From Dehalococcoidia bacterium (GTDB lineage Bacteria > Chloroflexota > Dehalococcoidia > DSTF01 > WHTK01), in the NCBI GenBank assembly GCA_009377745.1, contig WHTK01000019.1:1-64000 (forward strand): DNA of 64,000 bases. Reading direction: 5' to 3'. Position numbers and translations under genes: made by a program. Shown one piece after another: positions 1-64,000 of the stretch. Under the pieces are notes generated by a model. That model saw only the letters and a list, made by a program, of their open reading frames with translations. It did not search any database and had not been told where the DNA came from. The stretch's first letter is position 1, and each line of letters starts with the position of its first letter.

Positions 1-409
1 GGAAGTAGTTCTTGCCCTTCTCGCGCTCCGCCTTGAAGTAGTAGACGATCGTTGTCCCTTCGGCGACGGCCGCAGCGATAGTGAACAGCGGGATTTCGTC
101 CACCATGCGCAGGGCGATGCTCTCCTCGATCTGGGCGCCGCGCAGCCAGCTGGCGCGGACCCAGACGTCGGCGACCGGCTTGCCATCGACCTCGCGCTTT
201 TTCTGCACCTCGATGCGGCCGCCCATGCGCTGAAGCGCGTCGATGATGCCGTTACGGGCCGGGTCCATGCTCACGCCCTTGATCATCAGGTTCGCGTCGT
301 GGTGGGCGGTGGCCGCGGCGATCATCCAGCAGGCTGCCGCGGTAATGCTTCCGTCCGGCACCTCCACATCGCCATGCAGGTCTTCCGCCTCGCCGATCAA
401 CGCCTTCAT
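1..409 (-). CDS. Half-length EPSP synthase-like protein (AroA C-terminal half), partial
   Basis: The reading frame runs off the left edge of the window. It starts at ATG 409, with GGAG and AGAGG about 10-13 nt upstream and 28 nt after the tyrA stop. The 135 visible residues match the second half of 3-phosphoshikimate 1-carboxyvinyltransferase: a VPDGSITAAAWMIAAAT segment, then DPARNGIIDALQRMGG, then MVDEIPLFTIAAAVAEGTT with the family Asp. In normal AroA this stretch begins near residue 200, so the N-terminal half is missing. The space upstream is occupied by tyrA. The usual R-x-K-E-[ST]-D catalytic motif after EGTT reads REKGKN here, so the catalytic Glu and Asp appear replaced. It may be a split, permuted or non-catalytic paralog. 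The family call is firm; the function is uncertain. Confidence 0.7.
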   Translation of the reverse strand, partial: MKALIGEAEDLHGDVEVPDGSITAAACWMIAAATAHHDANLMIKGVSMDPARNGIIDALQRMGGRIEVQKKREVDGKPVADVWVRASWLRGAQIEESIALRMVDEIPLFTIAAAVAEGTTIVYYFKAEREKGKNYF

Positions 410-437
410 ACTGTCGTGTCCTCTCCTTGTTGGTGGC

Positions 438-1466
438 CTAATCGCGGCGGCGCAGACGCTCTTCGCGCGAACGGGCCTTGGCTCTTTCTTCCAGGGCTGA
501 GGTCATCTCGGTAGCGCGATTGCGCCAGTAGCCGCCGATCATCGAGTCCATGAACGCCTCGCCGGCGTTCGGCAAGTCTACGTCCTTCCCCTCCGGCTCA
601 CGCTTGGGCGGGCTGACGAGGAAGTTATCGCGCTCCATCTGCGTCTCTGCCAGGATGCGATAGAGCGCCTGGGGCTCTCCCTGCTCCACCTGATCCGCCA
701 GCCGCTGCAGCTCGCCGATGTAGCGGTTGATCCAGTGGAGGATGTTCTCGCGGTTGGTCAGGCAGATATCGTGGGCCATACCCGGCTCACCGGAAGCGAG
801 ACGGGTCAGGTCCCGGAAGCCGGGACCGGCCATGTTGGCCAGCTCCCGCCAGGCGATGCTGCTCCGCGCCAGGTTGAACAAGCCGATGGACGCGATCAGC
901 GGTACGTGGCTGATCGCCGCCGCGTAGGAATCGTGTTCCTCGGCGTCGAGGAAGAAAGGCTCCGCTTCGACCGCTTTGGCCAGGTTTTCGACGGCGCTGA
1001 CCGCGCCCGGCATGACGTCGCCCGATGAGACGATGCAGTAAGGCCGTCCATCGAACAGCGATGGTTCGGCGGCGCCGGGGCCGGCCTGCTCCTTGCCCGC
1101 CATCGGATGACCACCGACGAAGTGGACGCCCGGCGGCAGCGTGTCGCGCGCCCAGCGCATGACGTCCGCCTTGGTGCTGGCCGTGTCGGTGACCACGGCG
1201 CCCTTCTGCAGGTGGGGCGCAATCTTCTCGAAGACGCCGCGGATCGAGATGATCGGCGTCGCGACGATGATCATCGTGGCATCCGCGACGGCGTCCCGCA
1301 GGGTGGGGGCGAGGCGCTGGACTGCGCCCATCTGGAACGCCACCGCGCCGATATCGGCGTCCTTATCGAAGCCAACGATCTCAGTGTTGACCGGCTCGGC
1401 CCGCCTCAGCGCCAGCCCCATCGAGCTGCCGATCAGTCCCAGGCCAATGATTGCGAGCTTCCCCAT
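438..1466 (-). CDS. tyrA: Prephenate dehydrogenase
   Basis: This 342-residue protein catalyses NAD(P)-dependent oxidative decarboxylation of prephenate to 4-hydroxyphenylpyruvate in tyrosine synthesis. The N-terminal Rossmann motif GLGLIGSS lies at residues 8-15, VTDTASTK at about 92-99, and the family signature HPMAGKE at 120-126. The C-terminal part is the all-helical dimerisation domain, with HDICLTNRENILHWINRYI-type helices. No ACT domain is visible, so feedback control by tyrosine is not evident. The start ATG 1466 has a good GGAGG sequence 8 nt upstream. The EPSP synthase-like ORF follows after 28 nt, so the two are probably cotranscribed, as in many tyrA-aroA clusters. Confidence 0.93.
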   Translation of the reverse strand: MGKLAIIGLGLIGSSMGLALRRAEPVNTEIVGFDKDADIGAVAFQMGAVQRLAPTLRDAVADATMIIVATPIISIRGVFEKIAPHLQKGAVVTDTASTKADVMRWARDTLPPGVHFVGGHPMAGKEQAGPGAAEPSLFDGRPYCIVSSGDVMPGAVSAVENLAKAVEAEPFFLDAEEHDSYAAAISHVPLIASIGLFNLARSSIAWRELANMAGPGFRDLTRLASGEPGMAHDICLTNRENILHWINRYIGELQRLADQVEQGEPQALYRILAETQMERDNFLVSPPKREPEGKDVDLPNAGEAFMDSMIGGYWRNRATEMTSALEERAKARSREERLRRRD

Positions 1467-1591
1467 CTTCTCGTCCTCCGGAGGCGTTGCTGCGTTAGCA
1501 TAACAGCCGCCCGCGCCTGCCTCTACGCCACCATCTTAGCAAGCGCCGTCGCGCGATAGCGGGCGTCCGTGAGGGAGGGATCTCCCTGGCC

Positions 1592-1620
1592 TGTCATTCG
1601 GACCGATCAGCGAAGAATCT
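1592..1620 (+). repeat. Interspersed repeat family A (TGTCATTC...GAATCT)
   Basis: This is a single copy of a short intergenic repeat that begins TGTCATTC and ends GCGAAGAATCT. Other copies are at 13292, 21786-21853, 34770-34878 and 43346-43492. Only intergenic copies were seen. Confidence 0.6.
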
Positions 1621-1719
1621 AAACCCGCGCAGCCACATCAGCCCTGTGGTGGCGTTACACCCGCGCAGGGAAGTCATCGTGAACAGAACAGTCCGAGGGT
1701 TGCTCTATATATGTCGTAT

Positions 1720-2208
1720 TTAGCTCGCATCATCTGCCGAGAGTAACAACGCTTGCAGTGGCTCTTCCCCCGGTTCGACACGCCCCTCGATCAGTCGCAC
1801 CGTCAGCGCGCCCGCCCCTGCCGCCGTCGCCAGCCGCGCGCCAATCGATGCGTGCTCCTGCAGACGGAAGGCCGCCCCGCGCCAGCCACCGCCCTCGCGC
1901 GCCAGACGGCGCAGTGTCCCCGGCGATGCCACCTTGAGGACTCGCAGCCAGACCGGTACCGGCCCCTTGCCACAGTCGTGCAGCAGCGCCGCCGCCAGCA
2001 ACTCCTGCCCGGTAGCGCCGCTCTCTCGCAGCCGCCGCGTTACTTCGAGCCCATGACGCTGATCCCGCTTCTCCATGGCGTAGAACAGCGCCGCCGTCCC
2101 ATCCGACAGCACCTCGCACACCGAGGCCAGCTCTGCGGCGTTGATGCGAGGCCAGAGGGCGTGGCGTACCTGCCCCGTCCGGTAGATCGCCCGGGCGAAG
2201 GGATTCAT
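1720..2208 (-). CDS. HD-domain metal-dependent phosphohydrolase-like protein
   Basis: This is a 162-residue soluble protein. It shows the HD superfamily pattern of His52 in RHGLEV and the His-Asp pair at residues 77-78 in LLHDCGKG, with a later His in the EHASIGARLA helix. HD proteins hydrolyse phosphomonoesters or nucleotides using bound divalent metal. The substrate cannot be told from sequence. The small size and lack of partner domains exclude RelA/SpoT and HD-GYP. It lies 77 nt downstream of the M50 protease gene on the same strand and may share its transcript. Start ATG 2208 is the first Met; no strong ribosome binding site is visible. Confidence 0.75.
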   Translation of the reverse strand: MNPFARAIYRTGQVRHALWPRINAAELASVCEVLSDGTAALFYAMEKRDQRHGLEVTRRLRESGATGQELLAAALLHDCGKGPVPVWLRVLKVASPGTLRRLAREGGGWRGAAFRLQEHASIGARLATAAGAGALTVRLIEGRVEPGEEPLQALLLSADDAS

Positions 2209-2285
2209 CGTTAGGAGTCGAAGGACTGAGAATTCAGCCGAGCCATCGTGAGGAGAGCGAAGCCAGATGCCGCCATGCTAATGGC

Positions 2286-3008
2286 TTATCTCAGGGCGCG
2301 ACCGCCGCCAGCGATCAGGTCGGTAAGGCCGTTGATCAGGGGCGACATGAACTCGTGCAGCAGGCTGACCTGGCCCGGCGCCACAAACGGCATGACGATC
2401 AGCAGCATGAGGATGCCCGGCCCGTAAGGCTCGAGTCGCGCCACCGTCGTCGAGAGCTCGCTCGGCAGCAGACCAACCGCCACCGCGAAGCCATCCAGCG
2501 GCGCGATCGGCAGCAGGTTGAAGACGGCAAGCACCACGTTGAAGATGATCAGCGAGCCGAGAAAGAGGCCTGCGTAATCCCCCGCGCTCCAACCGCTGAC
2601 GCTGCTCGGCACCAGGAAAGGGCTGCGCCAATCGACCAGGCCGAGATGCATCGGCAGCGAGGCCAGGGCGGCGAGCAGGATATTCGAGAGCGGCCCGGCG
2701 GCGGCTACCATTGCCCGGCCGTTCTTGGGGCCATTGCGCAGCCGCCAGGGATTGACCGGCACCGGCTTGCCCCAGCCGAAGCCACCGATCATCAGGAACA
2801 CGGTCCCGGCCGGGTCGAGGTGTCTTACGGGATTGAGGCTGACCCGGCCGGCGGCGCGCGCAGTGCCATCACCGAGCCGGTCGGCGGTGAATGCGTGGCT
2901 GAATTCGTGGAAAGCAATGCCGCAGATCAGCGCCACGACGACGGCGCCGAAGAAGGTTAAAAATAGGAGAATACTTTCCTGGAGAAGCTCGGAATAGGTT
3001 AAGAGCAA
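2286..3008 (-). CDS. Site-2 protease family (M50) membrane metalloprotease
   Basis: This 240-residue multi-pass membrane protein has the zinc-binding HEFSH motif at residues 34-38 in the second hydrophobic segment. A conserved NPVRHLDPAG stretch lies at 59-68 and the second active-site motif NLLPIAPLDGF at about 165-175, where the Asp is the third zinc ligand. There is no PDZ or CBS domain, so it belongs to the minimal group of rhomboid-sized site-2 proteases often annotated YwhC-like. Such proteases cut transmembrane segments; the substrate here is unknown. The start is TTG 3008 with GAGGG 5 nt upstream, preceded by an extended -10 promoter at 3030-3038. It is divergent from rex. Confidence 0.88.
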   Translation of the reverse strand: MLLTYSELLQESILLFLTFFGAVVVALICGIAFHEFSHAFTADRLGDGTARAAGRVSLNPVRHLDPAGTVFLMIGGFGWGKPVPVNPWRLRNGPKNGRAMVAAAGPLSNILLAALASLPMHLGLVDWRSPFLVPSSVSGWSAGDYAGLFLGSLIIFNVVLAVFNLLPIAPLDGFAVAVGLLPSELSTTVARLEPYGPGILMLLIVMPFVAPGQVSLLHEFMSPLINGLTDLIAGGGRALR

Positions 3009-3029
3009 GCAGACCCTCGCGACTGATAG

Positions 3030-3038
3030 ATTCTAGCA
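3030..3038 (-). promoter_or_regulatory. Extended -10 promoter of the M50 protease gene
   Basis: On the minus strand the sequence reads TGCTAGAAT, an extended -10 box. The predicted start point is near 3023, about 15 nt before the TTG start codon. The -35 region is poor, which is usual for extended -10 promoters. Confidence 0.45.
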
Positions 3039-3095
3039 CGCCCCTTGCGCCAGCCTTTTTTAAGATGCGCCCGCGCAATATGCCTATCCGACACG

Positions 3096-3124
3096 TTGAC
3101 CCTAAAGTAAGCCACATCTAAAGT
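3096..3124 (+). promoter_or_regulatory. Sigma70-type promoter of rex
   Basis: TTGACC at 3096-3101 and TAAAGT at 3119-3124 are separated by exactly 17 nt. Transcription would begin near 3131, about 26 nt before the rex TTG start. No clear Rex operator palindrome was seen. Confidence 0.55.
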
Positions 3125-3156
3125 TTCAGCTAATAGGCTTTGGTGCGAGTGATAAG

Positions 3157-3789
3157 TTGCCCATCGAAATCCCTGCCGTCGTAATCGACCGCCTGCCCAC
3201 GTACGCGCGCGCCCTCACCTTCCTGGAGGATCAGGGCCGCGACGTGGTCAGCTCCCAGGAGCTTGGCACGATCCTGGGCGTTACGCCGGCCCAGATCCGC
3301 AAGGATCTCAGTTACTTCGGCCGCTTCGGTAAGCAGGGCCGCGGCTACAACGTGCGCCGTCTGGCGCTGGAGCTGCGCCAAATCCTCGGTCTCGACCGGC
3401 AATGGTCGATGATCCTCATCGGCGTCGGCCATCTCGGCCAGGCCATCCTCACCTACGATGGCTTCCAGCCCCAGGGCTTCATCATCGTCGATGCTTTCGA
3501 CGTGAACGAGGGAGTCGTCGGCAGCAAGGTGGGTGGCGTCAACGTCCACGCCGTCAGCGAGCTGCGCGAGTACCTGCAAAAGCGCCAGGTCGATATCGGC
3601 ATCGTCGCCGTCCCGGCCGATGAAGCAGCGCCGATCATCGCCGACCTGATCGCGGGCGGCGTGCGCAGCATCCTCAACTACGCGCCGACATCCGTCCCCG
3701 TCCCGGAGCGCGTCCAGATCAAGAACATCGACCCTGTCCTCGCCCTCCAGTCGATGACCTTTTACCTCAAAAACGGCGGCGTGGAGTAG
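3157..3789 (+). CDS. rex: Redox-sensing transcriptional repressor Rex
   Basis: This 210-residue repressor senses the NADH/NAD+ ratio and controls fermentation and respiration genes. The N-terminal winged helix spans about residues 8-65 and includes the signature VTPAQIRKDLSYFGRFGKQG. The Rossmann domain follows, with IGVGHLGQAI at about 88-97. The C-terminal NYAPTSVPVPERVQIKNIDP and MTFYL tail is the helix swapped between subunits in Rex dimers. Length matches the family. The start is TTG 3157, because no ATG or GTG lies in frame before the conserved N-terminus. It is divergent from the M50 protease gene and has its own promoter at 3096-3124. Confidence 0.96.
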   Translation: MPIEIPAVVIDRLPTYARALTFLEDQGRDVVSSQELGTILGVTPAQIRKDLSYFGRFGKQGRGYNVRRLALELRQILGLDRQWSMILIGVGHLGQAILTYDGFQPQGFIIVDAFDVNEGVVGSKVGGVNVHAVSELREYLQKRQVDIGIVAVPADEAAPIIADLIAGGVRSILNYAPTSVPVPERVQIKNIDPVLALQSMTFYLKNGGVE

Positions 3790-3814
3790 GCGCGAAACCG
3801 CTCTGTCTTCTGGC

Positions 3815-4180
3815 CTAGCTAACCTTCTCCAGTTCGCGCTTTGTCTCGGCCAGGGAGTCGCTCAGACTCTGGATCTTGGTCTCGGTTTCGCGTAACAGCT
3901 TCCGCAGCTGCGCGGAGTCGACACCTTCCGGCTCCCTGCATGCAGATTTCAATGCCGCCGACCGAATCAGCTCAGACACCGTGACGGCATTGAGGTCAGC
4001 GGCATCCTGTAGCTCCTCGAGCTCCTCCGCTGTGAACCGTACGGAGAAGGTGTGCGATGGTCCGCCGCGCCGGACGCGAATCTGGTGCGGCTTCTTCGCC
4101 CACAGATCGACCTCACCGGCGTGCTGCTCGAAGTACTCTGCCAGCGCTTCCTCGTTGTTCTCATCAAGTTGCCGAGTCAT
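3815..4180 (-). CDS. Ribbon-helix-helix antitoxin of a BrnTA-like pair
   Basis: This is a 121-residue protein. Residues of about 43-80 (HTFSVRFTAEELEELQDAA... TVSELIRSAAL) form a ribbon-helix-helix DNA-binding unit. A C-terminal coiled coil rich in Glu, Lys and Leu follows. Its ATG overlaps the stop of the upstream toxin gene in the sequence TAATG, so translation is coupled. Toxin-first order and the RHH antitoxin match BrnT-BrnA systems. It probably binds the toxin and represses the operon. Family membership beyond RHH is inferred. Confidence 0.75.
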   Translation of the reverse strand: MTRQLDENNEEALAEYFEQHAGEVDLWAKKPHQIRVRRGGPSHTFSVRFTAEELEELQDAADLNAVTVSELIRSAALKSACREPEGVDSAQLRKLLRETETKIQSLSDSLAETKRELEKVS

Positions 4181-4470
4181 TAGGTCTCCTTATAGAGGGC
4201 AATCTCCTTGGCCTTGCTCGGCCAGCCCGTTATCGGCCGCCAGCGTCCGTTGCGGGCCTGAAGCAAAATGATCGTCCAGAAGCGGCTTCGCCGGTCTGGC
4301 CCAATTACCATGTGAGTGCCTCGGCCGCTCTCCTTGTTGGGAAATGCCTTCGGACTCCCTGTAACGACGGCATGAAGCACGGTAGGCGTCAGGCCACGAC
4401 CTCGGACGTGGGATTCAACCCGCGCGTCCCACTGGAAATCCTCGAAGTCGAGTGACTCCTCATTCGTCAT
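4180..4470 (-). CDS. BrnT-like toxin
   Basis: This protein is about 96 residues from ATG 4470; a TTG at 4494 would add 8 residues. It has a small RelE/BrnT-like layout: an FQWDAR N-terminal strand, GRGLTPTVLHAVV helix, the strand MVIGPDRRSRFWTIILL, then NGRWRPITGWPSKAKE ending LYKET. BrnT toxins are RNases that stop translation under stress. The same C-terminal pattern (ITGWP... and LYKE) recurs as ITAHW... and LYFKE in the frameshifted toxin at 49638-49945, so the two pairs are relatives. The stop overlaps the antitoxin ATG. The assignment rests on pattern and operon form, not on a database match. Confidence 0.65.
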   Translation of the reverse strand: MTNEESLDFEDFQWDARVESHVRGRGLTPTVLHAVVTGSPKAFPNKESGRGTHMVIGPDRRSRFWTIILLQARNGRWRPITGWPSKAKEIALYKET

Positions 4471-4473
4471 AAG

Positions 4474-4510
4474 TGTACTGCATTTTGATGGCAAGTGTAG
4501 TGCAGACGAA
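4474..4510 (-). promoter_or_regulatory. Direct repeats upstream of toxin-antitoxin 1
   Basis: On the minus strand TGCACTACACTT and TGCAGTACACTT occur 22 nt apart, that is two helical turns, directly before the toxin ATG. TACACT in the second copy may serve as a -10 box. Such phased repeats suit cooperative binding by an RHH antitoxin. Confidence 0.4.
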
Positions 4511-4555
4511 GCCTGTTACTTTATTCTTGGCCACTTCCAGACTGCTTCTTGTAGC

Positions 4556-5590
4556 CTATGGCTGGCTGGAGATCAGCAGCTCCTCCTCGGTAGGCAGGGA
4601 GCGCTTGATCACGTCGAGGTACTCCAGCGCCGCGCCGGCGCCGATGGCGACGCAATCGAGAGGATTGTCGGCTACCTGACAGGGCACGTTGGTCTGCTCC
4701 GAGATCAGCTCGTCCAGGCCGCGCAGCATGGCGCCGCCGCCCGTCAGGATGATGCCGCGGTCGACAACGTCCGAGGCCATCTCCGGCGGCGTCTTTTCCA
4801 GCACAGATTTCGCTGCCTGGACAATGGCCGTCAGAGAGTCCTGCAGCGCCATCGTTACTTCGTTGGTGGTCATGATGATCGTCTTGGGCAGGCCGCTGAT
4901 CTGGTCTCGGCCACGCACCTCCATCGCCAGCTCATCCGCCACGGGGATGGCGCTGCCGATGCCGATCTTGATCTCCTCCGCCGTGCGCTCGCCAATCGAC
5001 AGGTTGTGACGGCGCTTAACATAGGTAGCGATTGCCTCGTCCATCGCGTCGCCGGCCACGCGGACGGACTCCTTGACCACAATGCCGTACATCGAGATCA
5101 CGGCGGCCTCGGAGCGTCCGCCGCCGATATCGATGATCATGTTGCCGCTGGCCGTCCCGACCGGGATGTGAGCGCCGATCGCCGCCGCTAGGGGCTCCGG
5201 GATCAGATGCGCCGGACGGCGCGCCCCCGCCTGCTCTGCCGCATCCCGCACCGCCCGCTGTTCCACGCTCGTGACGCCGGCCGGGATGCAGATCATCACC
5301 TCCGGGCGGATCAGATTCAGCCGTCCGACCACCTTGCCGATGAAGTGGCGCAGCATCGCCTCCGTGATCAGGTAGTCGGCGATGACGCCGTGCTTCATCG
5401 GCCGGATGACGCTGATGCTACCCGGCGTGCGGCCGATCATGTCGCGCGCCGCCGCACCGACAGCGACGACGGTGTTATCTCGCGTGGCCAGCGCCACGAC
5501 GGACGGTTCATTGATGACGATGCCTTCGCCCTTCACATAGACGAGGACGTTGGCAGTGCCCAGATCGATCCCGATGCGCTTTGCTAGCAT
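4556..5590 (-). CDS. mreB: Rod shape-determining protein MreB
   Basis: This 344-residue actin-like ATPase forms membrane-bound filaments that organise lateral cell-wall synthesis. The phosphate-1 motif [16 protein letters not shown] lies at residues 7-22, the connect/phosphate-2 region at [15 protein letters not shown], and the adenosine motif at [12 protein letters not shown]. The amphipathic N-terminus MLAKRIGID is short. Length and order of motifs are standard. mreC and mreD are not next to it. Instead murA lies 31 nt upstream on the same strand, so a peptidoglycan precursor enzyme and the cell-shape filament are likely cotranscribed. Confidence 0.95.
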
Positions 5591-5621
5591 TCCCTACCCT
5601 ATATCTGGCCCAACTGAGCCG

Positions 5622-6944
5622 TTAGCGCTCGACCTTTGCGCCTATACCCCGCAGCTTACCCACGAGGTCTTCATGCGCCCGGTCAAGGTGATGTGTATCG
5701 GTGATTTCGGTGCGGCCCTCCGCCGCGAGCGCGGCCAGGACCAGCGCACCGCCTGCCCGCACGTCCAGGGCCTTGACCAGAGTACCGTAGAGCCGCGTCG
5801 GCCCCACGATAATCGCCGTCTGCCCCGCCGCGATGACGTCGGCGCCCATCTTGCGTAGCTCGCCCACGTAAAGTAGGCGGTTATCGTAGACCCTCTCGTA
5901 CATGACGCTTACGCCGTTAGCCTGGGTCAGGAAGGCAGCCAGGTAAGGCTGATGGTCGGTGGCCAGGCCGGGGTAGGGCAGCGCCTGCGCCTGGACGTTA
6001 CGGAATTCGCGGCCCTCGGCGTGGACGCGAATCGACCCTTCATCGACATCGACGCTGGCCCCCGCCTCACGCAGCTTGACGATCAGAGCGTCGAGCTGGT
6101 CCGGCGCCGCGCCATCGATGCGCACATCGCCACGTGATATTGCCGCCGCCATCGCGAAGATGCCGGTCTCGATGCGGTCCGCCGGGATCCGATAGCGCAC
6201 GCCGTGCAGCTCGTTGACGCCTTCGATGCGGAGGACGCTGCCGCCGGCGCCGCTGATCTTCGCGCCCATGGCGTTGAGCATCTCGATCACGGCGACGATC
6301 TCCGGCTCTCCCGCGGTGTTGATCAGGGTGGTCTCGCCCTCTGCCAGGACGGCGGCGAAGAGCAGGTTCACGGTGCCGGTGACGCTAGGATAATCGAGAA
6401 AAACGCGCGCTCCGCTCAGCCGCCGTTCGCTGCCCGCGGCCTGCGCCAGGTATTGCTCGCCCAGGCGGGAGACGCTGGCGCCCAGCGCCGTAAAGCCTTC
6501 GAGGTGGACGTCCAGGGGGCGGCTGCCGAGCACGTCGCCGCCGGGCGAGCAGCAGGACGCCTCGCCGAAGCGCGAGAGCAGCGGCCCCATGACCAGGAAG
6601 CTGCCGCGCAGGTTAACGACCAACTCATTGGGCGCGTCGAAGCGGGTGATCTTATCGGCCTGAATGCGCCAGACGCCGCTGCCTTCGTTCTGGATACGCG
6701 CCCCGAGGCTGGCGAGGATCGCCCCCATGACGCGAGAGTCTTCGATCTCGGGGACGTTCTCCAGCACGCACTCTTCGCCGGTCAGGAGGCAGGCCGGCAG
6801 GGCGTAGAGCATGGCGTTCTTGGAGCCACCGACGTGCACGGTCCCGCGCAGTGGATGGCCGCCCTCGATTGTCAGCTGGGGACTGGTCAAAATCGGCTCG
6901 CTCTGGTGAGGATTTGCTGGGCCAGACCCAGGCTTTTGAGCCAC
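5622..6944 (-). CDS. murA: UDP-N-acetylglucosamine 1-carboxyvinyltransferase MurA (Cys-to-Asp active site)
   Basis: This 440-residue enzyme transfers enolpyruvate from PEP to UDP-GlcNAc in the first committed step of peptidoglycan synthesis in the cytoplasm. The catalytic Lys-Asn pair is in GGSKNAMLYALP at about residues 39-50. The loop normally containing the fosfomycin target Cys115 (PGGC) reads SPGGDVLGSRPLDVH here, with Asp at residue 137. Natural Asp variants, as in mycobacteria and chlamydiae, are active and intrinsically fosfomycin-resistant; resistance here is therefore predicted. An N-terminal extension of about 20 residues precedes the first strand. It probably forms an operon with mreB. 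Confidence 0.95.
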   Translation of the reverse strand: MAQKPGSGPANPHQSEPILTSPQLTIEGGHPLRGTVHVGGSKNAMLYALPACLLTGEECVLENVPEIEDSRVMGAILASLGARIQNEGSGVWRIQADKITRFDAPNELVVNLRGSFLVMGPLLSRFGEASCCSPGGDVLGSRPLDVHLEGFTALGASVSRLGEQYLAQAAGSERRLSGARVFLDYPSVTGTVNLLFAAVLAEGETTLINTAGEPEIVAVIEMLNAMGAKISGAGGSVLRIEGVNELHGVRYRIPADRIETGIFAMAAAISRGDVRIDGAAPDQLDALIVKLREAGASVDVDEGSIRVHAEGREFRNVQAQALPYPGLATDHQPYLAAFLTQANGVSVMYERVYDNRLLYVGELRKMGADVIAAGQTAIIVGPTRLYGTLVKALDVRAGGALVLAALAAEGRTEITDTHHLDRAHEDLVGKLRGIGAKVER

Positions 6945-7118
6945 CGCGGCAGCGTTGCCGGTGCGTCAAGTGACTGATCGCAGAATACGGTAGGCTCTCA
7001 GGCCCCGCAACCGGAACTACCCTCATCCGCCTGGGCCGGAGGCTCACCGTGTCTCTTCGCGTTCCGCCCACGGCGGGCATGGCTCTGGCCTCGAAAGGCC
7101 GGAAAATAGTGCTGATCG

Positions 7119-7152
7119 TTGGCTTGTGTCGCTTATGTAATGTACAATGACA
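7119..7152 (+). promoter_or_regulatory. Second promoter candidate and dyad upstream of the MerR-type gene
   Basis: TTGGCT at 7119-7124 and TACAAT at 7143-7148 are 18 nt apart. The -10 lies in a dyad at 7136-7152, TGTAATGTACAATGACA, whose half-sites TGTnAT and ATnACA are exact mirror images. It sits between the divergent murA and MerR genes, so it could be an operator for either. Confidence 0.35.
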
Positions 7153-7186
7153 GAAGTAAAGCGCGACTGGGATCAGCCTTTGATAA

Positions 7187-7215
7187 TTGACGTTTGCGTT
7201 AGTGATAGCTATATT
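7187..7215 (+). promoter_or_regulatory. Near-consensus promoter giving a leaderless MerR-family mRNA
   Basis: TTGACG at 7187-7192 and TATATT at 7210-7215 have an exact 17-nt spacer. The -10 ends 7 nt before ATG 7223, so transcription should begin at or next to the start codon. This also argues against a longer reading from 7187. Confidence 0.65.
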
Positions 7216-7222
7216 GCCCTCG

Positions 7223-7708
7223 ATGGCTGAAAAGGAAACTCGAGCCCGCGACTTGCCGTGCCTACAGATCGGTGAGGTTGCCGACCGCACCGGCGTGACC
7301 CAGCGCACTCTCCGTTTCTACGAGGAACGCGGCCTGCTGCGGCCACCCAGCCGCATGGATGGCGGCTTCCGTCTCTACTCCGAGGACGATGTCGCGCGAG
7401 TGGAGCAGATCAAGCGCCTGCAGAACCTCCTGGGCCTCACCCTGGCCGAGATCAAGGAAATGGTCGAGGCGGAGGAGATCAAGGAAGAGCTACGCGCCAC
7501 TTATCGTCCCGACCTTGAGGTCGATGAACGCCTGTCCCGGGTCCAGAAGCGCATCGAGGTAACGGAGCGACAGGACAACATCATCAGCGCCAAACTCGAA
7601 GCCATGGCCGTGATGAAGAAAGAACTGGGAGAGAAGCTGGCTCACTATCAAGAGGTCAAGGCCGACCTTCACAAGCAACGTTCGGAGTCCGCCGCGAGCG
7701 CCACCTAG
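7223..7708 (+). CDS. MerR-family transcriptional regulator
   Basis: This is a 161-residue regulator counted from ATG 7223. The winged helix-turn-helix spans about residues 13-85 with LQIGEVADRTGVTQRTLRFY and YSEDDVARVEQIKRLQ. It is followed by a long dimerisation coiled coil (RVQKRIEVTERQDNIISAKLEAMAVMKKE). There is no Cys cluster or effector domain, so the signal is unknown. An upstream TTG (7187) would place the start inside the -35 box of a strong promoter, so 7223 is preferred and the mRNA is probably leaderless. MerR proteins usually regulate their own promoter region; the dyad at 7136-7152 is a candidate site. Confidence 0.88.
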   Translation: MAEKETRARDLPCLQIGEVADRTGVTQRTLRFYEERGLLRPPSRMDGGFRLYSEDDVARVEQIKRLQNLLGLTLAEIKEMVEAEEIKEELRATYRPDLEVDERLSRVQKRIEVTERQDNIISAKLEAMAVMKKELGEKLAHYQEVKADLHKQRSESAASAT

Positions 7709-7726
7709 ACACGGGGCCTCTACACG

Positions 7727-7763
7727 AAGAAGTCAGGCGTCCGGGCCTGGCTTCTTTACGTTT
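7727..7763 (+). terminator. Intrinsic terminator after the MerR-type gene
   Basis: A 12-bp stem (7727-7738 with 7745-7756, one G-U pair) with a 6-nt loop is followed by a broken T tract. It lies 18 nt after the stop. Confidence 0.6.
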
Positions 7764-7771
7764 CGACGAAT

Positions 7772-8482
7772 TCAGGGACGCTCACTCAGGCCATAGATGA
7801 AGTAAGTCGGCGTCTCTTTCACGCCGACTTTGAGGCCCACGGCTCGAAACCGCTGCTCCAGGTCTGCCGGCGGATAGAAGTTCTTCACCACCTCGAAGGT
7901 GCGGCCGTCGTTCAGCTTGCGCGTCATGATCTGCGAGCCACCATCCGGATGCCGCTGGTCGATGGCGGTGACCGTCGATTCCGGCCGCCCATCCACGAAG
8001 AAGAGCTTGCCTCCCGGACGCAGCGCCGACGCCACCATAGTCAAGAACTGACCCAGACGCTCTCGCGGCACGTGCGAAAGCCAGAAGCCGAAGAAGACCG
8101 CATCGTACTGCCGCCGCGGCTGCCAGCCAAAGAGGTCGCCTTGCAGGTAGGTCACGCGCTCAGCCAGCGGGCCGAGCCGGGCGCGATTAATCGCCATCAT
8201 CTCCAGCGATGAATCGATAGCCGTGACGCGCTCGGCGACCGTCGCCAGACGCTCCGTCCAGATGCCGGTGCCGGGGGCCAGCTCCAGCACCTCGCCCTGC
8301 AGCTCCAGTGCCGAGAGGGACTCAACGATTTCGTCCGCCTCGTCAAACCAGCGCTGATTGGCCTCCGCGCCGTAGTCGTAGCGCCCGCGACGGTAGAACC
8401 ACTCGTCGTACTCCGCGGCGCGCTCCCGGTAGTAGGTGATCATGTCTTCGAGGACCTGGTCCGGGACCTCAGCTTCCGTCAT
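7772..8482 (-). CDS. SAM-dependent methyltransferase, class I
   Basis: This 236-residue protein has a Rossmann methyltransferase core. Motif I reads VLELAPGTGIWTERLA, the acidic residue ending strand 2 is in VTAIDSS, motif II-like YLQGDLFGW follows, then YDAVFFGFWLSHVP and LRPGGKLFFVDG. The N-terminal helix contains MITYYRERAAEYDEWF, seen in small-molecule methyltransferases of the UbiE-like type. The substrate is not predictable. It stands alone, convergent with the MerR-type gene and ahead of the EF-G2 gene on the same strand with a gap of about 110 nt. Confidence 0.85.
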   Translation of the reverse strand: MTEAEVPDQVLEDMITYYRERAAEYDEWFYRRGRYDYGAEANQRWFDEADEIVESLSALELQGEVLELAPGTGIWTERLATVAERVTAIDSSLEMMAINRARLGPLAERVTYLQGDLFGWQPRRQYDAVFFGFWLSHVPRERLGQFLTMVASALRPGGKLFFVDGRPESTVTAIDQRHPDGGSQIMTRKLNDGRTFEVVKNFYPPADLEQRFRAVGLKVGVKETPTYFIYGLSERP

Positions 8483-8591
8483 GGGACTGAGCCTAGCACG
8501 AGGCGTACAGCAAGCAACAGCGAGCCGAGTAGCCGAGGCGCAGGCTAGCCGATTGCGGCCCGGCGGACGCCGGAGCTACAGGGATAGCCGC

Positions 8592-10643
8592 CTAAGAGTG
8601 CGTGCGTTCCTTCTCCGCCGCCTCGATCACTTTCTTGGCGACGTGCTCCGGCACCTCCGCGTAGTGGTCGAACTCCATCTCGAAGGTGGCGCGGCCTTGA
8701 GTCAGCGAGCGCAGGTCGGTGGCATAGCGCTGCATCTCAGCCAGGGGCGCCTGGGCGTCGATGACGGTGCCTCGCTCCTCCGGCGTGATACCCAACACGT
8801 GAGCGCGCTTGCCATTCAGGTCGCTGACGAGGTCGCCGGTGTAGGTCTCCGGCGTGCGCACCCGCACGTTGACGATCGGCTCCAGCAGCACCGGCCGGGC
8901 TTTTTGCGCCCCTGCCTTGAAGGCCTGCGATCCGGCCAGCTTGAACGACATTTCCGAGGAGTCCACCGGGTGCTCTTTGCCATCGATGAGGCTGACGCGG
9001 ATATCGACGACCGGGTTGTGGGAGACGATGCCTTCCAGCAGCGACTCGTGCACGCCGTTCTCCACCGCCGGGACGTAATGCCGCGGCACCACGCCGCCCA
9101 CGGTCTTGTTGACGAACTCGAAGCCGGAGCCACGCGGCAGCGGCTCAATATTCAGCGTCACCTTGGCGTACTGGCCGTGGCCGCCGGTCTGCTTCTTATG
9201 CGTGTACTCCGCCGAAGACGCGGAGGTTATGGTCTCCTTGTAGGGGACACGCGGCGTCTGGTAGGCGATCTCAGCCGCGAACTTGCGCTTCATCTTTTCG
9301 CAGGCGATCTCGACGTGGGACTCTCCCAGTCCGGAGAGCAGTGTTTCGCCCGTGTCCGGGTCGCGGTGCACCCGCAGGATCGGGTCCTCCTCGGCGATGC
9401 GGGAGAGCGCCATGCTCATCTTGTCGGTGTCGGCCTTCGACTTGGGGAAGACCGCCACGCTGAAGATCGGCTGTGGGAACTCCAGCGGCGGCATCTTGAT
9501 CGGCTTCTCTTTGCTGGTCAGCGTGTCGCCGGTCACCGTCTCGCCCAGCTTGGCCACGGCGCCGATATCGCCCGCGACCAGATGCTGGATCGGCTCCTGG
9601 GTCTTGCCGCGGACGACGAAGAGGGTGCCAACCCGCTCATCGGCGCCCTTGTTGGCGTTCCAGACGTGCGAGTCCGCCTTCAGAGTGCCGGAGAAGACCC
9701 TCAGGTAGGTCAGCTTGCCGACATAGGGATCGGCGGTGGTCTTGAAGATCTGCGCCGCCAGCGGGCCGTCCGCGTCCGCGGTCAGCTCAGCGCCCTCGGC
9801 TTTGACCTTCACATCGACGGGCGAAGGGATGAACTCGATCAGCGAGTCTAGCCAGTGGGCGATGCCGATCATTTTGGCCGCGGAGGTAGCAAACACCGGC
9901 ACCAGGTCACCGGCGGCGATGCCCAGCAGCAGCCCCTTACGGATCTCCTCACCGCTGAACTCCTCGCCTTCGAGGAACTTGTTCAGCAGGTCCTCGTCGT
10001 TCTCCGCCACCACCTCGATAAGCTGACCGCGCGCCGCCTCAATGGCGTCCGCCATTTCCGGCGGTGGGTCGGCCTCCGTCGCCTTGTCGCCCATGTAGGC
10101 GCGCCGGTCGATCAAGTCGATAACACCGGCAAAAGCCTCTTCGGAGCCAATCGGCAGGTGCACCGGCACGCAGCGCTTGCTCAGCACCTCCTGGGCCTGG
10201 CGCAGGGTCTCATCGAAGCTGGCGTTTTCACGGTCCAGACGGTTGATCAGGATCGCGCGCGGCATCTTGCGGTCCGCCGCCATATCCCAGGCCAGCTCCG
10301 TGCCGACCTGCACACCCGACGCGGCGCAGACCACGATGACGGCTGCATCGGCGGCGGCCAGGCCGCTGTAGGCGTCGCCGAGGAAGTCAGCGTAACCGGG
10401 CGCGTCGATCAGGTTGATCTTGTGGTCTTTCCACTCCACCGGGATCAAAGAGGCGTTGATGCTGACTTTGCGTTTGACCTCATCCGGGTCAAAGTCAGAG
10501 GTGGTGGTGCCGTCATCCACGCGGCCGAGGCGGTTAATACCGCCGCTGACGAAGAGGGCAGCCTCGGCGACTGAGGTCTTGCCGGTCCCGCCGTGGCCCA
10601 AAAGCACCAGGTTGCGAAGCTTCGATGTAGCGTATTCCTTCAT
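8592..10643 (-). CDS. Elongation factor G-like GTPase (EF-G2 type)
   Basis: This 683-residue translational GTPase has the full EF-G domain order. G1 is GHGGTGKT at residues 16-23 (canonical EF-G has AHIDAGKT), G3 is DAPGYADF and G4 is NRLD. Domain II, a domain III with LSGLGESHVEIACEKMKRKF, domain IV with GGHGQYAKV and a C-terminal domain V follow. The variant G1 and G4 motifs and the position outside any ribosomal-protein operon mark it as the EF-G-2 paralog known from Thermus, whose role is unclear. It is unlikely to be the housekeeping factor. The SD-like GAGAAGGG lies 6 nt before ATG. Confidence 0.9.
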   Translation of the reverse strand: MKEYATSKLRNLVLLGHGGTGKTSVAEAALFVSGGINRLGRVDDGTTTSDFDPDEVKRKVSINASLIPVEWKDHKINLIDAPGYADFLGDAYSGLAAADAAVIVVCAASGVQVGTELAWDMAADRKMPRAILINRLDRENASFDETLRQAQEVLSKRCVPVHLPIGSEEAFAGVIDLIDRRAYMGDKATEADPPPEMADAIEAARGQLIEVVAENDEDLLNKFLEGEEFSGEEIRKGLLLGIAAGDLVPVFATSAAKMIGIAHWLDSLIEFIPSPVDVKVKAEGAELTADADGPLAAQIFKTTADPYVGKLTYLRVFSGTLKADSHVWNANKGADERVGTLFVVRGKTQEPIQHLVAGDIGAVAKLGETVTGDTLTSKEKPIKMPPLEFPQPIFSVAVFPKSKADTDKMSMALSRIAEEDPILRVHRDPDTGETLLSGLGESHVEIACEKMKRKFAAEIAYQTPRVPYKETITSASSAEYTHKKQTGGHGQYAKVTLNIEPLPRGSGFEFVNKTVGGVVPRHYVPAVENGVHESLLEGIVSHNPVVDIRVSLIDGKEHPVDSSEMSFKLAGSQAFKAGAQKARPVLLEPIVNVRVRTPETYTGDLVSDLNGKRAHVLGITPEERGTVIDAQAPLAEMQRYATDLRSLTQGRATFEMEFDHYAEVPEHVAKKVIEAAEKERTHS

Positions 10644-10682
10644 TCGAAACCCTTCTCAGCATGGTTCTGCGGAGCGTAAGCG

Positions 10683-10691
10683 ATTTTACCA
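10683..10691 (-). promoter_or_regulatory. Extended -10 promoter of the EF-G2 gene
   Basis: On the minus strand the sequence is TGGTAAAAT, with a predicted start near 10676 and a leader of about 33 nt. The -35 is weak. Confidence 0.4.
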
Positions 10692-10788
10692 GCTTTCTCC
10701 ATGCCTGACGCCTACCCTCTTAGGACGATTTCATCCGAAATCCGAGCGCTTTGCCTTGCCCTCGTGCGTGCCACATTGCCGCTCACGC

Positions 10789-10801
10789 TACAATCCCGCC
10801 C
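10789..10801 (+). promoter_or_regulatory. -10 box giving a leaderless phosphotransferase mRNA
   Basis: TACAAT at 10789-10794 ends 7 nt before ATG 10802, and no ribosome binding site is present. No good -35 was found. Confidence 0.4.
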
Positions 10802-11719
10802 ATGGACGCTCCCTCGCCTGACCTTCAGCGCCGCGCCGAGGCGATGCTCAGGAAGCCACCGGTCTCCTGGAAGCGCATTGAGCGCGGCTACACGCCCGCC
10901 CAGCGCTGGGTCGTCACGCTTGATGGCGGCTCCAGCGCCTTCCTTAAGATGGGTGACGATATTCTGCGTCCCGGCGCGGCTCACACCACGGCTGACGGTC
11001 TGCGCAAGGAGTACCGCGTCTACTCGCAGCTCGGCGCTTCTTTCCTGCCCGACATGCTGGGCTGGATGGATGAGCCCGCCGCCACGATCCTGGCCCTCGA
11101 AGACTTGAGCGGAGCCTTCTGGCCGCCGCCGTGGAGTCAACCGCACGTCGATACTGTCCTCGAAGCCCTCACGGCCCTTCACGCCACACGGCTTCCCGGC
11201 GCCGCCTCCGTTTACGAGAACATCGACGCCGATCCGACTTCTGGAGGTTGGAACGAGGTCGCGCGAGACCCATCGTCTTTCTTGACGCTGGGAATCACCT
11301 CGATGGACTGGCTGGAAAGAGCGCTGCCGGAACTACTGTTGGCATGCGGCAAGGCCAGGATCAACGGCGACGATCTCTGTCACTTCGACGTGCGCAGCGA
11401 CAACATCTGCATCCGCGGCGAACAGGCAATCCTCATCGACTGGAATTGGATGGCGATAGGCAACGGCCAGCTCGATACGGCCTTCTGGCTACCGAGTCTA
11501 GCAATTGAAGGCGGCCCGCCGCCTGAGCGGACAATGCCAACCGCCCCTGACCTTGCGGCCGTAGTCAGCGGCTTCTTCGCGGCGCGGGCGGGCCTTCCGG
11601 TGATTCCGGCGCTGCCTCTCGTCCGAGACATACAACTCGCTCAGCTACGCACCGCCCTACCTTGGGCGGTCCGGGCCCTGGGCCTGCCGCCCCTTGATGG
11701 CCCCAACGCCCCGGCCTAG
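10802..11719 (+). CDS. Aminoglycoside phosphotransferase/choline kinase-family protein
   Basis: This 305-residue protein has a protein-kinase-like fold. The catalytic loop reads CHFDVRSDNICI (Brenner motif H-x-D-x4-N) and is followed by LIDWNWMAIGNGQLDTAFW, where DWNW replaces the DFG metal-binding Asp. The N-lobe Lys is in SAFLKMGDD. Members phosphorylate small molecules such as aminoglycosides, choline or homoserine, and the substrate here cannot be assigned. ATG 10802 was chosen over an upstream in-frame ATG at 10751 because TACAAT lies 7 nt before it. It is divergent from the EF-G2 gene. Confidence 0.85.
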   Translation: MDAPSPDLQRRAEAMLRKPPVSWKRIERGYTPAQRWVVTLDGGSSAFLKMGDDILRPGAAHTTADGLRKEYRVYSQLGASFLPDMLGWMDEPAATILALEDLSGAFWPPPWSQPHVDTVLEALTALHATRLPGAASVYENIDADPTSGGWNEVARDPSSFLTLGITSMDWLERALPELLLACGKARINGDDLCHFDVRSDNICIRGEQAILIDWNWMAIGNGQLDTAFWLPSLAIEGGPPPERTMPTAPDLAAVVSGFFAARAGLPVIPALPLVRDIQLAQLRTALPWAVRALGLPPLDGPNAPA

Positions 11720-11793
11720 CCTCGCAAGGTCTCCGAAACCCCCAGCCTTCGTCATTGACGTGCTCACCGGCCAGGCGCGAATACTGAATCACG

Positions 11794-12204
11794 ATGCATG
11801 ACCCCACCACCGGCAAAGTCGATTCCGGGATCTGGACCTTCGCGGGCTTGATCTTCGCTGCTTCTTTGATCGGCTTCTCCGGTATGTTCCATATCCTCAT
11901 CGGCGTCAGCGCCCTGCTCAGCTCCGGCTACTTTGATGTCAACAACGACTACGCTTACCGCATCAGCACCACGCTCTGGGGCGCGTTACAAATCGGTCTC
12001 GGCTGCGTCTGTATCGCGGCGGCCATCTCGATCCTCAGCGGCAAGACATGGGCTATCGTTTTCGGCATCGCCATGGCGGCGATCAGCGCCGTCGGCAGCT
12101 TCCTCTCCATCCCCTACCACCCCATCTGGTCGACCTTGATCATCGCCCTCGATGTCCTGATCATCTGGACACTCGCCGTCCACGGCCCCAAAGCCGCTGC
12201 CTGA
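11794..12204 (+). CDS. DUF7144-like four-helix membrane protein
   Basis: This 136-residue protein has four hydrophobic segments of about 20 residues at roughly 14-38, 60-80, 87-105 and 108-128. The pattern TLWGALQIGLGCVCIAAAIS, then LSGKTWAIVFGIAMAAISAVG, then a segment ending IIALDVLIIWTLAVHG resembles the DUF7144 family common in actinobacteria and Chloroflexota. No function is known for that family. It follows the phosphotransferase gene by 74 nt on the same strand and might be cotranscribed. Confidence 0.8.
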   Translation: MHDPTTGKVDSGIWTFAGLIFAASLIGFSGMFHILIGVSALLSSGYFDVNNDYAYRISTTLWGALQIGLGCVCIAAAISILSGKTWAIVFGIAMAAISAVGSFLSIPYHPIWSTLIIALDVLIIWTLAVHGPKAAA

Positions 12205-12208
12205 TGAC

Positions 12209-12799
12209 CTAAGTCAGGTAACCGCGGCCGGAGTTGAACCATGTCCCTCGGGCTGCGTCTGCGCCCAGCAGCAGCTCGTTGCGCGCCTCCAGCATGCGCT
12301 GGTGGATCGGCAGCCGCTCCGCAACCGCCTCATCGATGCGCAGGTCGAGGAAGCGCAGCAGCGCCACATCGATGTCTGAAGTCGCGGCCAGGTCGGCGAC
12401 CTCCCGCCAGGCAGGTGACCGGTCGAGCTTCCCCGGCTCGATTTTGTCGGCGATGAACAGGACCTTCTCGAGCATGGTCATACCGGCGCGCCCTGTTGTG
12501 TGGCAATCAATCCCGATCAGCGCTTCGGCGTCCGCGTAACCGTAGTCGCGGGCGAGCATCTTCGCGGCCACCGGGCCGTGCATCAGGACGGGCGCAGCCG
12601 TCTCAACCGGGTCGGGACGGAGGTCATAAGCCCGCGCCAGCTCCAGCAGCTCCGGCTCCGGCTTGTGGCGGACGAGGTCATGGCCCAGCGCCGCCAGCCG
12701 CGCCCGCTCCGGTTCGATGTCATAACGACGCGCCAGCTTCTGGGCCTCTACCTCCACGCGCAGGACGTGCTCGCGCAAACTCTGCGGCAGGGCGTCCAC
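12209..12799 (-). CDS. yqeK: YqeK-type HD-domain Ap4A/dinucleoside tetraphosphate hydrolase
   Basis: This 196-residue HD hydrolase is of the YqeK family, which splits diadenosine tetraphosphate symmetrically. The ligands are visible in REHVLRV, AALGHDLVRH, VLMHGPVAA and IDCHTTGRAGMTMLEKVLFIADKIEPG; the last is the family signature. YqeK usually sits between nadD and rsfS. Here those partners are absent and a HIT gene lies 43 nt upstream. HIT proteins also act on dinucleoside polyphosphates or adenylates, so the pair may work on related nucleotides (inference). The start is GTG 12799; no better upstream start was found. Confidence 0.88.
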   Translation of the reverse strand: MDALPQSLREHVLRVEVEAQKLARRYDIEPERARLAALGHDLVRHKPEPELLELARAYDLRPDPVETAAPVLMHGPVAAKMLARDYGYADAEALIGIDCHTTGRAGMTMLEKVLFIADKIEPGKLDRSPAWREVADLAATSDIDVALLRFLDLRIDEAVAERLPIHQRMLEARNELLLGADAARGTWFNSGRGYLT

Positions 12800-12842
12800 A
12801 GCCGCCCTGAGGCGCAGCTCCAGCTCAGTCGCAGCCGTGGTG

Positions 12843-13190
12843 TTATCCCTCAGCGCCCAGGCGATGGCCGCCCAGGACGTGCATGTGTAAGTGATAGACG
12901 CTCTGACCGCCGTCCGCGCCGACGTTGATCGCCAGGCGGTAGCCGTTATCAGCGATGTCCAGGTCCCGCATCAGATTGGCCGCGGTGAGGAACATGTGCG
13001 CCAGGAGCGGCCCGTGGTCGTTGGTCAGGTGGCCGGCCGTCGGGATGTGCTGCTTCGGTATGACCAGGACGTGGATAGGCGCGCGCGGGTTGATATCGCG
13101 GATGGCGAAGACAAGGCCGTCCTCGTGCAGCTTATCGACCGGGAAAGCGCCGCGGGCCATCTGGCAGAAGAGGCAATCGGCGTCGCTCAT
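12843..13190 (-). CDS. HIT-family (HINT-like) nucleotide hydrolase
   Basis: This is a 115-residue protein of normal HINT length. The N-terminal CLFCQMARG contains the CxxC typical of bacterial HINT proteins, and the active-site triad motif is HLHMHVLGG at about residues 100-108. These enzymes hydrolyse AMP-linked phosphoramidates. It is upstream of yqeK on the same strand and likely in one operon with it. TAAGAT lies 6 nt before ATG 13190, so the transcript is probably leaderless. Confidence 0.92.
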   Translation of the reverse strand: MSDADCLFCQMARGAFPVDKLHEDGLVFAIRDINPRAPIHVLVIPKQHIPTAGHLTNDHGPLLAHMFLTAANLMRDLDIADNGYRLAINVGADGGQSVYHLHMHVLGGHRLGAEG

Positions 13191-13202
13191 ACGCCCATCT
13201 TA
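13191..13202 (-). promoter_or_regulatory. -10 box for a leaderless HIT-yqeK transcript
   Basis: TAAGAT (13202-13197, minus strand) ends 6 nt before ATG 13190. No convincing -35 at 16-18 nt was found. Confidence 0.4.
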
Positions 13203-13291
13203 GCGAGTCGCGCCCCGCCTTACATCCGGCGTCAACCAACCTCAAGCCTCGCTAGCCATTGCTCAGGGCTAAGGAGCATTGTCACGCGTGG

Positions 13292-13316
13292 CAGATTGCT
13301 CGTGCCTGGAATGACA
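13292..13316 (-). repeat. Interspersed repeat family A, minus orientation
   Basis: The reverse complement starts TGTCATTCCAGGCACGAG and ends CAATCTG, matching family A. Confidence 0.55.
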
Positions 13317-13330
13317 AGGGATGTCAGCAG

Positions 13331-13372
13331 GCGTAGCCGTCCTGCCCGGTTTCATGCCCCAGGGTTTAGTTG
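13331..13372 (+). repeat. Interspersed repeat family C (GCGTAGCCGTCCTGCCCG...)
   Basis: It begins GCGTAGCCGTCCTGCCCG and continues CATGCCCCAGGGTT. Better copies at 32593 and 33192 end in a CCCCAGG/CCTGGGG hairpin. Confidence 0.5.
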
Positions 13373-13435
13373 GGTGGACTCTCCACGAAGACAGGTTCGT
13401 CTCTCGCCAGCGCAGATTCTTCAACGACGCCGGCC

Positions 13436-13846
13436 CTACTGCTTCCGCAGCGTGATCCCCTCGCTGCCGAACTGGTCAGACGATCCCACCGTACGGATCG
13501 TGTCGCCGTCGCGCTCGAAGCTGACGCGGATGGGACGGAAGAGCGGGTTGCCGTCCGTCGTCGATAGAGTCACGACCAGCGCGCCGGCGTCCGTGACCCA
13601 CTGACCTTCCTCGGAGACGGGCGGCTCGTTGTTCTGGAAGTCGCTGATCATTGCCACGGAGCCGTCCGCGTCCACGATGAGGCTGACGATCCGCCCCGGC
13701 GATGACGCCGCCGGTAGCAGGGCGCTGCGCCAGGTACCGGCGTAGGACTCTTCGGGAGCGTTATCGTCATTGGCGCCGGAGAGGGCGAATACTACCACTG
13801 CGATGACGACGGCTGCGATCAACACCAGGCCGAGGCGAGTCAGCAT
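13436..13846 (-). CDS. Membrane-anchored NlpE-like beta-domain protein
   Basis: This 136-residue protein has one N-terminal membrane segment (about residues 5-22, LGLVLIAAVVIAVVVFAL) and an extracytoplasmic domain of about 100 residues. The domain pattern YAGTWRSALLPAASSPGRIVSL, then DGSVAM, a Gly-x-Trp turn, and repeated short strands resembles the NlpE/lipocalin-like barrel, but without the metal-binding Cys pair of NlpE. There is no lipobox. It lies 43 nt downstream of htpX on the same strand, so it may belong to an envelope stress operon. The function is unknown. Confidence 0.65.
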   Translation of the reverse strand: MLTRLGLVLIAAVVIAVVVFALSGANDDNAPEESYAGTWRSALLPAASSPGRIVSLIVDADGSVAMISDFQNNEPPVSEEGQWVTDAGALVVTLSTTDGNPLFRPIRVSFERDGDTIRTVGSSDQFGSEGITLRKQ

Positions 13847-13889
13847 GATAGCTTAAGGAGCCGTCTAGAGACGGCCCCTGTCAGTCTCC

Positions 13890-14756
13890 TTACTGAATGT
13901 CCACGTAACCGGCCATCCGCCGGAGCCGCTTGATGCGCTCCTCCACCGGCGGGTGGGTGGAGAACAGGTTGGAAAGCCCGGCGCCCGCCCGGAACGGATG
14001 GACGATGTAGAGCGATGACGTGGCTTCGGAGCCGGCGTTCTGCTGCATTGGCCGCGTCTGGACGCCGTTGTGCAGCTTGCCGAGAGCGCTGGCTAGCGCC
14101 TCCGGGTCGTGCGTGTACTCGGCGCCGCTCTTATCGGCCGCGAACTCGCGCGTGCGGGAGAGCGCCATCTGGAGCATTACCGCCGCGAACGCCGCCACAA
14201 TCGAGGCCACAAAGGCAATCATCAGGTTGCCGCCGCCATCACGGCGGCCGCCGCCCAGCAGCGAGCCCCACATCAGCATCGTCTGCAAGTAGCTGATCGC
14301 GCCGGCTATCGTGGCAGCGATCGAGCTGGTCAGAATGTCGCGGTTCTTGACGTGGCCGATCTCGTGGCCGATGACGGCGCGTAGCTCACGCCGGTCGAGG
14401 ATACGCATGATGCCGGTCGTCGCCGCCACCGCCGCGTGCTCCGGGTTGCGGCCCGTCGCGAAGGCATTTGGCGACTCGTTTTCGACGATGTAGACGCGCG
14501 GCTTCGGCACACCGGCCAGCGTCGCGATTTCATCGACCACCGAGTGCAGCTCCGGCGCTTCCTCGCGGGTCACTTCGCGCGCGCCGGACATCTTTAGAGC
14601 CAGCTTGTCCGAGAACCAGTAGGCGGCGAAGTTCAGCACGCCGGCGAACACGAGCGCGATCAGCGCCATGCCCGATCCTCCGATGACGTAGCCCAGACCC
14701 ACCAGCAAACCCGTCAGGGCTCCCAGCAATAAGGCCGTCTTCAGAGCGTTACCCAT
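13890..14756 (-). CDS. htpX: Heat-shock membrane zinc protease HtpX (M48)
   Basis: This 288-residue inner-membrane protease degrades damaged membrane proteins. It has two N-terminal membrane segments (about 5-25 and 30-48), the zinc motif HEIGH at 131-135 in AVIGHEIGHVKNRDIL, two more hydrophobic segments, and the third zinc ligand Glu in FAADKSGAEY. The conserved PNAFATGRNPEHAAVA stretch lies at 96-111. Length and order are normal. A 7-bp hairpin at 14776-14796 lies directly ahead of its ribosome binding site and may be an operator. Confidence 0.95.
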   Translation of the reverse strand: MGNALKTALLLGALTGLLVGLGYVIGGSGMALIALVFAGVLNFAAYWFSDKLALKMSGAREVTREEAPELHSVVDEIATLAGVPKPRVYIVENESPNAFATGRNPEHAAVAATTGIMRILDRRELRAVIGHEIGHVKNRDILTSSIAATIAGAISYLQTMLMWGSLLGGGRRDGGGNLMIAFVASIVAAFAAVMLQMALSRTREFAADKSGAEYTHDPEALASALGKLHNGVQTRPMQQNAGSEATSSLYIVHPFRAGAGLSNLFSTHPPVEERIKRLRRMAGYVDIQ

Positions 14757-14775
14757 TTAACTCCCTCTTCCTCCC

Positions 14776-14796
14776 GAGACCAAAATCGGTGGTCTC
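14776..14796 (-). promoter_or_regulatory. Hairpin or operator in the htpX leader
   Basis: GAGACCA and TGGTCTC form a perfect 7-bp inverted repeat with a 7-nt loop, about 20 nt ahead of the htpX ATG. It could be a repressor site or an RNA hairpin affecting translation. Confidence 0.35.
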
Positions 14797-15022
14797 ACTT
14801 CCGTCATCAAGTATATCGGAACCGCGGCCCTGATGATGGCGAGGGAATGTGCCTCATACCGCCACAGACTATTCGGAATCGATTAGAAGCAGATTGGAGC
14901 ATCAGCTGGCGGCAGCTTCTAGCTAGCCATTCTGAGTGACGCCGAGTCGTCGCCCGTTGCCAGATGGGCCTGTAGCTCCTAACCTCGATGCGTAACCCGG
15001 AGCACCGGCCAGGAGGCGCGAC

Positions 15023-15892
15023 ATGGCAGCAACCATCGGCAAAGTAGGCATCATGAGCCCCGGTGATATGGGCAGCGGCATGGGCAACGTCCTGCATGCC
15101 AAGGGCCTGGAGGTATACACCTGCCTCGCCGGCCGCAGCGATCTCACCCGCCTGCGCGCCCGGGAGTCCGGCTTCATCGACACCCCGGACCTCGACACCC
15201 TGGTTTCTAGCGTCGATATCTTCCTCTCCGTCCTCGTCCCGTCTGAGGCGCTGCCCCTGGCCGAGGCCGTCGCGGCCAGCATGAAGCGCACCGGCGCCCG
15301 GCCAGCCTACGCCGACTGCAACGCCATCGCCCCGCGGACCGTCCAGACGATCGACACTTTGATCACGGGCGCGGGCGCCATGTTCATCGACGCCGGCATC
15401 ATCGGCTCGCCGCCCCGCCTCGATGGCGGCGGCCGCTTCCACTGCTCCGGCCCCGACATCAGCGCCTTCGAGGCCCTGGGCCAGCACGGCCTCGACGTCC
15501 GCGTGGTCGGGCCCGATATCGGCCAGGCTTCCGGGCTCAAGATGGTCTACGCCGCCACCACCAAGGGCACGACCGCCCTCTGGACGGAGCTGATGACCGC
15601 CGCCGAGGCGATGGGCCTGCGCGAGGCTCTGATCGCCGAAATGGGTGGCAACTTCCGCCAGGCGAACAGCATCACCGGCATGCCGCGACGCGCCCGCCGC
15701 TGGGTGCCGGAGATGGAGGAGATCGCTGCTACCTTCGCCGGCCTCGGCCTGACACCGCGCATCTTCGAAGGCGCCGCCGACATCTACCGCCTGGTCGGCG
15801 AGACAGCGCTGGCCGACCAGACCTCGCGTGAGCCCGACCCGAGCCTCGATCAGGTCCTCGAAGCCCTCACGGCGCGCCTCGGCCACGAGTAG
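15023..15892 (+). CDS. 6-phosphogluconate/3-hydroxyisobutyrate dehydrogenase-like oxidoreductase with DUF1932
   Basis: This 289-residue protein has an N-terminal NAD(P)-binding domain. The nucleotide motif reads VGIMSPGDMGSGMGN at about 8-22; the usual GxGxxG is relaxed. The substrate-binding loop reads DAGIIGSPPR, and the catalytic-Lys helix is in ASGLKMVYAATTKG. The C-terminal part matches the DUF1932 helical domain. Members reduce or oxidise beta-hydroxy acids; the substrate is unknown. A strong GGAGG site lies 6-7 nt before ATG 15023. It stands alone between htpX (divergent) and csrA. Confidence 0.85.
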   Translation: MAATIGKVGIMSPGDMGSGMGNVLHAKGLEVYTCLAGRSDLTRLRARESGFIDTPDLDTLVSSVDIFLSVLVPSEALPLAEAVAASMKRTGARPAYADCNAIAPRTVQTIDTLITGAGAMFIDAGIIGSPPRLDGGGRFHCSGPDISAFEALGQHGLDVRVVGPDIGQASGLKMVYAATTKGTTALWTELMTAAEAMGLREALIAEMGGNFRQANSITGMPRRARRWVPEMEEIAATFAGLGLTPRIFEGAADIYRLVGETALADQTSREPDPSLDQVLEALTARLGHE

Positions 15893-15952
15893 GCCCACCC
15901 CGCTGCCATTCCGAGGAGAATCTCGTTCTCGGCGGCAATCCTCATTTGCACA

Positions 15953-15985
15953 TGTAGCGGCGGCGACCTTCATGGTCGCCAGGGG
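15953..15985 (+). repeat. Interspersed hairpin repeat family B (GCGACC...GGTCGC)
   Basis: It reads TGTAGC, then GGCGACC-TTCAT-GGTCGCC, then AGGGG. Related copies lie inside the composites at 28503-28531 and 30560-30590. Confidence 0.6.
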
Positions 15986-16164
15986 CGGGGTGGGGAGGAA
16001 ACGTCCTCAGCCCGGCACCAACGCTCCGCTCACTGGCGAAGCGCGTTCGGGTCATGAAGTTGCGCCAGGCGTCATGTCCTATGCGCTTCATTACCCGGTG
16101 GTCCAGATCGCACCGGGCGCGTTGCTAATCTCTGGCGAATGGCGGCCCAATCGGGCGTTTCCCC

Positions 16165-16192
16165 TAAACCTCGGGCCATCCGCTGCCGATAT
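16165..16192 (+). promoter_or_regulatory. Sigma28 (FliA/SigD)-type promoter of csrA
   Basis: TAAA at 16165-16168 and GCCGATAT at 16185-16192 are separated by 16 nt. This matches the flagellar sigma consensus (TAAA, 14-16 nt, GCCGATA[AT]). The csrA ATG is 70 nt further on. A FliA-type sigma gene lies at 18269-19090. Confidence 0.55.
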
Positions 16193-16262
16193 ATACCACG
16201 TAGAAGACCGCGCCCGGCGGAGGTGCAACGATTGCCCGGCCGGCCATCGAAGGGTTTGGGGA

Positions 16263-16514
16263 ATGCTAATACTGACTCGGAAGATTGACCAGTCGATTAT
16301 CATCCAGGGCAACATCACGATTATGGTGCTGGGCGTCGAACGAGATCGCGTCAAGCTCGGCATCGCAGCGCCCGCCGACGTGAGCGTCCTGCGCGAGGAG
16401 CTCACGGCCGATTACGCCCAAAATGCCCCGAGCCCGATGCGGCGGCGCGTGGCCAAACCATCGCTTACGCCGACCCATGGCGCCCTGGCACTCAAGCCGG
16501 AAGAGAAAGAATAA
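16263..16514 (+). CDS. csrA: Carbon storage regulator CsrA
   Basis: This is an 83-residue translational regulator that binds GGA motifs in mRNA leaders and often controls flagellin synthesis. MLILTRKIDQSIIIQG begins the protein, and VERDRVKLGIAAPADVSVLREEL follows. All five strands are present, with an RNA-binding Leu4-Thr5-Arg6 edge and a Val-Leu-Arg-Glu-Glu segment near residues 42-46. A tail of about 30 residues after the core is longer than in E. coli CsrA (61 aa). ATG 16263 is the family start. No fliW is visible nearby. The sigma28-like promoter upstream suggests control by the nearby sigma factor. Confidence 0.93.
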   Translation: MLILTRKIDQSIIIQGNITIMVLGVERDRVKLGIAAPADVSVLREELTADYAQNAPSPMRRRVAKPSLTPTHGALALKPEEKE

Positions 16515-16616
16515 CCGCCGCAACCGGATATCCATCATTGCCGCGGCCCGCTGGCTGCGTTAACTCAAGCTAGCTCTGGCTTCCGCCCTACATCGTCTGT
16601 CTCAGGGAAACCCGCC

Positions 16617-17231
16617 ATGCCTTTCTCCCTCCGCTCAATCTTCGGCGCCAACCCGGACGATGAGGATCAGGAGACCGACCCCCAGGTCCTGAGCCAGTTC
16701 CGCCGCCAGGTGGAGGGCGTGCGCCGTACCGTCCTTTACGACGGCGACGTCGGCCTTTACCAGGGCTGGTACTTTGAACTGCGTCTCAAGGAGGAGATGC
16801 TGCGCTGCGACCGCTACGGCTTCTCCTTCGCCGTGATCACCGTAAAGCTACTCGATCTTCAGAGCTTTGACCTCAAAGAGGAAGCCTGGCATCGCAAAGC
16901 CGCCACCGCCGCTTACGTCACTGCCCGGGCCGTGCGCACCGTCGACCTCACAGCCTCTCTCGGTACCGGTGAGTTCGCGGTCTGCCTTGTCCACTGCACC
17001 CACGCCGGGGCAGAGCGGGCGGTCAAACGTCTAGCGCGTACCCTCGGCTCCTATTCGTGCGAGATCGGTATGGCCGTCTATCCGGAGGACAACCTCGAAG
17101 GCCGCATGCTGGTCGAGTTGGCGCGCGGCGCGGCCAGACCTATAACAATGAGCAGCAGGCGCTTACCTGCTCCGTCCCGGCGAAGAGTCCGCCTCGGACA
17201 CTCCGCCACGGACCTAGTAACGCCCCACTAG
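16617..17231 (+). CDS. Degenerate GGDEF-domain protein (1)
   Basis: This 204-residue protein has an N-terminal segment of about 55 residues and then a GGDEF-like fold. FELRLKEEMLRCDRYGFSFAVITVKL is the first helix-strand. The GGDEF signature is reduced to GTGEF, and YSCEIGMAVYPED is the late strand. The degenerate signature and lost metal-binding residues suggest it does not make c-di-GMP and is a sensor or scaffold (inference). After VELARGAA the composition turns Arg/Ser-rich. Other frames read YNNEQQA (17140-17160) and YLLRPGEESASDTPPRT ending at TAG 17217, so the last 35 residues may result from one or two frameshifts. A second protein of this kind is at 24970. Confidence 0.75.
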   Translation: MPFSLRSIFGANPDDEDQETDPQVLSQFRRQVEGVRRTVLYDGDVGLYQGWYFELRLKEEMLRCDRYGFSFAVITVKLLDLQSFDLKEEAWHRKAATAAYVTARAVRTVDLTASLGTGEFAVCLVHCTHAGAERAVKRLARTLGSYSCEIGMAVYPEDNLEGRMLVELARGAARPITMSSRRLPAPSRRRVRLGHSATDLVTPH

Positions 17232-17260
17232 CGTCTAGCCTAGCTTCAGGGAACGATTTC

Positions 17261-17280
17261 GGGCGCACGGCCGTGCGCCC
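17261..17280. repeat. Palindrome family D, GGGCGCACGGCCGTGCGCCC
   Basis: This is a perfect 20-bp palindrome between the GGDEF-like gene and the convergent oxidoreductase gene. The same core GCACGGCCGTGC recurs at 19955 and 21933. Confidence 0.7.
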
Positions 17281-17307
17281 TCCCGCGGGTAAGCGAAAGC
17301 TGGCTGG

Positions 17308-18285
17308 CTAGGCGACCGAATGAGGTGATGCCGCGAAAGAGCGGCCGAGGATGACCCGGAAGCGGGGCTGCTCCTCGCCAACCTCGACGGGGGCGGGGGC
17401 GCCATCGGCCTGAAGCGAGCGGTCCGTGGCCTGCAGCACGGCGATCGAGCGCAGCCAGAGGGAGGCCTCGGCCTGGGCCAGGTTGGTCTTGAGGGTCGCG
17501 TCCAGGAAGGCAAGGCATTGCTGGCGCGCCATCTCTTCCGGCCCGGGCGGCGGACAGGAGAGCCAACGCGCCTGAGGGCCGGCTGCCGGGCGTGAATCGT
17601 CCTCGACCAGGCGCAGCGGCATGCTCTGATTCAGCTCATCGACGTAGGCTTTGCGGTTGGCGGCGGCGAGCAGCGTCTCGCGGCGTTCGATCGCCTCACC
17701 CATGCCGACCTGAATGAAGGCTTCGAGGCCGGCGAAGACCAGTCGCAGCGCGATCAGGTCGGGGGCGTTGCGCATCGGGTTGGCCTCGGCCAGGCCGGAG
17801 ACCTCCACCGGGGACTCGGACGTGATGCTCAGCAGAAGGGCAATGGCCTCAAGGGTGCGCAGACGCACCAGGGCGCTGTTGGTCGGCTCTGTGCAGAGGG
17901 TCTCAAGGCGGAGATAGCGAGGACGCCAGGTAGCGTCCGTCTCCGTCAGGCTGTTAACGAAGCGATAGCCGGGGTGGTAGCGACGCTCGTTCCAGATGAA
18001 GATCGATTGGGCGCGCTTGCGATCAGCGAAGAGCAACGCCAGCCGCTCGGCGGAGATAGCGCCCGGCGCGGCGATCATCAGGTGCCGCCCGGACTCGATA
18101 GCCTGGCGGGCGATGGCGAAGGCGCCGTTGCACTCGCCGAGGATGACCGGCGTATGGTCGCCTGCCTCCAGGTCCAGAGCGCGGTTAACCTTGAAGCCGG
18201 CCCGGTAGAGGACCTCACCGCAGGTTTGCGCCGCGGCGCCGCTGCCGAGGATTGTGACGTCTACCAACCTATGCAGCCTCAGCAA
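17308..18285 (-). CDS. Gfo/Idh/MocA-like oxidoreductase, divergent
   Basis: The protein has up to 325 residues. The N-terminal Rossmann strand and turn read VDVTILGSGAAAQTCGEVL, with GxGxxA-like spacing. A second nucleotide-binding strand, HLMIAAPGAISAERLALLFAD, resembles the EKP region of Gfo/Idh proteins but lacks the Lys-Pro. The C-terminal domain is mainly beta and ends in low complexity. Catalysis is doubtful. The start is uncertain: TTG 18285 overlaps the sigma-factor 3' end by 17 nt, and TTG 18267, one base after that stop, would give MVDVTILGSG. It lies directly downstream of the sigma gene and is likely cotranscribed with it. The function is unknown. Confidence 0.65.
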   Translation of the reverse strand: MLRLHRLVDVTILGSGAAAQTCGEVLYRAGFKVNRALDLEAGDHTPVILGECNGAFAIARQAIESGRHLMIAAPGAISAERLALLFADRKRAQSIFIWNERRYHPGYRFVNSLTETDATWRPRYLRLETLCTEPTNSALVRLRTLEAIALLLSITSESPVEVSGLAEANPMRNAPDLIALRLVFAGLEAFIQVGMGEAIERRETLLAAANRKAYVDELNQSMPLRLVEDDSRPAAGPQARWLSCPPPGPEEMARQQCLAFLDATLKTNLAQAEASLWLRSIAVLQATDRSLQADGAPAPVEVGEEQPRFRVILGRSFAASPHSVA

Positions 18286-19090
18286 GCTCCACGGAGAGCG
18301 CGGTGCGCAGGCGGCGGATGGCGCGGTGCCTCAGCTGGGAGGCGCGCGATTCCGAGATCGCCATGGCGTTACCGATGCTCTTCAAGGATCGGGATTCGAT
18401 GTAGTAGAGGCGGATGATATCGCGCTCGCGGTCCGGCAGGTCTTCGATGGCCTCCAAAAGCTCGCGGCGGAGAATCTCGCGCTGAGTGACGCTGTGCGGG
18501 TCGATGCCGGGGTCTTCGTCCGCCATCTCGTTGAGCTTCTCGGTGGCGCCGTTGACCGTCATGTCCGCCAGGCTCTCCAGGGAGAGGACGCGGATGCTGC
18601 TGGCCTGCGAGGCTGAAAGCAGCTCGTCCAGGGGAAGGTGCAGGCGCTCGGCTACTTCAGCCTTGGTCGGCGTACGGCCGAGGTCCGTGTAGAGCGAAGC
18701 CACGGCCTTCTCGATGTCGGACGACATCTTCTGCAACGAGCGCGGCAGCGGGTGGGCGGCGCGCAGAGCGTCCAGGATTGAGCCACGGATTCGCGGCAGA
18801 GCGTAGGTCGAGAACTTAGCGCCGCGGTTGGGGTCATAAGAGCGGTGGGCTTCGAGGAGGCCCTGGACGCCACAGCTGACCATGTCTTCGTACTGAAGGA
18901 TGCTGGACTGGCTGGAGCCGGATACCACGCGGTTGACGGCGTGGCGCACCAGCGGCATGTACTCCTTGACGACCCTAGTCAGCTCATCATCGAGGCTTTC
19001 GGCGTCCCGCGGGGGCAGCTCATCCAGCTCTATCTCTTCGAGTTCGGCGTCATCAACGTCTTGCTCAGGCACGATTATCAAGAGATGCAT
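18269..19090 (-). CDS. FliA/WhiG-family RNA polymerase sigma factor
   Basis: This 273-residue group 3 sigma factor has an acidic N-terminal tail (about 1-35, EQDVDDAELEEIELDELPP). Region 2 follows (LVRHAVNRVV... ILQYEDMVSCGVQGLLEAHRSYD and FSTYALPRIRGSILDALR), the typical FliA -10-binding pattern. Region 3 contains RSLQKMSSDIEKAVASLYTDLGRTPTKAEVAERL, and region 4 has LPDRERDIIRLYYIESRSLKSIGNAMAISESRASQLRHRAIRRL. Such factors read TAAA/GCCGATAA promoters for flagella, motility or sporulation. A matching promoter lies before csrA 2 kb away. No anti-sigma FlgM is adjacent. Confidence 0.93.
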   Translation of the reverse strand: MHLLIIVPEQDVDDAELEEIELDELPPRDAESLDDELTRVVKEYMPLVRHAVNRVVSGSSQSSILQYEDMVSCGVQGLLEAHRSYDPNRGAKFSTYALPRIRGSILDALRAAHPLPRSLQKMSSDIEKAVASLYTDLGRTPTKAEVAERLHLPLDELLSASQASSIRVLSLESLADMTVNGATEKLNEMADEDPGIDPHSVTQREILRRELLEAIEDLPDRERDIIRLYYIESRSLKSIGNAMAISESRASQLRHRAIRRLRTALSVELAEAA

Positions 19091-19282
19091 CCTCCGTCAG
19101 CGCATAAGAATCGCCGCCTCTAGGACGGCTGCGCCAGTATCTCGTTTGTGGCTGAGCGCTCCTATGAGGGATACCTCTAGCGCCATGCCATCCTTGGCCC
19201 TAAAGAAAAGGGGTCATTACCTAATCTCGACTGGTTATGTCCCTGTCTGTTGCGTTTCTTCTTGACGTAAACGTGAAGGCAT

Positions 19283-19717
19283 GTGAGCATTAGATTGCAG
19301 ATGACCCTGGTTGAGACCCATATCTGCCAGCTGAAGCGGCGCTTCCGTACCTGTGGCGCAGGCGCTGCGGGCCTGTGTCAGTACTGCAACCGGCTCTTCT
19401 GCGACGATCACGGCGTGGTCCAGGACGACCGCCAGGAGATCTGTACCCGCCGCTTCTGCCAGGACAAGCGCAGAGACCTGATCCGCCATCTCGAATACAA
19501 GGAAGCCGTCGAGAGCCGCAATGAGAGGCGTCTCTGCGGCATCGAAAGCTGTAGCCGGATCCTAGGTGGCCGCTGTGCCCGCTGCGATGGCTACTTCTGC
19601 GGCCGGCACGTGGAGCCGCGCGAGGAGATGTACCTGCAGAACCGGGTGCGAATGCGCCGCATGGCCTCGCTCTGCCATCACTGCTGGGCGCGCCGCCCCA
19701 TCTGGGTGAGGACGTAG
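19283..19717 (+). CDS. Cys/His-rich zinc-binding protein, unknown
   Basis: This 144-residue protein has two similar zinc-finger-like modules. The first reads CGAGAAGLCQYCNRLFCDDHG (C-x7-C-x2-C-x4-C-x2-H); the second reads CSRILGGRCARCDGYFCGRH with the same spacing at the end. Further Cys residues occur in ICTRRFCQ and LCHHCWARR. These may form treble-clef or B-box-like zinc sites for protein or nucleic-acid binding. There are no membrane segments. The start may be GTG 19283 or ATG 19301, and no strong ribosome site marks either. The stop codon lies in the left arm of a terminal inverted repeat (19715-19738). The family is not recognised. Confidence 0.7.
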   Translation: MSIRLQMTLVETHICQLKRRFRTCGAGAAGLCQYCNRLFCDDHGVVQDDRQEICTRRFCQDKRRDLIRHLEYKEAVESRNERRLCGIESCSRILGGRCARCDGYFCGRHVEPREEMYLQNRVRMRRMASLCHHCWARRPIWVRT

Positions 19718-20066
19718 TAACAAGTAACAGGTAACAAGAAGCCCGGACGCAAATATCTCGGGTTCAGCCCAATGTATGGAAGCAGCCTCTGTTGCTCCCC
19801 ACGGTCAACCCAATCCTAAGGGCAACTGGACTAAGCCCTTCGCCAGTCACGACAGTGTCTTTTGCGAAGGCTTTGCCCGAAGCAATCTCGGGCTAGGCGT
19901 CCATCTGTCATCCAAGATTGCTTCCAAGACCAGATCGCCGTTGCTGTTAACAGAGGGCACGGCCGTGCACCCCTACAGGGCTACCCATTTGCTGAATTAC
20001 GGCCGTGTTAGTGGACCACGCGCGCGTTGGCCACGACCTGTTACTTGTTATCCGTCCTTGTTACTA
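19715..20066. repeat. 350-bp region bounded by inverted repeats (TAGTAACAAG / AACAAGTAACAGG)
   Basis: The left arm 19715-19738 and the reverse complement of the right arm 20037-20066 share TAGTAACAAG and AACAAGTAACAGG. Between them are family A-like pieces (CGAAGCAATCTCGGG; TGTCATCC next to AAGATTGCTTCC) and a palindrome D core at 19955-19972. No convincing gene was seen, so this is a MITE-like or repeat-derived segment with no transposase. Confidence 0.5.
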
Positions 20067-20127
20067 TTGAGGCGCGCAGGGCGGGTGCGCGATGACTGAC
20101 TCCCTCATCGGGAGCAGGAGGCGCTCC

Positions 20128-21726
20128 ATGACGCTCGCACCCCAAACCTCAGGCTCGGCCAATTCCTCACCTGGGCAAGATGCTGCCCTCAACTTCGCGC
20201 TGCTGCGGCTCGCCAACCTCACGGGCGCCGGCCTGGTCCGTGTTGATGCCGAAGGGCACGCCTGGCCGCTGAACGAGACGGCTGCCAACCTGCTCGAAGC
20301 CCTCGGCGGCAGCTACGGCGCAACCGCGCCCGGCGCCCTCTCCTCTGCCCTCGCTACCGCCGCTGAGACCGGCACCCCCCAGCTCAACGAGGTCCTGACC
20401 TCGCCGCCCGTGTCGCGTCATATCACCGTGGCGGCGCTGCACTCGGACGGCATCGGCCTGGTAGCGCTGCGCGATCACACGGAAGAGCGTCTGCTCCAGG
20501 AGCGCCTGCTCCAGTCCGAGAAGATGGCCAGCGTCGGCCAGCTGGTCTCCGGCGTCGCCCACGAGCTCAACAATCCCCTGACCGGCGTCATGGGCTTCTC
20601 GCAGCTGCTGCTGGCGCGGGAGCTGGACGACACAGTGCGCATCCAGATCCAAACGATCTACGGCGAGGCCGAGCGCGCCGCCAAGATCGTCCAGAACCTG
20701 CTCTCATTCGCTCGCCGCCGCCGTCCGACCAAGGAGATGGCCGACGTCAACGCCCTGATGCAGCGCGTGCTGGAGCTACGCAGCTACGATTTCACGATCC
20801 GCAACATCGGCCTCGACATCACGCTCGACGCTCACATGGCCCGCGTCTGGGTGGATCCCGACCAGATCCAGCAGGTCTTCTTCAACGTGATCAAGAATGC
20901 GGAGCAGGCGATGATCGACGCGCACGGCAGCGGCAAGCTCACCGTGGTCACCGCCGGCGCTGAGGACAGCGTCCGTATCTCGATCTCCGACGACGGCCCC
21001 GGCATCCCGCCCGAGGTCGCTCGCCGCATCTTCGACCCGTTCTTCACCACCAAGGACGCCGGCGAGGGCACCGGCCTGGGGCTGACGATCTGCTACGGCA
21101 TCATCGATGAGCACGGCGGGCGCATCTGGACCGAGAACCTGCCCGAGGCCGGCTCCGTCTTTCACATCGAACTGCCTATCGGCGCCGGCGAGGAGCGCGA
21201 GCCGGGGACGGCCCACGGTGGCGGCGCGGTTGGTGTAACGCCCTCAGCGGTCAGCGGCCGTCGCATCCTCGTCGTCGATGACGAGGTCAGCATCCGCCTC
21301 CTGCTGCACGATATCCTGCGTCTCGATCAGCACTCGGTCGCCCTGGCCAGCAGCGGCCTCGAAGCCGCCGACCTGGTCGAGCGGGAGCGCTTTGACATCA
21401 TCATTACGGACATGAAGATGCCCGGCATGGATGGGGCCTCCTTCTTCCGCCAGGTGCAGGAGCGCGACCCGGCCCAGGCCGAGCGCATTATCTTCATAAC
21501 CGGCGACACGGTCAGCCCGGATACTCGCGCCTTCCTACAGCGCGTGACCAATCCGGTGCTCGCGAAGCCGTTCAAGATCGGTCCTCTGCGTGACGCCATC
21601 GAGGCCGTCCTCGGTCGCGGCGCTATCAGTGCGGCGGCGCCCAGCCTCGTCGAGTCCGCGATCCACGCCTCCGAGCCTGATGCGCAGCCGGCTAAGACCA
21701 CGCCTGACACGCATACGTCGTCCTGA
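20128..21726 (+). CDS. Hybrid sensor histidine kinase with C-terminal receiver
   Basis: This 532-residue cytoplasmic protein is counted from ATG 20128. That start has AGGAGG 6 nt upstream; an ATG at 20092 lacks a site. It has a PAS-like N-terminal region (about 15-120), then HisKA with GVAHELNNPLTGVMGFSQLL (His145) and HATPase with NVIKNAEQAM, DDGPGIPPE, FDPFFTTK and GTGLGL motifs. A linker leads to a receiver with VVDDE, phospho-acceptor Asp in DIIITDMKMPG and Lys in LAKPF. The NtrB-like kinase core has no membrane segment, so the signal is cytosolic. Phosphate may flow to the lone receivers in the window (26545, 51080), which is speculative. Confidence 0.93.
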   Translation: MTLAPQTSGSANSSPGQDAALNFALLRLANLTGAGLVRVDAEGHAWPLNETAANLLEALGGSYGATAPGALSSALATAAETGTPQLNEVLTSPPVSRHITVAALHSDGIGLVALRDHTEERLLQERLLQSEKMASVGQLVSGVAHELNNPLTGVMGFSQLLLARELDDTVRIQIQTIYGEAERAAKIVQNLLSFARRRRPTKEMADVNALMQRVLELRSYDFTIRNIGLDITLDAHMARVWVDPDQIQQVFFNVIKNAEQAMIDAHGSGKLTVVTAGAEDSVRISISDDGPGIPPEVARRIFDPFFTTKDAGEGTGLGLTICYGIIDEHGGRIWTENLPEAGSVFHIELPIGAGEEREPGTAHGGGAVGVTPSAVSGRRILVVDDEVSIRLLLHDILRLDQHSVALASSGLEAADLVERERFDIIITDMKMPGMDGASFFRQVQERDPAQAERIIFITGDTVSPDTRAFLQRVTNPVLAKPFKIGPLRDAIEAVLGRGAISAAAPSLVESAIHASEPDAQPAKTTPDTHTSS

Positions 21727-21785
21727 TCGCTGACTTCGCCGCTTGCCATTCCAGCTAGGGGGCATTCGTCTCACAGGTGAGTCTT

Positions 21786-21853
21786 AGATTCTTCGCCCTT
21801 ACATCGCGCAGAATGACCCACTGAAATGTCATTCCGAGGCACGAGGAATCTTG
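21786..21853. repeat. Divergent pair of family A repeats
   Basis: A minus copy (21786-21818) is followed 8 nt later by a plus copy (21827-21853, TGTCATTCCGAGGCACGAGG). The pair can form a long hairpin after the histidine kinase gene. Confidence 0.55.
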
Positions 21854-21932
21854 CCCCGCGAAGCAAAACTCACGTCGCCTCCCGTCGTCAGACCCATCTA
21901 CGTCTCGGCGGCAAAGCCTTAACCGTAGATCG

Positions 21933-21962
21933 CCTGGGGGCGCACGGCCGTGCGCCCCCAGG
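21933..21962. repeat. 30-bp perfect palindrome, family D
   Basis: CCTGGGGGCGCACGG is followed immediately by its exact reverse complement. It lies between convergent genes and could terminate transcription from both sides, although it lacks a T tract. Confidence 0.7.
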
Positions 21963-21992
21963 ACGGCGCGGCCGCTATGCCCGCATCACCGT

Positions 21993-23354
21993 CTACGGCA
22001 ACCCGATTGCGCCCGCTGCCGCCGATAGCGCCCCCGCGTCGGCTGAGACGAGCAGCGTGACGGCGTCGCCGCGCAGGCCGACTCGCCAGTCTTTGGCGCC
22101 AAGGCGAGCGCTAAAGCCGGCTTCCGAGGCCGGCTGGACGCCACCGCCACGAGCTTCCAGCGAGGCGCTGAGAGTCGTGAAGAACTGTTGCGCCTCCTCG
22201 GCGCTGTCCCAGACGATCGAGGCCTGGAAGAGACGCGCCTCGCCGTTGCCGTAGAGCGTCCAGGCGTCGCCGCCCCAGCCCGCGGCCCCGGCTTGCGCCC
22301 GGGGGCGGTCGCCGCGCAGGCGCAGGCCCAGGACCAGCACGTTCTGCAGGATGTACTCACCCAGCGTGCTGCTCTCGATCTCAGCCCAACCCGCCCCCAG
22401 CGCTGGCAACACGGGGCTCAGAGTCACCGGCTCGGGCTTTTCGCCGGCCGTGTATTTGTCGGGATGGAGGATCTGCTCCGTGCTGACGGGCGGGTTTTCG
22501 AAGAGCGGCGCTGTACTCATCGTGCCTCTCTCCGTAACCGTCTGGACGAAGCAGAAGCCATCGTCATACCAAGTGTTGATGTCCCGCTGGATGGCGAAGG
22601 GTATGCCGAGCAAGTCCTGCACCGGCGGGATCGCGAAGCACATTGGCCGCCGCAGCGCCACGAAGCCGAAGTAGGCGTTCTCAGTGCTCACCGCGTCGCC
22701 TTCTATCAGCGTCGTATAGGCACTCGATCTGTCCCAGTCGTCCTCGATCGCCTCGCGAGTTGGGTCGAGGTCGTGGTACTGATCTTGCAGCGCGTGCGCA
22801 TACTCGTGGACCAGCGTCGTGTCCGTCAGGACGCCGCGGGATATCTGGTCCTCGATCAAATAGAACGTCTTATGTTCCGGGCTGTAGAAGGCGAGGATGC
22901 CCAGCTCCAGGAAGCGCAAGTACATTTTCATCAGGTCGAGATCGTCGGCGATCAAGCCCAGGTGCCGGTAAACGTCCTGCTGGACCGCGATCTGCTCCGC
23001 CTCCGCCTCGTATTGCAGCTTGTAGTTGTCGATGGCGTCCTGGCGGCCGACAAGCCGCATCTGCACCTCGCCCATCGGCGGCGTGCCACGCACCTGAGCC
23101 GTCTTGTCGAGGATGGGCTGAACGCGCTCGAGGAGATCGGGCGGGAAGGGGCGGGTGTTGTTGGGCTCAGGGATCGGCGTCGGCGTTGACGGGACGGCGC
23201 TCGCCGTGGGCCCCACGGCCTCGGTCGAAGACGGCGGCGGTGAGGGATCGGCGTTGGACGGGGAGTCGCCGTCGCAGGCGAGCAGCATCGCACCCAGGAG
23301 GATGGCGACGAGGATCAGGCTAAGTCGGCGAGGAAATGCGGGGTCAATTGGCAA
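21993..23354 (-). CDS. Lipoprotein zinc metalloprotease (HEYAH), gluzincin-like
   Basis: This 453-residue exported lipoprotein has the signal LSLILVAILLGAMLLAC with the lipid-attached Cys at 27. A Pro/Thr/Ser-rich linker follows (about 30-65). The zinc motif HEYAH lies at 183-187 within LVHEYAHALQDQYHDL. A conserved Glu in LIEGDAVSTE, about 33 residues on, is the likely third ligand. The C-terminal half is Ala/Gly-rich and probably a binding domain. The substrate is unknown. The upstream Nudix gene ends 3 nt before this start, so the two are cotranscribed. Confidence 0.8.
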   Translation of the reverse strand: MPIDPAFPRRLSLILVAILLGAMLLACDGDSPSNADPSPPPSSTEAVGPTASAVPSTPTPIPEPNNTRPFPPDLLERVQPILDKTAQVRGTPPMGEVQMRLVGRQDAIDNYKLQYEAEAEQIAVQQDVYRHLGLIADDLDLMKMYLRFLELGILAFYSPEHKTFYLIEDQISRGVLTDTTLVHEYAHALQDQYHDLDPTREAIEDDWDRSSAYTTLIEGDAVSTENAYFGFVALRRPMCFAIPPVQDLLGIPFAIQRDINTWYDDGFCFVQTVTERGTMSTAPLFENPPVSTEQILHPDKYTAGEKPEPVTLSPVLPALGAGWAEIESSTLGEYILQNVLVLGLRLRGDRPRAQAGAAGWGGDAWTLYGNGEARLFQASIVWDSAEEAQQFFTTLSASLEARGGGVQPASEAGFSARLGAKDWRVGLRGDAVTLLVSADAGALSAAAGAIGLP

Positions 23355-23357
23355 ATA

Positions 23358-23864
23358 TCAGCTCGTCTGGGCTTCGTTCTCTTTATTATCGCGGGCGGCC
23401 CAGGCTTTCAGGATAGCAGCGTCGTGCGGGAAGGCGAGCGCAGGCAGGGCCTCCGGCGCGAACGCCCGGACCTCGAGGCACTCCTCGCCGGCGCAGAGCT
23501 CGCCGCCGATGACCGTCCCGGCGTAGGCGATGAAGACGGTGCGCTCGCCGGCGGTGGAGTAGGCGCCGATCAGGCCATCGATGCGCACCTCCAGGCCTGT
23601 CTCCTCCCGCACCTCACGCGCCGCGGCGTCTTCGAGCACCTCACCGGCGTCCACGAAGCCGGAGGGAAACGACCAGCCGCCGAGCTTGGGCTCGTGCGCC
23701 CGCTGGCCCAGGACGATTCGGCCCTCCAGCTCGACGACTACGCCGACGCCGACCTTGGGGTCCTCGAAATGCACGCGGCCGCAGCCAGGGCAGACGGGCC
23801 GCGGTTTGCCAAAGGCAATACGTTCTTCGAGCCGGGCGCCGCAGTCAGCGCAGAAAGTCGGCAT
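23358..23864 (-). CDS. Nudix hydrolase with N-terminal zinc ribbon
   Basis: This is a 168-residue protein from ATG 23864; an upstream in-frame start at 23921 would add 19 unconserved residues. The N-terminal ribbon MPTFCADCG ... VCPGCGRVHFEDPK has two CxxC pairs, as in NudC-like proteins. The Nudix box matches G-x5-E-x7-REVxEExGL exactly in GFVDAGEVLEDAAAREVREE. The family cleaves nucleoside diphosphate derivatives such as NADH or ADP-ribose. It lacks the SQPWPFPxS motif of true NudC, so the substrate remains open. It lies upstream of the HEYAH protease on the same transcript. Confidence 0.9.
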   Translation of the reverse strand: MPTFCADCGARLEERIAFGKPRPVCPGCGRVHFEDPKVGVGVVVELEGRIVLGQRAHEPKLGGWSFPSGFVDAGEVLEDAAAREVREETGLEVRIDGLIGAYSTAGERTVFIAYAGTVIGGELCAGEECLEVRAFAPEALPALAFPHDAAILKAWAARDNKENEAQTS

Positions 23865-24115
23865 GTGGTCAGAGTAACAAGTCCCAGTAGCAACAGATGA
23901 CGGTAGGAGCGAAAATCGCATGCCCAGCCTTCCCGTCTGGGGTGCCTTCCTACGAATCTCCCGGCTTCCACCCCGTGGCTACCTACTCCGCGCGGAAGCG
24001 GCAACCCAACATGGCCGAGAGCATCATCGACCTTTCGAATGCGGCTGGAGGAGCCAGGCTAGCCAGCCGCGCCGTGCGGTGGATTGAGGGTTACTGAGGG
24101 AGGGAGAGTATGAGG

Positions 24116-24850
24116 CTAGAAGGCCATCTGGACGCGGCGGAAAGACTCCACATAGCGGCCTTCCGGCGATTTCCAGCGGTCGAGGATCATGCGGATGAAG
24201 TCCTCGCTGAACTGGCTGGAGTGCGCCCGCAGCGCCTCGATCTTCTTCTCGATGACGTCCGTGATATCGACCTCGAAGTTGTCCTTCTCGGAGCCCCAGA
24301 TGTAAATCTCACCGACTTTGTGCGGTTGCAGGCCCTCGGCGATCTGCTCCGGGAAGTTGAGCCGGTCACGCGCCGCCGGATAGACGGCATCGACGGCGGT
24401 TAGGCCGGTCGCGCGATGGTCGGCGTGGTTGACGAAGGAATCGCGCACGATGACCGCTTCGGGATCGTGTGTGAACACCGCGTCCGGCCGAACGCTGCGG
24501 ATATGACGGACGACATCGCCCAGGAACTCGCGACTGGCGGTCAGCTCCCCGTCCTCGTAGTCCAGAAAGGAGACTTGCTTGACGCCGAGCAGGACCGCGG
24601 CGGCCCGCTGCTCGTCGCGGCGCAGCTTGATCAAACGCTCCGGGGCCATGGATTCGTCGTCGCTGCCCTTGGCGCCGTTGGTGCAGACAAGGTAGCTGAA
24701 CTCCCAGCCCTGCAGCGTCCAGAGGTGCGCCGTACCCGCGGCACCGAAATCGGCGTCATCCGGGTGGGCAGCGATTACCAGCGCCCGCTTCGGTCCGTCT
24801 GGATTGGAGGACTCCGGTGGCTGAGCCAGGCCTTCGAGGTTGGCAGTCAC
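24116..24850 (-). CDS. LmbE/PIG-L family N-deacetylase
   Basis: This 244-residue zinc-dependent deacetylase has the signature AHPDDADFG at residues 28-36, giving the His-x-x-Asp-Asp metal site. The third ligand is in FVNHADHRATG. Members remove acetyl from N-acetylglucosaminyl groups in thiol cofactor synthesis (MshB, BshB), lipid anchors or antibiotics. Other thiol biosynthesis genes are absent nearby, so the substrate is unknown. The start is GTG 24850. It is divergent from the second GGDEF-like gene. Confidence 0.9.
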   Translation of the reverse strand: MTANLEGLAQPPESSNPDGPKRALVIAAHPDDADFGAAGTAHLWTLQGWEFSYLVCTNGAKGSDDESMAPERLIKLRRDEQRAAAVLLGVKQVSFLDYEDGELTASREFLGDVVRHIRSVRPDAVFTHDPEAVIVRDSFVNHADHRATGLTAVDAVYPAARDRLNFPEQIAEGLQPHKVGEIYIWGSEKDNFEVDITDVIEKKIEALRAHSSQFSEDFIRMILDRWKSPEGRYVESFRRVQMAF

Positions 24851-24969
24851 GCCTCAATGTTACGGCGAGGCGTAGAGGCGGACAAACTAAGAGCCCGCCA
24901 GCAGATACGTATCCATCCGGCATGGGGCTAATGGATCGCTATTTCCTTGCCGATGTTATTCATGTAGCG

Positions 24970-25746
24970 ATGAGTCAGGACAACGACAACATCTTTTCGA
25001 TCCTGCGCCGGGAGCCTGAACAGGCAGGCCTGATCATGAAGGCCGGCCTCGGTGGCCCTGTCGCGATTGTCCTCTGGGATTTCGCCGGCGGGTTGCTCCT
25101 GCCGGCCCTGCCCGTCGCCATCGTCACTCTGCTCTCGATCTTGATTTACGCCGGCGTCCTGATCTACCTGATCGCCCGCATTGTCCACTCCGCCGATAGA
25201 TGGCAGGTCGAATCCGCCATGCAGGCACGACGCCTCCTCACCGGCGATAACCGCCGCCGCCACGACCCCACCGGCGAGACACCGGACGCCGCACCCCTGC
25301 CTCAGCCCCAGGCCAGCTTCCACCAGGTGTACTTTCTGATGCGGCTCACCGAAGAGGTCCAGCGCGCCCGTCGAGAAGGCTACGAGATGTGCGTCTTCTC
25401 TCTCGACCTCACCGTACCCGGCCAGGAGCTAAGCCCGGCCGTTATCGAGAAGGTCAGCTTCGAGCTCGCCAATCTCGCCTCCAGCCAGGCCAAGAACATC
25501 AGCAACTCGGTCAGTATCGGCGCCACGGAGGTCGTCTTCAGCCTGCCCCACTTCGACAAGGCGGCCGGCAAGGACTTCGTCAGCAAGATCGTGCAGGCGC
25601 TGGGCAACTATTGGTGCCACGCCGGCCTGGCCGTCTACCCCGAAAACGCCACCGGCGCCGAGGCGCTCTTCAACTACGCCCGCCAGCAGTGTGAAGACTC
25701 TCGTCAGGGCAGCAGCCGCCACTCTCGAACCGCCGCCATCGCCTGA
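24970..25746 (+). CDS. Degenerate GGDEF-domain membrane protein (2)
   Basis: This protein has about 258 residues from ATG 24970; ATG 24922 is an alternative. Two adjacent hydrophobic segments (GGPVAIVLWDFAGGLLLPAL and VAIVTLLSILIYAGVLIYLI) anchor the N-terminus. A charged linker follows, then a GGDEF-like fold starting FHQVYFLMRLTEEVQRARREGYEM. The signature position reads GATEV instead of GGDEF, so catalysis is not expected. The late strand WCHAGLAVYPENATG parallels CEIGMAVYPEDNLEG in the 16617 protein. The two belong to one family and may sense or scaffold second-messenger signalling (inference). Confidence 0.75.
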   Translation: MSQDNDNIFSILRREPEQAGLIMKAGLGGPVAIVLWDFAGGLLLPALPVAIVTLLSILIYAGVLIYLIARIVHSADRWQVESAMQARRLLTGDNRRRHDPTGETPDAAPLPQPQASFHQVYFLMRLTEEVQRARREGYEMCVFSLDLTVPGQELSPAVIEKVSFELANLASSQAKNISNSVSIGATEVVFSLPHFDKAAGKDFVSKIVQALGNYWCHAGLAVYPENATGAEALFNYARQQCEDSRQGSSRHSRTAAIA

Positions 25747-25925
25747 AAGCGGCGCCCCTCCCTCATACACGACCGCGAAGCCAGCCTGACGCGCTACATC
25801 CATGCCACGATTCACTCCCGTGAGGGATGCGCCACGCCCTTTTCACGCGCTCGTAACGCCTCGCAGGCGCTATGTAGCCGCCGCGAACGGCGCGCGTACC
25901 ACAATCAAGGCAAAGGAGGTTGAAC

Positions 25926-26360
25926 ATGAACGCATTCAACCGCGCCATCATGTCTCTGCTCGCCCTCGCCTGGATCGGTGTCCTCGCGGGTATCCTGGTA
26001 CTCGTCTGGGATGAAGGACTGGTCGTCAATTTTGATCAGTCCTATGCGACGCTCGATTTTGATGTGTTTGCCAACACGCAAGCCGAGCAGATCCTCGCCA
26101 GCATCGTCCTCGGAGCGCTCATGCTTCCCGCCCTGATGCTGCTCCTCTTCGAGGTCAAGCCCAGCCCTAGCCGCCGTATGGATGAGGTTCGCTACCCGCG
26201 CGACGAGGTCCCGGCCCGCGCCGAGGCGTCACAGCACCGGATCGAGGGCGAACGCCGCCACACCGACGCCGCCCTGACCGACGAGGCAGTCAACTACCGT
26301 GACCGCGACGAGGCTGCGCCGCGGCACCGTCGCTGGCGCTTCCTGCCCGGCCGCGACTAG
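25926..26360 (+). CDS. Small two-helix membrane protein (AmaP-like N-terminus)
   Basis: This is a 144-residue protein. AAGGAGG at 25913-25919 lies 6 nt before ATG 25926 and fixes the start; the TTG at 25920 abuts the site and is excluded. MNAFNRAIMSLLALAWIGVLAG is the first membrane helix, with the second at about 58-78 (IVLGALMLPALMLLLFE). The cytoplasmic tail is highly charged with Arg/Glu/Asp. The MNxxNR-hydrophobic start resembles the Asp23 anchor AmaP, but no asp23 gene is present, so the match is weak. The function is unknown. Confidence 0.7.
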   Translation: MNAFNRAIMSLLALAWIGVLAGILVLVWDEGLVVNFDQSYATLDFDVFANTQAEQILASIVLGALMLPALMLLLFEVKPSPSRRMDEVRYPRDEVPARAEASQHRIEGERRHTDAALTDEAVNYRDRDEAAPRHRRWRFLPGRD

Positions 26361-26379
26361 GCAGCGAGTCCGGTAATTA

Positions 26380-26420
26380 GAGAGCGGGACGGCTACACCG
26401 TCCCGCCCTCTCGTGCGATT
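26380..26420 (+). terminator. Terminator-like hairpin after the two-helix membrane protein gene
   Basis: CGGGACGG (26385-26392) pairs with CCGTCCCG (26398-26405), extended by GAGAG/CTCTC. It is followed by GTGCGATTTTC. Confidence 0.5.
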
Positions 26421-26472
26421 TTCAGGTTGGTGCGGACACCCCATGGGGTTGCTATCAATCGGCTCGCCTATC

Positions 26473-26504
26473 AAAAAACGTAGCCGAGGCTTTCCAGCCT
26501 CGGC
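26473..26504 (-). terminator. Intrinsic terminator of the NarL-receiver operon
   Basis: On the minus strand GCCGAGGCT-GGAA-AGCCTCGGC is followed by TACG and six T residues. It sits 40 nt downstream of the receiver gene. Confidence 0.75.
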
Positions 26505-26544
26505 ATCTTCATCTGCGACACTCAAGTTTACTATTAGCCAGCGA

Positions 26545-26886
26545 CTAGTTGAGGAACTGCCGCACGGACTCTCTCAGCCCCAGCGGCGTGAACGGTTTCA
26601 GCAGCACGCCGTCCGGCTGAGCTCCTCCGGGCGGCTCCAACCCTGTCAGCATCACGACAGGAATTCCCGCCGTCCATTCATCAGCGCGCAGGCGGCTCAG
26701 GACCTCGCCGCCGCTCAGGCCCGGCAGACCCACGTCCAGCAGGATCAGGTCAGGCAGGCTATCCCGCATCGACTCCAGCGCGCCGGCGCCGTCCGCCACC
26801 GTCGCGACCTCGCAATCGTCCGCCAGGCTGGCGGCGACCAGGGCGCGGATCGCCGGCTCGTCATCGATGACCAGGACCCGTTTCAC
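26545..26886 (-). CDS. Single-domain response regulator (receiver)
   Basis: This 113-residue CheY-like protein consists of a receiver only. It has the acidic pocket VLVIDDEPAIRAL, phospho-acceptor Asp in DLILLDVGLPGLSG, Thr in VVMLTGL and Lys in LLKPFTP. There is no output domain, so it acts by protein contact or in a phosphorelay. The start is GTG 26886, immediately after the TAG of the upstream 83-residue gene, so translation is coupled. It is the third gene of the operon started by the NarL-type regulator. Confidence 0.9.
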   Translation of the reverse strand: MKRVLVIDDEPAIRALVAASLADDCEVATVADGAGALESMRDSLPDLILLDVGLPGLSGGEVLSRLRADEWTAGIPVVMLTGLEPPGGAQPDGVLLKPFTPLGLRESVRQFLN

Positions 26887-27138
26887 CTAGATGTTGCCTC
26901 GCTCACCCGCCGAATGGCGGCTCATGATCGCCCGCGCTTCGATGCCGGCGCCGAAGTCGACGCAGTCGCTATAGGTGGCGTCAATCGCCCGGTCCATGAG
27001 GCGCAGGCCCAGTGGGTTTAAGTCTTCCCGGTAGCCCTTGCGCATCCGCAAGAGCCGTTCCAGCCGGGCGATAAAGAGCGCTTTGGTCTGACCCTCCGTC
27101 CTTCCCTTGGACGGAGGTATCTCCGATGACTTCATCAT
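26887..27138 (-). CDS. Small protein between two response regulators, unknown
   Basis: This is an 83-residue protein rich in Arg and Leu with no membrane segment. GGAGG lies 4 nt before ATG 27138. It begins 18 nt after the NarL-type gene and its stop touches the start of the receiver gene. The central segment ARLERLLRMRKGYREDLNPLGLRLMDRAIDATYSDCVDFGAG looks helical. The tight coupling suggests it helps the signalling pair, for example as a connector. It matches no family known to me. Confidence 0.65.
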   Translation of the reverse strand: MMKSSEIPPSKGRTEGQTKALFIARLERLLRMRKGYREDLNPLGLRLMDRAIDATYSDCVDFGAGIEARAIMSRHSAGERGNI

Positions 27139-27156
27139 GGGTCCTCCAGGTTTGTG

Positions 27157-27909
27157 CTAGGCTTCGTCGCTCTCCACGGGGACGGCGTCCAGACCCACCA
27201 TGCCCTTACGCAGGGCGTATCGGATCAGGTCGGTGCGGTTCTTGGCGTGGAGCTTGGTCATGATGTGGGAGCGGTGCGCTTCCACCGTCTTGACACTGAT
27301 GTACAGCTCCTGGGCGATCTTCTGGTTCGATGATCCCTCGGCAATGAGCTGCAGCACCTCGCGCTCCCGGCTGGTCAGCAGCTCGTAGCCGGTACGGCCG
27401 GCGTTGCTCTTGAGCTGCCAGAGGTAGTCTGTCAGGTCGCCATCGCCGATGCTGGAGCTGAAGTAAGGGTTGCCGCGATGCACAGCCTGGATGCCGACCA
27501 GCAGCTCGTCCAGCTCCGATGACTTCACGACATAGCCGGAGGCGCCGGCTTTCAGCGCCCCGGCGACGTGCTCGTCTTCCATGTAGCCCGTCAGCATCAG
27601 CACCCTTGTCTTAGGCAGGCGCTTGCGGATCTGGTAGGTCGCCTCGATGCCGTTCAGTCCGGGCATGATCGTATCCATGAGCACCACGTCCGGCTGCAGC
27701 TTCTCGGCCAGCTCCACCGCCTCGCGCCCATTGGACGCCTCACCGACGACCTCCAGGCCGCTCTGCGATGACAGCAGAAAGCGCAGGGACTGCCGCACCA
27801 CGGCGTGGTCCTCGGCAATCAGCACGCGGATCGGCTGAAGCGCTGAGCTGCGTCCGGAATCATTAGCCGGGGTGCGGGAGATGTTGTTCGCGGCAGGGAT
27901 GCGGTTCAC
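27157..27909 (-). CDS. NarL/FixJ-family response regulator
   Basis: This 250-residue regulator has an N-terminal receiver (IRVLIAEDHAVVRQSL; Asp in DVVLMDTIMPGLNG; Lys in GYVVKSSE). A LuxR-type helix-turn-helix follows, with LTSREREVLQLIAEGSSNQKIAQELYISVKTVEAHRSHIMTKL. A 25-residue Ser/Asn-rich N-terminal extension precedes the receiver. GTG 27909 has AAGGAG 7-8 nt upstream. No cognate kinase is adjacent; the hybrid kinase at 20128 is the nearest. It heads an operon with the 83-residue gene and the lone receiver. Confidence 0.93.
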   Translation of the reverse strand: MNRIPAANNISRTPANDSGRSSALQPIRVLIAEDHAVVRQSLRFLLSSQSGLEVVGEASNGREAVELAEKLQPDVVLMDTIMPGLNGIEATYQIRKRLPKTRVLMLTGYMEDEHVAGALKAGASGYVVKSSELDELLVGIQAVHRGNPYFSSSIGDGDLTDYLWQLKSNAGRTGYELLTSREREVLQLIAEGSSNQKIAQELYISVKTVEAHRSHIMTKLHAKNRTDLIRYALRKGMVGLDAVPVESDEA

Positions 27910-27978
27910 GGGGTTGCTCCTTGATTCGGCTGGCTCGCTGCCGAAACGACTAAAGCGAGCGTCGCCTTATTATGACGA

Positions 27979-28287
27979 CTACGGTTCGACCGGCAAGCCG
28001 GTGTCGTCGCCCGAAAAGGCGCCGGACGACGGCCGCGCCCCGCCGGCGGCCGTCGCCACGCCCATGGGGAATGTCGTGCTCTCAGCTTCGACCCCCGGGT
28101 CGAGGTTATCGAGGACTGCGGGGTACATGCGGCTCTGGCCACAGATCTTGCACTGAGCATCGATTCTGCCTGCCACGGGCTGACCCAGCACCCAGTGGTG
28201 CCGGCAGGCCGCCACCTCAGCCATCGCCGAGGCCTTGGCCCCGGCCCGGCGGAGGGTGGTTGTCGCTGCGTTCGTTGCTGTCTTCAT
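27979..28287 (-). CDS. Small zinc-ribbon-like protein
   Basis: This 102-residue protein has a short conserved core, CRHHWVLGQPVAGRIDAQCK-ICGQSRMYPA, with one Cys-His-His cluster and a CKxCG pair likely binding zinc. This core (C-x-H-x-W ... C-K-x-C-G-x-x-R) resembles small proteins widespread in Chloroflexota and actinobacteria that I know only as hypothetical. The ends are Ala/Thr-rich and disordered. It precedes the NarL-type operon on the same strand with a 69-nt gap. Confidence 0.65.
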   Translation of the reverse strand: MKTATNAATTTLRRAGAKASAMAEVAACRHHWVLGQPVAGRIDAQCKICGQSRMYPAVLDNLDPGVEAESTTFPMGVATAAGGARPSSGAFSGDDTGLPVEP

Positions 28288-28408
28288 GACTCCGGCAGCA
28301 TATCGGCTTGACGAGAGGCCCCTCCATAGGGGAACACCCTACATCTCCGGCTCAAGATCCCGGAGTCGTGTATGTCTCTGCCGCTGCCGCGCCAGCCCAC
28401 CACGGAGT

Positions 28409-28593
28409 CGTTGCGAGCCAACAGCGTTAGCGAGGCATGGCAACCTTGACGCTCCGTCCGGCGCACAAAGATCGAATCCGCGGACCAAACCCCATCCAGG
28501 GCTGTAGCAGCGACCTTCAGGTCGCCAGGGGTTGGGGCAACGCCCAGCGCAGCGCAGGTTCCCGTGGGGACGCGGCTTCAGCTCCGTCCGGCG
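28409..28593 (+). repeat. Composite intergenic repeat, copy 1 (about 185 bp)
   Basis: The blocks in order are TTGCGAGCCA...GCGAGGCATGGCAAC, GACGCTCCGT, GATCGAATCCGCGGA, CCCATCC, then the GCGACC-TTCA-GGTCGC hairpin. These are followed by GGGGCAACGCCCAGCG, AGCGCAGG and GCTTCAGCTCCGTC. The same order occurs at 30461-30652. Confidence 0.65.
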
Positions 28594-28670
28594 TCTCGGC
28601 CGCCCGGGACTCCCTCATGCATCGAACTTCATACTTGCAGGTGAAACCCGCGGTACAACTTCCACGTACA

Positions 28671-28711
28671 CAAAACACCCGGGGCGAGAGGAAACCCTCT
28701 CGCCCCGGGTG
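28671..28711 (-). terminator. Intrinsic terminator of the LPXTG-like surface protein gene
   Basis: A perfect 16-bp stem (28676-28691 with 28696-28711), a 4-nt loop, and TTTTG on the minus-strand 3' side. Confidence 0.75.
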
Positions 28712-28734
28712 CATAGTCGGCCTTTAGGACCGTC

Positions 28735-29793
28735 TCAGCGCTTTGAATGCGCCACCAGGCCCGCCCCCGCGACCAGCAGCCCCGCCAGCGTCAGCCCAGC
28801 CATGGGAAGCAGGCTCATGGCGCCGTCAGAGTCAGCCAGCCCAGCGTCGCCCGTGCTTGGCGGCCGCACCGAAGTAGTAGCCGGGGCCGGCGCGGCCTGC
28901 GCAGCAGCAGCAGCGGCGCCCGCAGCATTTGCACGCGCCCGGTTTTCCCGCGCCTGGTCGCTCGCAGCCGCGAAGCCCGCTACGGCAGCGCCACCGACCA
29001 CCTGTCGCGGGTCTTCGCCGCCACCGCCGCCTGCACTGTTGCTACAGGTGCTGCTCTCGCCGGCCGTTATCTCGTTCTCGATCAGCTCAAACGCCATCGG
29101 GCTATCGCCGTCCGACCCATGGAACTCCGGGTCCTGCCCGCTAACCACGATCGTGCCGTCACCATAGATGGCGCAGCCGCTGATACGGTTGCCGTTCGTG
29201 GTCCGCGTGGCGAATTGCCAAGCGCTGCCACCCGAGGCTATCGAAGCGTGGAAGGACTCGCCCCACTCGCTCAAGCCATCTTCCGTGAGCGTGTTGGGCG
29301 AGCTGACCAGCGGGTGCAACTTTGAGGTGATCTCGATCACTTCGTCGTTCTCACTGTCCCAGACGATCTCGTAAGATGACGCGAAGGTCGCCAGCAGTTC
29401 ATCCTCGCCATCATCGACGGCGTTGTGGACGATCAGCGTACCGCCATCGCCGACGAACTCACGGATCATGTCAATCAGTTCGTCAGTCAGCCAATCATAG
29501 TCGTGATCCCAGGGCAGAATCAGGACGTCGGCGCTCAGTAGATCAGATCGGGAAAGGTCATCCGGATCGACAACCTCCCAGTCGTATCGCGACACCCCCG
29601 GTGATCGCTCTAGCTCCTGAAAGTCGCCCTCATCCCAGTCGTCCGAAATACCCACGTCCAGGATGATGATGTCGTAGCGGCCGTCCGAAGGCGCAGCGGC
29701 TAGCGCGGGGCGGTTGCCACCTGTCAGGCCCAGTGTCATGACGCCAAGAACGCCGAATGCCAGGAGACCGAGAGTCAGGATGCGTCGGAGCAC
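28735..29793 (-). CDS. Secreted surface protein with C-terminal sorting-like signal
   Basis: This 352-residue protein has a signal peptide at 1-33 (RILTLGLLAFGVLGVMTLG ... ALAA). An alpha/beta domain follows in which YDIIILDVGISDDWDE, DVLILPWDHDYDW, FVGDGGTLIVHNAVDDG and GTIVVSGQDPEFHG resemble a glutamine-amidotransferase-like (GATase1/ThuA) fold, without a visible catalytic Cys. The C-terminus has an Ala-rich stretch and then RPPSTGDAG, a hydrophobic helix (LPMAGLTLAGLLVAGAGLV) and the basic tail HSKR, as in LPXTG-anchored proteins. GTG 29793 has AAAGGA 8 nt upstream. The ligand is unknown. Confidence 0.75.
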   Translation of the reverse strand: MLRRILTLGLLAFGVLGVMTLGLTGGNRPALAAAPSDGRYDIIILDVGISDDWDEGDFQELERSPGVSRYDWEVVDPDDLSRSDLLSADVLILPWDHDYDWLTDELIDMIREFVGDGGTLIVHNAVDDGEDELLATFASSYEIVWDSENDEVIEITSKLHPLVSSPNTLTEDGLSEWGESFHASIASGGSAWQFATRTTNGNRISGCAIYGDGTIVVSGQDPEFHGSDGDSPMAFELIENEITAGESSTCSNSAGGGGGEDPRQVVGGAAVAGFAAASDQARENRARANAAGAAAAAAQAAPAPATTSVRPPSTGDAGLADSDGAMSLLPMAGLTLAGLLVAGAGLVAHSKR

Positions 29794-29936
29794 GTTCGTG
29801 TCCTTTCAGCTGCGCGCGCCGGGCAAGAAAAGGCACGCGAACGGAGCAGATACACTCCGTCACCTCGAAGAACGTTCGTAGCCGCCGGAAAGTTAACCGG
29901 CGCACGGGCTTCTTTTTAGCTTCTATCTCCCACCGC

Positions 29937-29964
29937 TTGACGCGCCACTCAACAGCGCTATCAT
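29937..29964 (+). promoter_or_regulatory. Promoter of the VOC gene
   Basis: TTGACG (29937-29942) and TATCAT (29959-29964) have a 16-nt spacer. The predicted start is near 29971, leaving a leader of about 28 nt with GGGAGG. Confidence 0.55.
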
Positions 29965-29998
29965 GCGGACACGAGCCGTATTCAAGGGAGGCAGCGAA

Positions 29999-30448
29999 AT
30001 GTCCTCAGCGCCCTCGATTCAGAAGCTAGAGCACTGGACCCTCGTCACCAGCGATGTCGAGCGCACCAAGCGCTTCTACACCGACGTCCTTGGCGCCAAA
30101 CTACCCGACCGGAGCGGCAATGGCCCCGTCTCCGTCGACCTCGCCGGCACCCTCATCGACTTCTTCCCAGCCGGCGATAGGCAGCAGCCCCAGCCAGGCA
30201 GCAACGGCCAGCACCACGCCTACATCATCAAGCTCGAAGATTACGACCCCTGGGTGGAGCACTTGCGTGGTCGCGATGTCCCCTTCCGCATGACCACTCA
30301 CGGCCTGGGCCGCATGTCGATCTACGTGGACGACCCGGACGGCTACCACATCGAGCTCACCGTCCCCTTCGCCAACACCGATATCGGCCGCCACGAGATT
30401 GAGAAGCGCGGCCTCCTGGCCGAAGCCGAACGCCGCCGCGGCGCCTAA
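29999..30448 (+). CDS. VOC (glyoxalase/dioxygenase) superfamily protein
   Basis: This 149-residue single-unit VOC protein has the opening LEHWTLVTSDVERTKRFYTDVLG. The metal ligands are likely His in EHWTL, His in QHHAYIIK and Glu in DPDGYHIELTVP. The family includes glyoxalase I, fosfomycin- and bleomycin-resistance proteins and extradiol dioxygenases; the reaction here is not assignable. GGGAGG lies 7 nt before ATG 29999, which is preferred to the upstream ATG 29963 lying inside the -10 box. Confidence 0.88.
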   Translation: MSSAPSIQKLEHWTLVTSDVERTKRFYTDVLGAKLPDRSGNGPVSVDLAGTLIDFFPAGDRQQPQPGSNGQHHAYIIKLEDYDPWVEHLRGRDVPFRMTTHGLGRMSIYVDDPDGYHIELTVPFANTDIGRHEIEKRGLLAEAERRRGA

Positions 30449-30460
30449 CCCGATCTAGCC

Positions 30461-30652
30461 TGTCATTGCGAGCCATCGGCCTCAGCCGAGGCTTGGCAAC
30501 TTTCGACGCTCCGTGTTGCGCATGAGGGATCGAGTCCGCGGATAACACCCATCCCGGGTTGTAGGGGCGACCTTTACGGTCGCCAGGGGGAGGGCGGGGG
30601 CAACGCCCAGCGGAGCGCAGGCCCCACGTAGGGACGTAGCTTCAGCTCCGTC
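30461..30652 (+). repeat. Composite intergenic repeat, copy 2 (about 190 bp)
   Basis: It has the same block order as copy 1, with the hairpin GGCGACC-TTTAC-GGTCGCC at 30567-30585. It lies between the VOC gene and the rhodanese gene. Confidence 0.65.
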
Positions 30653-30675
30653 TATGCCCGTATGCCTGTATGCCC

Positions 30676-31488
30676 TCACACCAGCGGCGTATCGTCTCGA
30701 TTCGCCCAGTCCTGGAACGACCCGTCGTAGACGCGGACGTCCTCGTAGCCCAGCAGCCGCAGCGCCACCGCCGCCGATGCCGCCCTGATCCCGGCCTGAC
30801 ACACCGTGATGACCTCTTTGTCCGGCGTCACCCCCAGCGACTCCATGGCCGCGCGTAGCTCCGCCGCCGGCAGGTAATGCTGGTCCTCCGCCGTCAGGTT
30901 CTTCAGCCACTCGTGGTGCACCGCGCCCGGCATGCGTCCCGCTCGCTTATTACCGCGGGCCTCCTTGCCCTGCCATTCCGCGTCCGACCGTACGTCCAGG
31001 ACGACAGCGTCGGGACGCTGTAGCGCCGCCATCACGTGCTCCGCGCCCACAAACGTCTCGTCCGCCGGCTTGGGCGTGAACTTGGCCGCTCCCGGCTTTA
31101 CCGTCGCCATCGTGATCGGACGGCCCTGCTTGAGCCAGAGGTTCCAGCCGCCATCGAGGATGCGCACGTTGGCGTGACCGTAGTAGTTCAGGCTCCACAT
31201 CAACCGCGCCGCCAGCCGCAGCCCGGAGGCGTCATAGCCCACGACCAGCGTCTCATCCCCGATGCCCAGGGTCTCCATCATCGCCGCGAACTGCTCCGGC
31301 GGCGCGATGAAGCGGCTGTCGCTCGGGTCCTTGTAGTAGTGGTCCTTGGGGTTCACCGCCCCCGGCAGGTGTGCCCGCCCGAAGGCGTCCGGCAGGTCGC
31401 AGTCCACCACCCTCAGGTTCGGCTCACCCAGCCGAGACTCCAGCCAGTCAGCATCGACCAGGATATCGTCGCGCGCGTACTCATTCAT
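30676..31488 (-). CDS. Sulfurtransferase, two-rhodanese-domain (thiosulfate/3-mercaptopyruvate)
   Basis: This 270-residue enzyme has an inactive N-terminal rhodanese domain (VDADWLESRLGEPNLRVVDC ... AHLPGAVNPKDHYYKD) and a catalytic C-terminal one. The catalytic Cys is in VITVCQAGIRAAS, where CQAGIR replaces the more common CRIGVR (thiosulfate) or CGSGVT (mercaptopyruvate) loop. The donor is therefore unclear. The first-domain ends match TST proteins of bacteria and archaea. GGGAG lies about 7 nt before ATG 31488; the upstream in-frame extension is repeat sequence and was excluded. Confidence 0.92.
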   Translation of the reverse strand: MNEYARDDILVDADWLESRLGEPNLRVVDCDLPDAFGRAHLPGAVNPKDHYYKDPSDSRFIAPPEQFAAMMETLGIGDETLVVGYDASGLRLAARLMWSLNYYGHANVRILDGGWNLWLKQGRPITMATVKPGAAKFTPKPADETFVGAEHVMAALQRPDAVVLDVRSDAEWQGKEARGNKRAGRMPGAVHHEWLKNLTAEDQHYLPAAELRAAMESLGVTPDKEVITVCQAGIRAASAAVALRLLGYEDVRVYDGSFQDWANRDDTPLV

Positions 31489-31520
31489 ATTCAGTCTCCC
31501 GATTCCAGTCTCCCGATTGT

Positions 31521-31602
31521 CCTGAGTCCCGCTTTGCCATCCTGAGTCCCGTTTTTGTCGTCCTGAGTCCCGTCTTCTCCATCCTGAGCGATAGCGAAGG
31601 AT
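31521..31602 (+). repeat. Short tandem repeat CCTGAGTCCCG, four units
   Basis: CCTGAGTCCCG recurs at 31521, 31541 and 31562, and the last unit, CCTGAGCGATAGCG at 31583, passes into a family A-like end. The period of 20-21 nt equals about two helical turns. It lies in the rhodanese-nitroreductase gap. Confidence 0.55.
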
Positions 31603-31751
31603 CAAGCGCACCCGTTCGAGTTCCTACGGTCCTTATCGAAAAGTCAGGTCGCGCCAGATCCCAGCGGACCGCCCCATGCGCCGACAGCGCTACTAAGACC
31701 CTACAAGCTCCGGCCCGAAACGGCATCGCGGAACGACACTTTTGACAGCCC

Positions 31752-32345
31752 TTAAGAGTCGAACCCCAGCCAGCGCGTCTTGTCGTCGATGCTCTCGCGG
31801 TCGCGGCGCGGGCGCTGCTCTCCGTCCGCGTCCGGGTAGCCCAGGTAGACGAAGGAGATCAGCTCGTCCTCCGGCGCCAGGCCCAGCCACTCTTTCACTT
31901 TGGGGTCGAAAACGTTGTTGCCGGAGCGCCAGTAAGCGCCGAGTCCCAGGCCGTGGGCGGCCAGCAGCAGGTTCTGGGTCGCCGCCGCCGTCGCCGCCAC
32001 GTTCTCGAAGGCCGGTATGCGCTTATCGTCCGGGTCCTGCTTCACGCCCACGGCGATAACGACCGGCGCGCGCAGCATCTTGGTGCGCTCGCCCATTGCC
32101 TGACCTTCGACCTTCTTCTCGTCCGGCTCATCCTTCATCTGCTCCCGCAGGGAAGCCTCGAAGATCGCGCCCAGCTCCTCGCGGGCTTTGCCGCTGATAA
32201 CGATGAAGCGCCAGGGCTGGTTGAGATAGTGGTTCGGCGCCCGTACCGCCGCCTCCAGCAGCCTCTCGATCGTATCGCGTGGTATCGGGTCTTGCTTCAC
32301 GCCCGGCACCATCTGCCGCGTCATAATCGCCTCAAGAACGTCCAT
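31752..32345 (-). CDS. Nitroreductase-family FMN oxidoreductase
   Basis: This is a 197-residue flavoprotein. The FMN-binding start MDVLEAIMTRQMVPGVKQDPI is followed by the family stretch RLLEAAVRAPNHYLNQPWRFIVISG, and later ATAAATQNLLLAAHGLGLGAYWRSG and FVYLGYPDADG. The N-terminal position that is Arg-Arg-Ser in classical members is Arg-Gln-Met here. Members reduce nitro groups, quinones or act in cofactor metabolism; the substrate is unknown. GAGGAG lies ahead of ATG 32345. Confidence 0.9.
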   Translation of the reverse strand: MDVLEAIMTRQMVPGVKQDPIPRDTIERLLEAAVRAPNHYLNQPWRFIVISGKAREELGAIFEASLREQMKDEPDEKKVEGQAMGERTKMLRAPVVIAVGVKQDPDDKRIPAFENVAATAAATQNLLLAAHGLGLGAYWRSGNNVFDPKVKEWLGLAPEDELISFVYLGYPDADGEQRPRRDRESIDDKTRWLGFDS

Positions 32346-32488
32346 CTGGCTCCTCCCGCCTGATTCCTGACCGATGTCGTGAGTGGATGCTAATCACGCC
32401 CCGCGCCGCCGTCAATTACCACCCATTCGTCCCCGCGCCCCAACGCGGGCAATCTGGCAATCGGGCAGACAAGATGCCCGCATAGCTC

Positions 32489-32536
32489 TGTCGTTGCGAG
32501 CCATCGCCGAAGGCGAGGCGTGGCAACCTTTGACGC
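32489..32536 (+). repeat. Partial composite repeat, copy 3
   Basis: It carries only the first blocks, TTGCGAGCCATCG... and GCGAGGCGTGGCAACC, then GACGC. Confidence 0.5.
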
Positions 32537-32592
32537 GCCGCCTTAAACCAACCTCACGGACTCCAGAATTACGCCCCATCTCACCGCAGCAA

Positions 32593-32641
32593 GCGCAGCC
32601 GTCCTACCGGCCAACCATGCCCCTGGCTTCAGCCTGGGGGT
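32593..32641 (+). repeat. Interspersed repeat family C
   Basis: GCGCAGCCGTCCTACCGG is followed by ATGCCCCTGGCTTCAGCCTG. It matches the copies at 13331 and 33192. Confidence 0.5.
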
Positions 32642-32721
32642 CTCCCTCAACGCCAACCCTCTGCCCGTCCCGCCATGCCGCAGCCCACGCGTCCTGCCAG
32701 CGACTGTAGTACCGTTGCCCA

Positions 32722-33144
32722 ATGCCGGACCCCCGCCTCGTCCCGAACTCTACTGCTCCGACATAGACCGCAGCCTGCGCTTCTACGCCGAAGTCCTCGG
32801 CTTCACCGTCCTTTATGCCCGGCCCGAAGACCGCTTCGCCTATCTCGACAAAGAGGGCGCTCATCTCATGATCGAGCAGCCCGTCGACCTGCAGCGCACC
32901 TTCCTCACCGGCAACCTCGACCCACCCTGTGGCCGTGGCGTCAGCTTCCAAATCGAAGTTGCGGATGTCGAATGCGCTCCACGCCAAAGTGTTCGCAGCC
33001 TGGCCCGTCTACGTAGCTCTCGAAGAACGCTGGTATCGTCGCGAAGACATCCTGCTCGGCAGCCGCCAGTTCTGGGTCCAAGACCCCGACGGCTACCTCC
33101 TCCGCTTCTTCACCGACCTAGGAACGCGACCTGTTGAGCCATAG
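32722..33144 (+). pseudogene. VOC-family (bleomycin-resistance-like) pseudogene with two frameshifts
   Basis: Three frame pieces together make one VOC protein. ATG 32722 opens MPDPRLVP. One base is missing near 32740, after which PELYCSDIDRSLRFYAEVLG and GVSFQIEVADVE read in another frame up to about 32970. A second single-base loss there leads to NALHAKVFAAWPVYVALEER and RQFWVQDPDGYLLRFFTDLG, ending at 33144. Each piece is well conserved at protein level, so the lesions are recent or are sequence errors. As it stands the gene cannot give a full-length product. Confidence 0.75.
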
Positions 33145-33191
33145 CATTTCCGACGAATCCGCCCATCCCACCCTCCAGAAGGCGCAGCGAC

Positions 33192-33240
33192 GCGTAGCCG
33201 TCCTGCCCGTCACCATGATGCCCCAGGGTTCAGCCTGGGG
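33192..33240 (+). repeat. Interspersed repeat family C with terminal hairpin
   Basis: GCGTAGCCGTCCTGCCCG is followed by CCCCAGG-GTTCAG-CCTGGGG, a 7-bp hairpin. It lies between convergent genes. Confidence 0.55.
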
Positions 33241-33250
33241 TATGGTCGTG

Positions 33251-33961
33251 TCACGGCAGCACCCTCAGCCCCTCTACCTCTTCCCCGGTCAGCCGCCGCA
33301 CCGCCCCCTCCGGCAGCGACCCCAGATCCAGCGGCCCTTCCCGCATCCGGCGCAACGCCGTTACCCGCGCCCCGGCCGACTCGAATAGCCGCCGCACCTG
33401 ACGGTTGCGCCCCTCCTGGATCGTTACAGAGACCTGGAAGCGAGGGTCCCGCAGCCTCCCGATGCGCAGCGGCCGCCGCACCTGACCATCGATCTCCACG
33501 CCTCGTCGCAGCGCCGCGAACACCGCCTCGTCCGCCGGGGCTGCCAGCCGAGCCCAGTACTCCTTCTCCACCTCATGCTTTGGGTGGGTGAGGGCGTAAG
33601 TGAAGTCGCCATCGTTGGTCAGCAGGAGCAGGCCCGAGGTATCGCGGTCGAGCCGGCCCACCGGGTGCAGACCCTGCGACCGCAGCTCCGGTGGCACCAG
33701 GTCCAGCACCGTCCGCCGCCCCATCTCGTCCGACATCGTCGTCATGAAGCCCGGCGGCTTGTTCAGTAAGAGGTAGGTCCTCGGCTCCGCCCCGGCTTCG
33801 ATGACCCGGCCGTCGAGTCGCAGCACGCCGCCCTCGTATTCAGACGAGGGGTCCTGTGCAGTCACGCGATCGACCGTCACCAGACCATCGCGGATCGCCG
33901 CGAAAGCCTTACGGCGCGAAAGCCCGCTGGCATCGATGACCGCGTGCAGGAGTGTAGGCAT
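33251..33961 (-). CDS. Pseudouridine synthase, RluB/RsuA family
   Basis: This 236-residue enzyme isomerises uridine in rRNA. An N-terminal S4 RNA-binding domain (ASGLSRRKAFAAIRDGLVTVD) is followed by the RsuA-type core LLLNKPPGFMTT and the catalytic Asp in GLHPVGRLDRDTSGLLLLT. Then come YWARLAAP and the C-terminal motif TIQEGRNRQVRRLFESAG. ATG 33961 starts at the conserved S4 domain; the open frame upstream is not conserved. The exact rRNA site cannot be assigned. Confidence 0.92.
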   Translation of the reverse strand: MPTLLHAVIDASGLSRRKAFAAIRDGLVTVDRVTAQDPSSEYEGGVLRLDGRVIEAGAEPRTYLLLNKPPGFMTTMSDEMGRRTVLDLVPPELRSQGLHPVGRLDRDTSGLLLLTNDGDFTYALTHPKHEVEKEYWARLAAPADEAVFAALRRGVEIDGQVRRPLRIGRLRDPRFQVSVTIQEGRNRQVRRLFESAGARVTALRRMREGPLDLGSLPEGAVRRLTGEEVEGLRVLP

Positions 33962-34017
33962 CTTCCCTATCTGCACCCTAGGGCTCCCTAAGGGTGCCGT
34001 CAAATCGGCATAACGTC

Positions 34018-34026
34018 TGCTATAAT
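34018..34026 (+). promoter_or_regulatory. Extended -10 promoter TGCTATAAT
   Basis: A perfect TATAAT with the TGn extension. The start is near 34033, giving a leader of about 75 nt for the gene at 34108. Confidence 0.6.
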
Positions 34027-34107
34027 CGCGGCCATTCCGCTGGTTCCGCTTGCCGGACTGCCGATAATCCCATACAGCCGCAACCAATCCCGCCTGAAGA
34101 GGTGCCC

Positions 34108-34743
34108 TTGACCCTACAACCCACCGGCCCGGACGACGAGGCAACCCGACGCGCCGCCGGCTACCTGGCGCAAGCCCTGAACGAGCTGCAGCAGGCCGCG
34201 GACACCCGCTCCGGCGAGATGGCCAGCCGGGCTGCCCTGCAGGAGCTGGCCCAGCGCATCGAGCGCCAGCTGGCCGAAGAGAAGGAGCAGCGCCTCCTCC
34301 TCGCCTCCCAGCTAACGGGCCTCGCCTCCTCGCTCGACCGGCTCGTCACTCACCTCCATGGCCTCTCCGATCTGATGGCCGACCTCCTCGAGCGCCTGGC
34401 AGAGCCCACTCCGATCAATACGCCTACACCGGCGCCGGCTGAGCCCACGGAGCCATCCTTCCTGCCCGGCGGCGAAGGCCTCTCGCTGCTTCTCTCCGCC
34501 GTCCCCGGCTTCCAGGCCCTCATGGACATCCAGAAGGCGCTCATGGCCATCGAGAAGGTCTCCGGCGTCTCCGTCGAGCGCTTTCAGGAAGGCGATTCCC
34601 GCCTCCTGCTCCATCTCAGTGCCCCGATCACCGCCGGTAAGCTGGCATCCGCCCTGCGGGACGCCACCGGCCTCGCCTTCGTCGTCGAAGAATCGCGACC
34701 GGAGCTATCTCGCCTCCGCCTCAAGATCGTCCCCGCGGCCTAG
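34108..34743 (+). CDS. Coiled-coil protein with alpha/beta C-terminal domain, unknown
   Basis: This 211-residue protein starts at TTG 34108, with GAAGAGG 5 nt upstream. Residues of about 10-95 are helical and rich in Leu, Glu, Gln and Arg with heptad spacing (ELAQRIERQLAEEKEQRLLLASQL). A Pro/Thr linker (PTPINTPTPAPAEPTEP) follows. The C-terminal 90 residues include DIQKALMAIEKVSGVSVERF and LLHLSAPITAGKLASAL, a pattern like small ligand-binding alpha/beta domains. There are no membrane segments. It is transcribed from an extended -10 promoter, divergent from the pseudouridine synthase gene. The function is unknown. Confidence 0.75.
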   Translation: MTLQPTGPDDEATRRAAGYLAQALNELQQAADTRSGEMASRAALQELAQRIERQLAEEKEQRLLLASQLTGLASSLDRLVTHLHGLSDLMADLLERLAEPTPINTPTPAPAEPTEPSFLPGGEGLSLLLSAVPGFQALMDIQKALMAIEKVSGVSVERFQEGDSRLLLHLSAPITAGKLASALRDATGLAFVVEESRPELSRLRLKIVPAA

Positions 34744-34769
34744 GGATCTGGCAGCCTACGGTCCGGCGT

Positions 34770-34878
34770 TGTCATGCTGAGCGAATAGCGAAGAATCTGG
34801 TGAAATAGCAACCACGATCCATTTGAGGTGCCGCGTGTTCGCCGGCGATCAGATTCTTCGTGCCTCTAAATGACAGGA
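34770..34878. repeat. Inverted pair of family A repeats
   Basis: A plus copy (34770-34800, TGTCATGCTGAGCG...) and a minus copy (34851-34878) face each other across 50 nt, able to form a MITE-like hairpin between convergent genes. Confidence 0.6.
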
Positions 34879-34884
34879 TGAGGG

Positions 34885-35391
34885 TCAGCCCTCTTCGCGG
34901 GGGTCCGGGTGGGCGAGGATGTTCTTTGTCTGCTGCGCCCGGAAGCGCTTGAGGGCGGCGTTGATCTCAGGGTACTTGAGGCCGAGGATGGCAGCGGCGA
35001 AGAGCGCGGCGTTGATGGCGCCGGCGCGGCCGATGGAGAAGGTCGCGACCGGGATGCCGCCGGGCATCTGGACCATCGAGAGCAGAGAATCGAGGCCGTT
35101 GAGGGCGGACGTGATCGGCACGCCGAGGACGGGCAGCGTGGTTTTGGCGGCGATGACGCCACCGAGGTGGGCGGCGCCGCCGGCGGCGGCGATGATCACC
35201 TCGATGCCGCGGGACTCGGCCTCGGAGGCGTACTCGATGACCTGATCGGGAGTGCGATGGGCGGACATGACCCGCGGCTCGTAGCTGATGCCGAGATCAT
35301 CGAGCGTTTTGGCGGCGTGCGACATGACTTCCGGCCAGTCTGACCGGGAGCCCATGATGATGGCGACCAGGGGCTTAGACGCTTCGCTCAT
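34885..35391 (-). CDS. purE: N5-carboxyaminoimidazole ribonucleotide mutase
   Basis: This 168-residue class I PurE converts N5-CAIR to CAIR in purine synthesis. Signature segments are [12 protein letters not shown] at about 12-23, [10 protein letters not shown] at 41-50 and [25 protein letters not shown], and [14 protein letters not shown]. purK is not adjacent. The start overlaps the 3' end of the upstream proline-rich membrane protein gene by 17 nt, with GAGGA before ATG 35391. Confidence 0.95.
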
Positions 35392-36562
35392 TCCTCACCA
35401 GGTTGGCGTTGGGACGCCGGAACTCGTCACGGGTAAGGCGCAGGGCCTTTTCGGCAATTTTGAGGGCGTCGCCTGAGCGATAGTTAAGCTCGCTGCCGAT
35501 ACGGTCGAGCGCTGAAGGGCTACTCGCCACGATCGCCTGCACCACGGTGCGCTTGGTGGTTGGGTCGAGGAACGTCCCCTCGATGAGGGCGGTCTCACGG
35601 CCGGCGCTACAGGCGCGGGAGAGAGCCACGGCCACCCCATCATCGTTGCCATCGGCGGGGTCCGCACCCGCGGCGGCGATGCCCCGGGCGGCGTCCTGGA
35701 CGAAATCGCCGATTACGCTCTCGATATCGGGATCGATGGGGCCGGAGAAGACGCCGGTCTGCCAGCCGTCCTTGGCTGCTTTGACCACCAACTCGATGAA
35801 GCGGCCGCCATCGCGGTCGGGGTCGTGAGAAGCCTTGCCAAAGCGCAGCGAAGCCGTCTCGGTACGCTGCTCGACGCGGCCGAGAATGTAGCCATCGATG
35901 ATCAGCCGCCGTATCTCCTCATCGACGCTGGCGGCATCTTCCGTGTTGGGCATGCGGACGCCGCGGGCGAAAAAGGACTCGGCTTCATCCATGACGGCGC
36001 GCAGGGCGCCCCAGGTCACGGGGTCCGGGTAAGACGGCGTGAACTTGCGCCCGACGGCGGCGTAGCGGCTGAGCACCGAGCCGGGCAGGGGACGCGGACG
36101 GGGCGGGAGGGCTGGGTCGGGCGAGGCAGACGGCAAAACGGGCCGGGCCGGTAACATCGCGGGATCGCCGGGAGCGACGGGGAGCGGCGGGGAGGCGCTG
36201 GGGCGGGCGGGCGAGTCCTCGGGGCGTGGTAGGGAGACGGAGGGCCGGGACGGCGTTTCGTCCGGGCGCGGCAGAGAGACGCCGGGACGCTCACCGGGAG
36301 TCTCCGGCCGGGCGAGCAGGTCGGGGCGAGCAGGACGCTCGGGACTCGCGGGCGGGCGAGCCGGGGTGACGGATGACGAGGGAGTCTCCTGCCTTTCGGC
36401 GCGAGTCGAGGGTGGGATGAGCGAAGCTGGGTCGAGCGACACCTTCGGCGACCTGGTAGGCGAGGCGCCGGAGGAGTAGCGGCGGTACATGATCAGAAAG
36501 CCGACGATGCCGGCCAGGATCAGTACGAGACCGATGATGCCGATAAGCTCCCGCCCGCCCAT
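35375..36562 (-). CDS. Single-pass membrane protein with Pro-rich linker and novel domain
   Basis: This is a 395-residue protein. One membrane helix spans residues 5-25 ([21 protein letters not shown]). A linker of about 130 residues is rich in Pro, Ser and Arg with repeated SLPRPxxxPxRPSVS units. From about residue 165 a folded domain begins, [32 protein letters not shown]. It contains [35 protein letters not shown] and a C-terminal helical part. The domain matches no family I recognise. It sits between acnA and purE on the same strand with close spacing, so the three may form an operon. Confidence 0.7.
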
Positions 36563-36571
36563 GAATGCGCC

Positions 36572-39343
<2,772 letters not shown>

Positions 39344-39445
39344 ATCCATCTCCTTGGGTCGAGACGCGATGTCTCCGTCGTCCCGGCGGCTGGATGGGCC
39401 CTTTACTGTCGACCTGCGACTGCCGGCGCCGTCTCGCCCGCGACT

Positions 39446-39463
39446 CCCCGACACGCGTCGGGG
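39446..39463 (-). promoter_or_regulatory. Hairpin in the acnA leader
   Basis: CCCCGAC and GTCGGGG form a perfect 7-bp stem with a 4-nt loop, about 105 nt before the acnA start. It may be a leader regulatory element. Confidence 0.4.
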
Positions 39464-39506
39464 CCGTTGGGCCCGGGCTGAGCACTTGATGCGCCTGGTG
39501 AGATGA

Positions 39507-39535
39507 ATTATAGGCTAGATGCCGCTGCATGCTCT
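39507..39535 (-). promoter_or_regulatory. Promoter of acnA
   Basis: A perfect TATAAT (39512-39507 on the minus strand) with a weak -35 (AGAGCA) 17 nt upstream. The leader to ATG 39343 is about 155 nt. Confidence 0.5.
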
Positions 39536-39546
39536 AGCCGATGAGA

Positions 39547-39581
39547 GAAAGGAAGGGCTCCCGCGCGGAGCCCTTCCTTTC
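39547..39581 (-). terminator. Terminator of the surface protein gene
   Basis: A perfect 15-bp stem GAAAGGAAGGGCTCC with its complement and a 5-nt loop, 22 nt after the stop. It lacks a run of T residues. Confidence 0.6.
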
Positions 39582-39602
39582 AAAGCTGGCCGGATGTGCC
39601 GG

Positions 39603-41333
39603 CTAACTTCGCTCTTTGAACCGCAACGTCAGGGCAGCGAGCGAAACTGCGATCAGGACCAGTCCCGCTGGCATTCGCCAATCGGATGACTGGCCGGCGG
39701 GCAGGGAACCCTCACCCGCGGAGGGCAGACCCCTGACTTCTTCGATGCGAACGACTGGCGCCGGAGCGGGGGCTGTCGTTACACCTTGGACCTGGGCGAC
39801 TGGAGGCGAGACGGGCGGCGCCTGTACGATCACAGTCGGTCCTTCGTCATCCTCATCTTGTTCATCCTCTTCGTCCTGCTCATCCTGCGGCGTGACCTCC
39901 TCTTCGTTGAAGAAGGTGCAGACGATGTTCTCGGCCGCGGCGAGCTGAATGAGCACGGTATCGTCGCCACCGTCGAAGTCGTCTGCGCCCTCGAAGGTCA
40001 AGTCGTCGTCGATGTCGATGACCGAGTCGTCATCACCCGTGCACTCGATATCGACGAGGTCCCAATCGGCGGGTACGTCCTCGCTGATGGCGTAGAGACC
40101 GGCAGGCAGGTCATCGCAGGTGAAGCCTTCACCATCCTCGAGGTCGGGGATATTGCAGCCGAAAGAGTCATCGAAGCTGAAGTCACCATCAGCGTCCGCG
40201 TCCTTCTCGATCCGGATGGATCCCGGGTCTTCTTCTTCCAGCGTGTTGGTGAAGGTGCAGACAATCACGTCATCAGCGTCCGGCGTGAAACTGCGGCCAT
40301 TCGCCACCGCGGCATCGGTAACACCCGTGCAGCCGGCGCTGGTCAACGACCAATCAGCCGATTCGAGGCCATCTTCCACGACCGTATAGGGCGTAGCGGC
40401 CACGAGATTGATGATTGCCGAGGAGTCACCACAGTCCACATCCGGGTCAGCGACGCTACCGTTCGGCGTCACGTCAAAGCTGAAGGTCGCGTCAGCGTTG
40501 GCAACCTCCGGCGGGAGGCAGACCTTATCTATGCGGAGGGTAGGGTTCTGTGGCTGGACGAATACATTGGTGAACGTACAAACGACTTCATCACCAGATT
40601 CCGGCTCGAAGGTGACACCATTGGGGATGTCACTTTCAGACACCTCGCTGCAGCCAACGTCATCGAGAGTCCAGCCTAAAGGTAGCGGCATGTCTTCCGT
40701 GACGCTGTAATCGACACCCGCCTCCAGCTCGATCTCATCAGACTCCTCACCACAGTCAAGAGCCAGGTTGTTCTGTTCGCCCTCAGCTGAGCCGGGCGCT
40801 GTGATATCGAAGGTGAAGGTCTCGTCAGCGTTGGCGTCGGGCTCGCACTCCTTCTCGATTACGAGGGTCGGCGGGTCGCCTTCGTCAACTTCGAAGTCAA
40901 CGTGGCTAATGTCGTGGCAGGGAGGACTTGCACCCCGTGTAACGGTCACCGTGTCGGTGCCAATACCGCTAACCGTGTAGCAGTTGTTGATGCCATAGGC
41001 ACCATTACTGGTGATGCACGGGCTGTGACCGCTCTGGCCCGGGTCGCTGGAGCCCTGAACGTTGGCACACGATCCGGCACCGCTGATCAGGAAAGTGTTC
41101 TGGGCCGAGCGGATGCAAATGCGCGTAATCACGTCGCCTGTGTCAGCCTCGATGGTTACCACCGTGCCGGACTGACCATCGTCGTCTGCGTCGGGGTTGC
41201 CAGCCATCGCCGAGCAGGCAGATGGCGTGCCATTACCGTCCGCGAAGGCAACCTGCGGCGCCGGAGCTGGAGCAAAGACCAGAAGGCCAGACACCATCAG
41301 CCCGAACACAACTAGAATCCACTTGAATTTCAC
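39603..41333 (-). CDS. Large acidic cell-surface protein with repeated Cys/beta domains and sorting-like C-terminus
   Basis: This is a 576-residue protein from GTG 41333, which has AAGGAGG 5 nt upstream. A signal peptide spans residues 1-31. Three related modules follow, each beginning with LVIEKECEPDANADETFTFD, LRIDKVCLPPEVANADATFSF or IRIEKDADADGDFSF and ending VCTFTN or VCTFFN. They resemble SpaA/prealbumin-like or B-type surface domains. A very acidic stretch (TPQDEQDEEDEQDEDDEGP) leads to a Pro/Val region, then LPSAGEG, a hydrophobic helix and RFKERS. LPxxG-helix-basic tail suggests sortase-type or similar anchoring. The role is probably structural or adhesive. Confidence 0.8.
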   Translation of the reverse strand: MKFKWILVVFGLMVSGLLVFAPAPAPQVAFADGNGTPSACSAMAGNPDADDDGQSGTVVTIEADTGDVITRICIRSAQNTFLISGAGSCANVQGSSDPGQSGHSPCITSNGAYGINNCYTVSGIGTDTVTVTRGASPPCHDISHVDFEVDEGDPPTLVIEKECEPDANADETFTFDITAPGSAEGEQNNLALDCGEESDEIELEAGVDYSVTEDMPLPLGWTLDDVGCSEVSESDIPNGVTFEPESGDEVVCTFTNVFVQPQNPTLRIDKVCLPPEVANADATFSFDVTPNGSVADPDVDCGDSSAIINLVAATPYTVVEDGLESADWSLTSAGCTGVTDAAVANGRSFTPDADDVIVCTFTNTLEEEDPGSIRIEKDADADGDFSFDDSFGCNIPDLEDGEGFTCDDLPAGLYAISEDVPADWDLVDIECTGDDDSVIDIDDDLTFEGADDFDGGDDTVLIQLAAAENIVCTFFNEEEVTPQDEQDEEDEQDEDDEGPTVIVQAPPVSPPVAQVQGVTTAPAPAPVVRIEEVRGLPSAGEGSLPAGQSSDWRMPAGLVLIAVSLAALTLRFKERS

Positions 41334-41519
41334 GACTGCCTCCTTGCAATGGGCCAATAGACGGGCCTGGCGTCCTGCCAACGCGAAGTTACAACTTCGT
41401 AGTTCTCTTAATTTCTAGAACGCTAGAACGAGACGACTATTACCGCCGTCACGTGACAGGGCTATCTCGAAACAGTGTTTAGGATATTACAGAACATAAC
41501 GATCTGTAAGGCCAGAATT

Positions 41520-43061
41520 CTACAGCGGGATGTTGCCGTGCTTCTTCTGGGGGGCGTGCTCGCCCTTGTTCTGGAGCATCTCCAGGGAGCGGATTAGCTT
41601 CCAGCGCGTGTCGCGGGGGTCGATGACGTCGTCGATGTAGCCGCGGCCGGCGGTGACGTAGGGATTGGCGAAGCGCTCCTGATAGTCGTTCATTAGCTGC
41701 TGGCGGCTCTCGGGCGCTTTCTCGAGCTGAGAGCGGAAGACGATATTGACAGCGGCGTCCGGTCCCGTGACGGCGATGGAGCCGGAGGGCCAGCTCAGAT
41801 TGACGTCGCCGCCGAGGTGCTTGGAGCCCATGGCGATGTAGGCGCCGCCGTAGGCCTTGCGCAGGATGCAGGTGACCTTCGGGACGGTGGCCTCGGCGTA
41901 GGCGTAGACCAGCTTGGCGCCGTGGGAGATTATGCCGCCCCACTCCTGCGCCGTGCCGGGCAGGTAGCCTGTGACATCGACGAAGGTGACGATGGGGATG
42001 TTGAAGCAATCGCAGAAGCGGACGAAGCGCGCGGCTTTGGTGGAGGCAGCGATATCGAGGGTGCCGGCAAGGTAGAGGGGCTGGTTGGCTACGATACCGA
42101 CCGTGCGTCCCGCCAGCCGCGCCAGGCCGGCGACGATGTTCTGGGCGTAGTCGGCGTGGACTTCGAGGAAATCGGCGCTATCGATGACGCGGTAGATGAC
42201 CTCGCGCACGTCGTAGGGGTGAGAATCGACCTCGGGCAGGATCGTCAGCATGTCCTCGTCGCGGCGGCGGGGGTCGTCACCCATCTCGACGATCGGGGCG
42301 TCCTCCAGGTTGTTGGGCGGCAGGAAGGCAACGAGGCGGCGCACTTCGGCGAGGCAGGCTTCTTCGGTATCGATGGAGAAGTGGGCGACGCCGGAGCGGG
42401 TAGCGTGGATGCTGGCGCCGCCGAGGTCTTCGTCCGTGACCTCCTCCATGGTGACCGCCTTAACCACATCCGGGCCGGTGATGAACATGAAGCTGTGGTC
42501 CTGGACCATGAAGACGAAGTCGGTTATCGAAGGCGAGTAGACGGCGCCACCGGCGGCAGGGCCCAGGATGACGGAGATCTGGGGGATAACACCGGAAGCG
42601 CGGACATTGCGGCGGAAGATCTCGCCGTAGCCCTTGAGGCTGGCAACACCCTCCTGAATGCGGGCGCCGCCGCCATCATTGATGCCGATGATCGGCACGC
42701 CGGCCTTGAGCGCGAGGTCCATGATCTTGCAGATCTTCTCGGCCGCGACCTCTGAGACGCTACCGCCGATGACGGTGAAGTCCTGGGAGAAAACGCAGAC
42801 GGGGCGGCCTTCGATGCGGGCGTAGCCTGTGACCACAGAATCGCCGGGGAAGCGCTGCTGGTCGACGCCAAAGTCGGTCGAGCGGTGGACGACCAGGGCG
42901 TCGAATTCCTCGAAGGTGCCGGGGTCGGCGAGGAGCTGCAGGCGCTCGCGGGCGGTGAGCTTGCCGCGCTGATGCTGAGCCTCGATGCGACGGGCGCCAC
43001 CCCCCAGCGCTGCCTGGTCTTTGCGGCGCTGTAGGTCGTCGAGTCGATCACGGAGGCTCAT
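41520..43061 (-). CDS. Acyl-CoA carboxylase, carboxyltransferase (beta) subunit
   Basis: This 513-residue subunit transfers carboxyl from carboxybiotin to propionyl- or acetyl-CoA. N-terminal LDDLQRRKDQA, the CoA-binding INDGGGARIQEGVASLKGYGEIFRRNV and ILGPAAGGAVYSP stretches, and C-terminal VDVTGYLPGTAQEWGGIISHGAKLVYAYAEATVPK and KAYGGAYIAMGSKHLGGD are typical of the PccB/methylmalonyl-CoA decarboxylase family. The biotin-carboxylase and carrier subunits are not nearby. ATG 43061 is at the conserved N-terminus. Propionyl-CoA is the likeliest substrate from the overall pattern, but that is inferred. Confidence 0.93.
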   Translation of the reverse strand: MSLRDRLDDLQRRKDQAALGGGARRIEAQHQRGKLTARERLQLLADPGTFEEFDALVVHRSTDFGVDQQRFPGDSVVTGYARIEGRPVCVFSQDFTVIGGSVSEVAAEKICKIMDLALKAGVPIIGINDGGGARIQEGVASLKGYGEIFRRNVRASGVIPQISVILGPAAGGAVYSPSITDFVFMVQDHSFMFITGPDVVKAVTMEEVTDEDLGGASIHATRSGVAHFSIDTEEACLAEVRRLVAFLPPNNLEDAPIVEMGDDPRRRDEDMLTILPEVDSHPYDVREVIYRVIDSADFLEVHADYAQNIVAGLARLAGRTVGIVANQPLYLAGTLDIAASTKAARFVRFCDCFNIPIVTFVDVTGYLPGTAQEWGGIISHGAKLVYAYAEATVPKVTCILRKAYGGAYIAMGSKHLGGDVNLSWPSGSIAVTGPDAAVNIVFRSQLEKAPESRQQLMNDYQERFANPYVTAGRGYIDDVIDPRDTRWKLIRSLEMLQNKGEHAPQKKHGNIPL

Positions 43062-43548
43062 AGATGGGCGTGCTCTTCCTAGAAAGCCAGGGCGGCGGGG
43101 AAACGGACGGCTGGCTAATCCTAGCATCGCCCCCGAAACACGAACAACCAGCCAGCTTCGCTGGACCTATCTGGCTGCGCTCTCCTTACGGGGGATGGTC
43201 GAAAGGATGAGGGAGCACCTTGCCTTGTCATTTGTGATCAGCAACCAGGCCACTAGCGTGGCGGCGCCTGGCTTCGCTCTCCCTAAGGGAGATAGTTTGA
43301 GAGACCTGCAGATGAGGGAATTTAAGGACGCGTGTGTACTTAGCTTGTCATTCCGAGGCACGAGGAATCTTGTTGAGGCCCATTAGCTCCCATTTCGAAA
43401 GGCGGTCACTGGTGACCCATTATCACCAGGAAGGAGGGATATACGTCGCACAGCGCGTTTGATTCTTCACTCCTGGCGTCGCTCAGAATGGCATATCTGC
43501 TCGCCGGCACGAGGTGTGGAGGGCTGCTGGCAGCCGACCGTCGAGAAC
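43062..43548. other. 487-nt intergenic region with an inverted repeat pair
   Basis: No gene was recognised. It contains the family A pair at 43346-43492 and other fragments such as GGCTTCGCTCTCCCTAAGGG. Confidence 0.5.
43346..43492. repeat. Inverted family A pair around a central hairpin
   Basis: A plus copy lies at 43346-43372 and a minus copy at 43461-43492. In the middle CTGGTGA-CCCATTA-TCACCAG (43409-43429) forms a perfect 7-bp stem. It resembles a small non-autonomous element. Confidence 0.55.
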
Positions 43549-44313
43549 CTACGGGATGGGTGTAGCCGTGGGAGCGGGGATGGCGCCGCCGCTGGGAGTG
43601 CCGGCCGGGAGTTGGAGCACCTGCCCGACCTGGAGCGCGCTGGCGGTGGTGTTGTTGAGGGCCAGGAGCTGCTGAGCCCAGGCCTCTTGCTGGGCCGCCG
43701 GGACGCCAAGCTTCTCGGCAATGGCGAGGGGGAAATCACCGGAGACGACGGTGTAGGCGCCGCCGCCGCCCGCTACCGGGACGGTGGTGGGGCGCGGCGT
43801 GGCCGTGCTGGCGGCTTGAGTGGGGGCGGCAGGCGCCGTCGCCTGGGCCTGGGGGACAGCGGTGCGGGTCGGCGTCGCCGCGGTAGCGGGCGTGGCGCTG
43901 GGGCGCGGACCCGGCGTGGCGGTGGGAAGACGGGGCAGGCGCAGGGCGTCGCCGACGTTGAGCAGACGCGCATCGGCGATGCCGTTGAGCCGCAGGACCT
44001 CGGCTAGCCAGGCTGCCTGCTGGCCGGCCGAGACGTTGAGGGAGATGGCGATGCCGGCCAGGGTATCGCCGGACTTGACCACGTAGGTGCCCTCGCCGCC
44101 GGCCGCCGCCGAGGTTGTGCCGGCGCCGGAAGCGCGGATTTCACCGAGCAGGATGGGTTCGGGCGGGTTGGCGGGAGGGGTCGCCGTGGGGATCGAGCCG
44201 CGCCGCCCCACCGAGCCCGGTGGATCGTTATCGCCGCCGCCAAAGAGCTTGCCCTGGAACAGGACGACGAGGAGGACGAGGACTAGGGCTCCGGCCCCGA
44301 GTTTTATTGCCAT
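43549..44313 (-). CDS. Membrane-anchored protein with two LysM domains
   Basis: This is a 254-residue protein. An N-terminal membrane helix spans about residues 3-20 (IKLGAGALVLVLLVVLF). Two LysM-type glycan-binding domains follow. The first is YVVKSGDTLAGIAISLNV ... LNVGDALRLP at about 75-128; the second is YTVVSGDFPLAIAEKLGV ... LQVGQVLQLP at about 186-238. Both carry a longer-than-usual insert (AGQQAAWLAEV and AAQQEAWAQQL). Thr/Pro/Ala linkers separate them. It binds peptidoglycan outside the membrane, and no enzymatic domain is present. AGGAAG lies before ATG 44313. Confidence 0.85.
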   Translation of the reverse strand: MAIKLGAGALVLVLLVVLFQGKLFGGGDNDPPGSVGRRGSIPTATPPANPPEPILLGEIRASGAGTTSAAAGGEGTYVVKSGDTLAGIAISLNVSAGQQAAWLAEVLRLNGIADARLLNVGDALRLPRLPTATPGPRPSATPATAATPTRTAVPQAQATAPAAPTQAASTATPRPTTVPVAGGGGAYTVVSGDFPLAIAEKLGVPAAQQEAWAQQLLALNNTTASALQVGQVLQLPAGTPSGGAIPAPTATPIP

Positions 44314-44416
44314 AGGAGCTTCCTAGGGATGGTAGCCTGCGCGCCGGTTTGACGCCAACGCAGCGGAGCACGGCGTGAAGCGAGAGATGGGTCCAGAGAT
44401 GGCTCCTGGGCTTAGC

Positions 44417-45733
44417 CTAACCGCCGGCGTTGAGTGACTCCAGCATCGCAACGCCCATCCGGGCCGCCTCTTCGAGCAGCTGGGGCTCCACCCGGCCGGT
44501 CACGTCCTCCGGCGTGTGCAGGAGCGGGTCCTCGGTACGGTGGAACATCAGCGAGGGGATGCCGGCGTTGATGAAGCTGGCGTGGTCGCTGCTGGTGGTG
44601 GATGGCAGGTTGCCGCGAGCAACGCCGATGCCCAGGCCGGAGGCGATGCCGCTGGCGCGCTGCTGCAGGGCCGGCGTGCCGATCAGCAGCCAGGTCTCGT
44701 CCCCAACGCCGACCATATCGAAGTTGAGCATGGCCTTGAGACGATCCCTGGCGGCCTGATCGAGCGCGTTGACGTAGGCGCGGCTGCCGATGAGGCCCAG
44801 CTCCTCCGAGCCGAAGAGGACGAAGCAGTGGCCCTCCATCCGGCCGCTGCGGGAGAGGACTGAGGCGATCTCAAGGATAGTCGCGGTGCCGGTGGCGTTG
44901 TCGCTGGCGCCGGGGGCCTGGGGCACGCTGTCGTAGTGGCCGCCGGACACCGTGTCGCAATCACGCCGCGGCGGACGGGCAACCACGTTGTAGGAGACGG
45001 CGTCGCTGAGGGAGCCAACCACGACCTCAACTTCGACGTCGCCGTTGCGCAGTGATTCGGCCAGCTTCTGGCCTTCCATCTGGGAGATGGCGATGACCGG
45101 GATCGACGCGGAGTCCTGGAGACTGCCGTAGTAGATACCGGCTTCATTGTTATAGATCAGGGCGGCACGGGCGCCGGCAGCCTGGGCGTTCTTTACTTTG
45201 TCATTGAATAGAAGGTCACCACGCTCGATCAGGGCAGCGTGGCCAGCGATGGAGGAGGGGAAGTCCTCCGGGCGACCGATGCCGGCGGCGGCCAGTGAAA
45301 GGCGAAGGGCGCCGTTGGCGCTGCGCTCGAAGGGGACGGTGGCGATGGTGCGCTGCTCCGGTGAGGTCACGGCCAGCGAGGACGATCGCGCCGTCTCCCG
45401 GCCCAGAGAGAACTCCTGCAGGCTGACCTCGTAGCCGAGGCCGCGCAGGCGCTCGGCTATGAAGTCGGCGGCTTCTTTCTCGCGCGCGGTGCCGGCGGGT
45501 CGCGGGCCGATGGTCTCTGAGAGGTGGCGCACGTCCTCCAGGATGCGATCGCCGTCCGGGAGGAGAGCCGCCGGGTCGGATGTGGGCTGGGGACTCGAAG
45601 GTGCGGCCTCGGTGGCGGACGGCGGCGCTGTCGCGGTGACCCCGGGAGTAGGAGCGGACGAGCCACCACAGGCGACAACGCCGAGAATCGCAACGCTGAG
45701 GAGAATAAAGAGCAAGCCCCTAGGGCCGGTCAT
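44417..45733 (-). CDS. Lipoprotein M28-family zinc aminopeptidase with PA domain
   Basis: This 438-residue protein runs from ATG 45733, with AGGAA 7 nt upstream; GTG 45739 is possible. The lipobox VVAC has Cys at about 22, followed by a Thr/Pro-rich linker. The PA insert includes HAALIERGDLLFNDKVKNAQAAGARAALIYNN. The dizinc site is visible as GGHYDSV, ASDNATGTATI, SEELGLIGS, MLNFDMVG and the final His in HTPEDVTG. This makes it an extracytoplasmic aminopeptidase of the M28 family acting on peptides. It lies downstream of the two-helix gene at 45794 on the same strand. Confidence 0.92.
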   Translation of the reverse strand: MTGPRGLLFILLSVAILGVVACGGSSAPTPGVTATAPPSATEAAPSSPQPTSDPAALLPDGDRILEDVRHLSETIGPRPAGTAREKEAADFIAERLRGLGYEVSLQEFSLGRETARSSSLAVTSPEQRTIATVPFERSANGALRLSLAAAGIGRPEDFPSSIAGHAALIERGDLLFNDKVKNAQAAGARAALIYNNEAGIYYGSLQDSASIPVIAISQMEGQKLAESLRNGDVEVEVVVGSLSDAVSYNVVARPPRRDCDTVSGGHYDSVPQAPGASDNATGTATILEIASVLSRSGRMEGHCFVLFGSEELGLIGSRAYVNALDQAARDRLKAMLNFDMVGVGDETWLLIGTPALQQRASGIASGLGIGVARGNLPSTTSSDHASFINAGIPSLMFHRTEDPLLHTPEDVTGRVEPQLLEEAARMGVAMLESLNAGG

Positions 45734-45793
45734 TCCCACTTCCTACCTCCCCGCCCAGACGGCTGCCTCGCCGTCTCACCAAACCTGCGGCGC

Positions 45794-46192
45794 CTAGACG
45801 CGGCGCCGGCCCTTAAGCCAGGCCTTGATGCGATCGGGCCAGCTAGGCCCGGAGAGATCGATGGGCTCGCCGCGCCAGCGCTTCTGCGTGGTGGGCGGAC
45901 GGGAGCCGCCGACCCTCGAGAGCAGGAAGGCGGAGACGAAGACGATGAGGGCGGCGATCATGATCCAGCTGGCGCCGGGGATGGCCCTGAAGAAGAAGGT
46001 AACGAGGAAGGCTATGAGCGCCCACATCATCACCTGGTTGAGGGAGATACGGGCAAGGCGGTGGGCCAACCAGCTCTGAGCCGCAGTGAAGGGCTGGCGC
46101 ATACGCCGTGCGGGACGGCGGGCGCTGTCCGGTACGAAATTATCGAGCTTGCGGAGGATTTCTTCGATTTCCCGTTCTATGCGGTCGGCCAT
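45794..46192 (-). CDS. Small two-helix membrane protein, unknown
   Basis: This is a 132-residue protein from ATG 46192. A charged N-terminal helix (MADRIEREIEEILRKLDNF) is followed by a basic linker. Two adjacent membrane helices follow at about 55-72 (QVMMWALIAFLVTFFF) and 76-94 (SWIMIAALIVFVSAFLL). The basic tail ends WLKGRRRV. Similar short proteins are frequent in Chloroflexota without known function. The upstream in-frame start at 46243 is less likely, because the conserved-looking protein begins at MADRIE. It lies 54 nt upstream of the M28 gene. Confidence 0.7.
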   Translation of the reverse strand: MADRIEREIEEILRKLDNFVPDSARRPARRMRQPFTAAQSWLAHRLARISLNQVMMWALIAFLVTFFFRAIPGASWIMIAALIVFVSAFLLSRVGGSRPPTTQKRWRGEPIDLSGPSWPDRIKAWLKGRRRV

Positions 46193-46248
46193 CCTGACCC
46201 CCACCCGTCGGCGTTTGAGTTTATTGTACAGTCGCGCGGGCAAGCCGA

Positions 46249-46788
46249 CTAGCCAAGAGCTTGTGTCAAGGCCCCGCGCACCGCAATGGCGATCTCTTGC
46301 GGGCTCATTGCGCCGCTATCGAAGGAGCGAAAGCGCTCCCCATAGCGGCCCCTGGCAGCCGTCCGGATGCGCCGGGCAGCATCGATCTCTGACTCACGCG
46401 TGGCTGCCTGAGCCCGCTTCGAGAGGGCATCGTCGTCCACATCGAGACGGACGATGAGCGAGCGGCGCGCAAGGTTACGCATCAGGGCGATGAGCTGGTC
46501 GATCTCGGCCTCAAAACTGTGCAGGACGCCGTCGCGCTCGAAGAAGAAAGGCCCTTCGGCAACGACGTTGTAGCGGTTCTTGAGGTAGTTGGCCACGAAG
46601 AGGCGTAGCTGGGTGTGCGCCATCTCCAGCTCCGCCAGCGGGTCCGGGCCGGGCACGGCTATCGAGCCACCGAGGAGATGATCGGTGCTGACGACGGCGG
46701 TCTTGCCATCGAGAGAGCGGGCAAGCTCCCAGGCGACGGTCGATTTGCCGGCCAGAGGCGGGCCGTAGATGACTATGAGATCGGGCAA
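46249..46788 (-). CDS. P-loop kinase-like NTPase
   Basis: This 179-residue protein has Walker A GPPLAGKST at about 9-17 and a DTD-like STDHLL motif after strand 2. The lid-like region is rich in Arg (SKRAQAATRESEIDAARRIRTAARGRYG). The layout fits small kinases of the AAA_33/shikimate-kinase-like group that phosphorylate small molecules or RNA ends. The substrate is unknown. TTG 46788 has AGGAG 6 nt upstream. Confidence 0.8.
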   Translation of the reverse strand: MPDLIVIYGPPLAGKSTVAWELARSLDGKTAVVSTDHLLGGSIAVPGPDPLAELEMAHTQLRLFVANYLKNRYNVVAEGPFFFERDGVLHSFEAEIDQLIALMRNLARRSLIVRLDVDDDALSKRAQAATRESEIDAARRIRTAARGRYGERFRSFDSGAMSPQEIAIAVRGALTQALG

Positions 46789-46968
46789 AGAGGGCTCCTG
46801 ACGTATTGAGACTGGGGATAGGATAGCTGCCGTGGGGGACGGCAGAGATGCGTGGGCTCGTTTGCGAGAAATTTAACAGACTCTTTGGAGGCTCCTAACG
46901 CGCCACCGGCCTGCTAGACCTAAGTTCTATGAGGCCGAACGCGGCCTTGCAGTAAGAAGGAGGATGGG

Positions 46969-47775
46969 ATGGGAGTAATCAAGTGGGGTCTGGCCGGCGT
47001 CGCGCTGTTCGTGGCGTCCGGCGCTGTCGCCATGGGGATCGTAAGCATTGGCGGCGACTCAGCGTCGGCGCAGCTACCGCCGATCGAGCGCAAGGGAGCG
47101 TGGCACTACGAAGAGGCGCTGGCCGACAAGCTGGACATCAGCGTCGAGGCTCTGATGTCGGCCCGGAAGGCCGCTCGAGAGGAGATACGCGCTTCTGGCT
47201 CTGGGCGGCCCAGCTTCGAGGGCTGGGAAGAGGCGCTGGCCGGCAAGCTCGGCGTCAGTGTCGAGATCCTCAAGGCGGCGCAGAAAGCGGCCTTCGAGCA
47301 GGCAATCAACGAGGCTGTAGCCGCGGGACGCCTGACGGAGCAGCAGGGCGAGCGCTTGAAGAGCAGGGCTGGCGACCGTGGTTTCCCGGGCTTCGGACGC
47401 GGGCCGGGGATGGCGAAGGCGGCCGGCAAAGGCATCATTGAGGCGCTTCGCACGGCCCTTAGCGCCGCGGCCGAGGTGATCGGCATCTCCGAGGACGAGC
47501 TGAAGCAGGAGCTGCGCTCCGGTAAGAGCGTGGCAGAGATCGCGGCAGCCAACGGTGTGGAGCGCGACGATCTCGAGGAAGAGCTGACGGATGCGCTGAA
47601 GGCAGCGATCGCGGCGGCGCAGGCCGACGGCAAGATCACAGCCGAACAGGCGGCACGGCTGACCAACGCCCTGGAAGAGCACATCGACAAGGCGATCGAC
47701 CACAAAGGCGGGTTGAAGGAGCCAGGCGGCGGGCCATTCATGATGCCGGGCGGGCCTCCTTTGATGCCGCGCTAA
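46969..47775 (+). CDS. Exported helical-repeat protein
   Basis: This 268-residue protein has a strong GAAGGAGGATGGG ribosome site. The signal peptide spans about 1-34 (IKWGLAGVALFVASGAVAMGI ... SASA). Short helical units follow, each built on the pattern E-x-A-L-A-x-K-L-x-[IV]-S-V-E-x-L-x-x-A (residues about 48-66 and 83-101). A related unit LSAAAEVIGISEDELKQEL lies at about 155-173. Further helices and a Gly/Pro/Met tail GGGPFMMPGGPPLMPR end the protein. Such repeats occur in exported Chloroflexota and actinobacterial proteins of unknown role. It has its own strong terminator. Confidence 0.8.
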   Translation: MGVIKWGLAGVALFVASGAVAMGIVSIGGDSASAQLPPIERKGAWHYEEALADKLDISVEALMSARKAAREEIRASGSGRPSFEGWEEALAGKLGVSVEILKAAQKAAFEQAINEAVAAGRLTEQQGERLKSRAGDRGFPGFGRGPGMAKAAGKGIIEALRTALSAAAEVIGISEDELKQELRSGKSVAEIAAANGVERDDLEEELTDALKAAIAAAQADGKITAEQAARLTNALEEHIDKAIDHKGGLKEPGGGPFMMPGGPPLMPR

Positions 47776-47805
47776 GAACTCATCCAGGCCGATTCCGCCC
47801 CGGCA

Positions 47806-47840
47806 GCAAAGGAGGCTCCACCCGAGCCTCCTTTGCTTTT
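47806..47840 (+). terminator. Intrinsic terminator after the helical-repeat protein gene
   Basis: GCAAAGGAGGCTC and its perfect complement (13 bp) with a 5-nt loop, followed by TTTT. Confidence 0.85.
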
Positions 47841-47847
47841 GCCGACA

Positions 47848-47877
47848 TTGCAGTAGCGTTACAGGAAGTGCTATTAA
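47848..47877 (+). promoter_or_regulatory. Promoter of the MFS transporter gene
   Basis: TTGCAG (47848-47853), an 18-nt spacer and TATTAA (47872-47877) with the TGC extension. Confidence 0.55.
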
Positions 47878-47934
47878 AGCCACGTTGGAGACTCCACGCG
47901 TGGTAGAGGCGCCGTCAATCGGGATGGAGCGGAT

Positions 47935-49281
47935 GTGACCAGCCAGCAGGGCGAGGGCCAGGCGCGCTCCATCTCCCGCGAGACGATCTTATCGTTGTAT
48001 CTGCCGGCCGCCGTCCTGGCGCTGGGGACAGGCATCGCCGCGCCGGTCATCCCTTTCTACGCCAAATCCTTCGATATCAGCCTGGAGACGGCGGGGCTGG
48101 TCGTAATCCTGCACGCGCTGGGGCAGCTCGCCTCCGTTGTGCCAACGGGCTATCTGATCGACAAGATCGGGCGGCGGCCGGTGATCCTGGCCGGGCCGCT
48201 GCTGACGGCGCTGACGGCCTTCCTCACGGCCTTTTCAGGTTCGTTCGAGGAGCTACTGGTGTGGCGCTTCGTCAACGGCTTCGCTGAGGTGATGTGGGGT
48301 CAGGCGCGGCTGGCGATGATCGCCGATACGGGCGGCAACCGCGAGCGCGGCAAGCTGATCACCTGGATGCTGAGCCTGCAGCGCGTCGGCAACCTGTTTG
48401 CGCCGGCGATGGGCGGCTTTCTGGCGACGATCAACATGCAGGTGCCGTTTCTGGTGCAGGGCGTCCTGATCCTCATTGTCCTGGTGCCCAGCTTCAAGCT
48501 GATCAAAGAGACGCGGCCGGTCAAGACCGCTCAGTCCGCCGAGGAAGCGCGCGGCGAGTGGCAGTTCGTCTTCAGCCAGGTGCGCCAGCCGCACATCATG
48601 TATTTCCTGGCGGCGCAGTTCATGGCCAGCCTTACGCGCGGCAGCACGGCAGGCATCATCCAAATCTACATGGTGTTCGCCTACGGCATTGGCCCGGGGA
48701 CGCTGGGCTTCCTGAGCTCTCTGAATAGCGTGCTAGTTCTGCCGATCGGCTTCCTGACGGGCGTGATCATGGACCGTTACGGCCGCAAGATGACGCTGGT
48801 GCCGGGCTTCGCGGGCATCGGCGTGACAGCGATGTTCATGGCGTTCACGGCCGCTGCGGATGCGTCGCTGGCGGTGTTTCTGGCCGCCTACTTCGGGTTG
48901 CATATGGCGCAGGCGGTGACGGCCGGCAATATGCAGGTGCTGGGCTCTGACCTGGCGCCGGAGCGGGCGCGAGGGCGTTTCTTCTCGGTCTGGCGCATGT
49001 TCGGTGAGGCGGGATCGGCGGTGAGTCCCGGCATCTTCACCGGCCTGGCGGCGGCGATCAGCTACGCGGCGGCCTTCGGCTTTATCGGCGTCTCCGGCGC
49101 CACGGTGGCGTTGATCATCGGCTTCAAGATCAAGGAGACGGTGGGGCGGATATCCGGCGGGCGCTCTCGGCGGGGTGGTCGCCGGGGGCCGGAGCCACCC
49201 GCGGGACCAGAACCGGGGCCGCCGGCTGAGGCTGCGGCGGCAGAAGGGGGCTCGGTAACGGCCACGGGGCCGGCGGGCTGA
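47935..49281 (+). CDS. Major facilitator superfamily transporter
   Basis: This 448-residue protein has twelve hydrophobic segments. Loop 2-3 has the MFS motif GYLIDKIGRRPVILAGP, and the repeated half-site after helix 8 reads GVIMDRYGRKMTLVPGF. The first helix (LYLPAAVLALGTGIAAPVIPFYAKSF) resembles multidrug or metabolite exporters of the DHA1 type. The cytoplasmic tail is Gly/Pro/Ala-rich. The start is GTG 47935. The substrate is unknown. It is followed by the convergent toxin-antitoxin pair 2. Confidence 0.9.
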   Translation: MTSQQGEGQARSISRETILSLYLPAAVLALGTGIAAPVIPFYAKSFDISLETAGLVVILHALGQLASVVPTGYLIDKIGRRPVILAGPLLTALTAFLTAFSGSFEELLVWRFVNGFAEVMWGQARLAMIADTGGNRERGKLITWMLSLQRVGNLFAPAMGGFLATINMQVPFLVQGVLILIVLVPSFKLIKETRPVKTAQSAEEARGEWQFVFSQVRQPHIMYFLAAQFMASLTRGSTAGIIQIYMVFAYGIGPGTLGFLSSLNSVLVLPIGFLTGVIMDRYGRKMTLVPGFAGIGVTAMFMAFTAAADASLAVFLAAYFGLHMAQAVTAGNMQVLGSDLAPERARGRFFSVWRMFGEAGSAVSPGIFTGLAAAISYAAAFGFIGVSGATVALIIGFKIKETVGRISGGRSRRGGRRGPEPPAGPEPGPPAEAAAAEGGSVTATGPAG

Positions 49282-49322
49282 GCGTTAAGAACGTAGTTGC
49301 GAGACCAGAAGCGGTCGCGTCA

Positions 49323-49634
49323 CTAGAGCCGGCGAACTGTCTCGGCCAGTTCCTTAACCTGCTCTTGGACACGGCGCACGATGGTAGGCTCCACGCTGCC
49401 CTCGTGGCGTGCCGCATCCATAACTGCTTCTCGGATGAATTCTGAGAGCTTGATTCCCCTGGCCGCCGCGGAAGATCGGAGAAGCGCAATCTCCTCTCTC
49501 GTGAACCGCATCGAGTAGATGGAATCAGCGTTCGCCTTTATGACGCCCTTTACGGGCGTCAAACCCTCACCCTCTCTGCCGGCTTTAATCTTGTCATCCC
49601 ATTCGCGCGCGAGCTCTTGCGTTGTCTTCGTCAC
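49323..49634 (-). CDS. Ribbon-helix-helix antitoxin of pair 2
   Basis: This is a 103-residue protein starting at GTG 49634 with AAGGAG 6-7 nt upstream. The RHH unit SIYSMRFTREEIALLRSSAAARGIKLSEFIREAVMDAA lies at about 39-75. A C-terminal helix VQEQVKELAETVRRL follows. It resembles the antitoxin at 3815 in layout (charged N-terminus, RHH, coiled coil). It lies 4 nt after the end of the alternate-frame toxin tail, which shows the original two-gene coupling. It may still repress the promoter at 49950. Confidence 0.75.
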   Translation of the reverse strand: MTKTTQELAREWDDKIKAGREGEGLTPVKGVIKANADSIYSMRFTREEIALLRSSAAARGIKLSEFIREAVMDAARHEGSVEPTIVRRVQEQVKELAETVRRL

Positions 49635-49637
49635 TTT

Positions 49638-49945
49638 CTACTCCTTGAAGTACAGTCTTTCGGCACGTAGGCGTCCCAGCCAATGGGCCGTAATCACCTG
49701 CCAGATACCTGTGTCCCTATCTCAAACATTGCAACGTAGAGGTAGCGTCCCCTGCGATTGGGGCCGAGCATCACGTAACCCTCGTAGCCAGGACGAGCAT
49801 CGAAGAAATGAGGCTGGTTTTCGCTCACCTCCTCCACGTCGTTGGGGGTTACGCCGTGAAGGGCGATGTGATCCACGTTACTGCCATCGGAATAGTCCCA
49901 GAGGAAGGCGTCGATCTCGATCCAGCGCCGGCGCTCGCCAACCAC
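49638..49945 (-). pseudogene. BrnT-like toxin of pair 2, frameshifted
   Basis: The open frame from GTG 49945 stops at TGA 49694-49696, after GTQVSGR (83 residues). In another frame the sequence continues VITAHWLGRLRAERLYFKE to TAG 49638, exactly where the family C-terminus should be and just before the antitoxin. The toxin at 4180 reads NGRWRPITGWP...LYKET at the same place. One base (or four, or seven) is missing near 49698. The N-terminal part (FLWDYSDGSNVDHIALHGVTP) is intact. The product is truncated or made only by frameshifting. Confidence 0.75.
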
Positions 49946-49949
49946 ACGT

Positions 49950-49981
49950 ATATTGTAATGCGCGTCGCATTACAATATCAA
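49950..49981 (-). promoter_or_regulatory. Autoregulated leaderless promoter/operator of toxin-antitoxin 2
   Basis: On the minus strand TTGATA (49981-49976), an 18-nt spacer and TACAAT (49957-49952) form the promoter. A perfect 13-bp inverted repeat with a 3-nt centre, ATATTGTAATGCG (49950-49962) and its complement (49966-49978), covers it. The -10 ends 6 nt before GTG 49945, so the mRNA is predicted to be leaderless. Confidence 0.7.
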
Positions 49982-50001
49982 GAGCCCGGCCGGCAAGGAT
50001 T

Positions 50002-50901
50002 TCAGACGCTGTGGAGGAACTCCAGGCAGAGGGCGTTGTAGCGCTCCGGCATCTCCAGCTGGGGCCAGTGGCCGCAGTTGGCGAGGACGGCTGCGTCGCA
50101 GTGGGGGATGAGGTGCATCGGGCGCAGGGCGGCGGCGAGGAGCGCGGGCACGTCCGCCTCGTCGTAGAAGCCGGGCTCGTCGCGGCCGTGGAGGAGGAAG
50201 GTTGGCGCCTGGATGCGGCGAAAGACGTCGTCGTCCAGGAGCTGGCGGCCGCCCTGGAGCTGGGCGAAGGCGGCATCGCGCTCCTTTTCCTGCTGTCCCG
50301 GCTTGCGGACGAGGGCGAGTCGCAGCTCAGCCACGTCATCGATGGCGGGATGCCTGGGGTCGCAGAAGAAGGCGGCGGTGGCGCGGCGCATATCGTCCAG
50401 GCTGATCTCGGGCTGACTGAGCATGGCGCGGACGTGGTCCATGCGGGCGGTGCGGCCGAGTCGCGGGGCGATGGCGGCGGACTCGGGCGTGGAGGCGCGG
50501 GGCTCGCCGCCGCTGGCGATGAAGCTGAGCACGCGCTCGGGATGCTGCCCGGCCAGGGGTGTGATCGACATGGTGCCGCCGGAGTTGCCGATGAAGTGCG
50601 CCCGGCTGAGGCCGGCGGCGTCCATGAAGGCGATGAGAAAATCGGGGCCGGCAACGCGCTCACCGCTGACGAGGGACGTCTCGCCCTGTCCGACCGCATC
50701 CGGCGCGTAGACGTGGTAGCCGGCGGCGGCGAAGGCGGGCAGGGTTGGGTGCCAGCACATCCAGGCGGAGGTGGCGGCGCCGCCGGTCTGGACGAAGACG
50801 ATGGGAGCGCCATCCGGCGGCCCCATCTCGTGGTAGTGGACTCGCAGGCTGGAATCGCCGGAGCGGGCTTCGACGTACTTACCGGGGTCAAGCTGGATCA
50901 T
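50002..50901 (-). CDS. Alpha/beta hydrolase
   Basis: This is a 299-residue protein from ATG 50901, with GACAGGAGAG before it. The oxyanion region VFVQTGGAATSAW and the nucleophile elbow HFIGNSGGTMSI (Ser in GNSGG) are present. The acidic residue is in FLLHGRDEPGFYDE and the catalytic His in LANCGHWPQLEMPE. The lid region is helical with an Arg-rich segment. The family includes esterases, haloperoxidases and C-C bond hydrolases (MhpC-like); the substrate is unknown. Confidence 0.9.
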   Translation of the reverse strand: MIQLDPGKYVEARSGDSSLRVHYHEMGPPDGAPIVFVQTGGAATSAWMCWHPTLPAFAAAGYHVYAPDAVGQGETSLVSGERVAGPDFLIAFMDAAGLSRAHFIGNSGGTMSITPLAGQHPERVLSFIASGGEPRASTPESAAIAPRLGRTARMDHVRAMLSQPEISLDDMRRATAAFFCDPRHPAIDDVAELRLALVRKPGQQEKERDAAFAQLQGGRQLLDDDVFRRIQAPTFLLHGRDEPGFYDEADVPALLAAALRPMHLIPHCDAAVLANCGHWPQLEMPERYNALCLEFLHSV

Positions 50902-51079
50902 TGCGTCTCTCCTGTCGCGGGGCTGCTTCTCTAGACCACCGAATCGTACGCCCCCTGACAAGAGGTAGATAACAAGGGCTTGCTCAAGAAGGCTCAGGTA
51001 ATGCTTCTAAGGTTGCGCCAGGCTGGGAAATTAGTATTGTCATGACGCAAACCGTGTCCGCGAGAGCTAGGAGCGTCCG

Positions 51080-51421
51080 GTGTCTTACGTCCTGGTGGTT
51101 GATGACGATGCGCCGATCGGCCGGCTGATCAAGATGGTGCTGACTTCCGAAGGCATGCGCTGCGAGGTGTCGCCGACCGCCGATGAGGGTTTGGAGCTTC
51201 TGCGCCTGGCCGAGCCAGAGCTGATCATCCTCGACCTGCGCCTGGCGGGCATGGACGCGCCGACGTTCATGACCAGCGCCCGTGACGCGGGCTATGCGGG
51301 GCCGATCTTGCTCTGCACGGCCGTGACGGGCGAGCCGCCGATCGTGGCGGACGGGCTGATCAAGAAGCCGTTCCGGCCGGAGGACCTGGTTGAGAAGGTG
51401 CGGGAGCTAATTGGGGAGTAA
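51080..51421 (+). CDS. Single-domain response regulator (receiver)
   Basis: This is a 113-residue CheY-like receiver from GTG 51080 (AGGAG 7 nt upstream). The acidic pocket reads YVLVVDDDAPIGRL, the phospho-acceptor Asp is in LIILDLRLAGMD, Thr in ILLCTAVTG and Lys in LIKKPFRPEDLVEKV. There is no output domain. It resembles the receiver at 26545 in size. It ends 12 nt before the left att-like tRNA-Cys fragment, so it is the last chromosomal gene before the island. Confidence 0.9.
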   Translation: MSYVLVVDDDAPIGRLIKMVLTSEGMRCEVSPTADEGLELLRLAEPELIILDLRLAGMDAPTFMTSARDAGYAGPILLCTAVTGEPPIVADGLIKKPFRPEDLVEKVRELIGE

Positions 51422-51433
51422 CGTGAGAGCCAC

Positions 51434-51479
51434 GGCGACAGGTGGATTCGGACCGCCGATGGGGGTTTTGCAGACCTCT
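51434..51479 (-). repeat. Displaced 3' half of tRNA-Cys (att-like direct repeat, left edge)
   Basis: The 46 nt match 54785-54830 inside the intact tRNA-Cys with about four mismatches. They cover acceptor 3' strand, T arm and anticodon loop including GCA. The similarity stops on both sides, as expected for an attachment-site copy left by site-specific integration at the tRNA 3' end. Confidence 0.75.
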
Positions 51480-51576
51480 CTCCGGCCCTCGCAGCCTCTC
51501 GCACTCGCCACAAAACTGAAATTAGCACCTTGGCGTCGCAGCTTGATGTCGCTATCGCGTTCTTGCCAAGCGCTCC

Positions 51577-51582
51577 TATAAT
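51577..51582 (+). promoter_or_regulatory. TATAAT -10 box of the helicase gene
   Basis: A perfect TATAAT lies 38 nt before ATG 51621. The -35 is not clear. Confidence 0.45.
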
Positions 51583-51620
51583 CGGTCCACACGGATCGCT
51601 TGGTTCACACGGAGCTATCG

Positions 51621-54431
51621 ATGGTGGATTATCGCGCAACCGAGCTGCTCGACAAGCTCATCAAGTGCTTTACGTGGAAACCTCAGTCCAATGAAGAGCG
51701 TAACTTGATCGTCCTGGGTGACATCGTGCACTCTCCGACTTTAACGTATCTCACTGATGAGGAGATAAGAATTACCTCCGAGCTGCAAACGCATCTTTCT
51801 CCTGACGACTGGGCCCAGTTACCCAACCTCGTCACCAGACGCAGACTCGAGGTGGCGGAAGAGTCGTTTTTCAAGCGCCGCCAGGAGGAAGAGCGGCGCG
51901 AGGCGGAGGTCAAAGCGAGGCGCCAAGAAGCGGAGCGTGCAGCGCGCGAAGAGCGTGACAGAATCAAGGGCGAGACGGAGAGCAAGGCGCGAAAGGCTGT
52001 TCTTGTCACCCGGCTCAAGGGTCTGTTTCGATCAGACTTCTTGTCTGCTGACGACGCTTTCGATTCCGATCCTGACGCCGCGCTCCTCTCCGCCGACGAG
52101 TATGCCGAACTAAAGATTAGTTTCGTACATGATTGGGGCGCACGAGAACTCCCGAAATCTTTTTTACTCGACGACGAACAGGCGGCCGCGGTCGCAGCTA
52201 CGCGAGGAAACGTCCAAGTCGTGGCGCGAGCAGGAACCGGCAAGACGCGAACGCTCGTGGCGCGGGCCGTCTTTTTGCAGAAGCACTGCGGAATCTCTCC
52301 TCGCTCCTTGCTCCTTCTCGCATTCAATAGAAAAGCGGCGGACGAGATGAAACTTCGCCTGACTGATGTACTGGGCCGGGACCAAGACCTGCCTCACGTC
52401 ATGACCTTCCACGCTCTGGCCCACGCGCTGGTGCATCCCGATGAGGAGATGCTTTTCGATGACGTCTCGACTGATCAATTCGGGCTAAGCCGCGTGGTTC
52501 AGGATGTAATCGATGAGCACATTCGATCCCAGGAGTACGGACAACGAGTTCGCGAATTGATGCTGGCTCATTTCCGAAATGACTGGGAGCGCATCGTTGA
52601 AGGGCGTTTTCAGTTGTCGATCGATGAATTTCTCGCCTACCGGCGCGCCCTCTCCAGAGAGAGTCTCAAAGGTGACTTTGTAAAGTCGTATGGAGAGAGG
52701 GTCATCGCGAATGCACTCCTCGAGCACAGTGTTGAGTACCGATACGAGAGAAACTTTCGCTGGAATGGTCTCAACTACCGGCCTGACTTCACCATCCCCA
52801 CTTCGTCCGGCGGGATCGTAATCGAGTATTTTGGGCTCGCCGGTGACCCGGATTATGACGAAATGTCGCAGCAAAAGCGGGACTTCTGGCGACAACAAGG
52901 GGACTGGACATTTCTTGAGTTCTCTCCCAGGGATCTGACGGATCCGGAAGCTTTCGTTGCTACATTGCTGCAGAAGCTCCAAGAAGGGGGAGTATCCAGT
53001 CGTCGCCTGTCTGAAGACGAGATATGGGAGCGCATACGAGTCAGGGCGCTAGATCGCTTCACTGAAACCACGAAGTCCTTTGTTAGCCGGTGTAGGAAGC
53101 TTGATCTGCGCGCCGCTGACCTGGAATTGCGCATTGCCGGTCATCGTGCCTGTTCGAATGCAGAGAAGCTTTTCCTTGAAGTAGCTCTTCCCGTTTATGA
53201 ATCGTATCTGCGCCGGCTGGCCGACTTGAACAAGGAAGATTTCAGTGGGCTTGTCTGGCGGGCAGTCGCACTCGTGCGCAATGGTCAGACCAGTTTCGTG
53301 CGTGATAGAGGACGCGAGCGCGGCGACCTTTTTGGTCTACGGTTCGTGATGATCGATGAGTTCCAGGACTTCTCACGGGTGTTTTTTGATCTCGCGGCTG
53401 CAGTCTGTTCACTTAATAGAGATGTCCGGTTCTTCTGTGTAGGTGATGACTGGCAGGCAATCAATGGATTCGCGGGATCTGACTTGCGCTTTTTCACGAG
53501 CTTCTCTGAATATTTTCAAGATGCTGTAAGACTCTACTTGCGCAGTAACTACCGCTCTACAAAGACGGTCGTGCAAGCCAGCAACGCGCTGATGATCGGC
53601 CGCGGCCCAGAGGCTGAAGGCTCGCGATCTGAGCGTGGCGAGGTCCTTCTGTGCCGTATGGATGAGTTCACGCCCTCCGAAGTCGAGACGGAGCAACATA
53701 ATGGTGACGAAATCACCCCCGCAGTGCTTCGGCTGGTCTGGCGTTTTCTCGGCCAAGGGCGAGAGGTGGTCTTGTTGTCCCGGAGAAATGGCCTGCCCTG
53801 GTACGTGAGTTCTGGCAACTCCGCTAGCATGCCTGCAGAAGCCTTAACAAGGTTCGTGGCACGACTTCAGTCATTCCTGCCTGAGGATGACGGCAAACGT
53901 CTCACTGCCTCAACCACGCATAGATATAAAGGCCTTGAAAAATCAGCCGTGATTGTTTTGGATGCCGTCGAGAGAAGCTACCCATTGATACATCCCAACT
54001 GGGTTTTCCAGAGAGTGTTTGGAGATAGCATCTCTCAGATCGAAGATGAGGAAAGACGGCTCTTCTATGTAGCCCTTACAAGGGCTGCGGATTCGCTGGC
54101 ACTTGTTACGGAAAAGGGCCGTCTGAGTCCATACTTACAGGACATCGCACGATCCTTTCAGGTGCCCTCTCTCCAATGGGCCGCTCTGCCACCTGTACCA
54201 TCGCTGGAGAATGAACGGCTAGAAGTCAGGGTGTTCCATGCATTTAACGTCATGGATCAACTCAAGGATCTCGGCTACCACTTCCGCGTTAGCGGCGACG
54301 ATAAGTACTGGAGCCGGGCAATCCCAGCAGAGAACTTCTCCTTTGACACGCTGCTCAGTCAGCCATGGGTGAAACCTGGTGTAGGGATCCAGGTCTATTC
54401 GGAAGGTGGGGAGTTGCTACACAAGCGTTGA
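51621..54431 (+). CDS. UvrD/Rep-like superfamily 1 helicase with inserted nuclease-like segment
   Basis: This 936-residue protein runs from ATG 51621 (CGGAG 6 nt upstream). The N-terminal region has a charged coiled coil (about 85-125). The helicase begins with a Q motif DDEQAAAV (about 184-191), Walker A AGTGKT (204-209) and AFNRKAADEMKLRL (motif Ia). An insert at about 355-440 has GERVIANALL, YRPDFTIP and IVIEYFG, resembling a PD-(D/E)xK nuclease (Asp389, Glu402). Walker B is MIDEFQDFS, then GDDWQAINGFAGSD, and motif VI is VALTRAADSLALV. It is lower in GC than its neighbours. As the only intact gene of the tRNA-Cys island, it may act in defence or element maintenance (inference). Confidence 0.85.
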   Translation: MVDYRATELLDKLIKCFTWKPQSNEERNLIVLGDIVHSPTLTYLTDEEIRITSELQTHLSPDDWAQLPNLVTRRRLEVAEESFFKRRQEEERREAEVKARRQEAERAAREERDRIKGETESKARKAVLVTRLKGLFRSDFLSADDAFDSDPDAALLSADEYAELKISFVHDWGARELPKSFLLDDEQAAAVAATRGNVQVVARAGTGKTRTLVARAVFLQKHCGISPRSLLLLAFNRKAADEMKLRLTDVLGRDQDLPHVMTFHALAHALVHPDEEMLFDDVSTDQFGLSRVVQDVIDEHIRSQEYGQRVRELMLAHFRNDWERIVEGRFQLSIDEFLAYRRALSRESLKGDFVKSYGERVIANALLEHSVEYRYERNFRWNGLNYRPDFTIPTSSGGIVIEYFGLAGDPDYDEMSQQKRDFWRQQGDWTFLEFSPRDLTDPEAFVATLLQKLQEGGVSSRRLSEDEIWERIRVRALDRFTETTKSFVSRCRKLDLRAADLELRIAGHRACSNAEKLFLEVALPVYESYLRRLADLNKEDFSGLVWRAVALVRNGQTSFVRDRGRERGDLFGLRFVMIDEFQDFSRVFFDLAAAVCSLNRDVRFFCVGDDWQAINGFAGSDLRFFTSFSEYFQDAVRLYLRSNYRSTKTVVQASNALMIGRGPEAEGSRSERGEVLLCRMDEFTPSEVETEQHNGDEITPAVLRLVWRFLGQGREVVLLSRRNGLPWYVSSGNSASMPAEALTRFVARLQSFLPEDDGKRLTASTTHRYKGLEKSAVIVLDAVERSYPLIHPNWVFQRVFGDSISQIEDEERRLFYVALTRAADSLALVTEKGRLSPYLQDIARSFQVPSLQWAALPPVPSLENERLEVRVFHAFNVMDQLKDLGYHFRVSGDDKYWSRAIPAENFSFDTLLSQPWVKPGVGIQVYSEGGELLHKR

Positions 54432-54449
54432 AGTGCCGTCGTCCATTCG

Positions 54450-54610
54450 CTAACCTGCCACGTTGACCTGCTTCTCAGCGATGTTGACCTGAATGGATGG
54501 CCATAGCAGACGGCGCACCTGGCCAGCGTCTTAATCTCTGCCAAGTAGCGCTTCTGGCACTGGGTCGCTCGCCGCTCTAAGAACTCGACCTGGTGTTGCG
54601 GCCCGGTCAT
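54450..54610 (-). pseudogene. Small mobile-element protein remnant, frameshifted
   Basis: From ATG 54610 the frame reads MTGPQHQVEFLERRATQCQK-RYLAEIKTLAR. It then loses frame by one base near 54520. The next frame continues with VRRLLWPS and QVNIAEKQVNVAG to TAG 54450. That ending is typical of a short hypothetical protein common in mobile DNA (KTLAxVRRL... QVNIAxKQVNVAG). It converges with the helicase gene. A single base restores one frame of about 53 residues. Confidence 0.6.
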
Positions 54611-54780
54611 TGTTCTAAATTACGGATTGACTCATTGTGATGCAGCACGAGCCAACTTGAGCGGACCTGATTGACGCGCAACCCCTTCCGCCGCTAAAGA
54701 CCGGCATCGAGAGGTTTGCTGCCAAGGCTCGTCATGATCAACGAAGCGGCCTGTCATCGGCCGCTTCGTATCTGAGTTAT

Positions 54781-54855
54781 TGGAGGCGACGGGCGGATTC
54801 GAACCGCCGATGGGGGTTTTGCAGACCCCTGCCTTAACCACTTGGCCACGTCGCC
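54781..54855 (-). tRNA. tRNA-Cys (GCA)
   Basis: The minus strand folds as a full cloverleaf. Acceptor GGCGACG pairs with CGTCGCC, the anticodon stem GGGGT pairs with ACCCC, the loop CTGCAAA contains GCA, and the T arm contains GGTTCGAATCC. CCA is encoded at 54783-54781. It marks the right edge of the island 51434-54784. Confidence 0.93.
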
Positions 54856-54856
54856 T

Positions 54857-54943
54857 TGGTGCCGAGGAGGGGATTTGAACCCCTACGCCCTTGCGAGCAC
54901 GGCCCCCTCAAGACCGCGTGTCTACCGATTTCACCACCTCGGC
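54857..54943 (-). tRNA. tRNA-Leu (GAG)
   Basis: Acceptor GCCGAGG pairs with CCTCGGC. The anticodon stem CGGTC pairs with GGCCG (one G-U) around the loop TTGAGGG, giving anticodon GAG. A long variable arm (TGCTCGCAAGGGCG) is typical of tRNA-Leu, and CCA is encoded. It lies 1 nt upstream of tRNA-Cys and is probably cotranscribed. Confidence 0.92.
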
Positions 54944-55043
54944 ACAGAGGAGCGGGCGCGTACAAGCCAAAAGCTGCACGCCAGACGCGCCGAGCAAGCA
55001 TAGCAAAGCCATCGGCGGGGGAACAAGGCGAATCGAAGCTCGA

Positions 55044-55781
55044 TCAGCCGATCGGCGCGGTGGGAGAGTAGGCGTCGCAGGCCTTGATGCCACCCTTGAG
55101 GCTGAGGTCGAAGGCCTTGCGGCGCTCCGCCGCGGTGCCGTGGTCGCGGCCGGGACCCTCGGCGGAGCCGATGCCCTGAAGCAGGGCGCCGGCGTCCTGC
55201 AGGTCGTCCGGGTCTTCGAGCCAGCTCTGCGCCTTGGCGTACCGGGCCCAGGCGCCGGAGATGCAGTCGGCCTGGTTCTCGAAGGCGACGCTCTGGGCAG
55301 CGGTGCGCGGTAGCGGCAGATCGAGCGCGAACTGGACGTGGTGGCCCCACTCGTGCGCCAAGCCGATGGCGGGAGCGGCGTCGCCGGCCTGCTTATAGAA
55401 GGTCCAGAGCAGGTCCTGGCCGATGTAGATGGTCTGGTTGCCGCCGCAGTACTCATAGGCCTGGCTGTTCGAGTAGCCGCAGACGCCGGCGGCGGCGCGT
55501 CCTCGCGGGACGAAGACGATGCGCGGCTGGCTCAGCTTCGGGTACTGAGACTCGAAGAAGGAGGCGACCATCGGCGTTATCGTGTCGAGGTAGTCGTCCA
55601 TCTCGGCGTAGGCGAAGCAGCCCTCGAGGGAGCCGCCGCAGCGGGAGCCAGCGACGGTCTGAGCCGGGGCGGGAGTGGCGGTCGCGGCCGGCAGCGTGGG
55701 CGCGCCGGTCGAGGCGCGGTCGAGGGTCGAGCAGCCGGCGAGGCCCAGGGAGAGGATGAGGGCGAGGATGAGCATCTTCAT
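55044..55781 (-). CDS. Lipoprotein putative neutral zinc metallopeptidase (YpfJ-like)
   Basis: This is a 245-residue protein. The lipobox LAGC has Cys17, followed by an Ala/Thr/Pro linker. The mature domain carries PRIVFVPRG, CGYSNSQAYEYCGGNQTIYIG and the zinc motif HEWGHHVQ at about 143-150. ENQADCISGAWARYA supplies the downstream Glu/Asp. This order is that of the COG2321 putative neutral zinc metallopeptidase family. The substrate is unknown. It lies upstream of the tRNA pair in the minus direction. Confidence 0.9.
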   Translation of the reverse strand: MKMLILALILSLGLAGCSTLDRASTGAPTLPAATATPAPAQTVAGSRCGGSLEGCFAYAEMDDYLDTITPMVASFFESQYPKLSQPRIVFVPRGRAAAGVCGYSNSQAYEYCGGNQTIYIGQDLLWTFYKQAGDAAPAIGLAHEWGHHVQFALDLPLPRTAAQSVAFENQADCISGAWARYAKAQSWLEDPDDLQDAGALLQGIGSAEGPGRDHGTAAERRKAFDLSLKGGIKACDAYSPTAPIG

Positions 55782-55973
55782 GCGATCAGCTTCGCATGCG
55801 ACGCTGGCGGGTTGGCTATGCAGGCACTAAGGGAGTGTTAAGAGTCGATTTGTGATGCCGGGGGGCAAAGGGCTCTACAGCAAAGTTTGACCGGTATGAC
55901 CGCCAACAACCGAGCGTGCAATGAGAGAAGAAATTGTTTAGCAATACCAATGAGGTGATAAACTCATCGGAAT

Positions 55974-56453
55974 ATGAGCGTGAATATTGGTAACAATTAC
56001 TTCACTGGAGTTCCGTTTCCTCTCGTCCTGTACGACAGGTTCTTCCACATCTACGAGGATGGAAAGAGTTTCAATCTCGACGTTTTCCGATGGGATGAGA
56101 CTACTAAGAGTGCCACCTATGAGGTTCTTGCTGGCAAGCCTCAGAACGAGGAGATTTCGACCAACCCAACAGGCATCGTTACATTTGCTAACCAGCTTGG
56201 GGTTTTCCTCTTCAAGTTCCGGCCAAAGCCCGGAGTATCGCAAATCTTCGGGCAAGTGCCCGTCGATGATCTCTGGGAGGTGCGGATCAGCGACAGGAAG
56301 ATCGAAGTTTATCGGGGCGAGACGCTTGTTGTGACGCTTGAGCGAGATCAAATGACCAACATGAAGATTGGCTTGCAACTTTTCCCAGATGGTTCTCTAG
56401 CTATAGGCGTTAATCGGCTCCCAGATGGTATGCAGCTAGTACCGCGTATCTAA
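55974..56453 (+). CDS. Orphan protein of unknown function, AT-richer
   Basis: This 159-residue soluble protein is predicted mainly beta: alternating hydrophobic strands such as LVLYDRFFHIYEDGKSFNLDVF, IVTFANQLGVFLFKFR, WEVRISDRKIEVYRGETLVVTL and KIGLQLFPDGSLAIGVNRL. There is no signal peptide or metal motif. Codon use is visibly richer in A/T than its neighbours, suggesting acquisition. There is no classical ribosome site; TAAACT lies 9 nt before ATG. It is convergent with the ABC transporter operon. I do not recognise the family. Confidence 0.7.
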   Translation: MSVNIGNNYFTGVPFPLVLYDRFFHIYEDGKSFNLDVFRWDETTKSATYEVLAGKPQNEEISTNPTGIVTFANQLGVFLFKFRPKPGVSQIFGQVPVDDLWEVRISDRKIEVYRGETLVVTLERDQMTNMKIGLQLFPDGSLAIGVNRLPDGMQLVPRI

Positions 56454-56482
56454 GAAGGCCTGCGTTAGACGGAACTCCCTCA

Positions 56483-57310
56483 CTACCGGCTCATGGACGT
56501 ATAGCGGCGCACGGCCAGGGGCGCGAAGATCGCGACGATGACGGCCACCCAGATCAGGGTCAGCAGGATCGGCTCCTGGGCGGGGAATCCCGAAGATAGC
56601 GTTGGGTTGGGGTTGCCCCACAGCTCGCGGACGGCGGCCGTCAACGCGCTGGTGGGATTCCAGGCGGCGAGAGGCTCCAGGAACGCGGGCAGGCTCTCCG
56701 GCGGGACGAAGACGTTGGACAGGAACGTGATCGGGAAGATGACCGTGAACGCTACCTGGTTGGCAACCTCGACCGTCGGGACCATCGTCCCAAGCCAGAC
56801 GCCGACCCAGGACATCGCGAAGACGAAGAGCAGGAGCAGGCCGACGCCGGCCAGGAACTCCAGCGGCCCGGAGTGCACCCGCCAGCCGACGGCCAGGCCA
56901 GTAACCATCAACACCACCATGATGCCGCTCTGGTAGATGACATCGAAGATGGTGCGGCCGCTGAGGACGGCGGAGCGCGCCATCGGCAGGGAGCGGAAGC
57001 GGTCCATGAGGCCTTTGTTGATGTCGTCACAGATGCCGATGGCCGTGGTGGCGGAGGCAAAGATCACGGTCTGGGCGAAGATGCCGGGCATGAGGAACTC
57101 GCGGTAGGAGCCGCCACCCGGCAGGGGGATAGCGCCGCCGAAGACGAACGCGAAGAGCAGGACGAACATGATCGACTGGAGGATCGCGAAGATCGCCAGC
57201 TCGGGGATGCGCGGCACCCGCTTGAGGTTGCGCCCGGCGATGATCAGGCCATCGCGCGCCGCCTGCCTGAGGCCGCCCTGCTGGATGTTTACAGCTGGTT
57301 CGGCTGTCAT
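56483..57310 (-). CDS. ABC-2 type transporter permease (DrrB-like)
   Basis: This 275-residue membrane protein has six hydrophobic segments. Family stretches are RNLKRVPRIPELAIFAILQSIMFVLLFAFVFGG, YREFLMPGIFAQTVIFAS, GLMDRFRSLPMARSAVLSGR and FVPPESLPAFLEPLAAWNPTSALTAAVRELW. Such permeases export drugs or glycolipids together with a DrrA-type ATPase. Its ATG overlaps the stop of the upstream ATPase gene as TAATG, so translation is coupled. Confidence 0.93.
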   Translation of the reverse strand: MTAEPAVNIQQGGLRQAARDGLIIAGRNLKRVPRIPELAIFAILQSIMFVLLFAFVFGGAIPLPGGGSYREFLMPGIFAQTVIFASATTAIGICDDINKGLMDRFRSLPMARSAVLSGRTIFDVIYQSGIMVVLMVTGLAVGWRVHSGPLEFLAGVGLLLLFVFAMSWVGVWLGTMVPTVEVANQVAFTVIFPITFLSNVFVPPESLPAFLEPLAAWNPTSALTAAVRELWGNPNPTLSSGFPAQEPILLTLIWVAVIVAIFAPLAVRRYTSMSR

Positions 57311-58323
57311 TAATCCCTCCCCTGCTCGCGTCCCGCCGGTTCGGCTTCGCGCTCTTCTTCCGTGGCCGGCGCCACTTCCGCGCTGTGGCCGGTAAGGGCC
57401 AGGAACACGTCATCCAGGGTCGGCCGGCGCAGGCCGATGTCGTCGATGGGCACGCCGGTCTCATCCAGGCTGCGGATCACCTGGACCAGGCGTTGGGCGC
57501 CGCCGCCGCTAGACATGACGATCCGGCGCTCGTCCTCGTCCACACGGGGTTCGGCGGCTCCATTTTGGACCAGCGCTTCGATGGCGCGCGGAATGTCAGT
57601 CCCGTGGCGCAGGACAATTTCGATCCGCTCGCCGCCAACGTTCGACTTCAGCTCATCCGCTGTGCCGCGGGCGATGATCCGGCCGTGGTCTACGACTGCG
57701 ATGGAGTTGGCCAGCTCATCGGCCTCCTCCAGGTACTGGGTCGTGAGCAGGATGGTCGTGCCGCCGCGCACCAGGTCGCGGATGACGTCCCACATGCCGA
57801 GGCGGCTGCGCGGGTCGAGCCCGGTGGTCGGCTCGTCCAGAAAGAGGAGTCGCGGCCGGCCGATGAGGGCGCTGGCCAGGTCCAGGCGCCGGCGCATGCC
57901 GCCGGAGAAGGTCTTGACGGGCCGGCCTGAGGCCTCCATGAGGTCGAATTGCTCCAGGAGCTCGCCCGCGCGCCATGCCGCTTCGCCGGAGGGTAGCTGG
58001 TAGAGCCGCCCGAACATGATGAGGTTCTCGCGGCCGGTCAGGTTCTCATCGACGGCGGCGTACTGTCCCGAGAGACCGATGACCGACCGCAGCTGTTGCG
58101 CTTGCTTGACGACATCGAAGCCCGCGACGGTGGCGTGGCCGGAGTCAGGCCGCAGCAGGGTTGCCAGGATGCGGACGGTGGTGGTCTTACCGGCGCCGTT
58201 CGGCCCCAGGAGGCCGAGGACGCTGCCTTCCTCAACCGTGAGGTCGAGGCCGTCCAGGGCGCGCACCTCATTCTTACCGGACCGATAGACTTTGGTCAGG
58301 CCTTCAGCCGTAATTGCTTGCAT
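57310..58323 (-). CDS. ABC transporter ATP-binding protein (DrrA-like)
   Basis: This 337-residue ATPase has Walker A GPNGAGKT at 40-47, the Q-loop in IGLSGQYAAVDENLTGREN and the signature FSGGMRRRLDLASALIGRP. Walker B LLFLDEPTTGLDPRSR and the switch His (TTQYLEEAD; here Gln replaces His) follow. A C-terminal DrrA-type regulatory domain of about 90 residues comes after it. It powers export with the permease at 56483. A strong promoter at 58516-58544 drives the two-gene operon. Confidence 0.94.
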   Translation of the reverse strand: MQAITAEGLTKVYRSGKNEVRALDGLDLTVEEGSVLGLLGPNGAGKTTTVRILATLLRPDSGHATVAGFDVVKQAQQLRSVIGLSGQYAAVDENLTGRENLIMFGRLYQLPSGEAAWRAGELLEQFDLMEASGRPVKTFSGGMRRRLDLASALIGRPRLLFLDEPTTGLDPRSRLGMWDVIRDLVRGGTTILLTTQYLEEADELANSIAVVDHGRIIARGTADELKSNVGGERIEIVLRHGTDIPRAIEALVQNGAAEPRVDEDERRIVMSSGGGAQRLVQVIRSLDETGVPIDDIGLRRPTLDDVFLALTGHSAEVAPATEEEREAEPAGREQGRD

Positions 58324-58515
58324 TCAGTACCTCACGCGCCAATGCTGCGGAAAATCCGAGGACTCGGCGTGTTACTCGCGCCGGCCAACTGAGCCGCACA
58401 AGCGACCAGGATTCCGGCGCACTTTGTCAGGATAAAACCTGACGCGGCCGGAGGTGCAAGGTTGAAGTGGCACTCACCTTGCGAACCATCGCCATAAAAA
58501 GCGAATACTCCCTCA

Positions 58516-58544
58516 GTTATATTCTGAGAGCCGCTGAGTGTCAA
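58516..58544 (-). promoter_or_regulatory. Near-consensus promoter of the DrrAB-like operon with overlapping dyad
   Basis: On the minus strand TTGACA, a 17-nt spacer and TATAAC are found. CTCAG-AATATAA-CTGAG flanks the -10 and may be a repressor operator. Confidence 0.7.
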
Positions 58545-58794
58545 CCTGAGAAGGAGACGCTACCCTCTGGAAGCGGTGCATGTCTGGGAAAGGATTGGGA
58601 GGCGAAATGAACGATAGGCAGTCCTTGAGCGCCATCGGTGAGCTACGCCGCCGGGCTGGGGGACATGAAGAGCGGCGCCCTGTTAAATCCGGGAGGACCC
58701 CTGAGCCGATCTAGAAATGTCTGCCCGTGCTTTCCAGAGCAGTCTCTTACGCACTTTACCTGGCGTAGTAAACCGCGGAGCCAGATTCAGATTC

Positions 58795-58839
58795 TGGCAG
58801 GAGCGGAGGGACTCGAACCCCCAACCTGCGGTTTTGGAG
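58795..58839 (-). repeat. 3' half of tRNA-Trp (CCA anticodon) without 5' half: putative att site
   Basis: On the minus strand CTCCAAA (loop with CCA), ACCGC, a variable region, T arm GGGGGTTCGAGTCCC, acceptor CGCTCCT, G and encoded CCA are present. The sequence 5' of the anticodon loop does not fold as a tRNA (GCGAC opposite ACCGC). It is probably a displaced attachment-site copy at the left edge of an integrated element. Confidence 0.75.
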
Positions 58840-58955
58840 GTCGCTTCCCGGCCAATCTCTAGTCACATTGAGTCACTTCTTTCGCGCTTTTCCATCGTGA
58901 ATGGGCGTTTCGAGTCACACCTATTCACATCCAGCTACAGCAGCTAACACGTCAC

Positions 58956-59141
58956 ATGGTTAGCAAAATGGTTAGCATTCCGAATGACGATGGCTTCTTC
59001 TGTCCGGGCTGCCAAAGGTTAACAGCAACGGGAGAGTGGAAGCTGATCTTTCGTCGGATACGCGGTGAGAGGGACAATCCGCCAGCCCGCGTACTACGCC
59101 ATACAACGTGCGACGAGATTGTCTACTTCCTGCTAAAATAG
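58956..59141 (+). CDS. Small Cys/His protein in the element
   Basis: This is a 61-residue protein; the first ATG is 58956 and an alternative is 58968 after a repeated ATGGTTAGCA. The motif FFCPGC at about 15-20 and LRHTTCDE near 48-55 make a C-x2-C ... H-x2-C set able to bind one zinc. The middle is basic (KLIFRRIRGERDNPPARV). Such tiny zinc proteins are frequent in phages and plasmids. A terminator follows at 59188. Confidence 0.6.
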   Translation: MVSKMVSIPNDDGFFCPGCQRLTATGEWKLIFRRIRGERDNPPARVLRHTTCDEIVYFLLK

Positions 59142-59187
59142 AGACAGTCAAATAAGGTTCGCAGATCGCTCTGCGTGGTGTATCAGG

Positions 59188-59217
59188 CCGGCCCAGGTCA
59201 ATTGGAGCCGGTTTTTT
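59188..59217 (+). terminator. Intrinsic terminator with T6
   Basis: CCGGC (59188-59192) pairs with GCCGG (59207-59211), extended by CCA/TGG with one bulge, then TTTTTT. It directly overlaps the TTG start of the methyltransferase gene. Confidence 0.6.
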
Positions 59218-60439
59218 GCTAGACACCACTAAGCCTCAAGTCCAAGAAGTCTCTTTGCTGGCCCTCCACCCGGCAGACTGGAACCCGCGCTCCATTAAAG
59301 ATGAGCGCTTCCAGAACCTCTGCGAGTCGATCCAAGCCGACCCGGACTTCCTCTGGCGCCGGCCCGTCCTAGCTCAGGCTGATGGCACGATCTACGCGGG
59401 GAACATGCGCTACAGGGCTGCCCAGCACCTCGACATGGAAACGATTCCGGCCATTGTTGAGGACGTGCCGGACCAGCTCGCTCGCGAGCGCGCCCTGCGC
59501 GACAACGCCCAGTGGGGCGAGTGGGAGCCGGACGAGCTAGCGCTCATGCTCGATCGCCTGCGTGGCGAGGGTAGCGACCTCAGCGTCCTTGGCTTCGACG
59601 ACCGAGAGCTGCAGCGACTTCTCGACAGCATGAGCAAACCCCTCGGCCTTGTCGATCCAGATGATGTGCCGGCGCTGCCGGAGGAGCCGGTCGCCAAGCC
59701 GGGCGACCTCTACCAGCTAGCACAGCACCGCCTGCTCTGCGGTGATGCCACCAGCGCACACGATGTTGCCATGGTGATGGGCGACGAGAAGGCGTCCTGC
59801 GTCTGGACCGACCCGCCTTACGGCGTCGAGTACGAGGGTGGCACCAAGAAGAAGCTGACGATCAAGAACGATACGGCTGACGGCCTGAGTCAGCTCCTCG
59901 AGTCATCGTTCGCGGCTATCGACGCGGTCCTCATCGAAGGCGCCGCGATCTACGTCGCCCATCCCGCAGGCGCTCTTTCCGTCACCTTCGGGCAGCGCTT
60001 CCTGGCCCAGGGCTGGCGGCTGCACCAGACGTTGGTCTGGGTGAAAGATTCGCTGGTCCCTGGCCACTCCGACTACCACTACCGCCACGAGCCGGTCCTG
60101 TTCGGCTACAAAGCCTCACAGGGCCGCAGGGGCCGTGGTAGCGGTGGTTGGTACGGCGGCAACGACTGCTCGTCCGTGTTCGAGATCCCGCGTCCGAAGG
60201 CATCGCCAGACCACCCGACATCGAAGCCGGTGGCCCTAGTTGAGGCGATGGTGAAGAACAGCAGCCGCTCGGGCGAGATAGTGCTCGACCCCTTCCTCGG
60301 TTCGGGCAGCACTCTGATCGCTGCGGAGTGCCTCGGGCGCCGTTGCTTCGGCATCGAGCTCGACCCTCGCTACGTGGACGTGGCGGTGCGCCGCTGGGAG
60401 GCCTTCACCGGCGAGACCACGAGAAAGCTCGGTGGCTGA
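59216..60439 (+). CDS. ParB-like nuclease domain / DNA methyltransferase fusion
   Basis: This is a 407-residue protein. An N-terminal ParB/Srx-like domain (about 10-110) has VSLLALHPADWNPRSI and the GxxR-type IYAGNMRYRAAQHL. A DNA methylase of the D12/N6-N4 beta class follows, with catalytic DPPYG at 199-203 and, after it, the SAM motif LDPFLGSGSTLIAAE. The order catalytic motif first, then SAM motif, marks the beta class. Such fusions are typical of phages and integrated elements and protect element DNA. No restriction enzyme is adjacent. The TTG start lies in a terminator T tract, so a later start near 59252 or read-through is possible. Confidence 0.88.
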   Translation: MLDTTKPQVQEVSLLALHPADWNPRSIKDERFQNLCESIQADPDFLWRRPVLAQADGTIYAGNMRYRAAQHLDMETIPAIVEDVPDQLARERALRDNAQWGEWEPDELALMLDRLRGEGSDLSVLGFDDRELQRLLDSMSKPLGLVDPDDVPALPEEPVAKPGDLYQLAQHRLLCGDATSAHDVAMVMGDEKASCVWTDPPYGVEYEGGTKKKLTIKNDTADGLSQLLESSFAAIDAVLIEGAAIYVAHPAGALSVTFGQRFLAQGWRLHQTLVWVKDSLVPGHSDYHYRHEPVLFGYKASQGRRGRGSGGWYGGNDCSSVFEIPRPKASPDHPTSKPVALVEAMVKNSSRSGEIVLDPFLGSGSTLIAAECLGRRCFGIELDPRYVDVAVRRWEAFTGETTRKLGG

Positions 60440-60498
60440 GTTGACTTCGTTTTCGACCAGAGTGAGTAGTGTCCGCACCAAATCTCAGGAGAGTGCGG

Positions 60499-60711
60499 AT
60501 GCTTACAGATCACCAAATCGACGAAGCCCCAGACGGGATCTTCAAGCGGATTGCGGAGGCCGCTTGGGAGCTTCAATCCAACCACGAGCGCTTCTTGTTC
60601 AAGAAGGCCCGCCCGCACGACCACCCGAGCCGCGCCGCCTGGGTGAACGCCAACAATCTCTGGCAGGCCCAGGTCCGCGCACGGAGGGCGGGGCGGGTAG
60701 CAGCGACCTGA
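60499..60711 (+). CDS. Small element protein, unknown
   Basis: This is a 70-residue protein. CAGGAG lies 7 nt before ATG 60499, favoured over GTG 60469. It is helical and charged: MLTDHQIDEAPDGIFKRIAE, then AAWELQSNHERFLFKKARPHD and NANNLWQAQVRARRAGR. There is no membrane segment or metal motif. It follows the methyltransferase by 59 nt and is probably in its transcript. The family is not recognised. Confidence 0.55.
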   Translation: MLTDHQIDEAPDGIFKRIAEAAWELQSNHERFLFKKARPHDHPSRAAWVNANNLWQAQVRARRAGRVAAT

Positions 60712-60791
60712 GAAGCGAGCGCGCAGCGCTGCAGAGAGGTGCCTCCTTATGGAGGCTTCTCTCGTAGTAACGAACCGAGGTACGCTTTGCG

Positions 60792-60953
60792 TCAGGGCAG
60801 AACGAAGCTGGCGGCAAAGAACGCCAGGCCCAACGCTACCGGTTCGAGATCGTCCCTCAGGCTGTCAGGCCAGGCGCCCAACGCGGCAAGAACGAAGATT
60901 ATCACTGCGATAAGGGCGAGAATCTTGCTCGGTGTAAATGCGAATTTGCCCAT
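60792..60953 (-). CDS. Tiny membrane protein (53 residues)
   Basis: AAGGAGG lies 8 nt before ATG 60953. MGKFAFTPSKILALIAVIIF starts the protein; one helix follows to about residue 27, then WPDSLRDDLEPVALGL and a second helix, ending FFAASFVLP. This start, two short helices and the ALGLAFxAASF ending recur in small hypothetical proteins of phages and diverse bacteria known to me by pattern only. It is the only minus-strand gene seen inside the element. Confidence 0.65.
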   Translation of the reverse strand: MGKFAFTPSKILALIAVIIFVLAALGAWPDSLRDDLEPVALGLAFFAASFVLP

Positions 60954-61107
60954 TGGCTCAGCCTCCTTACTTCGGCCAGAGAATAGTTCTTCCCAACGAG
61001 CCCTTCAAGGTGTCGAGGCTGACACTATGACTAGATCGTGTCTCCGGGGGGCATAAGCAGAGGTGTGAGATAAGCAGAGCTTATTGGTTGCTTATTGATC
61101 CGAGGCA

Positions 61108-61503
61108 ATGGACCGGACCTGCGCGGGCATAGCGGAAGGCGGCGCCCGTTGCCGCCAGGCGCCGATGCGGGGCGAAGAGTTCTGCTTCTGGCACCACCCC
61201 GACTACAAGGAGGAAGCGGCCCAGGCGCGCAAAGTCGGCGGGCAGCGGCGCCGGCGCGAGAGGGCTATCGAGGGCGCCTACGAGCTAGAGGGCTTGGACT
61301 CGGTGGCAGGCATCCGTCGCTACCTGGAGATCGCCATGGCCGACGCCCTGAACCTGGAGAACTCAGTCCAGCGAGTTCGAGCGGTCATCGCCGGCGTCAT
61401 GGCGGCGACCAAGCTACTGGAGGTCGGCGAGCATGAGGATAGGATCGCCGCCATTGAAGCCGCGCTCGGACCGCGGGTAGTCAAGTCGGAGCGTCGTCGA
61501 TGA
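61108..61503 (+). CDS. Small Cys/His zinc-binding protein with helical tail
   Basis: This is a 131-residue protein. The N-terminal 35 residues contain RTCAGIAEGGARCRQAPM and EEFCFWHHPDY, a C-x8-C-x(n)-C-x2-H set that likely binds zinc. This motif heads many hypothetical proteins encoded near phage terminases and integrated elements. A basic segment (KVGGQRRRRERAIEG) and long helices follow. Its last codons overlap the start of the next gene (61500) by 4 nt, so translation is coupled. Confidence 0.7.
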   Translation: MDRTCAGIAEGGARCRQAPMRGEEFCFWHHPDYKEEAAQARKVGGQRRRRERAIEGAYELEGLDSVAGIRRYLEIAMADALNLENSVQRVRAVIAGVMAATKLLEVGEHEDRIAAIEAALGPRVVKSERRR

Positions 61504-62162
61504 GCCTCACCTCTCGACTCGACAAGGTCCTGCCGGCTCTCTCGGTGCGGCAACGCATAGCTCTGATCTTGACGGCGCAGGCTGCTGGCGAGGAGCCCGG
61601 CCCACAATTGAAGGCCATAGACAAGCTGGAGGAACGCCGGGAGTACGACCGCTTCGCCGCCCTGCTTATCGCTGCCAATATCCACCTGGGAGCGGTCCTG
61701 TACGGCCTGGAGATTGCAGTTGGCCCACTGGAGAACCGCTTGATCGACCTGGAGACGCTTGCCTGGGCGTCCACCGAGATCGCCGAGCAGGAAGGCCAGG
61801 CGCCGGCCAAGCCGACCAAGAGATGGCGGCAATTGAGGACCATGACAGCCGGTACCTTTCTGGGGAATGTCGCGGCTGAGGTTAGAGGAGAACTCCTCGG
61901 GCAGACGGAGCTGTGCTGGCAGGCTCTAAGGGCCGTCGAGATTACCTGGAGCGAGATCACGGCTCAGTTCGACGGTGCGGACCCACGCACACCCGACCGG
62001 CAGGAAAGGGCAGCCGAGGTCAGGTGCCGTTACACGGCACTCCTCGACAAACTCAGCCCGAGGCGCCCACCGCCCGAACCGACCGAGGCATTGCTCGACG
62101 AGATGCGGGGGCACGTGGAGGACGCCTTTGGCCTCCTGAATATCAGGGTGACCTGGCTTTGA
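61500..62162 (+). CDS. Unknown paralogous protein, copy 1 (short)
   Basis: This is a 220-residue helical protein. Its N-terminus SRLDKVLPALSVRQRIALIL and C-terminal segment LRAVEITWSEITAQFDGADP have clear counterparts in the next gene (ARLNKLMPTLSAKERAILIL and LRAVEIVVEEIAVEFDGVDP). Between them lie EYDRFAALLIAANIHLGAVLYGLEIAV and FNRYIALMNGANLKIGTIYILLIEQFI, respectively. No catalytic motif, signal or membrane span is evident. It overlaps both neighbours by about 4 nt, as part of a coupled trio. The family is unknown to me. Confidence 0.7.
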   Translation: MSLTSRLDKVLPALSVRQRIALILTAQAAGEEPGPQLKAIDKLEERREYDRFAALLIAANIHLGAVLYGLEIAVGPLENRLIDLETLAWASTEIAEQEGQAPAKPTKRWRQLRTMTAGTFLGNVAAEVRGELLGQTELCWQALRAVEITWSEITAQFDGADPRTPDRQERAAEVRCRYTALLDKLSPRRPPPEPTEALLDEMRGHVEDAFGLLNIRVTWL

Positions 62163-63214
62163 GCATCGATGCCCGACTCAACAAGCTGATGCCGACGCTG
62201 AGCGCGAAGGAGCGAGCAATCTTGATCCTGGAGTCGTGGAAGGATGATAAGCCGGAGGACCCCTCCTGGCGTTGGTCGATGCCCCCAGGTCAGGCTTCCG
62301 AGTTCAACCGCTACATCGCTCTCATGAACGGCGCCAACCTCAAGATCGGGACGATTTACATCCTCCTGATCGAGCAGTTCATCGACAAGCTTGAGCTGCG
62401 CTTCGCCTGGTATGTCGCTCTCAAGCTCTGGGAGGAACAGATCGACGACATCCAACGCATCGTGCAGGTCACATCCAGGGAACCAATCACCGAGAGCGAC
62501 TACGAGGCTGAAGTGTCGAAGATCCGGGAAGAGTGGGTGCCGGTCACAGAGCTGGCCGGATTCCTTGCGGGCCAGAGGACGGACTGGGCTGAGACCGACT
62601 GGGAAGCCGAGGACGAGTTTGAGACCCGTGACGTCACGGACGCGGCCTGGGACCGTGAAGTGAAGGTCCAGGAGCGCCGGCTCCGCACCATGGTTGAGTC
62701 CAGGGAAATCCGAGCCCTTGGGAAAGGCAGGTCGCTGAAGTTGCAGATGAGCTCTTTCGATGATGCTTTCGGACGCACGACGACTGCCATCCCTCAGGAC
62801 TTGCTGCGCTACCGGATCATCCCTGACCGACTTGCCAACGACGTCGAGGAGGAACGACATAGCCAGGAGGCGATGCTGGCGACGCTGGAATGGGAACGTA
62901 TCGGCATCGTGGGTAACCCTCCAGGAGCCGTAAACGTTCGCCAGAGGCTGATGGACGCCTTGCGGACCAGCCTTTCAGCCTGCTTCAGCGATTACTGGCA
63001 TCAGTTACGCGCCGTAGAGATCGTGGTCGAGGAGATTGCTGTGGAGTTCGATGGAGTAGACCCGTTGCGACCTGCCCACCGCTCGATGCTTGATGCCTGC
63101 CACGCGAAGCTGCTGAAGAGCCAGGAGGAGTTGCAATACCTGGAGCTTGAGGCGATCCAATCGGAGCCCGACGACGAGCTAATAGACACTCTGCGAGGAC
63201 TCGCACAAAGCTGA
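62159..63214 (+). CDS. Unknown paralogous protein, copy 2 (long)
   Basis: This is a 351-residue protein from TTG 62159, which overlaps the previous stop as TTGA. It shares both ends with copy 1 but has an insert of about 130 residues in the middle. The insert is rich in Trp, Glu and Asp (TDWAETDWEAEDEFETRDVT) and includes REIRALGKGRSLKLQMSSF and RTTTAIPQDLLRYRIIPDRL. It is acidic and helical with no known motif. A tandem, translationally coupled pair of unequal paralogs suggests a two-subunit complex (inference). Confidence 0.7.
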   Translation: MSIDARLNKLMPTLSAKERAILILESWKDDKPEDPSWRWSMPPGQASEFNRYIALMNGANLKIGTIYILLIEQFIDKLELRFAWYVALKLWEEQIDDIQRIVQVTSREPITESDYEAEVSKIREEWVPVTELAGFLAGQRTDWAETDWEAEDEFETRDVTDAAWDREVKVQERRLRTMVESREIRALGKGRSLKLQMSSFDDAFGRTTTAIPQDLLRYRIIPDRLANDVEEERHSQEAMLATLEWERIGIVGNPPGAVNVRQRLMDALRTSLSACFSDYWHQLRAVEIVVEEIAVEFDGVDPLRPAHRSMLDACHAKLLKSQEELQYLELEAIQSEPDDELIDTLRGLAQS

Positions 63215-63231
63215 ACGGCCCTTCCAAGGAC

Positions 63232-63243
63232 TATGATTCGCGC
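63232..63243 (+). promoter_or_regulatory. -10 box giving a leaderless peptidase E-like mRNA
   Basis: TATGAT (63232-63237) ends 6 nt before ATG 63244, and no ribosome site is present. Confidence 0.4.
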
Positions 63244-63957
63244 ATGGCTGAACCATGCATTGTGGCGATGGGGGGAGGAGGCTTCAGCATGGAGCCGAAC
63301 AATCCTCTCCTGGATGACTACGTCCTGAAGCTCACTCGGAAGGCCGACCCACGCGTCTGCTTTGTTCCGACTGCGAGCGGTGATGCAACGGCATACACCG
63401 TCAACTTCTATTCGAGCTTCACGCGTAAGAAGTGCCGACCGTCTCATTTGGCGATCCTTCAGGGAAGACCCGTTGAGATGGAGCAGTTCGTTCTCGGTCA
63501 GGACGTTATCTATGTGGGCGGAGGCAACACGGCGACGATGATGGCGTCGTGGCGTGTGCTTGGCTTAGATGAAATCCTGAGAAAGGCTTGGCTCCAAGGT
63601 GTCATCCTCACTGGCCTGAGCGCCGGTTCCATCTGCTGGTTTGAGTCTGGACCTTCCGACTCCTGGGGCGCTGAGCTGAGACCGGTTTCAGGATTAGGCT
63701 TCCTGCCTGGCAGTCACTGCCCGCACTACGACGGCGAAGCGGACCGTCGCCCATCCTATCAACGCCTGATTCAGGATGGACTTCTGCCGGATGGATACGC
63801 CGCAGACGATGGTGCTGCGCTGGTGTTTCGGGGGACGTCGTTAGATGAGGTCGTCTCGTCCCGTCCTCAAGCTCAGGCTTGGCGAGTAGAGCGGAATAGC
63901 GACGGCGGCGTCACAGAGAGCGCTTTGCCCACGCGCTTCCTGAGCGCAAACACATAG
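63244..63957 (+). CDS. Peptidase E-like (S51) serine hydrolase
   Basis: This is a 237-residue protein with the S51/GATase1-like fold. The N-terminal strand reads CIVAMGGGGFSME. The YVGGGNTATMMASW turn comes next, then the nucleophile elbow GLSAGSICWF (Ser) and HCPHYDGEADRRPSY with a likely catalytic His. Peptidase E cleaves Asp-X dipeptides, and relatives include cyanophycinase. The visible motifs are complete. Its own -10 box lies directly upstream. It may belong either to the integrated element or to the chromosome. Confidence 0.88.
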   Translation: MAEPCIVAMGGGGFSMEPNNPLLDDYVLKLTRKADPRVCFVPTASGDATAYTVNFYSSFTRKKCRPSHLAILQGRPVEMEQFVLGQDVIYVGGGNTATMMASWRVLGLDEILRKAWLQGVILTGLSAGSICWFESGPSDSWGAELRPVSGLGFLPGSHCPHYDGEADRRPSYQRLIQDGLLPDGYAADDGAALVFRGTSLDEVVSSRPQAQAWRVERNSDGGVTESALPTRFLSANT

Positions 63958-64000
63958 CATGACTTTCGCCTCACGTCCACCTCACACTATGCCTTCCATG

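Follow-up and report, generated by a model that had tools for sequence, protein, structure and literature searches.

How did a single gene of low GC content come to lie between an intact tRNA-Cys gene and a partial copy of the same tRNA, and what might the encoded protein, a helicase with an inserted nuclease-like segment, do? This question is raised by one locus in a 64,000-nucleotide stretch of DNA from a Dehalococcoidia bacterium, hereafter the window. Beside the helicase gene lie tRNAs and genes for a response regulator and a metalloprotease-like protein, and ARAGORN places a tRNA-Leu immediately upstream of the tRNA-Cys; no CRISPR array was found in the window. The locus has the following features.

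51434..51479, minus strand: decayed 46-nt copy of the tRNA-Cys 3' part, without the CCA end, putative distal half of the attachment site (direct repeat, 42/46 identical)
51621..54431, plus strand: intact gene for an SF1A helicase with a predicted internal nuclease, 936 aa (ORF, Pfam, AF2 model, GC3)
54453..54610, minus strand: possible relic of a frameshifted gene, ~53 residues, doubtful (two-frame reading)
54742..54768, no strand assigned: perfect 10-bp hairpin, CGAAGCGGCC / GGCCGCTTCG, terminator-like, just downstream of the tRNA-Cys (read from the sequence)
54781..54855, minus strand: intact tRNA-Cys (gca), presumed integration target (ARAGORN)

An earlier note on this DNA had described the repeat as a copy of the tRNA 3' half, with the intact tRNA on the side expected after integration at a tRNA 3' end, and both statements hold: the two lie 3.35 kb apart in the same (direct) orientation, and the copy spans the 3' part of the tRNA from the anticodon stem-loop onward. 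Since the second-best match to the 46 nt of the tRNA-Cys in the whole window, on either strand, reaches 26/46, a chance origin of the copy is excluded. The final 4 nt of the tRNA are missing from the copy, where GTGG stands in place of TCCA, and one pair of its T-stem is broken, thus it has decayed and is a tRNA no more. Its T-stem letters are those of the G000/G001 lineage, as would be expected if the copy were the displaced original 3' end. It bounds a low-GC block that extends to the tRNA-Cys and holds one intact gene. As the earlier note had also remarked, no integrase is left between the repeats, neither as an ORF nor as a relic, and we therefore speak of a remnant and not of an intact element. 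The sole low-E match to the integrase ORF of a related genome (G007, see below) falls in a tRNA-derived stretch and was rejected as an integrase relic. The frameshifted scrap gene of the earlier note fared less well: its two-frame reading has no relatives in 99 genomes, plasmids or phages, hence it is perhaps no gene at all.

That tRNA-Cys is a used integration site in this order follows from a complete element in G007, where 8.6 kb lie between tRNA-Cys and a matching 45-nt copy of the tRNA 3' part. This element shares with the window the same tRNA and the same kind of 3' copy; it differs in its size and in its content, lacking such a helicase and encoding, according to PHROGs, a phage major head protein, an exonuclease and, where it meets the tRNA, a tyrosine integrase. 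The anticodon loop is where its 3' copy begins, and a copy in G013 has the identical start. We note that the G007 element (positions 3106-11802 of L040, G007:C2:148000-164000), whose major head protein is of the HK97 type, is too small for a phage and is possibly a phage satellite. Only one further genome of the family was found, G001. It has a Trp-Leu-Cys-Leu tRNA cluster without an island, and a second tRNA-Cys with an ORF at its 3' side that was identified by eye as integrase-like. Both G001 and G002 have no island at tRNA-Cys, but their left flank differs from that of the window; in the relatives' genomes the metalloprotease, the response regulator and tRNA-Leu(taa) lie elsewhere or have no close relatives near tRNA-Cys. 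A tRNA-Cys fragment in G003 was discarded as an attachment-site copy because it sits at a contig end, an assembly break. Since no genome examined keeps both flanks of the window locus, we infer the remnant, albeit strongly: the tRNA-Cys locus is very probably what is left of a tRNA integrative island.

The one intact gene of the block encodes, as the earlier note had read it, a 936-residue UvrD-like helicase. Its main sites are listed below.

52230..52247, plus strand: Walker A, AGTGKT, residues 204-209 (motif scan)
52656..53036, plus strand: predicted PD-(D/E)XK nuclease domain (residues 346-472), inserted in the 1B region after motif Ic and before motif II (domain model, VIA-align)
52695..52877, plus strand: predicted nuclease catalytic residues E359 (52695-52697), D389 (52785-52787), E402 (52824-52826) and K419 (52875-52877) (alignment)
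53355..53369, plus strand: Walker B / motif II, DEFQD, residues 579-583 (motif scan)

The protein is an SF1A helicase of the UvrD / helicase-IV-like kind. Pfam finds UvrD-helicase with an E value of 1.5e-38, the N-terminal domain being separated from the C-terminal one by a long gap, and a motif scan finds the SF1A motifs I, Ia, II, III, V and VI, all present and in order; Walker A is invariant in 20 alignment rows save residue 206 (T/S). An AlphaFold2 model of the full-length protein, built with 20 homologs (pLDDT 82.9), has, besides the helicase core, a long N-terminal helix (67-149) and a nuclease-like alpha/beta domain between motifs Ic and II. The fold of the motor matches UvrD, PcrA and Rep. 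When Foldseek was run with the full model, only UvrD-like motors came out at the top, and we therefore modelled the nuclease separately.

Modelled alone, residues 346-472 gave a pLDDT of 92.4 and a pTM of 0.87. The assignment of this domain is based on VIA-align Z scores, matches to viral models and conserved residues. VIA-align ranked the homing endonuclease I-Bth0305I at the top (Z 11.0, 2.5 A over 95 residues), with further matches to Vsr (Z 9.4), Bax1 (Z 8.6) and Can2 (7.8), and the alpha-beta-beta-beta-alpha-beta core of the PD-(D/E)XK superfamily is present in the models and these alignments. Foldseek with the nuclease domain alone found no PDB match below E 0.001. Among the matched viral models that bear names, homing, Vsr-type and restriction nucleases prevail, and T7 endonuclease I comes out weakly (E 0.14) in a search with a profile of the domain, in register over the E, PDF and E motifs. 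Thus, according to the models, the segment that the earlier note had called PD-(D/E)xK-like almost certainly has the fold of a PD-(D/E)XK nuclease, and the lack of such a fold, by which the earlier note would have been refuted, was not encountered.

The two residues named in the earlier note, Asp389 and Glu402, are the right ones, and E359 and K419 complete the set. E359 and E402 are kept in 20/20 alignment rows and D389 and K419 in 19/20, hence the acidic triad E...D...E is present. The canonical place of the lysine, two residues after the second acid, is occupied by F404, thus K419, which is conserved on the next helix, would presumably be used. Displaced lysines are known in the PD-(D/E)XK superfamily, and the fold assignment therefore stands. 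In the one exceptional row (L068), D389 and K419 are both lost, as would be expected if the two residues act together. This cyanobacterial gene (L068, 9668-12574), in which D389 is replaced by S and K419 by R while the motor is kept, appears to be a natural nuclease-dead version.

We next consider where the gene came from. Its GC content is 0.546 compared with 0.65-0.71 in seven neighbouring genes, and its GC3 is 0.600 compared with 0.81-0.92, in agreement with the lower GC reported in the earlier note. Inheritance as vertical core sequence of all relatives, which the earlier note had named as the contrary case, is ruled out, since the gene is found neither in G001 nor in the rest of the order and is present in only 4 of 400 genomes of the phylum. 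Full-length homologs (37-62% identical) occur in at least seven phyla, namely Actinomycetota, Chloroflexota, Fraseribacteriota, Cyanobacteriota, Pseudomonadota, Myxococcota and Poribacteria, the sequence most similar to that of the window being from Fraseribacteriota; the tree of these homologs mixes the phyla, with the Actinomycetota nested among others. One homolog lies on the 20-kb Anabaena plasmid pANA03, adjoining a tyrosine recombinase, and at several homolog loci the GC content of the gene is clearly below that of the surroundings. No close relative was found by a pattern scan of 2.9 million viral contigs, which returned only motor fragments of 25% identity, and a phage search gave weak motor matches alone. 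We have very little doubt that the gene was horizontally acquired, and the sequence comparisons indicate that it has been transferred often.

Other members of this wider group deserve mention. In Ottowia and Acetothermia (L076, L080), the homolog is split into at least two ORFs, by gene decay or by sequencing errors. More distantly related proteins that have an insert of this kind abound in databases under the name 'UvrD-helicase domain-containing protein'. Two such distant and widespread helicases with a similar nuclease insert, L049 1503-4367 and L050 7642-10710 (in G079 and G087), add C-terminal cysteine-rich, zinc-ribbon-like segments and are apparently uncharacterised.

The genes beside some of the homologs hint at a role in defence. 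Defence genes (type III CRISPR, BREX or DNA-methylase genes) directly adjoin 4 of the ~25 close homologs; the remaining ones are mostly alone among housekeeping genes, outside defence clusters. In L067, BrxC and PglX are followed by the helicase homolog and then by an overlapping MkoA-like gene. In L061, a PglX/type IIG-like methylase ends 8 bp before the homolog, and in L064 Cmr1 and Cas10c lie downstream of it. In G075, a CARF-HEPN gene lies 170 bp upstream of the homolog, with Cas10a and Csm3 divergent and with a CRISPR array and HmaA downstream. As separate observations, the G075 locus (L048, G075:C1:2066000-2085000) is a type III-A CRISPR locus in which the CARF-HEPN gene, the helicase-nuclease homolog, a 19-copy array and HmaA make up one defence island, and the MkoA-like SF1 gene that overlaps the end of the helicase in the BREX locus (L067, 12682-14202) is a possible functional partner.

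The earlier note had tentatively supposed a compact gene of defence or of conflict with plasmids or phages. In a search against the defence profiles of PADLOC, generic motor stretches and the nuclease stretch of the candidate defence family PDC-S68 were matched, the latter counting in favour of a defence role, and no known defence family covers the whole protein. GajB of Gabija likewise has a UvrD-like motor, and its PADLOC profiles match motor stretches of the window protein; however, GajB lacks a nuclease of its own inside the chain and acts together with GajA, and no GajA-like gene adjoins the window gene. Membership in Gabija was rejected on this missing partner. The C-terminal stretch 1095-1183 of PDC-S68 matches the nuclease insert (residues 341-428) with 53 bits, but that protein has 1221 residues, its matching stretch is at the C-terminus, and the likeness is confined to the nuclease. 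Hna is a one-protein combination of helicase and PD-(D/E)XK nuclease in phage defence (PMC13381803), but its motor is SF2, DinG-like, and its nuclease is C-terminal (PMC13381803); an SF1A protein with an internal nuclease was thus not assigned to it. DNA helicase IV (HelD of E. coli) has an SF1A motor with shared motor residues and provides the best curated profile; yet the identity is 26%, E. coli HelD has no nuclease insert, and the score lies far under the cut-off (172.9 bits against 543), thus membership in this family was rejected as well. Finally, the insert has the same fold as Vsr and the EDxHD homing endonuclease I-Bth0305I and aligns weakly with T7 endonuclease I, whereas in the window protein the nuclease sits inside a helicase, with F404 after the second acid and K419 on the next helix. 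A literature search for this helicase-nuclease architecture or for PDC-S68 returned nothing matching, most subscription papers lying outside its coverage.

A history and a role may thus be proposed. An integrative element would have entered the 3' end of tRNA-Cys, restoring the tRNA and leaving the displaced 3' part 3.35 kb away, and would later have shed the integrase together with most other genes, so that one foreign gene stayed: an SF1A helicase with a Vsr / T7-endonuclease-I-like PD-(D/E)XK nuclease in its 1B region. The 1B subdomain of UvrD contacts the duplex DNA ahead of the motor. A nuclease at this position would meet the DNA during unwinding or at branches, and the closest relatives of its fold count junction, mismatch-nick and homing nucleases among them. 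The protein might load on single-stranded DNA or DNA ends and move 3'-5' with ATP, and the motor would bring the nuclease onto branched or unwound invading DNA, from a phage, a plasmid or a rival element, which would be cut there. As its relatives are scattered over many phyla and stand at times in antiviral clusters, it is probably a one-protein defence gene; the product would be an immunity protein that works alone and is at times placed inside type III CRISPR or BREX operons. Defence is the likeliest role, which we hold with roughly even confidence, and that branched DNA in particular is cut is rather doubtful. Tentatively, the protein may represent a new, horizontally spread family of one-protein immune genes, in which a helicase-IV-like motor with a Vsr / T7-endonuclease-I-like 1B nuclease would recognise and cut branched or unwound invader DNA, either alone or as an ancillary to type III CRISPR and BREX. 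Taken as a whole, a decayed tRNA-Cys element with the helicase-nuclease as its immune cargo is the best explanation, with about an even chance of being right.

Other explanations must be weighed against this one. The helicase-nuclease could be the element's own enzyme of replication, recombination or maintenance, left over from decay, and no immune gene. It does sit in an element remnant, and homologs are found beside the recombinase of pANA03 and, by eye, near a serine recombinase in L057; however, many homologs are alone in chromosomes without other element genes, four appear to share operons with type III CRISPR, BREX or methylase genes, and the pattern scan of viral contigs and the phage search yielded no close relative and weak motor matches, respectively, which makes such an origin unlikely. 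We give a similarly low probability to a mobile, helicase-IV-like repair helicase that resolves damaged or branched host DNA, for which the island would be an incidental location. The curated profile and the UvrD/PcrA/Rep fold of the motor would agree with this, as would the repair and junction enzymes (Vsr, Bax1, Hjc) among the fold neighbours of the nuclease, but the gene is rare, patchy and foreign in composition, its homologs adjoin defence genes in several lineages, and the genome has other genes for its housekeeping helicases (G000:C39).

A further alternative concerns the island itself: the 46-nt copy could be the relic of a duplicated tRNA-Cys gene, the helicase having come otherwise, without site-specific integration. 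G001 indeed has two tRNA-Cys genes, and neither an integrase nor an empty site was found in the window's lineage. Yet the copy covers the 3' part alone, begins, like the copies in G007 and G013, in the anticodon region, lies on the expected side and in the expected orientation, carries the T-stem letters of its own lineage and bounds the low-GC stretch; a duplicated tRNA is thus quite improbable.

If the role is indeed immunity, an SF1A motor with an internal nuclease would join Gabija, Hna, Nhi and Hachiman among the helicase-nuclease defence proteins, and unwinding could be coupled to cutting at the fork within a single polypeptide. Because the gene is intact, portable and stands by itself, direct tests are possible. 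The locus itself would show a tRNA element eroding down to one cargo gene. Elsewhere in the window, positions 59216-60439 encode a fusion of a ParB domain and a DNA methyltransferase that is typical of phages (PHROGs phrog_498), and the ORFs that follow it near the contig end, which have no PHROGs matches, are possibly a second mobile region.
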